This document shows, piece by piece, positions 1 through 46,179 of a stretch of DNA of 46,179 nt; within the stretch, counting starts at the first letter, position 1, and every line of letters begins with the position of its first letter. Both the position numbers and the translations under genes were made by a program. Where the stretch lies: positions 1 through 46,179 of IMG/VR virus record IMGVR_UViG_3300031329_000009; one strand, written 5' to 3'. The notes beneath the pieces are model-generated. The model did no database searches. It saw only the letters and a program-made list of their open reading frames with translations, and was not told where the DNA came from. Source of the DNA: a virus.

Positions 1-124
1 CCCATGAATGCAGCGCAAGGTCATGCTCAACCTGCAGGTATGCGGCGAGGTGGTCGCGCTTGTAGCACTCAGCAGCGGCGGGAAGCGCCAAAAGGACCGC
101 CAGAGCGGTTGCAATCATTTTCAT
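1..124 (-). CDS. Small secreted protein, 3' part cut off by window start
   Basis: Only the first 41 codons are inside the window. They begin with a clear Sec signal peptide (MKMIATALAVLLALPAAA followed by E-C), so the product is exported to the periplasm. It is the last gene of the lysis operon, 15 bases after the Rz1-type spanin gene. A full but diverged copy lies at 41420-41737. Residues differ between copies (Leu versus Cys before the cleavage site, Gln versus Lys and Asp versus Gly further on). I do not recognise the family. Confidence 0.7.
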   Translation of the reverse strand, partial: MKMIATALAVLLALPAAAECYKRDHLAAYLQVEHDLALHSW

Positions 125-139
125 GGTGGATTTCCTTGC

Positions 140-391
140 TTAGATGCCAGCCTCAGCGGTGCGCCAAATGTCATCAATCGCCGTAATCTTGCCGTTGGCC
201 GCATCCAGCGCTTCAACGTGATCGGACAGTATCACCCCCAGATCGCCCAACGTTTCAGCCTGCCGATCCGGCACCGCGACCGGGGTGCGCAATTCGGTTG
301 GCAGGTCCGGCAGCACGTTGCGGTATTCAATCGTTGCTGGACCGCAGGATGCGATTGAGCAGCACGCGAAAATCATCAGGCAAGGGCGCAT
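140..391 (-). CDS. Rz1: Rz1-like outer-membrane spanin lipoprotein
   Basis: 83 aa. The N-terminus MRPCLMIFACCSIASCG holds a lipoprotein signal with lipobox I-A-S-C at residues 13-16, so the mature protein would be acylated at Cys16 and anchored in the outer membrane. After it comes a stretch with several prolines (residues 27-42), as in Rz1 proteins. The start lies inside the end of the Rz gene in another frame (overlap 327-391), the classical overlapping Rz/Rz1 arrangement. Its role is to pair with Rz across the periplasm and fuse inner and outer membranes in the last step of lysis. It sits directly after endolysin and Rz. Call rests on lipobox, length and overlap; no sequence search was possible. 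Confidence 0.82.
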   Translation of the reverse strand: MRPCLMIFACCSIASCGPATIEYRNVLPDLPTELRTPVAVPDRQAETLGDLGVILSDHVEALDAANGKITAIDDIWRTAEAGI

Positions 392-647
392 CGAAGTCTC
401 CTTTGCGAAAGCTGTCTTTTACCCGCTCATATTGGGCGGCCCTGGCGCGCTGGCGGGCCACCTCGGATTGGGCCACGGTGGCAGCAAGCCGGGCCTGCGC
501 GCGGGCATCCTCTAGCGCCGCCGCAGAGCGCGTCAAGCGGGCGTTGTCGTCGCGTAGGTTGCCGATGGTGCTGGACTGCCACCACAGCCCCCCAGCAAGC
601 GCCAGGAACGCCGCGAGGATGCCTCCAGCCAGATAGGCGCGGATCAC
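327..647 (-). CDS. Rz: Rz-like inner-membrane spanin
   Basis: 106 aa. Residues 3-23 form one N-terminal transmembrane helix rich in Ala, Gly, Leu and Trp. Residues 25-75 are Ala-, Arg- and Glu-rich with the heptad character of a periplasmic coiled coil (several Gln/Arg/Ala repeats). The last 30 residues are mixed. This is the layout of the i-spanin Rz. Its start overlaps the endolysin stop by four bases (ATGA), and its 3' end encodes the start of Rz1 in another frame. Family knowledge: Rz and Rz1 form a spanning complex that disrupts the outer membrane after the cell wall is cut. Confidence 0.82.
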   Translation of the reverse strand: MIRAYLAGGILAAFLALAGGLWWQSSTIGNLRDDNARLTRSAAALEDARAQARLAATVAQSEVARQRARAAQYERVKDSFRKGDFDAPLPDDFRVLLNRILRSSND

Positions 648-1177
648 GTCAGCCCCACCATGCAGAGCCGCGTTTCATTAGCCCGGCGATTGACCAGCCC
701 GCGCACAATTCTGCCTCCGGATTTATTCCACCAGCCGAGCGCTGCGCAGCCGCCCGCGATGTCGCCAGCGTTCAGCCGCCGAGTTGCCGTTGATTTGCCA
801 ATGCCATAGATCCCAGCGTTGTATGCCAGCGACACATAGGCCGCGTCACGCTCTGGCGTCAGGCGCAAATCCCGTGTCTCCCGCGTAAAGTATCCATGCA
901 GCCCGTCCCGAAACTGCCCGAGCCCGCGCTCCAGCATGGCCGAGCATTGCGCATCGGTGTATGTGTCGCCCTGCCCTACGCCACGCGTCTCGCCATAGCA
1001 GACAGTCCACACAGCAGGGCTGGCGATGGTGTCGAGATAGGCGGTGTTTTTCTTGCCCTCCCATTTTGCCACCAACGGCACAAGGACACGCATGGTCGCC
1101 GCCTCTGTGGTGTTTGCAATCGGCGCGGGAGGCGCAGCGGCACAGACAAAGATCGCGCATAGGAATGACTTAATCAT
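644..1177 (-). CDS. Endolysin, GH24 lysozyme with export signal
   Basis: 177 aa. The N-terminus MIKSFLCAIFVCAAAPPAP is a signal or signal-anchor segment. The lysozyme domain begins near residue 30. It shows K-W-E-G with the catalytic Glu, then Y-L-D with Glu-x8-Asp spacing as in R21/P1-type phage lysozymes, then V-W-T-V-C-Y-G-E-T. Between the Asp and the WTVCYG block there are three more residues than in R21. A downstream S-L-A-Y-N-A-G motif is typical of the family. It cleaves murein in the periplasm. The start at 1177 is chosen because it overlaps the holin stop as ATGA; a longer frame to 1249 would run back through the holin gene. Export by a signal means the holin may time release or activation rather than form large holes. 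Confidence 0.9.
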   Translation of the reverse strand: MIKSFLCAIFVCAAAPPAPIANTTEAATMRVLVPLVAKWEGKKNTAYLDTIASPAVWTVCYGETRGVGQGDTYTDAQCSAMLERGLGQFRDGLHGYFTRETRDLRLTPERDAAYVSLAYNAGIYGIGKSTATRRLNAGDIAGGCAALGWWNKSGGRIVRGLVNRRANETRLCMVGLT

Positions 1178-1383
1178 CGGGCGATTCCCTGCGATACAAT
1201 CCGTCCCGCGATGCCTGCGATAATCAGGCCAAGGCCGATTGCCAGCCACATGTGCGGGTTGGTGTCCCGACCGGTGGAAAGGTAGATCGCATCGGGCGCC
1301 ATTATCGCCGCGATGCCGCAGTAATTAGCCCACATCGAATAGGATTTAAGCGCCACCGTCTTTGCGTCTGGTATCAGTTTCAT
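1174..1383 (-). CDS. Holin, DUF7940-like
   Basis: 69 aa. It starts MKLIPDAKTVALKSYSMWA, then has two hydrophobic stretches (about residues 18-34 and 46-63) separated by a short polar turn (S-T-G-R-D-T-N-P). This size and topology, plus the MKL-x-P-D-A-K opening, match the small holins annotated as DUF7940 in phages of alphaproteobacteria (from memory). It would insert in the inner membrane and trigger lysis. It is coupled to the endolysin by ATGA and starts four bases after the stop of the preceding membrane protein. A frame to 1482 exists but would overlap that gene heavily. Confidence 0.75.
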   Translation of the reverse strand: MKLIPDAKTVALKSYSMWANYCGIAAIMAPDAIYLSTGRDTNPHMWLAIGLGLIIAGIAGRIVSQGIAR

Positions 1384-1387
1384 TTTG

Positions 1388-1726
1388 TCATTCCGCTCCG
1401 TTGCTACGGCCAAAAGTGTTCCCGCGCAGGTAGCGCAAGATTTCAGATACAGACGCTTCAGTGCGCGCTGAGATGTCTTCAATGCCTGTTAGCCGCTGAT
1501 CAATGCGCGCAGTAGATGAGCGCAGATTGTTGATTTCTTCCGTGTTGCTTTTGATTGCCCCACGATCCTCAACCTGCCGGTCCGACAAGGCCTTTATGCC
1601 TGCCTTTGCGTCGGTCACTTGCGTTCCGATCCAAACGCCGCCGGTTAAGAAGCCGACTAGAATAACCCACGCAAGCGATTTGGGCAGCGTAATGCCGCGC
1701 TCGATATTTTCAATCATCTGTGTCAT
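1388..1726 (-). CDS. Membrane-anchored coiled-coil protein of the lysis cassette
   Basis: 112 aa. A short cytoplasmic start (MTQMIENIERG) is followed by one transmembrane helix at about residues 18-35 (L-A-W-V-I-L-V-G-F-L-T-G-G-V). A long polar region of about 75 residues follows, with repeated Asp, Arg, Ser and Glu that look like a coiled coil. The start at 1726 overlaps the stop of the upstream gene as ATGA. This layout recalls XhlA-like or holin-associated proteins, but I cannot assign a family. Its position just before the holin suggests a lysis or antiholin role (inference). Confidence 0.6.
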   Translation of the reverse strand: MTQMIENIERGITLPKSLAWVILVGFLTGGVWIGTQVTDAKAGIKALSDRQVEDRGAIKSNTEEINNLRSSTARIDQRLTGIEDISARTEASVSEILRYLRGNTFGRSNGAE

Positions 1727-2001
1727 TTGCCTTTCACTTTTCGCAGCGTCTTTTCCGCGTTTTCGATTTCGCGTTGCCATTCCGCCGCGCAGTGATCCGG
1801 TTGCCAAAAAAACATCGCGTTGATAATTCTCCGCGCTCGTAGCCAGCCCGTGTTTGTCTCAATGTGCGACCTTGCGCTTAATGTCTGGAATGTTGAGCCG
1901 CCGGGGAGTGAACCGTTAATCGCGCGGCTCACCAGCCCGACGAACATCTCACCGACGCGGCAAGCGATATAAAGAGGGCGGGGCATACGTATCACGGCCA
2001 T
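1723..2001 (-). CDS. Conserved small phage protein, unknown function
   Basis: 92 aa. No domain recognised. It has two short hydrophobic patches (around residues 10-25), a central S-L-P-G-G-S-T-F-Q-T-L-S-A-R segment, and a basic/aromatic C-terminal part with R-A-R-R-I-I-N-A-M-F-F-W-Q-P-D-H-C, then a charged tail. The start overlaps the DUF4376 gene by 10 bases; an alternative ATG lies at 1986. It sits between the fibre module and the lysis genes in the same coupled operon, so either role is possible. Confidence 0.55.
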   Translation of the reverse strand: MAVIRMPRPLYIACRVGEMFVGLVSRAINGSLPGGSTFQTLSARSHIETNTGWLRARRIINAMFFWQPDHCAAEWQREIENAEKTLRKVKGK

Positions 2002-2519
2002 CCGCTTTCAATATCCACAGCCGCCAATTCCGTTTCATTGGTCGCCGCTTCAATCTGCGCGGATAGCGTGGCCTCATTCGCAAAACACGCCTGAATGTGC
2101 GCCTCGATAGCGTCTGCAGCCGCGATGATTGTTGCCGCGTTGAGCGTTGAGAATACACCCGGCCCAGACTTCCACGCGCCAATTCCATAGGCTGGATCAG
2201 CCGCCGCCTTGACAAATGCCGCCGTTATTTTCCCTTGCGTTGTTCTGTCCGTCGCAAGGGGATTGCCGCCTAGAGTGGTGCCGCCTTCCTCCGCTTGCCA
2301 GCGGCGTGTGGCGAGTGCTGCAACCTTGTCCCTCCGCTTTTCGCGTATAGGGTAATCATCAAGGACAACCCAGACATGGCCGCGCCATTGGGCCACTTGA
2401 TTTCCGGTTAGTGCAGGTGGATCGTGCGGGACTTCGTGGCGGTGACGTCCATCTTTATGGCCGACCTCACGGCTTTCGCCCGTCCATACCCCGCTTTTGT
2501 CTGTCGCATATACCTGCAT
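1992..2519 (-). CDS. DUF4376 tail-fibre-associated protein, copy A
   Basis: 175 aa. The C-terminal half (about residues 75-170) is a DUF4376-type domain: E-E-G-G-T-T-L-G-G-N-P-L-A-T-D-R, then K-I-T-A-A, then G-P-G-V-F-S-T-L and an Ala/Ile-rich helix with Q-A-C-F. DUF4376 proteins occur next to tail fibres and are taken to help fibre assembly or attachment. The N-terminal half differs and is rich in His, Trp and Lys. It follows the seven-repeat fibre with a one-base overlap. A close paralogue lies at 5172-5678 behind the other fibre, so the two fibre cassettes share this partner. Confidence 0.75.
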   Translation of the reverse strand: MQVYATDKSGVWTGESREVGHKDGRHRHEVPHDPPALTGNQVAQWRGHVWVVLDDYPIREKRRDKVAALATRRWQAEEGGTTLGGNPLATDRTTQGKITAAFVKAAADPAYGIGAWKSGPGVFSTLNAATIIAAADAIEAHIQACFANEATLSAQIEAATNETELAAVDIESGWP

Positions 2520-4024
2520 TATATTTCCTCCGCTTTGACGGCATATTTAGCGTCTAAAACAGGAGGGAACTCGTTTGGTATTTCTATTTTTGTCTCGTCT
2601 GCGTTGATTATTACTGTCAGTTTATTACCTCCAGAATGAGCCACTGCTAATAAGTCACCGTCAGGCGAGAACGCCGCGCCTCTTCCTGTCCCAGATAGTG
2701 TTGGGGTTCCACTTACAACGCTCCAATCGGAAGTGTCCAAGATTGTCAGGTTATTACCGCCAACATGAGCCACTGCTAATAAGTCACCGTCAGGCGAGAA
2801 CGCCGCGCCTAATCCTGTGCTAGATAGTGTTGGGGTTCCACTTACAACGCTCCAATCTGAAGTGTCCAAGATTGTCAGGTTATTACCGCCAACATGAGCC
2901 ACTGCTAATAAGTCACCGTCAGGCGAGAACGCCGCGCCTACTCCTGTCCCAGATAGTGTTGGGGTTCCACTTACAACGCTCCAATCGGAAGTGTCCAAGA
3001 TTGTCAGGTTATTCCCGCCAACATGAGCCACTGCTAATAAGTCACCGTCAGGCGAGAACGCCGCGCCGTATCCTGTGCTAGATAGTGTTGGGGTTCCACT
3101 TACAACGCTCCAATCGGAAGTGTCCAAGATTGTCAGGTTATTACCGCCAACATGAGCCACTGCTAATAAGTCACCGTCAGGCGAGAACGCCGCGCCTCTT
3201 CCTGCGTCAGATAGTGTTGGTGTTCCACTTAAAACGCTCCAATCTGAAGTGTCCAAGATTGTCAGGTTATTCCCTCCAAAATGAGCCACTGCTAATAAGT
3301 CACCGTCAGGCGAGAACGCCGCGCCGTTTCCTGTCCCAGATAGTGTTGGGGTTCCACTTACAACGCTCCAATCTGAAGTGTCCAAGATTGTCAGGTTATT
3401 ACCGCCAACATGAGCCACTGCTAATAAGTCACCGTCAGGCGAGAACGCCGCGCCGTATCCTGTGCTAGATAGTGTTGGGGTTCCACTTACAACATCTGAA
3501 AAGGAACTAGGTCTCCAATTCGGAAACGCAGCCGCCAATTCTGGATAGCTAGTTGTTTCATAAATAAGCCCGTCTAGGTCCAGATAGCCTAGCCTGTCCT
3601 GTGACGCGGGGTGTATTTCGATAGTTCCGATGGGGGTGGCTACATCCTCCGCCGCCGCAGTCACAAACACCACCGCCGACCCCGACAGGCTCAACAGGCT
3701 CCCCGTGCTACTCTCGCCAAGCCCCCGCGTTAGTGTCGTGCCGGACGCCGTATAAACGCCCGTGCCGATCTCCCACGCGGTCCCGTCCTCTATTGCGTAG
3801 CGCACGGTATCTCCGTCAGACACGCCCGCAGCGGCTGCGGATTGCAGGCCAGCCCCCGTGAACACAAGCGTAATGGTTCCGGTGCCAGTGGTCGCTGTCG
3901 TGGCGGTCGCGGTGCGTAGGTCTTGGATACCACCACCACCGCCCGAGGGCAATTCAGAAACGGGCGCCTTATACAGCGTCCCGCCCCTCTCAATCATTAA
4001 AAGATCGGTTGATGTAACAGCCAT
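2519..4024 (-). CDS. Tail fibre with seven-bladed beta-propeller-like repeats
   Basis: 501 aa. Residues 1-30 are an attachment-like start ([18 protein letters not shown]) followed by a Gly run. Residues 35-178 are Thr/Ala/Gly-rich structural sequence. Residues 179-479 are seven perfect-length repeats of 43 aa, each with [35 protein letters not shown]. The A-F-S-P-D-G-x-L-L-A-V core is that of WD40/YVTN-type beta strands, and seven units would close a propeller. The last unit is slightly degenerate (N-K-L-T-V-I). Receptor binding is likely from position and architecture. Differences between units concentrate at a few residues, chiefly the T-G-x-G position (Y, N, R, Y, V, L, R). Confidence 0.8.
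2588..3490 (-). repeat. Seven tandem 129-bp coding repeats
   Basis: The same conserved box starts at 2641, 2770, 2899, 3028, 3157, 3286 and 3415, exactly 129 bases apart, which is 43 codons per unit. Units are nearly identical at the nucleotide level, including third positions, so the array was expanded or homogenised recently. Variation sits mainly at the codons around T-G-x-G and at one residue before G-G-N-N (Val, Phe or Ser). Recombination could change copy number in frame. Confidence 0.97.
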
Positions 4025-4025
4025 T

Positions 4026-4604
4026 TTACGGGGCCGATGTCAGATTGGAGATGGAGAACGATAGTTCCTGCGTTGATAGCACAATCGGGTTATTGTTCGC
4101 GGTCCCTGCCGTGGTAGCCGCTGCGTGAGATGCCGCAAGCAAGTCATCAAGATCAACTGCGCCCGTGACTGCGATATGTCCCGCCTTAGTGAATTGCGCG
4201 GGAAGCATCAGACCCGCGTTGGTCCCGGTGGCCGCTGGTAGGGTTGCATTAGTGCCTGTCGATGAAGTGACGATGCCTTGTGTGGCGCTGGCGGTGTAAC
4301 CAAGGCTTGCCCCGCCAACAGTGACATCTAACCCCTCAGCCTCAGCCACTTTTGTAAAGTCCGATCCGCGCCAAACATAAATTGCCCAGCCGCTCTCTAC
4401 TGTTGAATCTGCGGATGCATCAACGACGAACACGCGGTCGCCAGTAGATAGCCCCAAGAGAGCATTGCGCTCCGCTATGTCTGCCACGTCATATTCAGAT
4501 GCGCCGATATTGGCCTGCACATATGCGAGAATATCAGACGACAACACAGAATAAACTGTGCTGCTGCGCTCAACGATGAATTGGTCTGTACCTTGTAGTG
4601 CCAT
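4026..4604 (-). CDS. Tail fibre/adhesin-like protein with shared N-terminal anchor motif
   Basis: 192 aa. The start [20 protein letters not shown] resembles the opening of the seven-repeat fibre ([13 protein letters not shown]), suggesting a common tail-docking segment. Middle: D-I-A-E-R-N-A-L[15 protein letters not shown] and W-A-I-Y-V-W-R-G, typical of short modules seen in phage fibres. The C-terminal part is Thr/Ala/Asn-rich. It begins two bases after the stop of a 71-aa protein and ends one base before the seven-repeat fibre. The second, partial copy at 45638-46179 differs by six residues. Probably a structural fibre or linker; no enzymatic motif seen. Confidence 0.6.
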
Positions 4605-4606
4605 GA

Positions 4607-4822
4607 TTAGGCTCCTGTAAGTGATGATATATCGTAGCGAATTTCTGTGCCGACGAGCTTGAAGCCGGGCCCAACCGATGCACCTGCACCAGCCGAACCG
4701 GGAGCGCCAACCACGGATGCAACCGCCGTTGTGCCTCCTCGTGCGATGGTCGCGAGGGTGCCTTGCGTCTGCCCGAACCACTCATGGACAACGCCCGGCG
4801 GCTGGAACCATTCGACGGTCAT
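4607..4822 (-). CDS. Small Gly/Ala-rich tail-region protein
   Basis: 71 aa, starting MTVEWFQPPGVVHEWFGQTQ. The middle is Gly-, Ala- and Ser-rich and the end is G-T-E-I-R-Y-D-I-S-S-L-T-G-A. No domain recognised. The start overlaps the upstream stop as ATGA. Embedded between tail-fibre genes, so a structural or assembly role is inferred. Confidence 0.55.
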   Translation of the reverse strand: MTVEWFQPPGVVHEWFGQTQGTLATIARGGTTAVASVVGAPGSAGAGASVGPGFKLVGTEIRYDISSLTGA

Positions 4823-5172
4823 ACAGTGACCCTCTCTGCCAACTTGATCGCCAAAGGCAGGGGGTAGTCCACGACGCCGGATGTGTAGACGACCTTTGCA
4901 TCCGTGATGTAGGTCTGTGCAGCGAGTGCTGCCGTCTGGGTGGGTGTAAGGTTGAACGACCAATAGGCGCGCACGTTACCAGCGGCCTCCACGAAAGAAG
5001 GTGTGATGCTCGCAACGGTTGCGGCTGATGCAGGTGGCACCCTAGAGCCATTGATCGCCACCTTAACATCGCAAGTTACTGTTTCAGTACCATCATAAGC
5101 AGGGTCAGACCGCAGGCCGAAAGATACGGTTTCCCCGCGAATATGCTCAATTATTGCAACCGCGTTGCTCAT
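4819..5172 (-). CDS. Tail-region protein, beta-rich, unknown function
   Basis: 117 aa. Begins M-S-N-A-V-A-I-I-E-H-I-R-G-E-T-V-S-F-G-L, then alternating short hydrophobic and polar segments typical of beta strands, with an aromatic motif R-A-Y-W-S-F-N-L-T. The look is that of a small immunoglobulin-like or BppU-N-like baseplate domain, but this is only an impression. It is coupled on both sides (one-base overlap with DUF4376 copy B, ATGA with the 71-aa gene). Confidence 0.5.
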   Translation of the reverse strand: MSNAVAIIEHIRGETVSFGLRSDPAYDGTETVTCDVKVAINGSRVPPASAATVASITPSFVEAAGNVRAYWSFNLTPTQTAALAAQTYITDAKVVYTSGVVDYPLPLAIKLAERVTV

Positions 5173-5678
5173 TACCAGCCCCCCTCGATGTCAACAGCCG
5201 CCAATTCCTCTAGGTCCGCCGCGTCTGTGATCTCACCCGATAGGCTGGCCTCGTTGTCGAAACACGCCTGAACATGAGCCTCGATTGCATTGGCCGCTGC
5301 GATGATGCTTGCCGCCGTGAGCGTTGAGAATACCCCCGGCCCGGTTTTCCATGCAGTGATCTGAAAGCCGTCATCTGCACTTGCCTTGACGTATGCCGCT
5401 GTGATTTTGGACTGAGTGATCCGGTCTGTTGCCAGTGGGTTGCCTCCCAGAGTGGTGCCGCCCTCTTCTGCCTCATAGCGACGTTGCGCGAGTTCCTGCA
5501 GGCGCATCTCTTTGCCCGTTGCGAGGTCGGGGTATTTGGTTGGGGTCACAATAGATGCCCCAATAGTCGCAAGGTATGCCGCCGACGGAAACTCGCCGCC
5601 GTATTGCACGTTAGGGTTTTGCAACTTGAATTGCTCTGATGTAACCCGTGAACCATCTGTGAGTTCAATCATACGCAT
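5172..5678 (-). CDS. DUF4376 tail-fibre-associated protein, copy B
   Basis: 168 aa. Residues 1-65 contain a P-S-A-A-Y-L-A-T-I-G segment and are unlike copy A. Residues 66-165 match the DUF4376 domain of the protein at 1992-2519 almost position for position: E-E-G-G-T-T-L-G-G-N-P-L-A-T-D-R, K-I-T-A-A, G-P-G-V-F-S-T-L, I-I-A-A-A, Q-A-C-F. Both end in V-D-I-E-(S/G)-G-W. It lies directly downstream of the second repeat fibre with a one-base overlap (TAATG). A paired role with that fibre is inferred. Confidence 0.75.
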   Translation of the reverse strand: MRMIELTDGSRVTSEQFKLQNPNVQYGGEFPSAAYLATIGASIVTPTKYPDLATGKEMRLQELAQRRYEAEEGGTTLGGNPLATDRITQSKITAAYVKASADDGFQITAWKTGPGVFSTLTAASIIAAANAIEAHVQACFDNEASLSGEITDAADLEELAAVDIEGGW

Positions 5679-7309
5679 TATACAATCCCTCCCAGTATTG
5701 AGATTACTTGGTAAGAAGCCCCACTATCCGCAGTGACGATTGTAACCGCTGTTTTCTCATATACCTTTAGTGGTATTGTTACTGATTCCATTGTTCCGGG
5801 GAAAACTAACGTTGGAATGTCTGCGGAAAAGTATTGGTGAACACTGTCACTACTTGACCCTACTACGTACATCTTTGAGCCATCAGATTTAAAAAACAGC
5901 CCATTTGGACTAGGGCCCTCCGAATTAACACTAAATGAAACACTATCGTAAGACGCTGAACTAATAACCCAAGGAGTTGAGAGGGAGTATTGGTATACCC
6001 TGTCGTTACTTGACCCTACTACATACATCTTTGTTCCATCAGGCTTAAAGAACAACCCCTGTGGCCTAGAGTCCTGCGAAAAAACAGCAAGCTCAACACT
6101 ATCGTAAGACGCTGAACTAATAACCCAAGGAGTTGAGAGGGAGTACTGGTAGACCCTATAACTCCCTCGATTAACTACATACATCTTTGTACCGTCGGGC
6201 TTGAAGAACAACCCAACTGGAGTGGTCGCCTCCCAAGTAACACTAAAATAATCGTCGTAAGACGCTGAACTAACAACCCAAGCAGTTGATAAAGAATATT
6301 GGGAGACTCTGCCTCTTTCTTGCCCTATTACGTACATTTCTGTACCGTCGGGCTTGAAGAACAACCCAGTTATATCGTTATCTAGAAACTCAACACTAAA
6401 AGAGACACTATCGTAAGACGCTGAACTAATAACCCAAGGAGTTGAGAGGGAGTACTGGTAGACTACGGCGTTACTTGTCCCTATTACGTACATCTTTGTG
6501 CCATCGGACTTGAAGAACAAAGATGATGGATTAGCTTCCTGCGAGCGAACACTAAATGAAAGGTTTTCATAAAACGCAGAGGCTAGGCTATAACCCGTCA
6601 ATGCCTGATAGTCGATAACCAGATCAACCTTGGCAACTCCCACAGGGTTATCAAATGAGTAAGTTACCGTCGCTGCGTTTGCCGCTGATGTAATTACCTT
6701 GTTTGACCCAAAGTCAATTGATTGCGTTGCACCTGTTGTTGCTACTGTCGAAAGTCTAGGGGACAACTCATCAATAGCCTGCGAGGTACGCAACGGAGTC
6801 ATGCCGTTGGAGTTATCCGTGCCCGCCTCAGCTTGGGCTTGACTAGCCTTGCCGATGAAACCGATTAGAACCCAATTCGTTTCATCTGCACTAGGGTCTG
6901 TTGTCTCACCCGTGTGCGTTAGGATCGCGCGATAGGTGCCAAAGTCCACACCCGAGATTGCGTTGTCCAAGGCCGTGTAGGACGCCTCAGAAACCCAAGC
7001 TGCCGCGTTGGTAGTGACAATAGCCGCTGCTGCTGATGAAGCCGCGAGGACAGCTTGTGCCGTCGCTTCGTCTTTCTGGGCAGTCGCAAGGGTGACTTGA
7101 TCTGCGGCCAGCACGACCTCCGCCTGTGCATCAATAACCGCTTGTCCAGCGTTCGTGACCTGCAATGCGAACCAAGAAACCGACGTTGACAGCTCGCCTC
7201 GAAACGTCTTTTCCCACACAAGAAACGGATCAGTTAAAGCCGAAAACGTAGACGGAGCCGACCGCGAGGGGATTACAGACGGGGCGGCGGTGAATGTTGG
7301 GTCTGTCAT
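5678..7309 (-). CDS. Large tail fibre with five 52-aa propeller-like repeats
   Basis: 543 aa. Residues 30-105 are Ala/Gln/Val-rich helical sequence typical of trimeric fibre shafts. Residues 105-152 hold a W-V-S-E-A-S-Y and N-W-V-L-I-G module common in phage fibres. Residues about 250-510 are five repeats of 52 aa, each with G-L-F-F-K-P-D-G-T-K-M-Y-V-V-G, then V-Y-Q-Y-S-L-S-T-P-W-V-I-S-S-A-S-Y-D. The F-K-P-D-G-x-K-M-Y-V core is YVTN-like, as in beta-propellers. The repeat region is visibly richer in A+T than its neighbours, which hints at acquired DNA. Likely a second receptor-binding protein. The start at 7309 overlaps the upstream stop by one base. Confidence 0.78.
   Translation of the reverse strand: MTDPTFTAAPSVIPSRSAPSTFSALTDPFLVWEKTFRGELSTSVSWFALQVTNAGQAVIDAQAEVVLAADQVTLATAQKDEATAQAVLAASSAAAAIVTTNAAAWVSEASYTALDNAISGVDFGTYRAILTHTGETTDPSADETNWVLIGFIGKASQAQAEAGTDNSNGMTPLRTSQAIDELSPRLSTVATTGATQSIDFGSNKVITSAANAATVTYSFDNPVGVAKVDLVIDYQALTGYSLASAFYENLSFSVRSQEANPSSLFFKSDGTKMYVIGTSNAVVYQYSLSTPWVISSASYDSVSFSVEFLDNDITGLFFKPDGTEMYVIGQERGRVSQYSLSTAWVVSSASYDDYFSVTWEATTPVGLFFKPDGTKMYVVNRGSYRVYQYSLSTPWVISSASYDSVELAVFSQDSRPQGLFFKPDGTKMYVVGSSNDRVYQYSLSTPWVISSASYDSVSFSVNSEGPSPNGLFFKSDGSKMYVVGSSSDSVHQYFSADIPTLVFPGTMESVTIPLKVYEKTAVTIVTADSGASYQVISILGGIV
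5783..6562 (-). repeat. Five tandem 156-bp coding repeats
   Basis: Copies of a conserved block (cactatcgtaagacgctga and neighbours) recur about every 156 bases, for example at 5941 and 6097, giving 52 codons per unit. Conservation is strong at the strand-forming parts; the segment between S-V and G-L-F-F is freely variable in sequence and slightly in composition. Confidence 0.85.
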
Positions 7310-8232
7310 TAGACAAGGCTCCTGATGTCAATATCGAGAATTGTCTTCTCGGCATATTGGTACATGAAATTATAGCTGGAGAAGAAGCCGAGGTAGACAA
7401 GCTGATTATCGCCGTGCCGCGTGTCAAATGCCCAGACCGTTGGAATGCCTCGTTGATCGGCCAGCTTCTTTTCAAGGTAGGTCACGCGGAAACTATCAAC
7501 TGCAATTGCAGGTGTCGCCGTGCGCGAATAGCCGCGAATAACCGGGGTGGTTCGACCAAAGGAATCCTCGTTCAGCCGCGTAAAATCATTAATTCCAAGC
7601 GGAACCTCGTTAAGCGTAATGCCTAATACTTCAGAATAGCCGAATGCAATTTGCCCTACCGCCGCCGTGCTGCCCGCGTTGCTAACCGTAACGCTGATAG
7701 CCGCCGCTCCATATGGCGGCAAATCTGTAACGCAGAGATTGTCAATCGTAACAATTGGCGAAAAGAAATAAGTGTAGGCGTCAACAACGGCTGTATTATC
7801 CACCAAAGGAAACGTTCTATTGTAAACTTCGCCATCTGTCGGATCGGTCACGACAATTGTAACGCTTTCCCCAATTAGATTAAACAGCGAAACTGAATTT
7901 GTAATGGCGCCGGGCGTCACAACCCAAGTTGCGGATTCCGCCCGCGATGATTGGTTTTGAATATAGCCGTCAAATACAGACCAGCGGTTCGTGGCAAGCC
8001 CCTTTGTCCACCACACGCCTTGATTAGCTACAACTTCGGGATCGTTGCCTACGTTGGACCCTTGCAGGCTTGCGTAGATCACATGGCCCTTGATAACCTT
8101 GACGGGTGCATCATCCGCCGTCGCGGCATAGGTGGTCCCCACCGCCCACGCGTCAAAGTCATCCTCTGGCAATGTGCTGCTGGTCAACCGAGTGTCGGTG
8201 ATCGGCAGCACCGGGATCATCTTGGCGCTCAT
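7309..8232 (-). CDS. Tail protein following the tape measure, probable tail-tip component
   Basis: 307 aa. Start at 8232 (MSAKMIPVLPITDTRL) overlaps the tape-measure stop as TAATG. Residues 25-90 have W-A-V-G-T-T-Y and V-W-W-T-K-G-L segments like those of small carbohydrate-binding or fibre-docking modules. The rest is beta-rich with I-R-G-Y-S-R-T and a C-terminal V-Y-L-G-F-F-S-S-Y-N-F. Position between tape measure and fibres suggests a distal-tail or tip component. No family name can be given with confidence. Confidence 0.55.
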   Translation of the reverse strand: MSAKMIPVLPITDTRLTSSTLPEDDFDAWAVGTTYAATADDAPVKVIKGHVIYASLQGSNVGNDPEVVANQGVWWTKGLATNRWSVFDGYIQNQSSRAESATWVVTPGAITNSVSLFNLIGESVTIVVTDPTDGEVYNRTFPLVDNTAVVDAYTYFFSPIVTIDNLCVTDLPPYGAAAISVTVSNAGSTAAVGQIAFGYSEVLGITLNEVPLGINDFTRLNEDSFGRTTPVIRGYSRTATPAIAVDSFRVTYLEKKLADQRGIPTVWAFDTRHGDNQLVYLGFFSSYNFMYQYAEKTILDIDIRSLV

Positions 8233-11200
8233 TATGCGGCCTCCGTCTTGACGACTTCCCCGGCGGCGGTGCCGGGCGTGCCGATATTGTCCCACTTTTC
8301 GAGGATGTCATAGCTGCGGACGTTCGAGCGCGCAGTGCTCATGTTGACCTGCTTAAGCTCAGAAACCTGAGCCGTAAGACGTTCAACCTGCGCCTCAAGT
8401 CTGGATGTATCAAATAGCGACTTGCTGTTACTGGCGATCTGCGACGGCCCGGTGTATTCCAACTCAGGCCCGCGCTCGCCCACTATCCGCCAGCCGCCCG
8501 CGTGCGCGCCGCCGTTGGCAAGTTGAGGAATAACGCCAGTAATGGATTCAGCGGATCCGGCTATCATGGCGCGAATGTCAGGGATGCTTATCGTATCAGC
8601 CGCATTTTTCCAGAAGGCTAGACCCTTGGCGTCCGGCACGCGGCCAAGAATATCGCCGTATGCCTCAGTGATCGCTCGCGTGTTGCTGTCGATAAGCGAA
8701 TTTCCGGTAAACGATCCAGACAGATCGCCGCCGTTATACCCAACCATTGAACGTGCAGCGGCACTACCGGCGCCGCCCGCTGCTGCTGATGCCGCGCGGA
8801 ATTCCGACATAGCCGCCGCCAGAGACATGATGCTTTCGTCAATGCCAAGCAAGCCGTCGAGCTGCTGTTGAAGCAGGCCCACCTGCATTTCAGACTGCGA
8901 CCGCATGTTGTCAATTTGCTGCTCTAGCAGATTAACGGCCTGTTCGTCCGCGGTGAGCGCAAAGCCCGCTGTTTTTTCCAGCGCAGCAATGACCCCGGAC
9001 GTGATGCCAAAATCGCGGCGATAATCCTCCAAGGTCTCATACGTATCGGAGGACGGATCAGCGACAATGCTCAGAGCGTTTTGCAGCGCGTCCACGTCAT
9101 TAATCCGGCCCATGCCAACCAGAGATTGCAGGTACGCCGCAGCCCGGTCTTGCGACTGCCGCTGCGCATCGATGCTGGGAAATAAGCGGCTTTCGAGCGC
9201 GCCCTCTAAAGCGCTGGCGATTGCCCGAGAATCAGCCAAGCGTTCCCGCGCGCCGGTCAGGCTATCTTGCAGGCCGTCAATCGCGCTCTGGAATGTATCG
9301 CGTGTCGCAGCCATTTCCCGTGCAAAGGCGGCGTTTAGATCGGTTGTGGCTGTGGTGAGGGCTTGATCGACAAGGCGCTGCGAGGTTTCGGCGACCTGTT
9401 GGGCTGTACCGTTTATGAGCACAAACGCCCCGGCCACGTCTAACAGCGCGGCATAGGCGTTGCGCCCTGCCGCCGTTGTCAGGTCTTGCGCTTTTACAAG
9501 GGCCATAAATTCAGCATGAGTTTCTGGAATCGCCAGAGTTAACCCACCGAAGGCCGTTTCAAGATTTAAGGTTGCAAGTTCAACAGCCTTGGACCGTTGC
9601 TCAATTGTGGTCATCATGTTTGCAAAAACAAAGCCGGTCTTGGCACCGAATGCTTCTAATCCGCCCGCCAAGTCCACAAGCCTAGACGCCGCATCAGCAC
9701 CGCTCAGGCTGGCTTGCAGGGCCGTGCCATCAATTAAGTTTAAGGCTGTATTAACTCCGATAAGGCTACCACTGAGGCGCTCTAGCGTTTGGAAAGATGT
9801 TTCGCCTGCGCGCGTAAATTCACCGGTTGTCAGCACAAGGTCCGACATGCCCACGGCCAGCTTTTCAAGCTCAGCGGTCAGCTGCGCCTCGGTTTCCTCG
9901 GCACTCTGTCGGCTGCTCCAAATGGTAAAGCTGTCCCCGACAAAGCCGTCGATCGCTGCAGACGACAGGCCAAGCTGCTCAGAAAAAGCGCGTACTGACC
10001 CGCTGATGCCAGTCGCGGCGCTATCCAGAGCGGCCTGCTGTTCGGCTTCGAGAGGAGACATTACGGTTTTGTTGGACCGGAACGCGCCGCCTTTGAAGAA
10101 GTCCAAGGTTTCAACGTCAGCACCTTCGTCGGTGAAGCTGCCGCGAAGGCCTGAACCATAGAATTTGCGCTCGAAGCCCTTGCTTATTGCGAAAACGGCA
10201 GCCGCAACCGCTGCGACAGGCAAAGCCACGGCACCAATGGCCGCGCCTATAGAGGCCATGCTTGCGCCTGCCGCTGTCGCCGCTGCGGTCTGCGCGCCGA
10301 TAACGCCTGCCATGCTCGACAGGCCGCCGCTCACAAGGGCGGAGCCTGCCATGCCTACGCCAGCGCCAAGGCCGCCTAGCAGGCCGCTGACACCCATAAG
10401 GCTGCCACCAGCAGTCAGTGCCGCACCAAAGCCACCAGCGATGCCGCCAAGGCCGCCAATACCACCGCCGCCACCTGTGGCCGCCGATGCCGCGCCGCCC
10501 GCAACGCTGCCAGACGCGCCGAGGCTGATCAGGATTTTATTGCGCGCAGCCGTGGCGATCATCTGCGACAGCAGGCTTGTGAAGCTGTCTAGGATGGAAT
10601 TGGCAAAGCCCTTGAAGTCGCGGAGGCCGCCCGCGATGAAGTCGCCCCAAGCGGAGGCCACGTCGTTCACCATTGGGATCTGATCCGCCAGCCCGTCATT
10701 CAGCTTTTGCAAGGCAACATCATAGGCGCCCTGCGACAAGCCGTCCTCCATGCCCAGAAGATCGTTCAGGTTGGACAGTTCGGCGTTGTAGCGCTTGATC
10801 GGGTCAGCGTCAAATTCAAGGCGCTCGATTTCGTCGGCTAGCTTTGCGGCTTCCCTTTCAGCTTCCTTCATGCCCTTGGCGATAGCACTGCCCGCCGATG
10901 ATCCCGATGATCCGGCATCGTCTAAAGCGGATTGCAGAGCCTTGAAATTCTTGACCGCCTCGCGCTGCGCCGCACGCCCCTCCGAGGTGAGGATAACGGG
11001 CTGCGACATCGCAAGGTCTTCGTCTGCCATCGCGGGAGTGGTTGCGGAAAGTGCCAAAGCGCGACTCAAGGATATGCCAAGCCATTTGGCTAGATCAGCC
11101 GCGCTCGAAGCTGCACCATCAAAGTTAATCAGGCCGGACGCGCGGGCTACGCCGCCAGCGCTGTCTTCGGCGTCATCAAGAGATCCCCCCATGCCATCTG

Positions 11201-12875
11201 CGTCATCGGTAAGGTTTTGGATTGTTTCCCGCGCTTTTTCAAGAGACGCCCGCGCCGCGTCCACTTGGGCAGCAACGTCATACATAATCCCGCCGGGCTG
11301 ATTTGCGGTTTCAGCAAACAAGGCGTTGCCGTCAGCTTGTGTTTTCAAGAACAGAAGGTTGGCCTCAACAGTCGCGAGTGTCGTTTCTGCCAAAGCTTCC
11401 ATGTCTCGCGCTGCGCCCAAGACTGCTGCTTTGGTCGCTACTGATTTGTCGGTTGCGTATGTATCAAGCGCGGTGTTTAGGCCATCAACCGATTCTTTCA
11501 TCACATCGGTCACTGCCGCTGCAACGCCAGTGGTATCACCAATGTCTTGATACTTCCGGTACAGAAGCGTGAGTCCGGTGACTACCGCGACAAGGGGGAT
11601 AGCGTTCATTGCCAGAGCCATCGCCCCGGCAGCAGTCGCCCCGCCGAATAGAGAAACCGACAATGTGGTCAGGCCACTGATAGCCGCCGGAATGCTGCGG
11701 ACAGCCAAGATACCCAGCGAAATTGCCAGAGCGTCAGCGTTATCCGCTAGAAGCGCAACAACTTTAGCCGCCCCCTCAATAGCCGGGACCAAGACCGTCA
11801 ACAACATATCGCCAATGGTCAGGCCGATATTGTTCAGTCCCGCCATTGCCACGTTGAGGCGTTGCTGCATATCCTCGGACATTTTGTTAAAGGCTTTGTC
11901 GGTTTCGCCGACTTTGATGCCCATGTTTTCCATGATGGTGGTGTATATTTTGCCGGTCTGCCCAGAGAATGCCAGAGCCGCGCCAGCCGCTTCGGAAGAA
12001 CTGAATAGCAGGCTCATCTGCTCAACGCTGCCGCCAGTGGCAAGAGATACCTCGCCCATGAATTCAGCAAAGTTCTTACCCTGCAATCCAGCCGCGTTAA
12101 ATTCCAGTGACAACCCTTTAGCCAAATCCCTTGCTTGCTGTGACGGGTTAGCAATAGCGATCAAAGCCGCTTTAAGCCCAGTCACAGATTCAGCAGTGGA
12201 CAAGCCGCCGCGTGTTAAAGCCGCCACGGCGGCGGCAGTCTCATCAAACGAAAGTCCAAGTTTCTGAGCGAATGGTAACGCCTTACCGATTGAAGCGGAA
12301 AGTTCCTCAATCGTTGTTTTACCGCCCTTCATGGCGACAAAAAGGGCATCGCTGGCATCCGCCGCGCTTAAGTTTGATTCCTTGTAAACGTCCATCGCCG
12401 AAGTCAGAACATCTACCGCCGTCGTGACATCTGTGACGCCGCCGATTGCCAGACGGTTCGCCACGTCAAGAAGAACCGCCGCGTCCTCTACAGAAGCCGC
12501 GCCCGCGCTGATCGCCTGATAGAACGCATTGGCTTGTGCAGTCGCAGACCCGCCGTAGGTTGCGGCCAATCGCTTGCTGGCATCGTCCAGAAACGCAGTC
12601 TGCTTTGCCGTGCCTTCGATCAGCGTGCCGACCTCGGACAGAGCCGACCCAAATTCAAGCGCCTGCCGAGTAGCAGCCCCAAGGGAAGCCACTGCCCCCA
12701 CCGCAGCCGTTGCAGCCGCAGCCATTCCAGCAAACGCCAGTTTTGAAGACTTGCCCAGCCGCGTCGCTGCGCCCTCAGCGCTGCGTCCCTCCTTGCCGAA
12801 CTTGTCTAGGTCTTTGGTGGCAGTCCGCGCTTGGCTGCTGTCGATTTTTAACGCAAGTTCGGCGATATCGGTCAT
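8232..12875 (-). CDS. Tail tape measure protein, TP901-like
   Basis: 1547 aa, the largest protein. The N-terminal third carries the TP901-type core (A-F-Y-Q-A-I-S-A-G-A, S-A-M-D-V-Y, and S-S-E-A-A-G-A-A-L-A-F-S). Hydrophobic Ala/Gly/Val stretches near residues 45-70 and 365-450, and a long Gly/Ala-rich stretch around 795-905, are typical membrane-prone parts. The C-terminal region contains Y-G-D-I-L-G-R-V-P-D-A-K-G-L-A-F-W, a DUF4214-like motif. Tape measures set tail length and leave with the DNA; at about 0.15 nm per residue this predicts a tail near 230 nm (family rule, not measured). AAGGA lies upstream of the start, and the frameshifted chaperone gene ends 35 bases before it. Confidence 0.92.
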   Translation of the reverse strand: MTDIAELALKIDSSQARTATKDLDKFGKEGRSAEGAATRLGKSSKLAFAGMAAAATAAVGAVASLGAATRQALEFGSALSEVGTLIEGTAKQTAFLDDASKRLAATYGGSATAQANAFYQAISAGAASVEDAAVLLDVANRLAIGGVTDVTTAVDVLTSAMDVYKESNLSAADASDALFVAMKGGKTTIEELSASIGKALPFAQKLGLSFDETAAAVAALTRGGLSTAESVTGLKAALIAIANPSQQARDLAKGLSLEFNAAGLQGKNFAEFMGEVSLATGGSVEQMSLLFSSSEAAGAALAFSGQTGKIYTTIMENMGIKVGETDKAFNKMSEDMQQRLNVAMAGLNNIGLTIGDMLLTVLVPAIEGAAKVVALLADNADALAISLGILAVRSIPAAISGLTTLSVSLFGGATAAGAMALAMNAIPLVAVVTGLTLLYRKYQDIGDTTGVAAAVTDVMKESVDGLNTALDTYATDKSVATKAAVLGAARDMEALAETTLATVEANLLFLKTQADGNALFAETANQPGGIMYDVAAQVDAARASLEKARETIQNLTDDADGMGGSLDDAEDSAGGVARASGLINFDGAASSAADLAKWLGISLSRALALSATTPAMADEDLAMSQPVILTSEGRAAQREAVKNFKALQSALDDAGSSGSSAGSAIAKGMKEAEREAAKLADEIERLEFDADPIKRYNAELSNLNDLLGMEDGLSQGAYDVALQKLNDGLADQIPMVNDVASAWGDFIAGGLRDFKGFANSILDSFTSLLSQMIATAARNKILISLGASGSVAGGAASAATGGGGGIGGLGGIAGGFGAALTAGGSLMGVSGLLGGLGAGVGMAGSALVSGGLSSMAGVIGAQTAAATAAGASMASIGAAIGAVALPVAAVAAAVFAISKGFERKFYGSGLRGSFTDEGADVETLDFFKGGAFRSNKTVMSPLEAEQQAALDSAATGISGSVRAFSEQLGLSSAAIDGFVGDSFTIWSSRQSAEETEAQLTAELEKLAVGMSDLVLTTGEFTRAGETSFQTLERLSGSLIGVNTALNLIDGTALQASLSGADAASRLVDLAGGLEAFGAKTGFVFANMMTTIEQRSKAVELATLNLETAFGGLTLAIPETHAEFMALVKAQDLTTAAGRNAYAALLDVAGAFVLINGTAQQVAETSQRLVDQALTTATTDLNAAFAREMAATRDTFQSAIDGLQDSLTGARERLADSRAIASALEGALESRLFPSIDAQRQSQDRAAAYLQSLVGMGRINDVDALQNALSIVADPSSDTYETLEDYRRDFGITSGVIAALEKTAGFALTADEQAVNLLEQQIDNMRSQSEMQVGLLQQQLDGLLGIDESIMSLAAAMSEFRAASAAAGGAGSAAARSMVGYNGGDLSGSFTGNSLIDSNTRAITEAYGDILGRVPDAKGLAFWKNAADTISIPDIRAMIAGSAESITGVIPQLANGGAHAGGWRIVGERGPELEYTGPSQIASNSKSLFDTSRLEAQVERLTAQVSELKQVNMSTARSNVRSYDILEKWDNIGTPGTAAGEVVKTEAA

Positions 12876-12910
12876 TTTTTAATTCCTTGCGCAATCATTA
12901 TTTGTGCGAA

Positions 12911-13761
12911 CTATTCGCCCGTAACCGCCTTGACCGCTCTTGCCGTCGAGGCGTCGAATATCTCAAGATCACGCTTGGATTTAGGCCAATCCCATGGCGC
13001 ATCCGTGCTGCGATTGTTCGAGCGATGATACTCTCCGACATAGGCATCAGAGGCCAGCAATGCCGCGTCCACTTCATACGGCGACATGAGACCGCAGGTT
13101 GCGGCGACAAAGTCCATGATCTGCCCGGCGGAAATAGAAGCGACGGCACCCTCGCCGCGTGAGGCAAACAGGCCAACCCGGCGCAGGACGTAGGCCGCAT
13201 CGAATAGACCCCCCTGCTCGGGCAGGATATGGGGCGCGCGATCTAGCTGGATCCAACGCACGGGAGCCTTTTCAGAGTCCGCGCATTGCAGCCAAGCAAG
13301 TTGGCGCGCCCACAATATCAGGCGGTCTTTGTCGCCTTGGTCTTTTTTCCGGCAGATGTGATCTCCAGATCAACAGCCGTTCTCAGTGACTCCAAAGCGG
13401 CGAATAGCGCTGTCTTATTTTCAAGGCTGCACTTCACCAGCTTGCCACCGTCTTTCAGGTTCCAGCTGTCGCAGCAGCGCGCCAGCAGCTCGGCTGTGCG
13501 CCCGTCGCCTTTGATGATTTCCGCGTCAAGCTCATCCTCGGTCATATCGCTGTCAGCTTCTGCATCGGCCTTGTCTGCCCGCGTCGATTTAATGTGCATC
13601 TTGCGCACAGACTTCTTGAAGCGCGTGCCGTTGACCGGGTGCATCGTCAGCTCAAGCTGGCCATCGCTGCCGTCTTTGAAGCCAGCTGGCTTGCAGAGAA
13701 ATGCCTCTAGGCTGTCGTCGATTGCCGAGGGCTGGCCAGTCAGTTTTGCGAAGTCAGTCAT
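12911..13761 (-). CDS. Tail assembly chaperone G-GT fusion made by -1 frameshift
   Basis: Product of about 283 aa, made if ribosomes slip one base back at A AAA AAG (13348-13342) near the end of the shorter chaperone gene. After the slip the frame reads D-Q-G-D-K-D-R-L-I-L-W-A-R-Q-L-A-W-L-Q-C-A-D-S-E-K and continues to 12911. The downstream frame has no ATG near its beginning, only a TTG at 13315, which supports entry by frameshift. In lambda and most long-tailed phages the G and GT proteins coat the tape measure before tube assembly, and both sit just upstream of it, as here. The frame after the slip also contains L-L-A-S-D-A-Y-V-G-E-Y-H. Confidence 0.85.
13318..13761 (-). CDS. Tail assembly chaperone, short form (G-like)
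   Basis: 147 aa. Starts MTDFAKLTGQPSAIDDSLEA with AAAGGAA eight bases upstream. Acidic middle (E-A-D-S-D-M-T-E-D-E-L-D-A-E), basic end (A-G-K-K-T-K-A-T-K-T-A). It precedes the tape measure and follows the tube gene, as chaperone genes do. The slippery heptamer lies in its last codons (G-K-K). A hairpin terminator at 13791-13821 separates it from the tube gene, which would lower chaperone levels relative to tube. Confidence 0.8.
   Translation of the reverse strand: MTDFAKLTGQPSAIDDSLEAFLCKPAGFKDGSDGQLELTMHPVNGTRFKKSVRKMHIKSTRADKADAEADSDMTEDELDAEIIKGDGRTAELLARCCDSWNLKDGGKLVKCSLENKTALFAALESLRTAVDLEITSAGKKTKATKTA
13342..13348 (-). promoter_or_regulatory. Programmed -1 frameshift site AAAAAAG
   Basis: On the minus strand the heptamer is A AAA AAG in the zero frame (GGA AAA AAG), the same slippery sequence as E. 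coli dnaX. Slippage joins the chaperone frame ending at 13318 to the open frame ending at 12911. Position is about 30 bases before the zero-frame stop. I did not identify a clear downstream pseudoknot. Confidence 0.85.
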
Positions 13762-13790
13762 GTGATAAATTCCTTTGGTTTTGGTTAAAA

Positions 13791-13821
13791 GGCCGCATTG
13801 GTTAACCACGCCAATGCGGCC
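13791..13821 (-). terminator. Hairpin terminator after the tail tube gene
   Basis: Perfect 11-bp arms (ggccgcattgg at 13791-13801 and its complement at 13811-13821) around a nine-base loop. On the minus strand the stem is followed by TTTTAACC. It lies between the tube gene and the chaperone start and probably causes partial termination so that tube protein exceeds chaperone. Confidence 0.7.
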
Positions 13822-13867
13822 CTATCCGTCAAACGCCAGGAGGAAAGAAACCGGCGCGTCGGGATGC

Positions 13868-14320
13868 TTACGCAGCTACCTTGATGTGCTTGCGGTAAAA
13901 CTCGACCGAGACGTTAGCCATCAGGACGCTGCCAATGGCCGCCTCTGGGACGTAGGATGTGATGATGGCGAGGCGGTAGTAGACGGTCCCATCCTTCAGG
14001 GTGAATTCCAGAGCCACCTTTTTGCTGGCATCAGCGGTAGCATCCGCAGCGGCCTCCAGCTTGGCTTGGCCCGTGTCCGATGTGTCGTAACCGAACATCA
14101 GGGAACCCGACCCGGCGCGCAGAATATCGCCGAACTTTTCTTCTTCGCCGGTGCTCAGGTCGTCAAAGGCCGCCGTGTCGAAGATGCCTGCCATGGGCGG
14201 AACGTCAGATAGCTTGCCGCTGGCCGTAAACGTCAGGCCGCCAAAGCCTGAAGCGTCGTGTGTCGATGGCAGCGTGTCGGAAACGCCAACAGTGATGCCG
14301 ACAGAGGATTGTAGAGCCAT
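13868..14320 (-). CDS. Major tail tube protein
   Basis: 150 aa. Starts MALQSSVGITVGVSDTLP after a strong AGGAGG. Pattern of a tube protein: G-F-G-G-L-T-F-T-A-S-G-K-L-S-D-V-P, long beta-prone stretches, and V-A-L-E-F-T-L-K-D-G-T-V-Y-Y near the end. Its place just before the chaperone and tape measure is where tube genes lie in siphoviruses. Forms the hexameric rings of the tail. Assigned mainly from size, context and composition. Confidence 0.78.
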   Translation of the reverse strand: MALQSSVGITVGVSDTLPSTHDASGFGGLTFTASGKLSDVPPMAGIFDTAAFDDLSTGEEEKFGDILRAGSGSLMFGYDTSDTGQAKLEAAADATADASKKVALEFTLKDGTVYYRLAIITSYVPEAAIGSVLMANVSVEFYRKHIKVAA

Positions 14321-14397
14321 GTGAGTGGCCTCCTATAATGATTGGGATTGATCCCGGCCTAACCCCAGTCATGGGAAGCGACCTGCCGGGTAGGCCG

Positions 14398-14655
14398 CTA
14401 TTCTTGGACGGGGCTTATCCCGTCAACGAACTCGACCAGAACCTCGCCATCGGCCACGGTCGCGTCGTAAACGATACCAGTGTAGGTCACGCCATTTTCC
14501 AGCTTGAGCAAAAGCGGCGCGCCGATCTGTGGAGCCTCGCCGTTATAGATCACGGCGGGATAGTTTTTATCGCCGCGCGCGATTTTAATCAGGCGCACGG
14601 GTTCGATAATTTCAGGGGCTTTGGATTTGCGCTTTCCCAGCGGCACCACGGGCAT
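14398..14655 (-). CDS. Small structural-region protein, unknown
   Basis: 85 aa from ATG at 14655 (MPVVPLGKRKSKAPEIIEPV), with GAGGG just upstream. A TTG-initiated form from 14667 is possible. Basic N-terminus, then beta-prone sequence (Y-T-G-I-V-Y-D-A-T-V-A-D-G-E-V-L-V-E-F). Lies between tail terminator and tube genes; no family recognised. About 75 bases of non-coding sequence follow before the tube gene. Confidence 0.5.
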   Translation of the reverse strand: MPVVPLGKRKSKAPEIIEPVRLIKIARGDKNYPAVIYNGEAPQIGAPLLLKLENGVTYTGIVYDATVADGEVLVEFVDGISPVQE

Positions 14656-14663
14656 TTCTACCC

Positions 14664-15011
14664 TCAATAGCTCGTGAGGGTGGCAACAATGTCGTCGCCG
14701 CCATCAATGGTTACAACGCCCTGCAGATATGCGGAAATAGTGTCCATAGGAATGGCGACCACTGCGCCGTCTGCAATCGATGCGAGCGTGAGGCCAGCCG
14801 TGACCGGTACGGCGCCAATACCGGGGACTGGAACAGTCGTGCCGCCCGCTCCGTCAATCTTGGGCGTAAGCGCGCCGCCAGAGGCGTTGCGCAAAGTTAG
14901 GACTTGGCCCCGGCCCGGAAGATAGACAAGCGTGTCCGAAGCCCCGAGCGTGGTTTGGGTTACGACGCGCGCGCCGCTGCCAGTGAGGAGTGTTGCTGCA
15001 ATAACTGCCAT
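14664..15011 (-). CDS. Beta-rich structural protein, unknown
   Basis: 115 aa. Starts MAVIAATLLTGSGARVVTQT. Gly/Thr/Val-rich throughout with little charge, ending G-V-V-T-I-D-G-G-D-D-I-V-A-T-L-T-S-Y. The composition is that of a virion surface or decoration domain. Context: between the tail terminator and tube genes. Function not assigned. Confidence 0.5.
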   Translation of the reverse strand: MAVIAATLLTGSGARVVTQTTLGASDTLVYLPGRGQVLTLRNASGGALTPKIDGAGGTTVPVPGIGAVPVTAGLTLASIADGAVVAIPMDTISAYLQGVVTIDGGDDIVATLTSY

Positions 15012-15026
15012 GATTTTATGTCCTGA

Positions 15027-15431
15027 TTATGTGTTTAAAGCGGAGTAGCGGATCGTCAGGGGAACGCGCCAATCTGCACCGTCGCGGAACCCGCTAGCGA
15101 TATTGGCGGGCTGTTCAATTGTTATAAGCCCGCCGGTAATTGGAATGGTCAGCGCCTGCGGAAACAGATCCGAGACAGCATTGGCATAGTCATTGGCTGC
15201 ATCATCGCCAGCGCCAAACTTGACGACAACAACAACGGCCATCAGCCCCGTTTCCTCGATCACATCAGCCGACAGCATCGGGCCGGTGCGGGTCTGCGAG
15301 GGGAATAAAACCTCAAAATATGGGCGGGCCATTGCGCCTTGCGGCTCATATGCAGGCCAAGTGCCGAGCAGGCCCGTGCCACCCGCCGCAAGTCGCCCCG
15401 TGAGTGCGTTGTTTATGTCGCTGCGCTTCAT
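15027..15431 (-). CDS. Tail terminator-like protein, DUF4128
   Basis: 134 aa. Starts MKRSDINNALTGRLAAGGTG and has P-Y-F-E-V-L-F-P, E-E-T-G-L-M-A-V-V-V-V-V and a central A-N-D-Y-A-N-A-V-S-D-L-F-P-Q helix, the pattern of DUF4128 tail terminators. These cap the tail tube and join it to the neck. The start overlaps the gp10-like gene stop as ATGA (15428-15431). Confidence 0.65.
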   Translation of the reverse strand: MKRSDINNALTGRLAAGGTGLLGTWPAYEPQGAMARPYFEVLFPSQTRTGPMLSADVIEETGLMAVVVVVKFGAGDDAANDYANAVSDLFPQALTIPITGGLITIEQPANIASGFRDGADWRVPLTIRYSALNT

Positions 15432-15865
15432 CCCAGTTCCGCCCTTGCTTTTCTGACGGCGCCCTTGACGTAGCCCTGCCAACCCGCTGCCGCGACATCG
15501 ATCCAGTACGTGCCGGGCACGCCGTTTGCGCCGTAGTGGACCGCCTCGGCGTATTCAGCGCCGCTGCCCTTGCCACCCCATGCAAACCTTGCCGTGTCGC
15601 CTGCCGTCATTTGCCCTGCGACAAAGGCGAAGCTGGTCGCGCCAGAGATTGCCGTGCTGCCGTTCAGGCTCGACTGTAGCGACGAAGCCAGGGCGTTTAA
15701 GTCGCGCGGGATCGTGCCTTTGACCCGACTGCCACCGCGATTGATGCCCGGCACGATTTTGATGTCAGCCACCAAGTCATTTGTGGCTTGCGAAACTACT
15801 GCGTCTATAACCTTTTCGGTCTTAGTGACCCACTTGGGAAGGTCAGCGAAACTGTACGTGGTCAC
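15428..15865 (-). CDS. HK97 gp10-like neck/tail completion protein
   Basis: 145 aa. Features of the HK97-gp10 family: an N-terminal helical part (W-V-T-K-T-E-K-V-I-D-A-V-V), an S-R-V-K-G-T-I-P-R-D-L segment, and the late A-E-Y-A-E-A-V-H-Y-G motif, followed by a C-terminal helix. It works at the head-tail junction. Coupled by ATGA on both sides. Confidence 0.65.
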   Translation of the reverse strand: MTTYSFADLPKWVTKTEKVIDAVVSQATNDLVADIKIVPGINRGGSRVKGTIPRDLNALASSLQSSLNGSTAISGATSFAFVAGQMTAGDTARFAWGGKGSGAEYAEAVHYGANGVPGTYWIDVAAAGWQGYVKGAVRKARAELG

Positions 15866-16914
15866 ATCAGCGCCCTTGTTTGCGCCAGTTCTTCCGGCGT
15901 CAGGCGCTCGGCCAAGCCCTTGATAAAGTCAACGCGAGGCCTCACCACACAGCGACAATTCACCACCTCAGACGCAGGCGCAGATTGATCGCCGGGATAC
16001 ATCATTGCGAAGCCGCCAATATCAAACGCCTCGCCTTGCTGGCGTATCTGCCCATCTGCTGCGCGGTGACTGTCGCGCGTTGCGCTGTCGCCAGCGGAAT
16101 CCCATTCTCGTGTGATGGCCCCCGGCGCTATTTGCCCGCTGTCCTGCATTTGTTGCAATCCCTCAGCCTGTGCCGCGTGAAGGCTGCCGAGCAGTTCGGT
16201 TCGTGCGATTGTTTCGCCACGCAGCATTTGCAGCCGCCCGGTGTAGCGTGCCGTGATCCGGGATATGTCTGCCGCAGATACCGGCTTGCCCGCTTTGATT
16301 GCCCGACGCACCAGACCGTCGAACCGCTTGTCGCGCAGCTTGCGGCTGAAGTATCCTGCATCCAGATTGCGCAGATCATCGGCCATGTTGCGAACAAACG
16401 CTGCCTTCTGGCTGTCCAACCCAACAATTCCGCCCGTGCGCACGCCGCCGGGGCCAACGCGGCCCACCAGATCCAGCGCCGCTGCCCGTGGTGACGTCCC
16501 TCGCGTGATGGCGTCCGTCAGTGCTTCGCGCACCGCTTCAACAGTGCTGGTGGTGATCTCTACGATCTTATCGCTCGAAAACTGGCGCAGGATTGCCTCG
16601 GCGCGAAGGTTGCGGCTGTCGAAGCGCCCTGTCACCTTGACGCCCTGCCGCGCGCCTGCCGCTTTGACAGCATCAATCGTGAAGTCGCCGCCCACGAGGT
16701 GCGCAGCCCTCAGCGCTTCATCCAGCGGCCTGAAATAGCTTGCCCCAAGCCCGATAGCGGCCAGTGCGGCCCCTACGTTGCCAGCGCCAATTGCGGCCTC
16801 TAGCGCGGCGATTTGCACGTCGCTGCGAATGTTGGCGAGGGCTTGGTCAAACGCCTTGCGAACGCTTGGTTCCAGTTCGTCCAGCAGGTCTAGGAGGGTT
16901 TTGCGACGTGCCAT
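15862..16914 (-). CDS. Minor head protein, SPP1 gp7/Mu gpF-like
   Basis: 350 aa. C-terminal domain of the phage head-morphogenesis family: G-E-T-I-A-R-T-E-L near residue 236, W-D-S-A-G-D-S-A-T-R-D-S-H, then M-M-Y-P-G-D-Q-S-A-P and the hallmark V-N-C-R-C near residue 322. The N-terminal part is helical and Ala-rich. Such proteins sit inside the head by the portal. Here the gene lies downstream of the connector genes rather than next to the portal, which is a less usual order. Confidence 0.85.
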   Translation of the reverse strand: MARRKTLLDLLDELEPSVRKAFDQALANIRSDVQIAALEAAIGAGNVGAALAAIGLGASYFRPLDEALRAAHLVGGDFTIDAVKAAGARQGVKVTGRFDSRNLRAEAILRQFSSDKIVEITTSTVEAVREALTDAITRGTSPRAAALDLVGRVGPGGVRTGGIVGLDSQKAAFVRNMADDLRNLDAGYFSRKLRDKRFDGLVRRAIKAGKPVSAADISRITARYTGRLQMLRGETIARTELLGSLHAAQAEGLQQMQDSGQIAPGAITREWDSAGDSATRDSHRAADGQIRQQGEAFDIGGFAMMYPGDQSAPASEVVNCRCVVRPRVDFIKGLAERLTPEELAQTRALM

Positions 16915-16919
16915 TTAAG

Positions 16920-17114
16920 CTACTCGCGCATCATGCAGAGCTGCAATGCCTCGTCGGCAGTAAACCCTGCGCGCATTGAAGCATCGTAATGAACCTTGCG
17001 AACCGTAGCGAATAGGTCAGCCCTGCGTACTTCATCGGGCATAGAGGCCTTAGCCGCTTGATATAAGGCGTCCATCTTTGCCGACGCGATGAGCTTGTTT
17101 GCTTCGTGGCTCAT
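16920..17114 (-). CDS. Small helical protein, unknown
   Basis: 64 aa from ATG at 17114 (MSHEANKLIASAKMDALYQA), with GGAAGGAA upstream. Almost wholly helical, with many Ala, Glu and Arg. Ends L-Q-L-C-M-M-R-E. Not recognised. A hairpin (ccccgc / gcgggg) lies just upstream at 17141-17154. A longer frame to 17219 would read through that hairpin and lacks a better start. Confidence 0.5.
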   Translation of the reverse strand: MSHEANKLIASAKMDALYQAAKASMPDEVRRADLFATVRKVHYDASMRAGFTADEALQLCMMRE

Positions 17115-17140
17115 GGGTTGGTTCCTTCCATGCGAAACGA

Positions 17141-17154
17141 CCCCGCTTGCGGGG
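17141..17154. terminator. GC hairpin between small structural genes
   Basis: ccccgcttgcgggg forms a 6-bp GC stem with a two-base loop. On the minus strand it is followed only by TCGTTTCG, so it is a weak terminator at best and may act as an RNA stability element. Confidence 0.35.
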
Positions 17155-17179
17155 CCTGTGGGTTGAGTTGTCGTGTGGT

Positions 17180-17308
17180 TTATCGGGCGTTTTTCATGGC
17201 ATAGAACGCGACCAGCCAAGCCATTGCCATCAGTGCGCCCTGCTCAAATGCCGCGCGCTCTAGGGCGGCGCAGGCCTCGGGGTAATCATCGTAGATGGTG
17301 CGTGTCAC
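17180..17308 (-). CDS. Short GTG-started protein with hydrophobic end
   Basis: 42 aa. GTG at 17308 overlaps the upstream stop as GTGA. Sequence is V-T-R-T-I-Y-D-D-Y-P-E-A, then Ala/Leu-rich, then M-A-M-A-W-L-V-A-F-Y-A-M-K-N-A-R. The last 20 residues are a possible membrane helix. The coupling to the head-completion gene and acceptable codon use support it, but it is short. Confidence 0.5.
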   Translation of the reverse strand: MTRTIYDDYPEACAALERAAFEQGALMAMAWLVAFYAMKNAR

Positions 17309-17658
17309 GCCCTTGCCCATATTTCATACATCAGATCAATGCCGCCCGGCTTAGGCGGTTGCACGCCGTATATCTGATAATCAAGGCCCTGAACACTAAT
17401 TCTGTCTGATACCGCTGGAACCACAGCGCCAACCCCTGCCATGATTTTAATGTCGGTCGCCAAAATAGCCGTGCCTTCGCGTTCTTTGTTGCTGAAGGTG
17501 CCTAGAACAACATTGAAATTATGTGTGACTTCAGGGCCATATACAGGCTTGTTGTCTGGTCCGGTCTTGGCGCCCTTGCGCTTGATAATGCCGATCGTGC
17601 CGACTTCCGCCAACGCAGCGTTTATATCTGTTGCGACGGCGTTCCAGTCTTCGCTCAT
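17305..17658 (-). CDS. Head completion/head-tail adaptor protein
   Basis: 117 aa. Compact beta-rich protein with R-K-G-A-K-T-G-P-D-N-K-P-V-Y-G-P, V-L-G-T-F-S-N-K-E-R-E-G-T and a final D-L-M-Y-E-I-W-A. Size and position between connector and tail terminator fit a head-closure protein. Start overlaps the 130-aa connector gene as ATGA. Confidence 0.5.
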   Translation of the reverse strand: MSEDWNAVATDINAALAEVGTIGIIKRKGAKTGPDNKPVYGPEVTHNFNVVLGTFSNKEREGTAILATDIKIMAGVGAVVPAVSDRISVQGLDYQIYGVQPPKPGGIDLMYEIWARA

Positions 17659-18047
17659 ACTTTATAGGCTCCGATGTAGGTCCGCATATATCGGCGCAAC
17701 AGAGCATCAATGACTGTGCTGACCGGGGTTGCCGCCGCCGCACCTTGCAGCCCACTATCGCGCAACGTCCACTGGATCGCGTCAACTTTGGTCAACGCTT
17801 TTTGCTGATCTGGCGTAAATGTCTGCGACCAAAAGCCAGGCGTTGCTAGCTCAAGTGTTGCCGCTTCATACACAGCATCATCAACCCCGTCGCTTGTCGC
17901 ACCATAGGGGGACATAAAGTAATTCACATAGCTGCGTGTGACGTGCCTTTGCCCGCGCACCAATGCCGACGCGCTGGCGGCATCATCCGCAACCGTATCG
18001 CCAGCGGCGGTGGCGTATGCAATCCATCCGGCGATAGTTGCGGTCAT
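17655..18047 (-). CDS. Head-tail connector (gp6/DnaT_2-like)
   Basis: 130 aa. All-helical: A-S-A-L-V-R-G-Q-R-H-V, Y-E-A-A-T-L-E-L-A, V-D-A-I-Q-W-T-L, and V-I-D-A-L-L-R-R-Y-M. This pattern is that of the adaptor proteins that bind below the portal, sometimes annotated DnaT-like. TAATG overlap with the 77-aa gene upstream. Confidence 0.6.
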   Translation of the reverse strand: MTATIAGWIAYATAAGDTVADDAASASALVRGQRHVTRSYVNYFMSPYGATSDGVDDAVYEAATLELATPGFWSQTFTPDQQKALTKVDAIQWTLRDSGLQGAAAATPVSTVIDALLRRYMRTYIGAYKV

Positions 18048-18280
18048 TATTTCGACTTCGGCGCTGGTCCGCCAGGCATCTGTGGCGCGCCCTCGTTTAC
18101 GGCGCCATCTGCAGGGTTGACGATCATTGTCTTCGCTTGCTTTGGCTTGGCTTTGATGATGCGCGCCTTTCCGACCAAAGCGGCGGGCAGTGTGTCGCCA
18201 GTAATATCGATCACTTCACCAACACCAACTTCATTACCAGCGGCGTTAAAGACGCCTTTTTCTGTAATTTCCGCTTTCAT
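18047..18280 (-). CDS. Small protein after capsid, unknown
   Basis: 77 aa. Starts MKAEITEKGVFNAAGNEVGV with AAAGGAAA upstream. A short beta-like start (E-V-I-D-I-T-G-D-T-L-P-A-A-L-V) and a flexible Lys/Pro/Gly-rich tail. Such proteins are common between capsid and connector genes; no function assigned. Confidence 0.55.
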   Translation of the reverse strand: MKAEITEKGVFNAAGNEVGVGEVIDITGDTLPAALVGKARIIKAKPKQAKTMIVNPADGAVNEGAPQMPGGPAPKSK

Positions 18281-18312
18281 GGCTATTTCCTTTGCTTGGT
18301 TAATCTTAGTAA

Positions 18313-18335
18313 AGGGGCCAGCAATGCCAGCCCCT
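18313..18335 (-). terminator. Possible weak terminator after the capsid gene
   Basis: Six-bp arms aggggc and gcccct with an 11-base loop, followed on the minus strand by TTTAC. It sits nine bases after the capsid stop and may raise the capsid-to-downstream transcript ratio. Confidence 0.4.
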
Positions 18336-18343
18336 CAAGAAGA

Positions 18344-19339
18344 TTAGGCAAGTGTCGAGTGCGCCACGCCGCAGTTGTCTTCTGCGTCGAACTTGATTTC
18401 AACAGCAGCGGCCATCATCACCGAAAAGTTGTAATCGTCCTCGGGGTTTGCGCGAAACTGCGCGCGGGTGGTCATTGGCATACTGTTCAGCACTTGAATG
18501 ACCTCACGGCGCTTCACAACGGCGATGATCTCACCAGCGGCGATGCTGTCGGCAGGGATGACCTGGCCGAGGTTCGCAATTTCCAAAACACGTTGGGCGA
18601 TTGTCTTGTCGCCGTTCGCTTTGAAGTCGGTTGAGTTGGCATAGAACCAATCATCAAAGTTGACGTAGAGCGTCGCGGGCACCTTGAAGTTCTTCGCGTG
18701 CAGCAGCTTGAGAGTTGCTACGACGTTTGCAACCCACTCGGCACCCGTGGCCGTGATAAGCGCCTGCGCAGTCGTGCGGGTGGAGCGCTTGGGGTGCGTG
18801 CGCAGTCCGTAAGATTGCTCCCCGTTAACTTCGATTCCGGCGTAGCCATTCAGAACAGCGCTTTCGGCCTTTTCGGCAATTTTGCGCTGGCTGTTGGCTC
18901 GACCTGCGGCGTCCAGATTGAACCCCTCAGTGCGAGCCGCCTCGACCTGCCGCCAGCCGTAGCTAAACGAGCTGTCAATGATCGGGATTGGCGTTCCGTG
19001 GTAGGCATAGACCGGCTGATCTGTGCGCGCCTTGGACCTGCCGTCAAGAGACACGTTGACATTGCCGCTGTCGCTGATCGTCTGGAAGTGGTGGACCAGC
19101 TTCCCGATTGCCATTGGCATCGAAAGCGTTGCCGCCAGATCATTGAACACGGGCTGCAGGTCACGCTGAATCTCAACCCCTTCGCGGTCCCATGCGCCCC
19201 AGACATCCTTGGGCAGCGGGGCGGCGTTGCCGACCATCGCATCACTGCCAATAGAAGCGGCAAGCGCCACCTGCGAGGCGTTCCAGTTGCGACGGTTCGC
19301 AAGAACCGCACGCTGTTGTTCACTTGTATACAATAGCAT
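18344..19339 (-). CDS. Major capsid protein, DUF6260/encapsulin-like
   Basis: 331 aa. Starts MLLYTSEQQRAVLANRRNWN. Typical capsid features: D-R-E-G-V-E-I-Q-R-D, a D-Q-P-V-Y-A-Y-H-G-T-P-I-P loop, S-F-S-Y-G-W-R-Q-V-E-A-A, E-K-A-E-S-A-V-L-N-G, and a final beta domain with V-L-N-S-M-P-M-T-T-R. Family DUF6260 capsid proteins look like this, from memory. It forms the HK97-fold shell. It follows the decoration gene and protease/scaffold gene. Length fits. Confidence 0.85.
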   Translation of the reverse strand: MLLYTSEQQRAVLANRRNWNASQVALAASIGSDAMVGNAAPLPKDVWGAWDREGVEIQRDLQPVFNDLAATLSMPMAIGKLVHHFQTISDSGNVNVSLDGRSKARTDQPVYAYHGTPIPIIDSSFSYGWRQVEAARTEGFNLDAAGRANSQRKIAEKAESAVLNGYAGIEVNGEQSYGLRTHPKRSTRTTAQALITATGAEWVANVVATLKLLHAKNFKVPATLYVNFDDWFYANSTDFKANGDKTIAQRVLEIANLGQVIPADSIAAGEIIAVVKRREVIQVLNSMPMTTRAQFRANPEDDYNFSVMMAAAVEIKFDAEDNCGVAHSTLA

Positions 19340-19351
19340 TGTTTGCGCTCC

Positions 19352-19798
19352 TTACGATGCGGCTGTGACGAAGTTGTTGGCGATGCGAACGTCGGCAAGG
19401 GTGCCTGCCGAATATGCGCCTGGCACGTCGTCGAAGGTTGCGAAAACCCGCTCCGATACGCCCGATGCGATGAGGCGGCCATCCGCGCCGATAGTCAGGT
19501 TCGCGCCTTTTGCGTACGTCGCATTGGCAAGGCGCACTTGGTAGATCTCACCGACGCGAGGGCGAAAAGCGACGCCCGTATCTTCATCGGCATACGCCGT
19601 TGCGACAGACTGCTCAAAGAAATTTCGGTTCGACAAAATGAGCAGATCGCCTTCAATGTCTGCCGCTGTTGCCATGGTGAATTCTGTGGCGCTCTCAGTC
19701 ACCAATATCCCCGGAAGGTATGCCCCCGCGACTTTTTTGTCGGAAACAGATTCAGCTTCGGAATTAACCGGGCCGCGATAAATGACGTTGCCTGCCAT
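19352..19798 (-). CDS. Head decoration-like protein
   Basis: 148 aa. Starts MAGNVIYRGPVNSEAESVSD. Beta-rich, with Y-L-P-G-I-L-V-T, Y-A-K-G-A-N-L-T-I-G-A-D-G-R-L-I-A and a Gly/Ala end, as in decoration proteins encoded just before capsid genes. Starts two bases after the protease/scaffold stop. Confidence 0.65.
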   Translation of the reverse strand: MAGNVIYRGPVNSEAESVSDKKVAGAYLPGILVTESATEFTMATAADIEGDLLILSNRNFFEQSVATAYADEDTGVAFRPRVGEIYQVRLANATYAKGANLTIGADGRLIASGVSERVFATFDDVPGAYSAGTLADVRIANNFVTAAS

Positions 19799-19800
19799 GA

Positions 19801-20166
19801 TTATGCCACCTTCATGTTTGTGTTGAGGTCCACGTCCGCGAACTCGTCAGCGGGCGCGTCACCAAGCGCGGCGTTGAGGTTTGTTGCAGTTCCCGGCTTG
19901 GCTTTTTCGGCCAGCTTACGGGCTGCGTTAATTGTCAGCTCACCGGCGGACTCAGCGTCAAGAATGTTGGCCTTGACGATTGCGGCAACATAGCCTGCAA
20001 GCTCGGCTTCATCCTTGGCCTTGGCGTTGGCTGTCATTTCGACCTGTGCGTCGATCAGCGGCTTCATTGCCTCTGCCATTGCGTTCTTCAGGTCTTCTTT
20101 CGTGACTGCTGTTTCGGTCAGGGCGTTCACCTTGCCGGACAGCGCGTCGAACTGTTCCTTGTCCAT
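19801..20166 (-). CDS. Nested scaffold reading from an internal start
   Basis: 121 aa in the same frame as the protease. The internal ATG at 20166 (MDKEQFDALSGKVNALTETA) has AAAGGGA about eight bases upstream, as good a ribosome site as those of main genes. The product would be a separate scaffold: helical, acidic, with K-E-D-L-K-N-A-M-A-E-A-M. In lambda, Nu3 is made the same way from C. Supported by ribosome site, domain boundary and precedent, not by direct data. Confidence 0.6.
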   Translation of the reverse strand: MDKEQFDALSGKVNALTETAVTKEDLKNAMAEAMKPLIDAQVEMTANAKAKDEAELAGYVAAIVKANILDAESAGELTINAARKLAEKAKPGTATNLNAALGDAPADEFADVDLNTNMKVA

Positions 20167-20913
20167 GTTCAAATCCCTTTCATGGGGTTGTTGTGGTTCC
20201 CGCGCTGGCGAGAACGCCTCTAGTAGTGCGGTTTTCATTCGATTAAGCATCGGCACACGTTCGCGCCGCTCCATCGCTCGGGCTAAGTGGTCAACCGCCC
20301 AATCCAATTCCCGATCGCTGTCTTCCAGCGTCGAGTTTATTACGTCGATATGCTCACCCTTGGCATTCACCATCATGCCAACGCCCTGATCTGGGGTGGC
20401 CGCGCCTTCCTCATTCAAGAGGATCGCGTCGTGGTCGAAATACATATTGCGGGCGATGTGTTCATGGTCTTCCCCGTCCGGGCTGTCCAGGCTGCACAGA
20501 AGGCCCGTGGACGTGTGGACGGGCTTACCTGCGTTGATAGCCTCTATCACTGCCTTGCCGTTGGGGCTCTGGCTCGCGACCTCCACGTCGATAATCTTGT
20601 CGATCAGAACGCGGCCATTCTCGCGGCGCACGTTGATATTGTGCGCGCCGATGTAGGAAATGGCGAGGCCGTCCGGGTGAGAGGCCGATACAAAATCGCC
20701 GTTGACCCTTGGGTGTCCAAATGGGGCCAGCGTATCGTTTAGGGTCATAAACCCCTTTTCGATTTCGTCAGCCGGATATTTGATTTTGTTCATAATGATG
20801 CCGTCGGGCAGCGTTGCCGACGGAACAATGATAACGTCCCGCCCGTTGCGCTTTTCATGGCGGATAGCGGCCATGTTCGCCGCCGTGGTGACATTTACGC
20901 GTACTTGCTTCAT
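19801..20913 (-). CDS. Head maturation protease fused to scaffold, DUF2213-like
   Basis: 370 aa. Residues 1-200 are a prohead-protease-like domain: D-G-I-I-M-N-K-I-K-Y-P, F-G-H-P-R-V-N-G, N-I-N-V-R-R-E-N-G-R-V-L-I-D, V-H-T-S-T-G-L and N-M-Y-F-D-H-D-A-I-L-L, where the His and Ser sites are candidate catalytic residues. Residues 250-330 are acidic and coiled, as a scaffold. The end is D-E-F-A-D-V-D-L-N-T-N-M. ATGA overlap with the portal gene. The fused form resembles lambda C/Nu3. Confidence 0.75.
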   Translation of the reverse strand: MKQVRVNVTTAANMAAIRHEKRNGRDVIIVPSATLPDGIIMNKIKYPADEIEKGFMTLNDTLAPFGHPRVNGDFVSASHPDGLAISYIGAHNINVRRENGRVLIDKIIDVEVASQSPNGKAVIEAINAGKPVHTSTGLLCSLDSPDGEDHEHIARNMYFDHDAILLNEEGAATPDQGVGMMVNAKGEHIDVINSTLEDSDRELDWAVDHLARAMERRERVPMLNRMKTALLEAFSPAREPQQPHERDLNMDKEQFDALSGKVNALTETAVTKEDLKNAMAEAMKPLIDAQVEMTANAKAKDEAELAGYVAAIVKANILDAESAGELTINAARKLAEKAKPGTATNLNAALGDAPADEFADVDLNTNMKVA

Positions 20914-22208
20914 ATCTCATCATCCTCAATTTGATCCGGGCCGTCGCCTTCGTGGCCCGTGACCATGCGGATTTCGCCGACGGTATAAACCGGCTCGGCG
21001 GCCATCTTGGCGTTAGTGTCCGCCATCTTGTTGGCCAGATCGGCCTTTTCGGACGCGGTGTTTTCGGTCAGGTCTGACCATTCGATATGCCAGTCGCGCT
21101 CGGGCAGGATGCCGAACTGTTCCAGTCGGTTGATGAAAACGTGCAGTGTGGGAATGACGGTGCCAGATCGGCGTGCCATGTTTGTTTTCGACCAAGTGTT
21201 GTTGTCTTCGGTGCTGGCGCGCTCGCCCGTCTGCGATCCGACCAGAACCTTGGCGGGGATGGGGATGGATGCCGCAAAGCCCATCAGCGAAACGGCATGG
21301 AAGTGCTCAGGCGACGGCATAGTGACTGCTACTGTGCCGACTTTCATGCCCTGCAGAAGCATGGAACTGTCAAAGCCCTTGTTAAATTCGTCCGCAGTCT
21401 CGCCAATCTTATCGGCGACTTCGGTTAGATCGACTCCCATTGAATCTGCCATTGCCTGCAACTGGGCGTCTTTATCAATTTCAAACGTCAGGCCGCGCTT
21501 GGCGTTTTTCCAAAAGCCCTCGCCGCCAGCGCCACTGATTTTTTGCAGGTCGAGCAGATCGTTGTACCCTGCCTCAAGCGCGCTGTCGGGATGAACGGTG
21601 CCGTCTTCTGACCAAACGATAACGCGGTCGGGGTGAACCTCAAAAGAGCGGTTTTTGTTTACGTCGTTGCCTACTGCCGCCTCGTTGAAGCTGAACATCT
21701 TGGGCTGACCGTAGTCCACCGAAAGCTCGTCGGTATCCCACGATGAAACTTCCAGCTGTCCAGCCCATGCCGGGATGATTTCGACTAGGCCGTCTAGGCC
21801 GCCCCCGACGCGATCCACAGGCTCTTTGAACCGCTTGCTGTCAGCGAGGCGCAGAATGATACCGGAATAGCCGCCGACCAGTGACCGGCGGTCAGCATCC
21901 GCAACGCGCTGCCAGATGCGCAAGTCATCAAACCGCTGCCGGATTTCCATTTCAAGAGGCGTTTCATTCGCCTCTTTGGTTTCCCAAATTTGCGGGTTGT
22001 CCTGCCATGTTTTCAAAACGGTTTGGTTGATGCCCGCTTTGGCAAGCCCGTTGCGTTTATACATGCGGTGGAAGTGCTCAAACACCAGCGTGGTGGGATA
22101 TCCGTAGTCTGCATAGTGGTCGTGCTTGGCGCTGCCGTAGTAGCCCGGGAACATTTTTGACAAGCTGCGTTGCGTCGCGTTGGCGATGATATCCTTGGGG
22201 TTCATCAT
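20910..22208 (-). CDS. Portal protein, DUF1073-like
   Basis: 432 aa. Portal pattern: F-H-R-M-Y-K-R-N-G-L-A-K near residue 46, W-Q-D-N-P near 68, R-S-L-V-G-G-Y-S-G-I-I-L near 108, then F-E-V-H-P-D-R-V-I, a long helix, P-A-K-V-L-V-G-S-Q-T-G-E-R-A-S-T-E-D-N-N near 330 (typical of the DUF1073 group) and a helical end. It forms the DNA gate of the capsid. ATGA overlap with terminase. The DUF1073 group is often labelled anti-CBASS Acb1-like because some members are fused to Acb1, but no Acb1 nuclease domain was noticed here. Confidence 0.85.
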   Translation of the reverse strand: MMNPKDIIANATQRSLSKMFPGYYGSAKHDHYADYGYPTTLVFEHFHRMYKRNGLAKAGINQTVLKTWQDNPQIWETKEANETPLEMEIRQRFDDLRIWQRVADADRRSLVGGYSGIILRLADSKRFKEPVDRVGGGLDGLVEIIPAWAGQLEVSSWDTDELSVDYGQPKMFSFNEAAVGNDVNKNRSFEVHPDRVIVWSEDGTVHPDSALEAGYNDLLDLQKISGAGGEGFWKNAKRGLTFEIDKDAQLQAMADSMGVDLTEVADKIGETADEFNKGFDSSMLLQGMKVGTVAVTMPSPEHFHAVSLMGFAASIPIPAKVLVGSQTGERASTEDNNTWSKTNMARRSGTVIPTLHVFINRLEQFGILPERDWHIEWSDLTENTASEKADLANKMADTNAKMAAEPVYTVGEIRMVTGHEGDGPDQIEDDEI

Positions 22209-23599
22209 CTGTGCCTACTCTTTAGCAACATTGCGGTTTGCGGTGGTGTCTCTGCCAATTCCGAAAACGCGCGCGACGCGGCGTCCACTTGGTCTTTCCA
22301 CTTCCCAACGGGAAACGTGGTGATCTCGTCAAGAAACGCTTTGTTCCAGTCGCCGCTAACCAGATAGACATTGCCGCCCTCGGCCTGCGCAGATAGCCCC
22401 TCGGCCCGCGTTGCCTTTTCGCCAGTCTCCGTCGACGCCCGGTAATTGTGCGGCGCGATCTGCTTTATCAGGTGCTGCGCCCATGACTTGCCCGCGCTGC
22501 CGGGGTCTTGAGGTATTGAGCCGCGAACGCCGGGGTGCTCCGCCGCGTCCTGCCCTGCCGTGTTGACTATCAGCCGCTCAACCCCCGCGCCCGTTACCTG
22601 AGCGCGTGTGGCGTCTGCTATGAAGTAACGCCCATCATGTGACCGGCCCATCAGGATGCCCGCCGTATAGGCGCTGTCGCGGCCCTCTGAACCGGCTAAA
22701 TCCCAGCCCCGTACCCATCGGCACCCGGCTGGTGCTGCTGGCACGATACTGAACCAATCGCGCTGGAACATTGCCCCGCCGCGCGGCACCGGATCTTGCA
22801 TGTACTGCCCAGCAAAGACGTATCTGCTGGCGTGTTCTTGGCGTTGCAACATTTCAATCGGAAACTGTTCAGGCCAGAATGATTGTTCATCCTCGGTCAG
22901 CGCCGGGATTTTGAGATGCTCCCATTCCTCGCCGTTGCCGCCAGCTAGGAGCCACCCACTCAGGTCTTCCTCATGTAGCCGCTGCATGATTACGATGATC
23001 GGCGTGTCCGGCGTGTTGCTTCGGCTTTCCATGGTCATCTGAAACCAGTCGATCACGTTTTGCCGCATTACTTCTGACGTTGCTTCGCCGGACTTGTGCG
23101 GATCGTCGATCAGGATGCACCCACCGAACCCGTCGCGCATCTTACCCGCGCCGTATCCGGTGATGGTGCCGTCCGCGCCGGTTGCGTAAAACACGCCGCC
23201 CGCGCTGGTTCTAAATTCATCCTTTGCGGTGCTGTCACCCTTTAGCTTCACCCACGGGAACGCCTCGGCATAGGCTTCGGACTGCATCAGCGCCCTGACG
23301 GCATAGGTGTTGGCCGATGCGAGCCGCTTGGAATAGCTGGCGTGGATGAATTCGCTATCGGGGAACAGCCCGCCAGCCCATGCCATGAAGTTCTTGACCG
23401 CTAGTTCAGTCTTGCCGGATCGCGGCGGCACGTTGATAATCAGGCGCTTCGTTCGCCCCAGCAAAACCCGCTCCAGCGCATCGCAGATTAAATCCTGATG
23501 CCAGTTCAGCTTTAGCTCTACCCTGCGCGTCTCGCGGAACATGATGCGCGTGAAGTCCAGTAAGCCGCACCGGACGTCGGCAATTTCATTCGGGGTCAC
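22205..23599 (-). CDS. terL: Terminase large subunit
   Basis: 464 aa from GTG at 23599, overlapping the small-subunit gene by 14 bases. ATPase: I-I-N-V-P-P-R-S-G-K-T-E-L at about residues 53-66 (Walker A), I-L-I-D-D-P-H-K near residue 160 (Walker B), and I-V-I-M-Q-R-L-H-E-E-D-L near 205. Nuclease: W-D-L-A-G-S-E-G-R-D-S near 300. It cuts concatemers and pumps DNA into the head. Alternative ATG at residue 20 would shorten the N-terminus. Confidence 0.95.
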   Translation of the reverse strand: MTPNEIADVRCGLLDFTRIMFRETRRVELKLNWHQDLICDALERVLLGRTKRLIINVPPRSGKTELAVKNFMAWAGGLFPDSEFIHASYSKRLASANTYAVRALMQSEAYAEAFPWVKLKGDSTAKDEFRTSAGGVFYATGADGTITGYGAGKMRDGFGGCILIDDPHKSGEATSEVMRQNVIDWFQMTMESRSNTPDTPIIVIMQRLHEEDLSGWLLAGGNGEEWEHLKIPALTEDEQSFWPEQFPIEMLQRQEHASRYVFAGQYMQDPVPRGGAMFQRDWFSIVPAAPAGCRWVRGWDLAGSEGRDSAYTAGILMGRSHDGRYFIADATRAQVTGAGVERLIVNTAGQDAAEHPGVRGSIPQDPGSAGKSWAQHLIKQIAPHNYRASTETGEKATRAEGLSAQAEGGNVYLVSGDWNKAFLDEITTFPVGKWKDQVDAASRAFSELAETPPQTAMLLKSRHR

Positions 23600-23978
23600 A
23601 GTGCTTGCGGTTCATCGCGGCCAGTGCCGCGTCCTGCGCTGGCCCGGCGGGTGACATGCTGTTGTCTTCCGAGACGTGGTTGAGGTTGCTCGTCTCGCGC
23701 CATCCGCCGCGCGTCTTGAGCCAGAATATAGCAGCTGTGGCGCTGCGCGGGTTGTCCGCGTTGGTTGCCTGCTTGTAAAGCGTTTCGGCAACCTTGGCGT
23801 TAGCTTTAGCCGTCGCGGTATCCAGCTCGTCGCGATAGTGCTTGGCCAGCGTCTTGCGGTCGATGCCGACAACCTTGGCGATGTCCTCTTGCGGGATGCC
23901 GTAGGCGCTCATGGATTCAACCATTTTGCGTTGCTGTGGCGTTGGCTCGTGTTTATGCGTTGCGGCTTGCTTTGCCAT
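23586..23978 (-). CDS. terS: Terminase small subunit
   Basis: 130 aa. Starts MAKQAATHKHEPTPQQRKMV. Residues 20-55 form a helix-turn-helix (Y-G-I-P-Q-E-D-I-A-K-V-V-G-I-D-R-K-T-L), then a helical part and F-W-L-K-T-R-G-G-W-R-E, standard for small terminases. Recognises packaging sites. TAATG overlap with the upstream methyltransferase gene. Confidence 0.88.
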   Translation of the reverse strand: MAKQAATHKHEPTPQQRKMVESMSAYGIPQEDIAKVVGIDRKTLAKHYRDELDTATAKANAKVAETLYKQATNADNPRSATAAIFWLKTRGGWRETSNLNHVSEDNSMSPAGPAQDAALAAMNRKHCDPE

Positions 23979-25033
23979 TATGCCGCTCCAAGCCACTGAG
24001 TGCAGACGGCCCGCGCCACGACTTCGGTCATTTTGGGCGGGACGCTCATTCCGATCATGTATTTGCCGATCTTGTCCGATTTGGCTTGGTAGTCGTCCGG
24101 GAATGATCCGAGACGCTTCCATTCGCGGTAAGTTAAGGTTCGGCATTCTGACCAGTGTGTGTACAGCGACGGGGAGCTGCTAAGCGTGTTACTCGGTTTA
24201 ATGTCGTTTATTTTGTATTGGTTAAAACAAGAATTTCGACTTTCTGTTTTTTTCAAAAAAACAGAGTAACTTTCACCTTTGACCGTGTGGGGCCAACACT
24301 TTTTATCGTTGGGAGCAGGTGCTGTATGGTTAATTTCCACATCCGTCAATTCCTGCACATCCGCGCAAGCCTCGCCCGCGCTAATCCAGCGATGCTTCGG
24401 CGCAAGCTGCAACGGCGGCACGTCAATGTCATTCCGAACGGCGCAGAAAAACACTCGCTCGCGCCGTTGTGGCACACCGCAGTCAGCGGCGTTGATAAGA
24501 AACAGTTGCGGCCTGTATCCAATTTCACGAAACCGGGCCATGATTAGCTTAGTGTATCCCTTGGCGTTTCCGAGGATCATACCTTTTACGTTTTCAGCGA
24601 TTGCGACCTTCGGCTTGAGGTGTTCCACAAGGTCGAGATAGTCAAAGAACAGATCGCTCAAAACTTGCTTGGCTTGCCCTTCGCGGAAATGCTTATCCTT
24701 ACCCCACGCCTTTTCCCGGCTGCCTGCCATGCTGAACGTTGAACACGGCGGGGATCCGTCTAGAATATCCAGATCAAACAACTCTGGCGGCAAGTCTTTC
24801 GTGATTAGGTCGCCAATCGGGCAAAGAAAGTAATGCTTAGGATTCAGGTTGCGCTGATAATGCCACGCCATTTCAGGATCAATGTCATTTGCAGCAACGA
24901 TTTCACAACCGGCAATCTTATAGCCCATGCTTGACCCGCCGCCGCAAGCGAATGTTGACATCACTTTGATGCCATTGCTCGGGACATTGCTTAGATCAGC
25001 CAGCGACCATGCGCAGTCCGGTTTAGTCGTCAT
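23978..25033 (-). CDS. C5-cytosine DNA methyltransferase
   Basis: 351 aa from ATG at 25033, overlapping the ParB-like gene by 11 bases. Motif I F-A-C-G-G-G-S-S-M-G at 28-37; motif IV G-S-P-P-C-S-T-F-S with catalytic Cys97; motif VI A-E-N-V at 146-149; motif VIII Q-R-R-E-R-V-F-F at 189-196; and the C-terminal target region is rich in Asn, Ser and Lys and lower in GC than the rest. It methylates cytosine at C5, likely protecting phage DNA from host restriction. No cognate restriction gene is seen. Recognition sequence unknown. Confidence 0.93.
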   Translation of the reverse strand: MTTKPDCAWSLADLSNVPSNGIKVMSTFACGGGSSMGYKIAGCEIVAANDIDPEMAWHYQRNLNPKHYFLCPIGDLITKDLPPELFDLDILDGSPPCSTFSMAGSREKAWGKDKHFREGQAKQVLSDLFFDYLDLVEHLKPKVAIAENVKGMILGNAKGYTKLIMARFREIGYRPQLFLINAADCGVPQRRERVFFCAVRNDIDVPPLQLAPKHRWISAGEACADVQELTDVEINHTAPAPNDKKCWPHTVKGESYSVFLKKTESRNSCFNQYKINDIKPSNTLSSSPSLYTHWSECRTLTYREWKRLGSFPDDYQAKSDKIGKYMIGMSVPPKMTEVVARAVCTQWLGAA

Positions 25034-25631
25034 ATTCAAAACCGCACTTGGGGCAAGTGTGGTCCATTGCGTAAGCGTCTGGATCAATTTCTTTTGAACT
25101 GCTATCAGGGGCGTCCATGCTTGGCTCTAAGAACAACGCAGCCATTTCCTCAACGTCAAAACCCGTCAGGCTCAAGTCAAAGTCCAGATCGCCCAAATCC
25201 TGCAATTCGATCTTCAGCAGGTCGTTGTCCCAGCCCGCATTCAGCGCCAGCTTGTTATCAGCGATGATGTAGGCTTTCTTTTGCGCTTCGGTCCAGCCCT
25301 CGGCGATCATGCAGGGCACATCTTTGATGCCCAGCTTTTGCGCTGCCAGGATGCGTCCGTGGCCTGCGATCAACCCGCCGTCTGCCTCGATCAGCACCGG
25401 GACCGTCCATCCCCATTCCTTGATAGATGCCGCAATCTGCGAAACCTGCTCGTCGCTGTGCGTGCGGCTGTTTCGTGCATACGGAATGAGGTCGGCAACC
25501 TTGCGGCGCTCGACGTTATCCGCTGGCCATGCCTTTTCTAGTGGGGAAGTCGCCAATGGATCACCTGTATATATGTGGGGCTTCTTCTTCACCCGGAGTG
25601 TGTCCCGCCTAACGCTTTCGCGCCGGTCCAC
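25023..25631 (-). CDS. ParB-like nuclease-domain protein
   Basis: 202 aa from GTG at 25631. ParB/Srx-like fold: V-A-D-L-I-P-Y-A-R-N-S-R-T-H-S-D-E-Q-V, then I-E-A-D-G-G-L-I-A-G-H-G-R-I-L-A-A-Q-K-L, then A-Y-I-I-A-D-N-K-L-A. Such domains in phages sit with DNA methyltransferases; here it overlaps a C5 methyltransferase. The end has H-T-C-P-K-C-G-F-E-Y-D-D, a lone CxxC. Start uncertain: a second GTG lies twelve codons inside. Confidence 0.82.
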   Translation of the reverse strand: MDRRESVRRDTLRVKKKPHIYTGDPLATSPLEKAWPADNVERRKVADLIPYARNSRTHSDEQVSQIAASIKEWGWTVPVLIEADGGLIAGHGRILAAQKLGIKDVPCMIAEGWTEAQKKAYIIADNKLALNAGWDNDLLKIELQDLGDLDFDLSLTGFDVEEMAALFLEPSMDAPDSSSKEIDPDAYAMDHTCPKCGFEYDD

Positions 25632-26064
25632 CAGATCTACCCCACGCCGGGCATGCCTCGGAATTAGGAAAGCCCGCCGTCGCGTGATGCGGGGCGGGAT
25701 GTGTTGAGTGCACTTGATGTAGACTGATGGACTTCATTACCAGCAATTGCGAGCCTGTGCCGCGCTCAGGAGGTGATGCTGTGGGATCATCTAGGGCCGG
25801 GTATCCCACTGGATTACCAATGCCAGCCTTTTCTGCATCACCGCCAAAGGGCAGTTTAACGTCAGCGCGCTAATGCCTTACTTGCCCGCATTAGTGGGCC
25901 AATAGTAACCCGCCGCGAGGCGCATCGTTGAGAGGCGGGGCGGGTGTTGTTTTCGGAGTTAGCGGGCTTTCCCCACCTTGGGCACATTGGTTTAGCCTCG
26001 AACTTTATAACTGGTGAGTTACAAATCGTGTACGATTATCACGTAACGCAAATAATCTACTGTG
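25632..26064. other. 433-bp non-coding control region
   Basis: No convincing gene on either strand. It contains an 11-bp inverted repeat (25667-25677 and 25962-25972), an inverted repeat ctaatgc/gcattag with an 11-base loop (25870-25876, 25888-25894), another 7-bp pair (25908-25914, 25939-25945), and AATCGT-GT-ACGATT at 26024-26037. It separates the packaging/methylation operon from the regulator operon, so it may carry the late promoter, a packaging site or an origin. It holds nothing recognisable as a tRNA. Confidence 0.5.
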
Positions 26065-26068
26065 TCAA
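26040..26068 (-). promoter_or_regulatory. Candidate promoter for packaging genes
   Basis: On the minus strand TTGACA (26068-26063) is followed after 17 bases by TACGTG (26045-26040), a poor -10. It overlaps the stop of the small HTH gene and faces the ParB, methyltransferase and terminase genes. Perfect -35, weak -10. Confidence 0.3.
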
Positions 26069-26253
26069 GCGGCCTGAGCGTCCCTAACCATCATAGCAAT
26101 GCAGTGAGCCGCTATCGGGTTTACAGGAACGTCGCCAGCCTCCCACCTCCGTATGGTGCGCCCCCCGTTGATACCCATTCCCCAAGTTTCGGCCAGGGCG
26201 GCGCAGGAGCAGCCCAGCGATTGCCGAGCTGCTTTAAATTCTTGTCGGGTCAT
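26065..26253 (-). CDS. Small XRE-like HTH regulator
   Basis: 62 aa. Starts MTRQEFKAARQSLGCSCAAL. Helix-turn-helix at about residues 12-40: C-S-C-A-A-L-A-E-T-W-G-M with G-R-T-I-R-R-W-E-A-G, as in small phage XRE-like proteins. The start overlaps the preceding 49-aa gene as ATGA. Probably controls the adjacent non-coding regions (inference). Confidence 0.7.
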   Translation of the reverse strand: MTRQEFKAARQSLGCSCAALAETWGMGINGGRTIRRWEAGDVPVNPIAAHCIAMMVRDAQAA

Positions 26254-26399
26254 GCGTTGGTTTCGTCTGTCCACCAGTCTGTATTTTCCCAAACTTTAAT
26301 AAATTCGGCTTCATTTTCTACTGCATCAGCAATTCGGTCAGCCTCTTTATTGCTGATGTCAAACCGGCCTGCGATGTCGTTAATTTCTGAAGTGTTCAT
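26250..26399 (-). CDS. 49-aa protein upstream of the HTH regulator
   Basis: 49 aa: MNTSEINDIAGRFDISNKEA at the start, then an acidic, aromatic tail (V-W-E-N-T-D-W-W-T-D-E-T-N-A). It has a good ribosome site AAAGGGA and couples to the HTH gene by ATGA. No family recognised. Acidic pairing with a DNA-binding neighbour suggests a partner or antirepressor (inference). Confidence 0.6.
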   Translation of the reverse strand: MNTSEINDIAGRFDISNKEADRIADAVENEAEFIKVWENTDWWTDETNA

Positions 26400-26438
26400 T
26401 TTTTTCCCTTTGTGGTGGGCTTCATTGCCCCTGAATAT

Positions 26439-26467
26439 ACATTAGGGCATTACGCCCTATCACGCAA
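26439..26467 (-). promoter_or_regulatory. Promoter with palindromic operator for the regulator pair
   Basis: Minus strand TTGCGT (26467-26462), 17-base spacer, TAATGT (26444-26439). The spacer holds the palindrome tagggc-attac-gcccta (26443-26459). An operator between -35 and -10 of an HTH gene suggests autoregulation. Confidence 0.45.
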
Positions 26468-26491
26468 CACCTAATTTGCACTCCCCCGCAA

Positions 26492-27094
26492 TTATCTCAC
26501 CATAGCCACGGCCAGCCGATCAAGCGCCGCCCGTAAATGCGCCATGCCTTGGGACAGGTTCTCACGCTGGTATTGCTTGAGGTGCGCGACTGTCCTGCCC
26601 TCACCTACCACCGCCGCCAGAATCGCCCTGTCGCTCTCGATGATGTGCTTGGACACGGCGAGATAGTCAGACATGCGGTCGATCTGGATGTCAATGTGAG
26701 CATCTGGCTTAGACGTGCTGTCAACGCGGGTTGCGGCATAGTCGGTCCCCTTGCTGCGTTGCGTTGCCGTCCAAGCGTCCCTTAGAGCCTCGCCAGCCGT
26801 AAAGCCTGCGTCGCTGATCCGGCCAAGTCGATGATAAGTTTCCAGCATATCAACGCGCCGCACGCCCTTCACCCCGTTGGGATTGACGCGCTCACCCGTG
26901 TCTGGATCAACATCGCCGCGGGCCTCAGATACCAGACCAACGCGGTTTGCCTGCCCGGTTGCGCCTTGATCCCACCTTGGCTTGGCCAACGACACATCGC
27001 CGCGCTTCTGGGCCTTGATGCAAGTTCCGTGCTTGAGGCGCATTTTTGACTTTGCGTCTGCCCACTGGGCGGCGGACTCGATTGCTTTGCTCAT
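26492..27094 (-). CDS. Conserved phage protein, possibly DUF6456-like
   Basis: 200 aa. Has Y-H-R-L-G-R-I-S-D-A-G-F-T-A-G-E-A-L-R-D-A-W near residue 88 and a C-terminal helix region with A-V-V-G-E-G-R-T-V and L-R-A-A-L-D-R-L-A. This resembles the C-terminal layout of DUF6456 proteins of alphaproteobacteria but the match is from memory and loose. Last gene of the coupled cassette. Possibly DNA-related. Confidence 0.5.
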   Translation of the reverse strand: MSKAIESAAQWADAKSKMRLKHGTCIKAQKRGDVSLAKPRWDQGATGQANRVGLVSEARGDVDPDTGERVNPNGVKGVRRVDMLETYHRLGRISDAGFTAGEALRDAWTATQRSKGTDYAATRVDSTSKPDAHIDIQIDRMSDYLAVSKHIIESDRAILAAVVGEGRTVAHLKQYQRENLSQGMAHLRAALDRLAVAMVR

Positions 27095-27297
27095 GTTGGC
27101 CTCCTTCGCTTGATTTTAGCCCCGCCACGGGGCTTGATGCTCAATTCGCCGACCAGTGCGCGGTAGGCGTCCAATTCGATCCCCTGCGCGTAGTTTCGAT
27201 GCCTGTATGCGCTGATGGTTTCGCATTGCGCATTGTTCGCCCGCTCCAGTAGGTCGATGCGGTCCATCAGGCGGCGGGTGTTGGGATCAATGTTCAC
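27091..27297 (-). CDS. Small coiled-coil protein, unknown
   Basis: 68 aa from GTG at 27297. Mostly one helix with D-R-I-D-L-L-E-R-A-N-N-A-Q-C-E, ending in a basic tail K-I-K-R-R-R-P-T. Overlaps the previous gene by 11 bases and couples to the next by ATGA. Basic tail may bind nucleic acid; no family recognised. Confidence 0.55.
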   Translation of the reverse strand: MNIDPNTRRLMDRIDLLERANNAQCETISAYRHRNYAQGIELDAYRALVGELSIKPRGGAKIKRRRPT

Positions 27298-27427
27298 TGT
27301 ATCGCACCTTCATCGCTTCCCTGACTGCCGCCGCTGGTATTCCTGCCGCCGCCATCTGCGCCGGTGTATCGCCGCGGTGGATCGCAGCGCGGGCCAGCGC
27401 TACTTGCGCTTGCTGTTCGGGGGTCAT
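27287..27427 (-). CDS. 46-aa protein, unknown
   Basis: 46 aa: MTPEQQAQVALARAAIHRGD, then P-A-Q-M-A-A-A-G-I-P-A-A-A-V-R-E-A-M. Two short helices with a turn, like a minimal HTH. ATGA overlap with the DnaA-like gene. Not recognised. Confidence 0.5.
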   Translation of the reverse strand: MTPEQQAQVALARAAIHRGDTPAQMAAAGIPAAAVREAMKVRYSEH

Positions 27428-27750
27428 GCCCCACCCCTGACGCTGCGAAACTCCAGATTGTCGGCGGCCTTGATTGACCGATGGATCTGGCAGTGGGCTC
27501 GGCAAACATTTTCCTCGTTTCTAACCCGCTGCATATGCGCCGCCGCGCCGTGTACGATGGTGCTGTGGTCACGGTAGCCGTAGTGCGCGGCGATGGCTGG
27601 GTAGCTGGCGGGTGTCAGGTCGCGGCAAAGCGCGTATGCCATCTGTCGAGGGTGCGCGAATGCTCTCTCGCGGCAATGGCCGGTTAGGTCTAGCGGGTGC
27701 AGCTTGTAATGCTCGGCAACAGCTTGTGTGATGTCGGCTAGGTGGATCAT
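27424..27750 (-). CDS. DnaA domain IV-like DNA-binding protein
   Basis: 108 aa. Matches the C-terminal DNA-binding domain of DnaA: L-T-G-H-C-R-E-R-A-F-A-H-P-R-Q-M-A-Y-A-L-C, then Y-P-A-I-A-A-H-Y-G-Y-R-D-H-S-T-I-V-H-G, the DnaA signature R-D-H-S-T-(V/I). No AAA+ domain. It could bind DnaA boxes on host or phage DNA and block or redirect initiation. Its place in a helicase-methyltransferase cassette suggests a replication role. Confidence 0.85.
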   Translation of the reverse strand: MIHLADITQAVAEHYKLHPLDLTGHCRERAFAHPRQMAYALCRDLTPASYPAIAAHYGYRDHSTIVHGAAAHMQRVRNEENVCRAHCQIHRSIKAADNLEFRSVRGGA

Positions 27751-28106
27751 TCTACCACCACCCAGATCGCTGCGTGGCTCGGACCCGAGTATTCCGCCCT
27801 CCCGCGATTTTGCAGGCGATACAGCGCCTCCGCTACCATCGTGCGGCTCATACCGCCCATCTCGCGGTGCAAGCCAACTATACCAATCGGCCCGTGGTGG
27901 CGCAGTGCGGCGAACACCAATTCGTTCTTGGCGTCGGCATCGCTGGTGTCGCGCAGTGATACCTCCTTGGGGCCGATGCAGCCTGTGGACCGCTTGCCTG
28001 CGCCGGGTAGTCCGGGGATCTGCTCACCGGCGGCGTTGACGTATCCGTGGATCATAATGCTTTCGAGCCATTGGCCTTCTGCCTGGCTGTATGCTGGGAG
28101 GGTCAT
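27747..28106 (-). CDS. Winged-helix-like protein
   Basis: 119 aa from ATG at 28106. C-terminal half shows H-H-G-P-I-G-I-V-G-L-H-R-E-M-G-G-M-S-R-T-M-V-A-E-A-L-Y-R-L, a winged-helix DNA-binding pattern. N-terminal half contains Y-S-Q-A-E-G-Q-W. ATGA coupled on both sides. Likely a DNA-binding regulator or replication factor. Confidence 0.6.
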   Translation of the reverse strand: MTLPAYSQAEGQWLESIMIHGYVNAAGEQIPGLPGAGKRSTGCIGPKEVSLRDTSDADAKNELVFAALRHHGPIGIVGLHREMGGMSRTMVAEALYRLQNRGRAEYSGPSHAAIWVVVE

Positions 28107-28297
28107 GCCTTGCTCCTGCGGATCTTCATCGCGTTGCGCTTGACGTTGCTCATTGAGAACGCCTGCTGGCATCCCTCGTTGCGCCGCACGCGCCAGTGAT
28201 GCTCACCGCGCCAGCTGTCGTCGGTCAGGTCGATAACGGTTTCAGGTGTCGGGTGCCGTGCAGCCTTGCGGCCCAGAATATCGGATTCATTTGTCAT
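28103..28297 (-). CDS. 64-aa basic protein, unknown
   Basis: 64 aa, rich in Arg, His and Trp (W-R-G-E-H-H-W-R-V-R-R-N), ending in R-R-S-K-A. Overlaps the methyltransferase stop as ATGA. Basic and possibly nucleic-acid binding. No family recognised. Confidence 0.5.
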   Translation of the reverse strand: MTNESDILGRKAARHPTPETVIDLTDDSWRGEHHWRVRRNEGCQQAFSMSNVKRNAMKIRRSKA

Positions 28298-29310
28298 GCG
28301 ATGCCCCCCGCGAACAGGTCTGCGCCGTGCTGTGCGGCATCCTGCAAGTTCATATCCGCCTGCGCCGCATACTCGGCCTTGAGTTCAAACCCAATATATT
28401 TGCGCCGCTGTTTTAGCGCCTCATAACCAGTCGATCCAATGCCGTTGAATGGGTCCATCACCACATCGCCGGGGCGGGTGTATAGGCGAAGGCACCGGCG
28501 GATAACGTCAAGCTGCAATGGGCAAACGTGCTTCTCGTCGTTTGCGCCCTTCGCCTTTCGGAAATTGCGCAGAACATTGCCCTGCTGAATGTTCATCCAT
28601 ACAGGGCTGGCTAGTGCCTGCCATTCGTCAATGGTAAATTCCGCCTCTTTGACCAGTTCGGCTAAAACATCATCGGGCGGCACGCCAGCGCAAAGGCCTT
28701 CGCGAGATAATTCTTCCAGCCACTCGCGCGCAATCTTTATTGGATTATCATTCTTCCACTTTCCGCCTCCGAGATTGCTCGTATGCTCTATGGGCCTATC
28801 GTTCACTGCATTCTTGCGGAAAAACAGCATGTAGTCAGGCATCCCCACGCGGTTCATGCTGCTATCCTTGCATATTGTCTTGTGAAGCAGGCCCAGCGCC
28901 TTGGTGCGCTGCATCTCTACTACGGGGTCTTTCCAGATCGTTGCGCGACCATGATAGATCAGTCCCGCCGCCGTGTGCGCGCGGATTAGGTCGCCTGAGA
29001 AGTCTTGCAGCCCAATAGCCCCATCGCGGCCTTTGCGCATGGGTAAGTCTGTGCAGTGAACGCATGCAATGCGACCGGGGCGCAGAACGCGCGTCAACGA
29101 TTCTGCAAAAAATTTATATTGATTAATGAATTTCTCGCCAGTTCCGGCGTTGCCAAGATCGCGTTCGCTGTCGCTGTAAACAAACAGATCCCCGAACGGC
29201 GGGGAAAAGATAGAACAATCAACGCTGTTTTCCGGCATGGCATACATGCCTTCGATGCAATCGCTATTGTGCAACGCCCATCCGTCGCCCTGATATTCTG
29301 GCTGTTTCAT
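28294..29310 (-). CDS. Beta-class DNA N4/N6 methyltransferase
   Basis: 338 aa. Motif IV S-P-P-F at 36-39 comes before motif I (V-M-D-P-F-N-G-I-G-S-T-G near residue 285), the order of the beta class; the motif SPPF favours N4-cytosine or N6-adenine. Target region lies between. The end has Y-I-G-F-E-L. It methylates DNA with SAM. It is coupled by ATGA to an SNF2-like helicase upstream, a recurring pairing in phages. Confidence 0.9.
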   Translation of the reverse strand: MKQPEYQGDGWALHNSDCIEGMYAMPENSVDCSIFSPPFGDLFVYSDSERDLGNAGTGEKFINQYKFFAESLTRVLRPGRIACVHCTDLPMRKGRDGAIGLQDFSGDLIRAHTAAGLIYHGRATIWKDPVVEMQRTKALGLLHKTICKDSSMNRVGMPDYMLFFRKNAVNDRPIEHTSNLGGGKWKNDNPIKIAREWLEELSREGLCAGVPPDDVLAELVKEAEFTIDEWQALASPVWMNIQQGNVLRNFRKAKGANDEKHVCPLQLDVIRRCLRLYTRPGDVVMDPFNGIGSTGYEALKQRRKYIGFELKAEYAAQADMNLQDAAQHGADLFAGGIA

Positions 29311-30692
29311 GCCACTTCTCCCTTGATCCATTCTGGAAACGCCAACTCTAGCGGTCGATCATATTTGACGTTTGCTGATGCGGTTGATTGCGCGCGCTTC
29401 ATTGCATCACTCATGCGGCGCTTCATTTCTTCGTGCTTCTCGGCCTTGCCGTGAACAGCCCGCCAAATAGCGGCCTCTGTGTCCGCAATTACAATATCAT
29501 TTCGCACTTGCTGCGTTTGTCCGAAACGATGCGATCTGCGCACGGCCTGATAGTGCTGTTCATATGAAAAGCTGATGCTGGCAAATACCGCGTGCGCGCA
29601 GTGTTGCCAGTTGACGCCAAAACCGGCCAGCTTCGGCTTGGTCACAATCGCCCGATACTCGCCATCGGCAAAGCCCAGTAGGCGGCGCTCCTTTTCTTCT
29701 GGCCTTTGATCTCCGCGCACCTCTACCGCACCATCAATCATACTCGTGAGAAGCGCGCTTTCGTCGTTTGTCTCGCACCATATAGTCACCGGATCGCCGT
29801 GATTTGCCAATTGTGCGGCGCGTTCAACTCGCTGCAATAGCGTCAGCTTTTTCTCCTTATGAAAGCTAGTGGCGCTCAATTCAGGGATGCGAAACAGCAT
29901 ATCCTGTTCTGCATCTTGGCTACGATCCGCTTCGACCTGGTGCAGCTTGCGGTCGATCTCCGGCAGGACATATCCGGTATCATCGCCTCCTAGATCACTG
30001 GGGAGTGTGGCGCATCGGCTCCAGCTTGCAACCCATGACCAGAAGTCATCAGTCGCGTGACCTTTCAGCCTCCAGTCCTGGCTTGCCGTGCTGGTGTCGT
30101 TGATAAACCACTTGGATAGCATTTCCTGCTGGCGCATGACGCCCAGAAATTCAGCGTGGTTGCCAAGTTCCATATGATCGTTAGGGCTAGGCGTAGCTGT
30201 CGCGGCTAGCTTGAAATGCACGTCCTTAAATGCGTCCATAAGCATGTTGCGAGTGCGCCCTGCAAATGATTTAAGAATGCTGCTTTCATCCAAGACGATG
30301 CCCCCGAACGATGACGGGTCTAGCTTTGGAAGCCGCTCATAGTTTGCTACCATGATCCCATCGCCAACTTCTGACTGCTCGCGGATTTGGCGAGCGTCGA
30401 TGCCAAACTTCTGCCCTTCGCGGATCATCTGCCCGGCCACGGCAAGCGGCGTCAATATCAAAACAGGCTTGCCGGTTTCCTCGGATACCTGCCGCGCCCA
30501 CTCCAATTCGCAAAGGCTCTTGCCAAGGCCAGTGTCGAGAAAATGCGCGGCCTTGCCAGCGTCAAGCGCAAATTCAACCGCCTTGGTTTGGTGTAGCTTC
30601 ATCTTGCCATTCATGGGCATAGGCGCCATGCCAAACTTTTGATCGACTGCGGCCTTTCCTGCTATGAAATCTCGGTATTCTTGAATGCTCAT
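29307..30692 (-). CDS. SNF2-like DEAD/H helicase
   Basis: 461 aa from ATG at 30692 with AGGAGC upstream. Motif I L-D-T-G-L-G-K-S at 52-59; motif II L-D-E-S near 135; motif III A-T-A-T-P-S-P; motif VI Q-A-V-R-R-S-H-R-F-G-Q, typical of SNF2-family enzymes. Such enzymes move along duplex DNA and remodel or displace bound proteins. Partner of the methyltransferase just downstream. Could act in replication or in defence. Confidence 0.9.
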   Translation of the reverse strand: MSIQEYRDFIAGKAAVDQKFGMAPMPMNGKMKLHQTKAVEFALDAGKAAHFLDTGLGKSLCELEWARQVSEETGKPVLILTPLAVAGQMIREGQKFGIDARQIREQSEVGDGIMVANYERLPKLDPSSFGGIVLDESSILKSFAGRTRNMLMDAFKDVHFKLAATATPSPNDHMELGNHAEFLGVMRQQEMLSKWFINDTSTASQDWRLKGHATDDFWSWVASWSRCATLPSDLGGDDTGYVLPEIDRKLHQVEADRSQDAEQDMLFRIPELSATSFHKEKKLTLLQRVERAAQLANHGDPVTIWCETNDESALLTSMIDGAVEVRGDQRPEEKERRLLGFADGEYRAIVTKPKLAGFGVNWQHCAHAVFASISFSYEQHYQAVRRSHRFGQTQQVRNDIVIADTEAAIWRAVHGKAEKHEEMKRRMSDAMKRAQSTASANVKYDRPLELAFPEWIKGEVA

Positions 30693-30807
30693 TGTTTTGC
30701 TCCTGTCCCCATGGGTTGTTGGTGCGCGGCGGTGCAGGGGGAGAGGCTGCATGTTCGTGGATCAGACTAGCCGCGCATTGGTAGGTTTGCCGATTTATCA
30801 GCAGTGG

Positions 30808-31059
30808 TCAAGCGATACGTCTAATTGTAGCCAGCAATGGCGCAGGTGCTTGGCGTGTTTGAAACACCGCGTCACCCTTGCATCTACCAACAAGACTTCG
30901 CAGGCGTTGCAGCGGCATCTCTCTTCCTGATGCGTCAAGAAACGCCTCAACATTAAAAAAATCTCCTACCTCGATTTTACTTAACACCGCAGCCACAGCG
31001 CTGATGGACGTGTAGGGGCGATGGTTTGGGTGGAAGTGCTTTGTCGGGTCGATAATCAT
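30808..31059 (-). CDS. 83-aa protein at head of the cassette
   Basis: 83 aa from ATG at 31059 with AAAGGA upstream. Contains D-P-T-K-H-F-H-P-N-H-R-P-Y near the start and V-G-D-F-F-N-V-E-A-F, then a basic R-L-R-S-L-V-G-R-C-K helix. A longer form could start at 31065. First gene after the promoter at 31092-31120; 115 non-coding bases separate it from the helicase. Possibly DNA-binding. Confidence 0.55.
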   Translation of the reverse strand: MIIDPTKHFHPNHRPYTSISAVAAVLSKIEVGDFFNVEAFLDASGREMPLQRLRSLVGRCKGDAVFQTRQAPAPLLATIRRIA

Positions 31060-31091
31060 GGGCATTCCTTTCGCTGATATAATATTTATAT

Positions 31092-31120
31092 TAAATATCA
31101 CAAGATAGAAACAACGTCAA
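31092..31120 (-). promoter_or_regulatory. Promoter for helicase-methyltransferase cassette
   Basis: Minus strand TTGACG (31120-31115), 17-base spacer, TATTTA (31097-31092), in an AT-rich setting about 35 bases upstream of the 83-aa gene. Best sigma70-like candidate in the region. Confidence 0.5.
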
Positions 31121-31343
31121 GATAAAAAATACTTACTGGCGTGAATCAAGGGTTTTTAAGATCAATAATGCCTAGCAACTATGCATATTAGCTACTATCC
31201 GTCTAAGTCTTTGATTTGTATTACAAATAACCGATATACATATACAGTATACACTACTGTGAATTTAATTTCAAAAAATTGTCTCTTAGATGGTCTCTTA
31301 AAAAAAGAGTAAGGGGGGGGGGTCTTGCGCTAATCATCAAGTC

Positions 31344-31379
31344 AAAAAAAACCCCCATTCTGAAAAAACAGAAGGGGGG
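31344..31379 (-). terminator. Rho-independent terminator after primase
   Basis: On the minus strand the stem pairs ccccc..ttctg arms (31352-31362 with 31369-31379; one mismatch) around a six-T loop, followed by eight T (complement of A at 31344-31351). It lies just downstream of the primase stop and is the strongest terminator seen. Confidence 0.75.
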
Positions 31380-31466
31380 GGGGGGGGGTAAAATCTGCTA
31401 TCCGTTTTTAATTAATGTTTTCAGGGGGTTGGAGCGGATAGTCATGTTATCGGCTGCTGCTATCTG

Positions 31467-33770
31467 CTATCCGTTCAGGCTGTAAAGCGTTGTTTTATGC
31501 CCATTCTTAGCCGAAACGTGTTGCTTAGACACTAGGCCCTTTTCCACCATCTGCGCAAGCGTCTTATCCACATCTGGGCGTCGATGGCTGCGCAAGCGGT
31601 TATATATCACGCCTACAGTTTCGCCCGTTTCGCCTTTTCCCACCGCAATAATGTTGGCAATGCGCGCGGCCAGCGCAAGTTTTGGCGCATCCTTCTGCCG
31701 GTCGTTTGCCACGACAAGCCGCATCTTGTCTTCGACGTCGCGCTTTATGAGCGCATAAGCCCAACGAACGTGCTCAGAGGTGCGCAAGCCGCTTGGGACG
31801 GCCAGCACCAATGAAACCTTACTTACCAGCTCGTAAGCCCCCAGCCAGAGCGCCTCAAGCCCTGTCTGCCCCTTGTGCGATACCGCTTGATCCTCAAACC
31901 ACTCAAGCGCCGCGTCCAGCATGTCCAGCGCGTCGTCAGCGGTGGGAACCTTCCGGCGCTTACCATAATACTCAACACGCGCCGCCGCGCTCATGTCGTA
32001 CTCACCGGCCATGTATATTTGGGCCAAGGCGTTCTGCATTTTGTCGCTCATGTCCGCCTTGCGAAACCGGCGCTTAGATCTTGGGGCAGTGTCCCGCTCG
32101 TTGAATATCAGCGCGCGCCCAATAAAGCCGTTTGTTGCGCTGTTAAAATCTACAAGCTCGTCAAACGTTACCGGCGTTGTATAGCCGATCAAAGAAAGGA
32201 ACGGACGCTCCAGCCCGTTGTCCAGATTGTCCATTGCGTGCGTTACTGCCAACAATCGGTTTTCGTCTCCGTGTCGAGGCGTGTTTTCATCCATGCGCTT
32301 TTGTATCTGCGCCGACTCCTTAGATAGGATCGCGCGTATATCCTCCTTCATATCTCCAGTCAAAAGCATAAACCCGTCAGCCTTGGAGTACGCGGACATC
32401 AGCATCCCGATAACGCCGTCAAGGTATGCAGCGCCGCCCTTGGCCTGAGCGTTTTTAATCTTTTGCAAAAATATCCCGATTTCATCCACAATATAAAAAG
32501 CCGCTTGATGCCGGACTAGGTTACGGGTGATTTCCTGTTCCGATTTGATGGCACCATGGGTTGCCGGGGCGATTCCCGCCGCGCGGTGGATCTCCGCCTG
32601 CGCCTGCTGAACCGCTTCCTTGCCTGTCCTGGACCCGGCCACGCAAAACATAAATGTGTTGCAGGTCACGCCGTCCTTATCATCGGTGTAGCGCAGCCCG
32701 GCAACATTGCCTAAGCCAGACAAGGCGGCAGCAACGGCAAGGTTTTCGCGCGGCCTGCGCGACTGCCCCTCGATCCAGCGCGCAAGCTCGCCGGTGAACC
32801 CCGGCGGCGCCTTTAGGTCAACGCCGGATATATCAAATGGCAAACCGTCTGCCCGTTGCTGAACTTCTTCATATTCAGGAAAAGACGCCGTTTCATCCGG
32901 CGTAAATTCTACTGGCATTTTCCATCCGCCCTGCTCGGCATAATGAATAAGCGTGCCGATTGTGACGGGGTTTGCAGACCGGCCAAAGCTGTGCCAGTGG
33001 CTATCAAGGCCTTGGCCTTTGCTTGGGTACTTAGTGCCATTTTGCGACCACGCGTCCCAAGCATCAAACGCGGTGCCGTCGCTGGCCTCGTGCATTGCCA
33101 TGCCGCACCTGATCCATGTCTCATAATCGCAGTCAGGATCAATATGGGCCAGCATTTCCGCAAGATCTTTGTGTGACACGTCAACGGCTCGGCCTTCATA
33201 TTCGGCCCTGTGCCTTTCGGGTTTGCGCAAGAGATCCACCAGCGCCGCCGGGGCTTCCTCAATGTCGTCTGGCGTTCCGTGCCAAGTGTATTTTTTGCCA
33301 GTCGCATGAATAGACCCCGGGCCGATTACATAGCCGCTGGATTTGAAGTCGCAGCCGGGATAATCAGCATGGTGTGATACCAGCGCCACACCTTCTGGCG
33401 CGCGGAAATACAGGTGGCGAGATCCGCCTCCGCTGCCTGTTTCAACAATCAACCCCGCGCCGGATATTTCAGGGATGGCCTCCACCAGCTTGGCAAAGCT
33501 GTCCACGCCGCCATTGCGCGCGTCAACGTCCACCACGATTAGGCTGTTGCACAGGACGCCATATCCGGTAGCGAACTGGTCACTGTCAGCCATTGCGTCA
33601 ATCTGCTCTTCGGACCAGTGCGGTGTGTGCTGCCAGTTAGATATGCGCGGATGTTTCATCAGCGAGGCTGGCGGGCAATGCTCCCATCCGCAAGCGCAAG
33701 CGCCGTTTTTATCCGCACCATAGATACCGAAAACGCGCAGCCCACACTCCCAGAATTTGCGGTATATCAT
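31467..33770 (-). CDS. Prim-Pol primase fused to DUF3987-type helicase
   Basis: 767 aa. Residues 1-165: Prim-Pol primase with catalytic D81-x-D83 (V-D-V-D-A-R-N-G-G), S-R-H at 117-119, and G-C-D-F-K-S-S-G with D141. Residues 200-280: PriCT-2-like (W-I-R-C-G-M-A-M-H near 219). Residues 320-700: DUF3987-type helicase with F-C-V-A-G-S-R-T-G-K near 375 (Walker A) and I-V-D-E-I-G near 427. It would prime and unwind phage DNA. Start overlaps the Cro-like regulator gene as ATGA. Confidence 0.9.
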   Translation of the reverse strand: MIYRKFWECGLRVFGIYGADKNGACACGWEHCPPASLMKHPRISNWQHTPHWSEEQIDAMADSDQFATGYGVLCNSLIVVDVDARNGGVDSFAKLVEAIPEISGAGLIVETGSGGGSRHLYFRAPEGVALVSHHADYPGCDFKSSGYVIGPGSIHATGKKYTWHGTPDDIEEAPAALVDLLRKPERHRAEYEGRAVDVSHKDLAEMLAHIDPDCDYETWIRCGMAMHEASDGTAFDAWDAWSQNGTKYPSKGQGLDSHWHSFGRSANPVTIGTLIHYAEQGGWKMPVEFTPDETASFPEYEEVQQRADGLPFDISGVDLKAPPGFTGELARWIEGQSRRPRENLAVAAALSGLGNVAGLRYTDDKDGVTCNTFMFCVAGSRTGKEAVQQAQAEIHRAAGIAPATHGAIKSEQEITRNLVRHQAAFYIVDEIGIFLQKIKNAQAKGGAAYLDGVIGMLMSAYSKADGFMLLTGDMKEDIRAILSKESAQIQKRMDENTPRHGDENRLLAVTHAMDNLDNGLERPFLSLIGYTTPVTFDELVDFNSATNGFIGRALIFNERDTAPRSKRRFRKADMSDKMQNALAQIYMAGEYDMSAAARVEYYGKRRKVPTADDALDMLDAALEWFEDQAVSHKGQTGLEALWLGAYELVSKVSLVLAVPSGLRTSEHVRWAYALIKRDVEDKMRLVVANDRQKDAPKLALAARIANIIAVGKGETGETVGVIYNRLRSHRRPDVDKTLAQMVEKGLVSKQHVSAKNGHKTTLYSLNG

Positions 33771-33949
33771 GGCGCAGAGCCTCCCGGCGCGCTGAGATAC
33801 TCGGTCAGCTTTCGCATGGTTTCCCAGGACGGGTTGGTCGTTTTTCCACTGCGCAAATGCGCAATCGTGTTGCGGTGTATGCCAGTGGCATCGGCTACTG
33901 CGTCAATGCGGCGATCCTGAAGCGCACCACGAATTTGCTCTGGTGTCAT
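33767..33949 (-). CDS. Cro-like XRE regulator
   Basis: 60 aa. Helix-turn-helix with I-D-A-V-A-D-A-T-G-I-H-R-N-T-I-A-H-L-R-S-G near residues 14-34, then P-S-W-E-T-M-R-K-L-T-E-Y. AAGGA upstream. First gene of the minus operon next to the divergent promoter, as Cro/CI proteins are; likely controls both directions. Confidence 0.75.
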   Translation of the reverse strand: MTPEQIRGALQDRRIDAVADATGIHRNTIAHLRSGKTTNPSWETMRKLTEYLSAPGGSAP

Positions 33950-33977
33950 TGCTGTTTTCCTTACCTGTAAATTCTAT

Positions 33978-34010
33978 TTGACAATGCGCTAATGCACGGT
34001 GTAATGTCAA
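33978..34010. promoter_or_regulatory. Symmetric divergent promoter/operator
   Basis: Plus strand TTGACA (33978-33983), 18-base spacer, TAATGT (34002-34007). TGTCAA at 34005-34010 is the inverted TTGACA, so a second -35 (minus strand) faces the primase operon with CATTGT 18 bases on. Centre holds gcgctaatgc. Both promoters overlap, so one regulator site could switch them. Confidence 0.6.
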
Positions 34011-34070
34011 GAGGCAGGTTGTAGAGCGTGACCCTGCCACGCAAGGCCAATGAGCCGAAAGGAACTGATT

Positions 34071-34892
34071 ATGAGCTTGATGGAAACCGTCAGCACACCG
34101 CAGGATCGACCAGTGATGGTGACGATTTGCGGCGATAGCGGACTGGGGAAAACGTCTCTAGCCGCGACATTCCCAAAACCTATTTTCATTCGGGCAGAAG
34201 ACGGGATGCAGTCAATCCCCGCCGCGCACCGACCTGACGCGTTTCCGGTTGTGCATGATGTAGACGGTCTGTGGGCCCAGCTAAAAGCCGTTATTCACGA
34301 GCCGCACGAGTATAAAACTTTGGTTGTGGATAGCGTCACCGCACTTGAGCGCCTTTTTGGCGAAGACGTGCTGCGAAAAGACGGCAAGGCCAAGTCACTG
34401 AATCAAGCGAACGGCGGCTATGGTGCAGGATTTGCGGCGGTCGGCACGATGCACCGGCGTGTCTTGAAGGCGGCGCAGCTATGCGTTGAAAAGCGCGAAA
34501 TGCACGTTGTCTTTGTTGCACACGCCGATACCGAAACAATGAAATCCCCAGATGTTGATGATTACATGCGATATTCTCTGCGTCTGAATCAAAAGTATAG
34601 CATCGCGCCTTATGTGGACGATGTGGATATTGTCGGGTTCCTGCGCCTTGAGACGTTCCTGCGCGGCGAAGACGGCGACCGGAAAAAAGCCATCAGCAGC
34701 GGGGATCGTGAACTGATTACTCACGCGACCGCAACGGCTGTGAGCAAAAACCGCTTTGGCATAACTGATCCGCTGCCTGTAACGGCGGGAATCAACCCGC
34801 TGCGTGGCCTTGTGCCGGGCTTTGGCAAGGCAAGGAGAACAGAAGTACCCGCAAAAGATGAAGCGGCAACCGAAGAAAAGGAAACAGCATGA
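34071..34892 (+). CDS. Sak4-like RecA-fold ATPase
   Basis: 273 aa, start at 34071 with AAAGGA nine bases upstream. Walker A G-D-S-G-L-G-K-T-S at 21-29; V-V-D-S-V-T-A-L near 84 (Walker B); V-V-F-V-A-H-A-D-T near 143. Matches the AAA_24/Sak4 group, single-strand annealing and recombination ATPases of phages. Paired with an SSB-like protein and a YqaJ exonuclease as usual. ATGA overlap with the next gene. Confidence 0.88.
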   Translation: MSLMETVSTPQDRPVMVTICGDSGLGKTSLAATFPKPIFIRAEDGMQSIPAAHRPDAFPVVHDVDGLWAQLKAVIHEPHEYKTLVVDSVTALERLFGEDVLRKDGKAKSLNQANGGYGAGFAAVGTMHRRVLKAAQLCVEKREMHVVFVAHADTETMKSPDVDDYMRYSLRLNQKYSIAPYVDDVDIVGFLRLETFLRGEDGDRKKAISSGDRELITHATATAVSKNRFGITDPLPVTAGINPLRGLVPGFGKARRTEVPAKDEAATEEKETA

Positions 34893-35470
34893 GCTTTTGG
34901 GATTTAGGAGACGGGTCTAGCGCCGCAGACAACCCCGATAAGGAATACGAAATCCCCGGCGGCGGTGATATGACGCCGATTCCCGGCGGGTCAAGCGTTC
35001 TAGCATTGATCGACGAGGCTAAGTGGGATCAGCGCAACGAGGCAGAATACATCAATCTGCGCTGGTCAATCATGGCGCCGGATGAATACAAAAACCGCAA
35101 GGTGTTTCAAAAGCTGTGGGTGACTGACGACGATCCAAACGCCAAAGACGCTGACAAGGCTGCTAAGAAGCGCGACAAGGCGAAGCGTATGCTGGCGGCG
35201 ATTGATGCCAACGCGGGCGGGAAGTTGGGCAAGAAAGGCGAAATGCCGACCGACGATAGCCTTACAATGTGCCTGACAAACAAGCCGATGATTATTTCTC
35301 TGCAAGTCTGGTCCATGCCGGACCGTGAACAACCTGGCGAAAAGATCGAAGGAAATTGGGTTTCGGCAGTAGCGCCAAAATCAAAAGGCGTTGATGTGAA
35401 GGCCGCGCCCGCGCCAAAGCCGAAAGCGGCGCCGCTTGCTGGTGATCTTGACGACGAAATTCCTTTCTAA
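34889..35470 (+). CDS. SSB-like protein (DUF669-type)
   Basis: 193 aa. Starts MSFWDLGDGSSAADNPDKEY, with an OB-like beta region in residues 30-140, and ends in an acidic tip L-D-D-E-I-P-F like SSB C-termini that bind partners. Pairs with Sak4 upstream. Phage DUF669 proteins are ssDNA-binding. Likely binds single strands during recombination. Confidence 0.8.
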   Translation: MSFWDLGDGSSAADNPDKEYEIPGGGDMTPIPGGSSVLALIDEAKWDQRNEAEYINLRWSIMAPDEYKNRKVFQKLWVTDDDPNAKDADKAAKKRDKAKRMLAAIDANAGGKLGKKGEMPTDDSLTMCLTNKPMIISLQVWSMPDREQPGEKIEGNWVSAVAPKSKGVDVKAAPAPKPKAAPLAGDLDDEIPF

Positions 35471-35477
35471 ACAAGCC

Positions 35478-35503
35478 AACGGCGGGGTTAGCGCCCCGCC
35501 GTT
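35478..35503 (+). terminator. GC-rich hairpin between SSB and exonuclease
   Basis: Ten-bp arms aacggcgggg and ccccgccgtt with a six-base loop. No T tract follows, so it may attenuate or stabilise RNA rather than fully terminate. Confidence 0.45.
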
Positions 35504-35531
35504 CACACCGCAAACACATGAGGGGATAGAC

Positions 35532-36395
35532 ATGGAACAGCGTAGCAAGGAATGGTTTGAGGCGCGTCGAGCAAAAATTACTGCAAGCGCTGTTGGCGGG
35601 ATACTTGGCAACAGCCCATATCAAAAGCGGGCCGACGTGCTGCGCCGCATGGTGCGCGAATATCACCGCGCCGAATCAGAATTTAGCGGAAACATAGCAA
35701 CCGAATACGGCACCCGAAACGAAGATGGCGCGCTGGTCGAGTTTGAAATGGAAACCGGACTGACTGTTCAGGCGGTTGGATTTATCACACGCGAGGATTG
35801 GGCGGGATGCAGCCCGGACGGCTTGTTGAGCGACCACGCGGGGCTTGAGATTAAATGCCCATTCGGCAAGCGTAAGGATGAAACGCCAGCGTTCAAAACG
35901 CTGCGCGAGCAGCCCCACTACTACGATCAAGTGCAGTTTTCGCTTTGGGTGACCGACCGCATGGCGTGGTTGTTTTATCAATGGGCGCCCGGCGGGGCCG
36001 TACTGGAAACGGTATCTGTCGATCGGGCATGGCAAGACGAAAACCTGCCGAAGCTACGCCAGTTCTATGCTGAGTATCTGGACGCGGTAAAGGTGCCGGA
36101 CGACTACCTTGAGCCGCTGCGCGTTGAGGTTGATACGTTTGAGGCGCAGCGCATTGTTGCTGAATACGACCAGCTTAGTGAGGCGATTGACAACGCCACG
36201 TCGCGCAAGAAAGAACTGCTGGCAGAAATGGTGCGCCTAGCGGGTGATCGAGACGCAATCTTTGGTGGGCGCAAGCTCACGCTAGTAAAGCGCGTCGGAT
36301 CCGTGTCCTATGCCAAGGCCATTGCCAAATATGCGCCCGGTGCGGATCTTGAGCCGTTTCGCGGAAAGGCAAGCGAGGGGTGGAAGTTGTCGTGA
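35532..36395 (+). CDS. YqaJ/lambda-exonuclease-like recombination nuclease
   Basis: 287 aa, start 35532 with GAGGGGAT upstream. W-F-E-A-R-R-A-K-I-T-A-S at 8-19, E-x-G-x-R-N-E-D near 58-65, then S-P-D-G with D96 and L-E-I-K with E106 and K108, the YqaJ metal-binding set. Digests DNA ends 5'-3' to give single strands for Sak4. C-terminal helix region fits. TGATG overlap with next gene. Confidence 0.88.
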   Translation: MEQRSKEWFEARRAKITASAVGGILGNSPYQKRADVLRRMVREYHRAESEFSGNIATEYGTRNEDGALVEFEMETGLTVQAVGFITREDWAGCSPDGLLSDHAGLEIKCPFGKRKDETPAFKTLREQPHYYDQVQFSLWVTDRMAWLFYQWAPGGAVLETVSVDRAWQDENLPKLRQFYAEYLDAVKVPDDYLEPLRVEVDTFEAQRIVAEYDQLSEAIDNATSRKKELLAEMVRLAGDRDAIFGGRKLTLVKRVGSVSYAKAIAKYAPGADLEPFRGKASEGWKLS

Positions 36396-36934
36396 TGGGA
36401 ACCGTTCTGTATCGGGCGTTTAGCGCCGAAAATGAATTATTGTATGTCGGGATATCTTTGCGGGGTGCGCAAAGAATGAAAGAACACGAAAAACTTTCGG
36501 GTTGGTTCAGCGATGTTTCCCGCGTTGATCTTGAATGGTTTGAAACAAGGCAATCAGCTTTAGTCGCAGAGCGTGAAGCAATAATTGCCGATGGCCCGAT
36601 ATACAACACGCACCACAACGGGAAGAAATCAAACCATGAAACTCAGTCGGATGATTTTGAAAAAGACGAGATATCGTTTGACGTGTCCGGCGAGATGGTT
36701 GGGTTTAGCAGGCAGAAACTAAGGCCTCTATACAAGCTATCTGAAGTCGCTGACCTTCTTTCAGTCAGCACACAAACGGTAAGAGACTGGATCAACAATG
36801 GTTCAATAGGGTTCATTGAGTTGTCAAGCCATTGGCGTCATGTGCGAGGTCACGAGGAAAAAAGGAAGGTCGTGGATTATAGAATATCAGGTTGGCAGAT
36901 ACTTGATTTCATAGACAGCTTGGGAGGGCGATAA
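36395..36934 (+). CDS. GIY-YIG nuclease domain joined to MerR-like HTH
   Basis: 179 aa. Residues 1-75: GIY-YIG-like (V-L-Y-R-A-F, L-Y-V-G-I, R-M-K-E-H, E-R-E-A-I, Y-N). Residues 110-175: helix-turn-helix (L-S-E-V-A-D-L-L-S-V-S-T-Q-T-V-R-D-W-I-N) as in excisionases. A nuclease linked to a MerR-type binder is uncommon. Lower GC than neighbours suggests recent entry. Could be a homing-type or regulatory nuclease; activity unproven. Confidence 0.72.
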   Translation: MGTVLYRAFSAENELLYVGISLRGAQRMKEHEKLSGWFSDVSRVDLEWFETRQSALVAEREAIIADGPIYNTHHNGKKSNHETQSDDFEKDEISFDVSGEMVGFSRQKLRPLYKLSEVADLLSVSTQTVRDWINNGSIGFIELSSHWRHVRGHEEKRKVVDYRISGWQILDFIDSLGGR

Positions 36935-36935
36935 T

Positions 36936-38747
36936 ATGAAACTACGCCCGTATCAGCAGACCGCCCATGATGCCGCCGTTCGATATATGGGGTTGAGCAC
37001 TGATCCGTTTTGCATCGTGGCGGCAACCGGAGCGGGGAAAAGCCTCATTATCGCCGCACTGGCTGACACAATCCACGCCAAGACAGGCAAGCGGATATTG
37101 TGCCTAGCGCCCAGCGCGGAGCTGGTGGTTCAGAACGCTGAGAAGTTTTTGGCAACGGGCAGCCCCGCCAGCATTTACAGCGCCAGCGCTGGGGGGCGAT
37201 GCTTGCGCCATAAGGTTGTTTTCGCCAGCCCGCTGACGGTTAAAAACCGCATCAGCGCGTTTCAAAAGCACGGTGATAATGGGTATGCTCTGATTTTCCT
37301 GGATGAATGCCATCAGATCACGCCGACAATCAAAGGTATAATTGAGGCAATCCGCATGGCAAACCCAAACGTGCGAGTGTGCGGCCTGACTGCCACGCCA
37401 TACCGGCTGGGCGGTGGGTATATTTTTGCCAAGTGGCCGGACGGGAAAGCTAACGGCGAAAAGTCTTGCCGCACACCATACTTTACACAATGCGTTGATG
37501 AAATCGGCGCGCGCGCGCTGATAGATATGGGTTATCTAACGCCTCCGGTTATCGGCAAAATCAACGCCGATGGATACGACACCGGCGGGCTTGTGGCAAA
37601 TCGCATGGGCAATTTTGACGCAGCCGCGGTGGATCAGGCATATCACGGCCACGGGCGGAAAACGGCTGCCATTGTGGCTGATATTGTGGCGCAATCGCGC
37701 AACCGCGCCGGGGTGCTTATTTTCGCCGCGACAGTGCAACACGCGCATGAGGTTATGGCGAGCCTGCCGCCTGAGTATTCCGCCATTGTAACGGGCGAAA
37801 CGCCGCGCCGTGAGCGTGAACGGATGCTGCGTGACTTCAAGGCGCGCAAGCTGAAATACATGGTCAACGTATCGGTTTTGACTGTCGGGTTTGACGCCCC
37901 TCATGTTGATGTGGTGGCGATCCTGCGAAAGACGGAGAGCGTTGGTTTACTACAGCAGATCGTCGGGCGCGGCCTTCGCCTTGATGGCGGAAAGGACGAT
38001 TGCTTGGTCCTCGATTACACTACCAATCTTGACGACCACTGCCCCGACGGTGATTTGTTTTCGCCAGTTATTCGTGCCGGTGTTGCGCCAAAAGAAGGCG
38101 GCGATGTTGAAGTGATATGCCCGGAATGCGGGACCATAAATGAGGTCAGCATGAATGGCGAATACGAGGACTACGAACATGACGAGGCCGGGTATATTCT
38201 GGACCTTGAAGGCGAACAAGTGCAGTCTGAACATGGCCCCATTGCCATGCACTACGGGCGGCGCTGCATGGGCCTTACGCCAGTAGGCGCACAAGGAAAG
38301 CACGAGAGGTGCGATTATCGCTGGACCAGCAAGGAATGCCCACACTGCGAAGCGCCGAACGATATTGCGGCGCGATATTGCGCCGAGTGCAAAGGGGAAA
38401 TCGTCGATCCGAATGAAAAGCTTCATGCGGACTTCAAGGCGCTAAAGCGAGATCCGACCAAACCCCAAACGGATGATGTTGTGCGCATGGAGTGCGTGCC
38501 AGGCGTGTCTCGCGCTGGCAACAAAACAATGCGAGTGGAGTTTGTCACTAAGTGGCGGCAGTTCACAATATGGCTCATGCCAGATGGAACGCACACCCGC
38601 GCTATGCGTGATTGGCGCATGTTTGCGGATGCAACGAATGACGGTGAAGCCTCGCCGCGCACCGTGTCATATTCCAAGGATGCGGAAAGCGGGTTTTTCA
38701 GAGTGCTAGGGTATGATCGCGCGCCAGATATGGAGCCGGAAACATGA
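36936..38747 (+). CDS. DEAH-box helicase with zinc-binding clusters
   Basis: 603 aa. R-P-Y-Q-Q-T-A at 4-10; Walker A A-T-G-A-G-K-S at 30-36; motif II D-E-C-H at 123-126; L-T-A-T-P-Y-R near 150; motif VI Q-Q-I-V-G-R-G-L-R near 345. C-terminal Cys clusters C-P-E-C near 390 and C-P-H-C...C-A-E-C near 467 probably bind zinc. Superfamily 2, like phage UvsW/SSL2-type. ATGA coupled to VRR-NUC. Confidence 0.9.
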   Translation: MKLRPYQQTAHDAAVRYMGLSTDPFCIVAATGAGKSLIIAALADTIHAKTGKRILCLAPSAELVVQNAEKFLATGSPASIYSASAGGRCLRHKVVFASPLTVKNRISAFQKHGDNGYALIFLDECHQITPTIKGIIEAIRMANPNVRVCGLTATPYRLGGGYIFAKWPDGKANGEKSCRTPYFTQCVDEIGARALIDMGYLTPPVIGKINADGYDTGGLVANRMGNFDAAAVDQAYHGHGRKTAAIVADIVAQSRNRAGVLIFAATVQHAHEVMASLPPEYSAIVTGETPRRERERMLRDFKARKLKYMVNVSVLTVGFDAPHVDVVAILRKTESVGLLQQIVGRGLRLDGGKDDCLVLDYTTNLDDHCPDGDLFSPVIRAGVAPKEGGDVEVICPECGTINEVSMNGEYEDYEHDEAGYILDLEGEQVQSEHGPIAMHYGRRCMGLTPVGAQGKHERCDYRWTSKECPHCEAPNDIAARYCAECKGEIVDPNEKLHADFKALKRDPTKPQTDDVVRMECVPGVSRAGNKTMRVEFVTKWRQFTIWLMPDGTHTRAMRDWRMFADATNDGEASPRTVSYSKDAESGFFRVLGYDRAPDMEPET

Positions 38748-39175
38748 AATTTGGCCAAGCAGAAACGGCTGGGATTTTGATCTATGGTGACAGACTATAT
38801 CGCGGGAAGTGCGCAGTCGAAAGCATGGAGCAGGTGACGCTTTTTAACTGGCTGCGCCGCGAATACCCGGAAACTCTGGGCGCTCTTGCCGTTCATCCCC
38901 GCAATGAGGGGCAGCTTAGGGGCGGTCAGTTCCATGCGATGCAGAAGGTTAAGGCTGAGGGAATGACGCCGGGGGCCAGTGATATTATTATACCGGGCGC
39001 GCCAGCGTTTGTTTGTGAAGTGAAGCGGCGCGACCACACAAAAAGCGCATGGCAGGATGGGCAGATTGACTATCTGCGGGCATCGGCGCGGGCTGGATGC
39101 TTTGTCTGCATTGCCTTGGGGCATGAGGCGGCGAAGCAGGCAGTGCAAGACTGGCTGGCGCTCCATGTGGCCTGA
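38744..39175 (+). CDS. VRR-NUC nuclease
   Basis: 143 aa. N-terminal part E-Q-V-T-L-F-N-W; core G-A-S-D-I-I-I-P near residue 79 and C-E-V-K-R near 91, the D...ExK centre of VRR-NUC; and later Q-x-x-Y-L. Likely a structure-specific nuclease acting with the helicase upstream; sometimes a Holliday-junction resolvase. Confidence 0.8.
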   Translation: MKFGQAETAGILIYGDRLYRGKCAVESMEQVTLFNWLRREYPETLGALAVHPRNEGQLRGGQFHAMQKVKAEGMTPGASDIIIPGAPAFVCEVKRRDHTKSAWQDGQIDYLRASARAGCFVCIALGHEAAKQAVQDWLALHVA

Positions 39176-39407
39176 TAGCGTGGCCCGCCCATCAAAGCAG
39201 CTTGAAGATGTTTTGCGCGGCGCTGTGCGAATGAAAGACGCGCCAGAGGCCGTTCAGAGCTGGGCAAGATTTGCGATATATCAGGGCGCGAACGAAGTCC
39301 TAGCTATTGATGGTAAGGGAAACCGGCGAAACGCTATTGCAAAAGCCCCCGCAAGCATCCGGCCTTACCTTGAGTCAGAAATTTTAAGGCTGCATCGTAT
39401 GAAATAA
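39165..39407 (+). CDS. 80-aa protein, unknown
   Basis: 80 aa from ATG at 39165; a GTG at 39180 (V-A-R-P-S-K-Q) is another start. Helical, basic; Y-Q-G-A-N-E-V-L-A. Overlaps VRR-NUC by 11 bases. Not recognised. Confidence 0.5.
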   Translation: MWPDSVARPSKQLEDVLRGAVRMKDAPEAVQSWARFAIYQGANEVLAIDGKGNRRNAIAKAPASIRPYLESEILRLHRMK

Positions 39408-39472
39408 CACTTGACCGTGCGCCCGCGCATATGCCATTGTTTATTTAACGAACCGCAACTCGGAGAAAACCA

Positions 39473-39826
39473 ATGAACATAGCCAAACCCCTCACCGCCC
39501 TAATCGCCATCGCTGCCCTTGCTGGATGCGCCTCGCAGCCTGACCAGATTGCCGCCTCATATGTCAGCCCTACCGCTTATCAGGGCATGTCGTGCGGAAC
39601 GCTGAACGCCGAGGCACAGCGGGTCAATGCCCAGCTAGTGCAGACTACCGGGCAGCAGCAGACAGCCGCGAACAGTGACGTAGCAATGACTGCCGTAGCG
39701 CTTGTTCTGTTCTGGCCAGCCGCGTTTTTCATCGCCGGTCAAGATAGCTCTGCCGAATTGGCGCGCCTCAAGGGTGAAGCCAAGGGCATCCAGGCCGCTG
39801 CGATCCGCGCCGGGTGCAAGGCATGA
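39473..39826 (+). CDS. Conserved lipoprotein with C-terminal membrane segment
   Basis: 117 aa. Signal with lipobox L-A-G-C (Cys19), then S-Y-V-S-P-T-A-Y-Q-G-M-S-C, Gln/Asn-rich helix, then one hydrophobic helix (residues 70-90) and a helical end with Cys. This family is widespread in proteobacteria and their phages. Function unknown; a phage envelope protein could modify entry of other phages (inference). AACTCGGAGAAAACC precedes the start. Confidence 0.7.
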   Translation: MNIAKPLTALIAIAALAGCASQPDQIAASYVSPTAYQGMSCGTLNAEAQRVNAQLVQTTGQQQTAANSDVAMTAVALVLFWPAAFFIAGQDSSAELARLKGEAKGIQAAAIRAGCKA

Positions 39827-40026
39827 CCAAAATAGACACCGACGATCTGCAGCGGATGATCCTGCTGCTCGACGCGGCAGACGAGGCACTTACCGCCGCC
39901 GCCGATCTGGAAAAGCGCAACGAGGCCGGGAAGCCATTGCGATCCATCACTGCGCAAGAGCGCGCTAAGGCAACGCGCAGGTTTGTCGCCAAAATGGCGT
40001 CAAAATACAACGTCTCAGTCGATTAA
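39823..40026 (+). CDS. 67-aa protein, unknown
   Basis: 67 aa: MTKIDTDDLQRMILLLDAAD then A-D-L-E-K-R-N and K-A-T-R-R-F-V-A-K-M. Helical. ATGA overlap with the lipoprotein gene. Not recognised. Confidence 0.5.
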   Translation: MTKIDTDDLQRMILLLDAADEALTAAADLEKRNEAGKPLRSITAQERAKATRRFVAKMASKYNVSVD

Positions 40027-40037
40027 GGAGCACCACC

Positions 40038-40367
40038 ATGACCCACCTCATCACCGCCCCGTATTTCCAGACCGTTGCCGACAACGGCGCCCTGGGCCTC
40101 GCCAACGCCTGCGACCCTGCCACATTCATCACCGCTTGCGATGCGCTGGCTGCATGCATGCACGAGGGCCTGGAAGCGTTTGTTTGGCAAATCCACCCGC
40201 CCACAGCCACCCAAGCGCCCATGGCGTTCGACGTGACAGCCACCGCGACCGCATATGTCCGGTTCTGGAATAAAGGCGCACCGATCACGCCCGAGGAACG
40301 CGCCGAAACCATCAGTGACCCCACCGACAGCGCATATGACACGCGCAAAGAGGAGTACGCGGCATGA
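40038..40367 (+). CDS. 109-aa protein, unknown
   Basis: 109 aa with AAGGAG upstream. Starts MTHLITAPYFQTVADNGALG, contains several Cys and a Trp pair, and ends Y-D-T-R-K-E-E-Y-A-A. No family. ATGA coupling to next gene. Confidence 0.5.
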   Translation: MTHLITAPYFQTVADNGALGLANACDPATFITACDALAACMHEGLEAFVWQIHPPTATQAPMAFDVTATATAYVRFWNKGAPITPEERAETISDPTDSAYDTRKEEYAA

Positions 40368-40732
40368 TTGGCCCCGAACTCATCAACCTCATCCACTGCA
40401 CGGGCCATGTGTCCGACGAGTGGCGGCAGAACTTTCACAAGTCGGGCGCAGATGGCGTGGACTACGTGCGCAAGGATTTGCACGACGCCCTGCGCTCTTC
40501 ACAATCCTACACATACATCGGCGAAGACGGAAAGCCCCGGCAGGCCCGTGACATGGAGGACGAAATTGACGCCCTACGCGCTGCTTTGAAAAAAGGAGTA
40601 AGGGTTCTTGATCGAATCGAAGAGCTGAACTTATTGCAGACCGACGAAAATGGTCACAGATGGTGCAACTCTGACTTAATTGGTCAAGAAGTCATGGCCG
40701 CCCGCGCCGCCTTAGCGGAAGATGCAGCATGA
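40364..40732 (+). CDS. 122-aa coiled-coil protein, unknown
   Basis: 122 aa. Central helix R-D-M-E-D-E-I-D-A-L-R-A-A-L-K-K-G is coiled-coil-like; C-terminal helix has V-M-A-A-R-A-A-L. ATGA coupling at both ends. Not recognised. Confidence 0.5.
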   Translation: MIGPELINLIHCTGHVSDEWRQNFHKSGADGVDYVRKDLHDALRSSQSYTYIGEDGKPRQARDMEDEIDALRAALKKGVRVLDRIEELNLLQTDENGHRWCNSDLIGQEVMAARAALAEDAA

Positions 40733-41109
40733 GCGCGCCCAAGGTTAAGCCGCTGGTGTGGGTTCACGGTATAGTTGATTTGTCAAAGCCCCAGCCCGGA
40801 ATGAGATACGTAGCTTGCTCAACGTCTCCTAGTCCTGCTTGGACTTGGTGGCTTAAAGGCGAGGAACACACAAGGGCCGTTTTCCTAAGCGAAGCTGAGT
40901 GTAAAGCCGCCGCGCAAGCCGATTACGAGCGCCGCATACTTGACGCGCTGGAGCCAGGCACCGAAGCCGACGCCCTGCGCGCTGAGGTGAAGCGGCTGAG
41001 GGAGGCGTTAAAATTTTACGCTCCTATTGAAATTGCTGGTGTTAAGTATGCAGGCGGAGACGACGCAGGATGGCGCGCCACCGCCGCCCTAGCGGATGCC
41101 ACCCAATGA
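40729..41109 (+). CDS. 126-aa protein, Ead/Ea22-like in layout
   Basis: 126 aa. N-terminal Trp-rich beta part and C-terminal coiled coil A-D-A-L-R-A-E-V-K-R-L-R-E-A-L. Phage Ead/Ea22 proteins have this layout, but no firm match. ATGA coupling. Confidence 0.45.
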   Translation: MSAPKVKPLVWVHGIVDLSKPQPGMRYVACSTSPSPAWTWWLKGEEHTRAVFLSEAECKAAAQADYERRILDALEPGTEADALRAEVKRLREALKFYAPIEIAGVKYAGGDDAGWRATAALADATQ

Positions 41110-41309
41110 CCCGCAAACAGCCCCTCGACTACGACGTCAGCCCCCTCACATACCTTGAGCATCAAGCGCGCCGGGGCGGCCCTTGGCGCCATCCCGCCAA
41201 ACCGCCCGGATGGCAGCGGCGGCCCAGCCTAATCAGCGCCGCGTTCGTTTGGGCCGGGATCGTCGCGGCGGCGGTATGCATCTTGCTCGGCTGGTGGGCG
41301 TGGTGGTGA
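41106..41309 (+). CDS. 67-aa C-terminally anchored membrane protein
   Basis: 67 aa from 41106 (ATGA). Polar, Arg/Pro-rich first half, then one strong helix (A-F-V-W-A-G-I-V-A-A-A-V-C-I-L-L-G-W). Last clear plus-strand gene before the convergent junction. Function unknown. Confidence 0.55.
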   Translation: MTRKQPLDYDVSPLTYLEHQARRGGPWRHPAKPPGWQRRPSLISAAFVWAGIVAAAVCILLGWWAWW

Positions 41310-41524
41310 TTGCCGACCTTTCCCGCGCCCGCGTCACGTTTCAGCAGCGCACAATCCTGATGATACTGGAGGAAAAACCAACGGCCCGATGTGCAAACAC
41401 CGAGGCGCTAGACGCACCCTCACCCCACCTCACCCGGCGACATACGCGGCCCCGGCCTGTTGATTTTATTCTGCGGCACGGGGTCGCTCAGCCTGCCGCG
41501 GGCTTTGTGCGGCATGGCAACTGA
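41306..41524 (+). CDS. Doubtful GTG frame at the convergent junction
   Basis: 72 aa from GTG at 41306 (GTGA overlap). First 25 residues look protein-like (V-T-F-Q-Q-R-T-I-L-M-I-L-E), but the rest is Pro/His/Arg-rich and antisense to the secreted-protein gene at 41420-41737. May be a decayed end. Confidence 0.25.
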   Translation: MIADLSRARVTFQQRTILMILEEKPTARCANTEALDAPSPHLTRRHTRPRPVDFILRHGVAQPAAGFVRHGN

Positions 41525-41737
41525 GGCGCAACGCGTCGGTGTGGTCTGGATTACTGCCCAATGACCGCCGGTGCTCAGAAATAGCTCGACCATGTTACCC
41601 GCGTCATCCAAGCCCCATGAATGCAACGCAAGGCCATGCTCAACCTTTAGGTATGCGGCGAGGTGGTCGCGCTTGTAGCACTCAGCGGCGGCAGGACACG
41701 CCAAAAGGACCGCCAGAGCGGTTGCAATCATTTTCAT
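41420..41737 (-). CDS. Small secreted protein, complete copy
   Basis: 105 aa. Signal MKMIATALAVLLACPAAA, then E-C-Y-K-R-D-H-L-A-A-Y-L, G-N-M-V-E-L-F, and a Pro/Arg-rich end. Resembles small periplasmic proteins with two Cys. Last gene of the lysis operon; 3' end meets the plus operon. See the partial diverged copy at 1-124. Confidence 0.6.
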   Translation of the reverse strand: MKMIATALAVLLACPAAAECYKRDHLAAYLKVEHGLALHSWGLDDAGNMVELFLSTGGHWAVIQTTPTRCASVAMPHKARGRLSDPVPQNKINRPGPRMSPGEVG

Positions 41738-41751
41738 GTGGATTTCCTTGC

Positions 41752-42003
41752 TTAGATGCCAGCCTCAGCGGTGCGCCAAATGTCATCAATCGCCGTAATC
41801 TTGCCGTTGGCCGCATCCAGCGCTTCAACGTGATCGGACAGTATCACCCCCAGATCGCCCAACGTTTCAGCCTGCCGATCCGGCACCGCGACCGGGGTGC
41901 GCAATTCGGTTGGCAGGTCCGGCAGCACGTTGCGGTATTCAATCGTTGCTGGACCGCAGGATGCGATTGAGCAGCACGCGAAAATCATCAGGCAAGGGCG
42001 CAT
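41752..42003 (-). CDS. Rz1: Rz1-like spanin, second copy
   Basis: Identical translation to the copy at 140-391. Confidence 0.82.
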   Translation of the reverse strand: MRPCLMIFACCSIASCGPATIEYRNVLPDLPTELRTPVAVPDRQAETLGDLGVILSDHVEALDAANGKITAIDDIWRTAEAGI

Positions 42004-42259
42004 CGAAGTCTCCTTTGCGAAAGCTGTCTTTTACCCGCTCATATTGGGCGGCCCTGGCGCGCTGGCGGGCCACCTCGGATTGGGCCACGGTGGCAGCAAG
42101 CCGGGCCTGCGCGCGGGCATCCTCTAGCGCCGCCGCAGAGCGCGTCAAGCGGGCGTTGTCGTCGCGTAGGTTGCCGATGGTGCTGGACTGCCACCACAGC
42201 CCCCCAGCAAGCGCCAGGAACGCCGCGAGGATGCCTCCAGCCAGATAGGCGCGGATCAC
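41939..42259 (-). CDS. Rz: Rz-like spanin, second copy
   Basis: Identical translation to the copy at 327-647, with the same Rz1 overlap. Confidence 0.82.
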   Translation of the reverse strand: MIRAYLAGGILAAFLALAGGLWWQSSTIGNLRDDNARLTRSAAALEDARAQARLAATVAQSEVARQRARAAQYERVKDSFRKGDFDAPLPDDFRVLLNRILRSSND

Positions 42260-42789
42260 GTCAGCCCCACCATGCAGAGCCGCGTTTCATTAGCCCGGCG
42301 ATTGACCAGCCCGCGCACAATTCTGCCTCCGGATTTATTCCACCAGCCGAGCGCTGCGCAGCCGCCCGCGATGTCGCCAGCGTTCAGCCGCCGAGTTGCC
42401 GTTGATTTGCCAATGCCATAGATCCCAGCGTTGTATGCCAGCGACACATAGGCCGCGTCACGCTCTGGCGTCAGGCGCAAATCCCGTGTCTCCCGCGTAA
42501 AGTATCCATGCAGCCCGTCCCGAAACTGCCCGAGCCCGCGCTCCAGCATGGCCGAGCATTGCGCATCGGTGTATGTGTCGCCCTGCCCTACGCCACGCGT
42601 CTCGCCATAGCAGACAGTCCACACAGCAGGGCTGGCGATGGTGTCGAGATAGGCGGTGTTTTTCTTGCCCTCCCATTTTGCCACCAACGGCACAAGGACA
42701 CGCATGGTCGCCGCCTCTGTGGTGTTTGCAATCGGCGCGGGAGGCGCAGCGGCACAGACAAAGATCGCGCATAGGAATGACTTAATCAT
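42256..42789 (-). CDS. Endolysin, second copy
   Basis: Identical translation to the copy at 644-1177; same ATGA coupling to the holin. Confidence 0.9.
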   Translation of the reverse strand: MIKSFLCAIFVCAAAPPAPIANTTEAATMRVLVPLVAKWEGKKNTAYLDTIASPAVWTVCYGETRGVGQGDTYTDAQCSAMLERGLGQFRDGLHGYFTRETRDLRLTPERDAAYVSLAYNAGIYGIGKSTATRRLNAGDIAGGCAALGWWNKSGGRIVRGLVNRRANETRLCMVGLT

Positions 42790-42995
42790 CGGGCGATTCC
42801 CTGCGATACAATCCGTCCCGCGATGCCTGCGATAATCAGGCCAAGGCCGATTGCCAGCCACATGTGCGGGTTGGTGTCCCGACCGGTGGAAAGGTAGATC
42901 GCATCGGGCGCCATTATCGCCGCGATGCCGCAGTAATTAGCCCACATCGAATAGGATTTAAGCGCCACCGTCTTTGCGTCTGGTATCAGTTTCAT
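42786..42995 (-). CDS. Holin, second copy
   Basis: Identical translation to the copy at 1174-1383. Confidence 0.75.
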   Translation of the reverse strand: MKLIPDAKTVALKSYSMWANYCGIAAIMAPDAIYLSTGRDTNPHMWLAIGLGLIIAGIAGRIVSQGIAR

Positions 42996-42999
42996 TTTG

Positions 43000-43338
43000 T
43001 CATTCCGCTCCGTTGCTACGGCCAAAAGTGTTCCCGCGCAGGTAGCGCAAGATTTCAGATACAGACGCTTCAGTGCGCGCTGAGATGTCTTCAATGCCTG
43101 TTAGCCGCTGATCAATGCGCGCAGTAGATGAGCGCAGATTGTTGATTTCTTCCGTGTTGCTTTTGATTGCCCCACGATCCTCAACCTGCCGGTCCGACAA
43201 GGCCTTTATGCCTGCCTTTGCGTCGGTCACTTGCGTTCCGATCCAAACGCCGCCGGTTAAGAAGCCGACTAGAATAACCCACGCAAGCGATTTGGGCAGC
43301 GTAATGCCGCGCTCGATATTTTCAATCATCTGTGTCAT
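43000..43338 (-). CDS. Membrane coiled-coil lysis protein, second copy
   Basis: Identical translation to the copy at 1388-1726. Confidence 0.6.
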   Translation of the reverse strand: MTQMIENIERGITLPKSLAWVILVGFLTGGVWIGTQVTDAKAGIKALSDRQVEDRGAIKSNTEEINNLRSSTARIDQRLTGIEDISARTEASVSEILRYLRGNTFGRSNGAE

Positions 43339-43613
43339 TTGCCTTTCACTTTTCGCAGCGTCTTTTCCGCGTTTTCGATTTCGCGTTGCCATTCCGCCGC
43401 GCAGTGATCCGGTTGCCAAAAAAACATCGCGTTGATAATTCTCCGCGCTCGTAGCCAGCCCGTGTTTGTCTCAATGTGCGACCTTGCGCTTAATGTCTGG
43501 AATGTTGAGCCGCCGGGGAGTGAACCGTTAATCGCGCGGCTCACCAGCCCGACGAACATCTCACCGACGCGGCAAGCGATATAAAGAGGGCGGGGCATAC
43601 GTATCACGGCCAT
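43335..43613 (-). CDS. Conserved small phage protein, second copy
   Basis: Identical translation to the copy at 1723-2001. Confidence 0.55.
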   Translation of the reverse strand: MAVIRMPRPLYIACRVGEMFVGLVSRAINGSLPGGSTFQTLSARSHIETNTGWLRARRIINAMFFWQPDHCAAEWQREIENAEKTLRKVKGK

Positions 43614-44131
43614 CCGCTTTCAATATCCACAGCCGCCAATTCCGTTTCATTGGTCGCCGCTTCAATCTGCGCGGATAGCGTGGCCTCATTCGCAAAACAC
43701 GCCTGAATGTGCGCCTCGATAGCGTCTGCAGCCGCGATGATTGTTGCCGCGTTGAGCGTTGAGAATACACCCGGCCCAGACTTCCACGCGCCAATTCCAT
43801 AGGCTGGATCAGCCGCCGCCTTGACAAATGCCGCCGTTATTTTCCCTTGCGTTGTTCTGTCCGTCGCAAGGGGATTGCCGCCTAGAGTGGTGCCGCCTTC
43901 CTCCGCTTGCCAGCGGCGTGTGGCGAGTGCTGCAACCTTGTCCCTCCGCTTTTCGCGTATAGGGTAATCATCAAGGACAACCCAGACATGGCCGCGCCAT
44001 TGGGCCACTTGATTTCCGGTTAGTGCAGGTGGATCGTGCGGGACTTCGTGGCGGTGACGTCCATCTTTATGGCCGACCTCACGGCTTTCGCCCGTCCATA
44101 CCCCGCTTTTGTCTGTCGCATATACCTGCAT
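43604..44131 (-). CDS. DUF4376 protein A, second copy
   Basis: Identical translation to the copy at 1992-2519. Confidence 0.75.
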   Translation of the reverse strand: MQVYATDKSGVWTGESREVGHKDGRHRHEVPHDPPALTGNQVAQWRGHVWVVLDDYPIREKRRDKVAALATRRWQAEEGGTTLGGNPLATDRTTQGKITAAFVKAAADPAYGIGAWKSGPGVFSTLNAATIIAAADAIEAHIQACFANEATLSAQIEAATNETELAAVDIESGWP

Positions 44132-45636
44132 TATATTTCCTCCGCTTTGACGGCATATTTAGCGTCTAAAACAGGAGGGAACTCGTTTGGTATTTCTATT
44201 TTTGTCTCGTCTGCGTTGATTATTACTGTCAGTTTATTACCTCCAGAATGAGCCACTGCTAATAAGTCACCGTCAGGCGAGAACGCCGCGCCTCTTCCTG
44301 TCCCAGATAGTGTTGGGGTTCCACTTACAACGCTCCAATCGGAAGTGTCCAAGATTGTCAGGTTATTACCGCCAACATGAGCCACTGCTAATAAGTCACC
44401 GTCAGGCGAGAACGCCGCGCCTAATCCTGTGCTAGATAGTGTTGGGGTTCCACTTACAACGCTCCAATCTGAAGTGTCCAAGATTGTCAGGTTATTACCG
44501 CCAACATGAGCCACTGCTAATAAGTCACCGTCAGGCGAGAACGCCGCGCCTACTCCTGTCCCAGATAGTGTTGGGGTTCCACTTACAACGCTCCAATCGG
44601 AAGTGTCCAAGATTGTCAGGTTATTCCCGCCAACATGAGCCACTGCTAATAAGTCACCGTCAGGCGAGAACGCCGCGCCGTATCCTGTGCTAGATAGTGT
44701 TGGGGTTCCACTTACAACGCTCCAATCGGAAGTGTCCAAGATTGTCAGGTTATTACCGCCAACATGAGCCACTGCTAATAAGTCACCGTCAGGCGAGAAC
44801 GCCGCGCCTCTTCCTGCGTCAGATAGTGTTGGTGTTCCACTTAAAACGCTCCAATCTGAAGTGTCCAAGATTGTCAGGTTATTCCCTCCAAAATGAGCCA
44901 CTGCTAATAAGTCACCGTCAGGCGAGAACGCCGCGCCGTTTCCTGTCCCAGATAGTGTTGGGGTTCCACTTACAACGCTCCAATCTGAAGTGTCCAAGAT
45001 TGTCAGGTTATTACCGCCAACATGAGCCACTGCTAATAAGTCACCGTCAGGCGAGAACGCCGCGCCGTATCCTGTGCTAGATAGTGTTGGGGTTCCACTT
45101 ACAACATCTGAAAAGGAACTAGGTCTCCAATTCGGAAACGCAGCCGCCAATTCTGGATAGCTAGTTGTTTCATAAATAAGCCCGTCTAGGTCCAGATAGC
45201 CTAGCCTGTCCTGTGACGCGGGGTGTATTTCGATAGTTCCGATGGGGGTGGCTACATCCTCCGCCGCCGCAGTCACAAACACCACCGCCGACCCCGACAG
45301 GCTCAACAGGCTCCCCGTGCTACTCTCGCCAAGCCCCCGCGTTAGTGTCGTGCCGGACGCCGTATAAACGCCCGTGCCGATCTCCCACGCGGTCCCGTCC
45401 TCTATTGCGTAGCGCACGGTATCTCCGTCAGACACGCCCGCAGCGGCTGCGGATTGCAGGCCAGCCCCCGTGAACACAAGCGTAATGGTTCCGGTGCCAG
45501 TGGTCGCTGTCGTGGCGGTCGCGGTGCGTAGGTCTTGGATACCACCACCACCGCCCGAGGGCAATTCAGAAACGGGCGCCTTATACAGCGTCCCGCCCCT
45601 CTCAATCATTAAAAGATCAGTTGATGTAACAGCCAT
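44131..45636 (-). CDS. Seven-repeat fibre, second copy
   Basis: Identical translation to the copy at 2519-4024, including order and count of the seven repeats. One silent change near the start (45620 versus 4008). Confidence 0.8.
44200..45102 (-). repeat. Seven tandem 129-bp repeats, second copy
   Basis: Same seven units in the same order as 2588-3490. Confidence 0.97.
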
Positions 45637-45637
45637 T

Positions 45638-46179
45638 TTACGGGGCCGATGTCAGATTGGAAATAGAGAACGATAGTTCCTGCGTTGATAGCACAATCGG
45701 GTTATTGTTCGCGGTCCCTGCCGTGGTAGCCGCTGCGTGAGATGCCGCGAGCAAGTCATCAAGATCAACTGCATCCGTGACCGCGATATGTCCTGCCTTA
45801 GTGAATTGCGCGGGAAGCATCAGGCCCGCGTTGGTCCCGGTGGCCGCTGGTAGGGTTGCATTAGTGCCTGTCGATGAAGTGACGATGCCTTGTGTGGCGC
45901 TGGCGGTGTAACCAAGGCTTGCCCCGCCAACAGTGACATCCAGCCCCTCAGCCTCAGCCACTTTTGTAAATGCCGATCCGCGCCAAACATAAATTGCCCA
46001 GCCGCTCTCTACTGTTGAATCTGCGGATGCATCGACGACGAACACGCGGTCGCCAGTAGATAGCCCCGAGAGAGCATTGCGCGCCGCAATGTCTGCCACG
46101 TCATATTCAGATGTGCCGATATTGGTTTGCACATATGCGAGAATATCAGACGACAAAACAGAATAAACTGTGCTGCTGC
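45638..46179 (-). CDS. Fibre/adhesin-like protein, second copy, 5' end cut off
   Basis: Lacks its first residues because the window ends. Differs from the copy at 4026-4604 by six residues: two Ala to Thr, Glu to Ala, Leu to Ser, Asp to Ala and Gly to Asp. The change in divergence starts abruptly near its 3' end. Confidence 0.6.

Follow-up and report, generated by a model that had tools for sequence, protein, structure and literature searches.

The protein encoded by ORF 2519-4024 (minus strand, 501 aa) of the phage record IMGVR_UViG_3300031329_000009 probably carries, as its C-terminal half, a WD40 ring whose diversified top face contacts the host, with receptor binding read from the position of the gene in the fibre slot. 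The window, which here means the whole 46,179-bp record, holds within this gene seven head-to-tail units of exactly 129 bp (43 codons). Our case draws on the computed fold, the array itself, variation focused on a few codons, homogenisation of the blades, signs of recombination among them and a fibre-like genomic context; for the product we infer exposure on the virion surface, receptor binding and an effect on host range.

The fibre gene and its array

The record is from a tailed phage and includes genes for terminase, portal, capsid and tape measure. Its own start is read again at its end, positions 126-4006 being repeated exactly with a shift of 41,612. The genome is therefore likely to be circular, ~41.6 kb long and pieced together from two or more strain variants. 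Because the record overlaps its own start in this way, the array copy at 44131-45636 has no independent confirmatory value. When the record ends are compared (1-125 and 4007-4567 against 41613-41737 and 45619-46179), divergence is confined to the outer edges, with no difference in 126-4006, a pattern that would arise if a segment common to two strain variants had served as their junction. The features of the region are as follows.

2519..4024, minus strand: fibre gene, 501 aa, with N-terminal anchor, adaptor domain, linker, predicted seven-bladed WD40 propeller and short C-terminal tail
3929..4024, minus strand: N-terminal anchor, aa 1-32; nearly the same start in L092 (5390-5995)
3650..3919, minus strand: adaptor domain, ~aa 36-125; confident in the full-length model (block pLDDT ~73-93 from aa 41)
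3365..3493, minus strand: blade unit 1, aa 178-220; residues 10/11/13/29 = S T Y V
3236..3364, minus strand: blade unit 2; residues 10/11/13/29 = G T N F
3107..3235, minus strand: blade unit 3; residues 10/11/13/29 = D A R V
2978..3106, minus strand: blade unit 4; residues 10/11/13/29 = S T Y V
2849..2977, minus strand: blade unit 5; residues 10/11/13/29 = G T V V
2720..2848, minus strand: blade unit 6; residues 10/11/13/29 = S T L V
2591..2719, minus strand: blade unit 7; residues 10/11/13/29 = G T R S; last ~8 codons diverged
1992..2519, minus strand: tail-fibre accessory gene (DUF4376), next downstream of the propeller fibre gene
4026..4781, minus strand: fibre-related neighbour with a similar anchor and a weak match to a tail-fibre profile
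5172..5678, minus strand: DUF4376 paralogue, next downstream of the second fibre gene
5678..7309, minus strand: second fibre gene (543 aa) with five propeller-like units, divergent and 51-52 aa long; variable residues at equivalent blade positions
44131..45636, minus strand: second copy of the fibre gene, 100% identical; record-end overlap, no second gene

The propeller fibre gene sits downstream of the tape measure gene and of another fibre gene. Weak tail-fibre profile matches fall in this slot, and DUF4376 genes adjoin both fibre genes. The adaptor domain had matches in 135 stretches of phage contigs. In the relative L092 the same slot encodes a nearly identical start of 30 residues with an unrelated distal domain behind it, and a DUF4376-like gene comes next; this layout agrees with what is expected of an exchangeable host-binding domain. 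The gene thus has the location of a tail-fibre module, an anchor-like N-terminus and an exchangeable distal domain, and its product would be a tail-fibre or tail-tip protein, presumably anchored in the virion and exposed on its surface. Of ~11 relative loci sampled, 8 or 9 had at least one tested neighbour with a head, tail, fibre, connector or lysis profile. The array of the second fibre gene has a G+C content of 43.6%, against 56.3% for the record. Amino-acid differences between the DUF4376 gene at 5172-5678 and its counterpart in the contig L089 (12197-12703) are clustered in the C-terminal half, the neighbouring genes being otherwise identical, as if that half had recombined.

The sequence-only reading of this DNA claimed seven near-identical 129-bp units, and these were found at 2591-3493 (aa 178-478), except that unit 7 matches the others over its first ~35 codons and has diverged over its last 8. 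From unit 1 to unit 7, codon 10 specifies S, G, D, S, G, S, G; codon 11 T, T, A, T, T, T, T; codon 13 Y, N, R, Y, V, L, R, i.e., five residues in seven copies; and codon 29, which precedes G-G-N, V, F, V, V, V, V, S. Codons 13 and 29 had been named correctly in the earlier reading, which missed codons 10 and 11. The remaining differences are one change at codon 2, a few silent ones at codons 5, 30, 31 and 40, and one at codon 33 in unit 7. When units 1-6 and codons 1-35 of unit 7 are compared, 15 of the 129 nucleotide positions vary, six of them within codons 10 and 13; for such clustering in any two codons, P=0.0007. The minimum number of changes in the array is 17, so that a selection signal within it reflects few events.

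Fold of the repeat region and its variable sites

It had been proposed from the sequence that the units close a seven-unit WD40/YVTN-like propeller, and a structure prediction of the repeat region was called for. An AlphaFold2 model of aa 160-501, computed from an alignment with 51 homologous propeller segments from phage contigs, is a propeller (pLDDT 89, pTM 0.86) and bears out the proposal. The homologous rows had been trimmed to about seven blades, and the query itself has seven units. The full-length model was poor outside the adaptor domain (pLDDT 57), because its alignment had no propeller relatives. Against WD40 rings the Z range was 36-40, and each unit has three repeated strands plus joining strands; PkwA 5yzv (Z 40.3) and WRAP 2ymu (Z 39.7) were among the best matches, with rmsd 1.7-2.0 Å over 283-287 residues. 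The top match in a sequence search of the PDB was 1l0q, the YVTN propeller of an archaeal surface-layer protein, yet 1l0q ranks structurally below several WD40 rings and, unlike the phage fibre, is a PKD-containing protein of the cell surface. Blade 7 could be closed by a short strand that lies immediately before unit 1 and at its start (model 16-19). The Pfam WD40 score was 40.2 bits against a cut-off of 27, no single stretch being significant alone. Of the WD40 hallmarks, a DHSW tetrad and GH/WD dipeptides, the unit sequences have H28 and SDW and lack the GH dipeptide. WD40 repeats of ~40-60 residues form four-stranded blades in a closed ring, usually of seven; the units and the model agree with this, and the model supports a closed seven-bladed WD40 propeller as the C-terminal half of the product.

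In WD40 proteins the residues R1-2, R1 and D-1 are top-face contacts, corresponding in G-beta to residues 16, 18 and 34 (Wu et al., PMC3419727). In the fungal protein HET-E, repeat codons 7, 9, 25 and 27 are under diversifying selection and lie on the top face, within loop d-a and turn b-c (Paoletti et al., PMC1805685). A spacing of 2 and 16 is common to unit residues 11, 13 and 29, to R1-2, R1 and D-1, and to HET-E codons 7, 9 and 25. The register to HET-E was fixed on the FSPDG motif, using the HET-E consensus. In the model, DSSP assigns strand a from unit residue 11 and strand b to residue 29, so that these two residues would lie at the same end of the blade. Residues 11, 13 and 29 would correspond to R1-2, R1 and D-1 on one face of the ring, with residue 10 beside them. 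Whether the varied residues share one propeller face had been put forward for testing in the sequence-only reading; this placement of 11, 13 and 29, made from strand order and published hotspot spacing, agrees with a shared face.

Sites 11, 13, 29 and 31 were preset for a test of variability. They ranked as the most variable sites both in the second fibre gene (P=0.004) and among the relatives compared first (P=0.0016), and also in the window array, where P=0.004 is not independent because the variable codons of that array were seen before the literature sites were applied. Within the window units, pN/pS was 1.64 at these four sites and 0.35 over the rest. Related propellers were encoded in 176 phage stretches in the scan (IMG/VR loci L093-L170), mostly with ~6-8, 12-15 or 23 blades per ORF, i.e., one, two or three rings. 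Cultured phages that carry such propellers include Salicola phage CGphi29 and Pseudomonas phage ZRG1. Among 45 testable arrays, nearly all from phage contigs and with 79 later-fetched loci providing the cleanest test, the preset sites were significantly variable in 43 at P<0.05 and in 38 at P<0.01. Residue 13 was among the three most variable positions in 36 of these arrays, residue 29 in 35 and residue 11 in 28. At 11, 13 and 29, pN/pS in the 45 arrays was 1.19; the loop 22-23 on the opposite face had 0.67, and all codons outside 11, 13, 29 and 31 together had 0.39. The earlier proposal of focused variation had been staked on relatives varying more at these codons than elsewhere, and they did, at the same positions.

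As a cellular control we used nine WD40 arrays, taken from plasmids and from one contig of a bacterial genome and located by a motif anchor. These had the same ranking of variable positions, with pN/pS 1.12, and hotspot variation specific to phages was rejected. Excess amino-acid variation at R1-2, R1 and D-1, of the kind seen in the fungal HNWD proteins, was likewise present both in the phage arrays and in the cellular ones. The site pattern is thus a general WD40 property that does not identify a ligand, and it need not mean receptor selection. Values of pN/pS of ~1.1-1.2 over strongly diverged loops are compatible with relaxed constraint.

Copying and probable exchange of blades

The window units have a mutual nucleotide identity of 93%, against 56% to the blades of the nearest relative found, L093, and in a tree they form one clade with support 1.0. 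Together these results indicate amplification or homogenisation after the split from the L093 lineage, and it is in this broader form that the recent amplification suggested earlier is upheld. Published thresholds for amplified propellers are an internal blade identity of at least 0.7 (PMC5587647) or >60% (PMC9218822); the window array, with a core identity of 0.89 and a mean nucleotide identity of 0.93, is highly repetitive and recently amplified, and its median blade-core identity (0.89) is the highest among the 45 arrays. Seven site pairs among units 1-6 violate the four-gamete condition, pointing to exchange within the array, with repeated mutation at so few sites as the alternative. Shuffling or conversion of blades is likelier than a change in their number, since gain or loss of a single blade would disturb ring closure and relatives mostly keep to the whole-ring blade counts given above.

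In L094 (IMGVR_UViG_3300009134_000007), near-identical WD40 blades (7 and 2x7) lie inside two adjoining tail genes, at 1444-2958 and 3137-6676, which resemble tail tubular proteins. The blades of both genes intermingle in the tree, and the identity between the genes is 0.84 versus 0.82 within the longer one, suggesting exchange of blades between the two.

The array is known from a single metagenomic record. A repeat-region scan for a near relative carrying it, with patterns such as TILDTSDW, gave one distant relative only, L085, and an exact 29-mer of the blade core had no match in the scan. The array is one case of a common phage propeller family. Closely similar six-unit propeller proteins with a common C-terminal region are encoded in L083 (7700-9130), a Marichromatium contig, and in the virus record L096 (3899-5311), and the bacterial copy is probably that of a prophage.

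Proposed function and its rivals

In the mechanism that we propose, the first ~30 residues and the phage-common adaptor domain would dock the protein to the tail. The C-terminal half would form the seven-bladed WD40 ring, closed by the strand preceding unit 1, from an array recently produced or homogenised by copying and converting one 43-aa blade. One face of the ring would show the partner-contact residues (11, 13 and 29, with 10 adjacent) seven times, the blades differing there while the framework is nearly fixed. The ring would most likely be the distal, host-contacting part of the fibre, its varied face binding a bacterial surface molecule, and point changes at the contact residues together with conversion or shuffling of blades would re-tune that face at constant blade number.

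The main competing reading, which we consider unlikely although it deserves real weight, is that the propeller serves the fibre as structure or spacer, its blades having been copied recently and the varied exposed, least constrained sites reflecting neutral drift without receptor selection. Cellular WD40 arrays with the same profile, the pN/pS of only ~1.1-1.2 overall at the sites and the few changes in the window array all accord with drift. Drift does not account well for the a-b loop (22-23) of the opposite face, which is equally exposed but much less variable (pN/pS ~0.6-0.7), nor for the coincidence of the varied sites with exactly the three partner-contact residues known from structures and mutagenesis (PMC3419727); the variable hotspots that Hu et al. 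had already noted at contact sites of highly repetitive WD40 proteins generally (PMC5587647) also tell against it.

Two further explanations concern the origin of the array and of its variation. The number or order of units might be an assembly artefact of a metagenomic repeat that was collapsed, expanded or chimeric: the record ends stitch at least two strain variants, near-identical 129-bp repeats are difficult for short reads, and L089, a contig of the same population, ends short of the fibre gene. We regard this as very improbable, because exact repeats within the array reach 118 bp at most, so that unit number and every step are resolvable with 127-mers or 150-bp reads; moreover, the reading frame is open through the whole array, diagnostic bases distinguish the units, and seven is a normal blade number, relatives having 6-8 or about double. 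Least credible of all is diversification of the variable codons by a retroelement (DGR) or another targeted mutator. Variation limited to few codons, among them codon 13 with its five different residues, might suggest such a device, but no reverse transcriptase (RVT_1) match was present in the record, no template repeat was found among the tandem arrays, and cellular WD40 arrays vary at these sites too.

The reading that we favour, of a ring that contacts the host through a diversified top face, has partial counterparts in known systems. The WRAP propeller of Nostoc punctiforme Npun_R6612 (2YMU) and the highly repetitive prokaryotic WD40 proteins (PMC6805158, PMC5587647, PMC9218822) are likewise seven-bladed, with near-identical, recently amplified blades and variable hotspots. 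The proteins discussed in those studies are cellular, whereas the phage protein lies behind a phage adaptor in a fibre slot, and the phage units also differ silently and show signs of blade recombination. The fungal HNWD/HET-E receptors (PMC1805685, PMC12222747) share high internal conservation, repeat exchange and equally spaced variable sites; unlike the phage array, which comes from one record, they are cytoplasmic NLR sensors with unit numbers polymorphic in populations. This likeness would imply no common origin of the arrays. The phage proteins phi11 gp45, PRD1 P2 and phiKZ gp131C probably belong to propeller families other than that of ORF 2519-4024. They too are propellers in host-recognition or peripheral tail proteins, with five blades in gp45 and six- and seven-bladed forms in P2 and gp131C, but near-identical blades are not described for them in PMC6115969. 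Phage proteins annotated as WD40/YVTN repeat-like (the wD40 repeat protein of MW202701; uncultured Caudovirales phage entries in BFVD) have homologous or same-fold blades in single or double rings, but are labelled WD40 or hypothetical without a known role, and their blades are less alike than those of the window array. Near-identical amplified propellers are known from a survey that took in viruses (PMC9218822). Propeller receptor-binding proteins of phages and diversified fungal top faces are known as well; in the literature searched, which covered few subscription journals, we found neither near-identical blades nor hypervariable WD40 rings in phage fibres, nor the combination of these properties in a phage fibre slot.

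More tentatively, and with greater doubt than attaches to the single protein, the window array may represent a widespread class of phage tail proteins with a repertoire-like WD40 host-binding face, in which tail genes would copy and exchange blades, both internally and with one another, so that the frame stays uniform while three to four contact residues per blade diversify. Specificity would then be re-tuned by reshuffling, as in fungal NLR sensors, without a retroelement.

If the ring binds the host, phages and fungal immune receptors would share one route to a recognition surface, i.e., blade amplification, a homogenised framework and three varied contact positions per blade, and for phages this would be a retroelement-free path to diversity. 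Unit residues 11, 13 and 29 are short, predictable sites that can be read from sequence across many phage propellers, and phage proteins now annotated as 'WD40 repeat' may be fibres and not regulators. In sum, the results suggest that the array arose by recent amplification and is a module, open to re-mixing, that binds to the bacterial surface.
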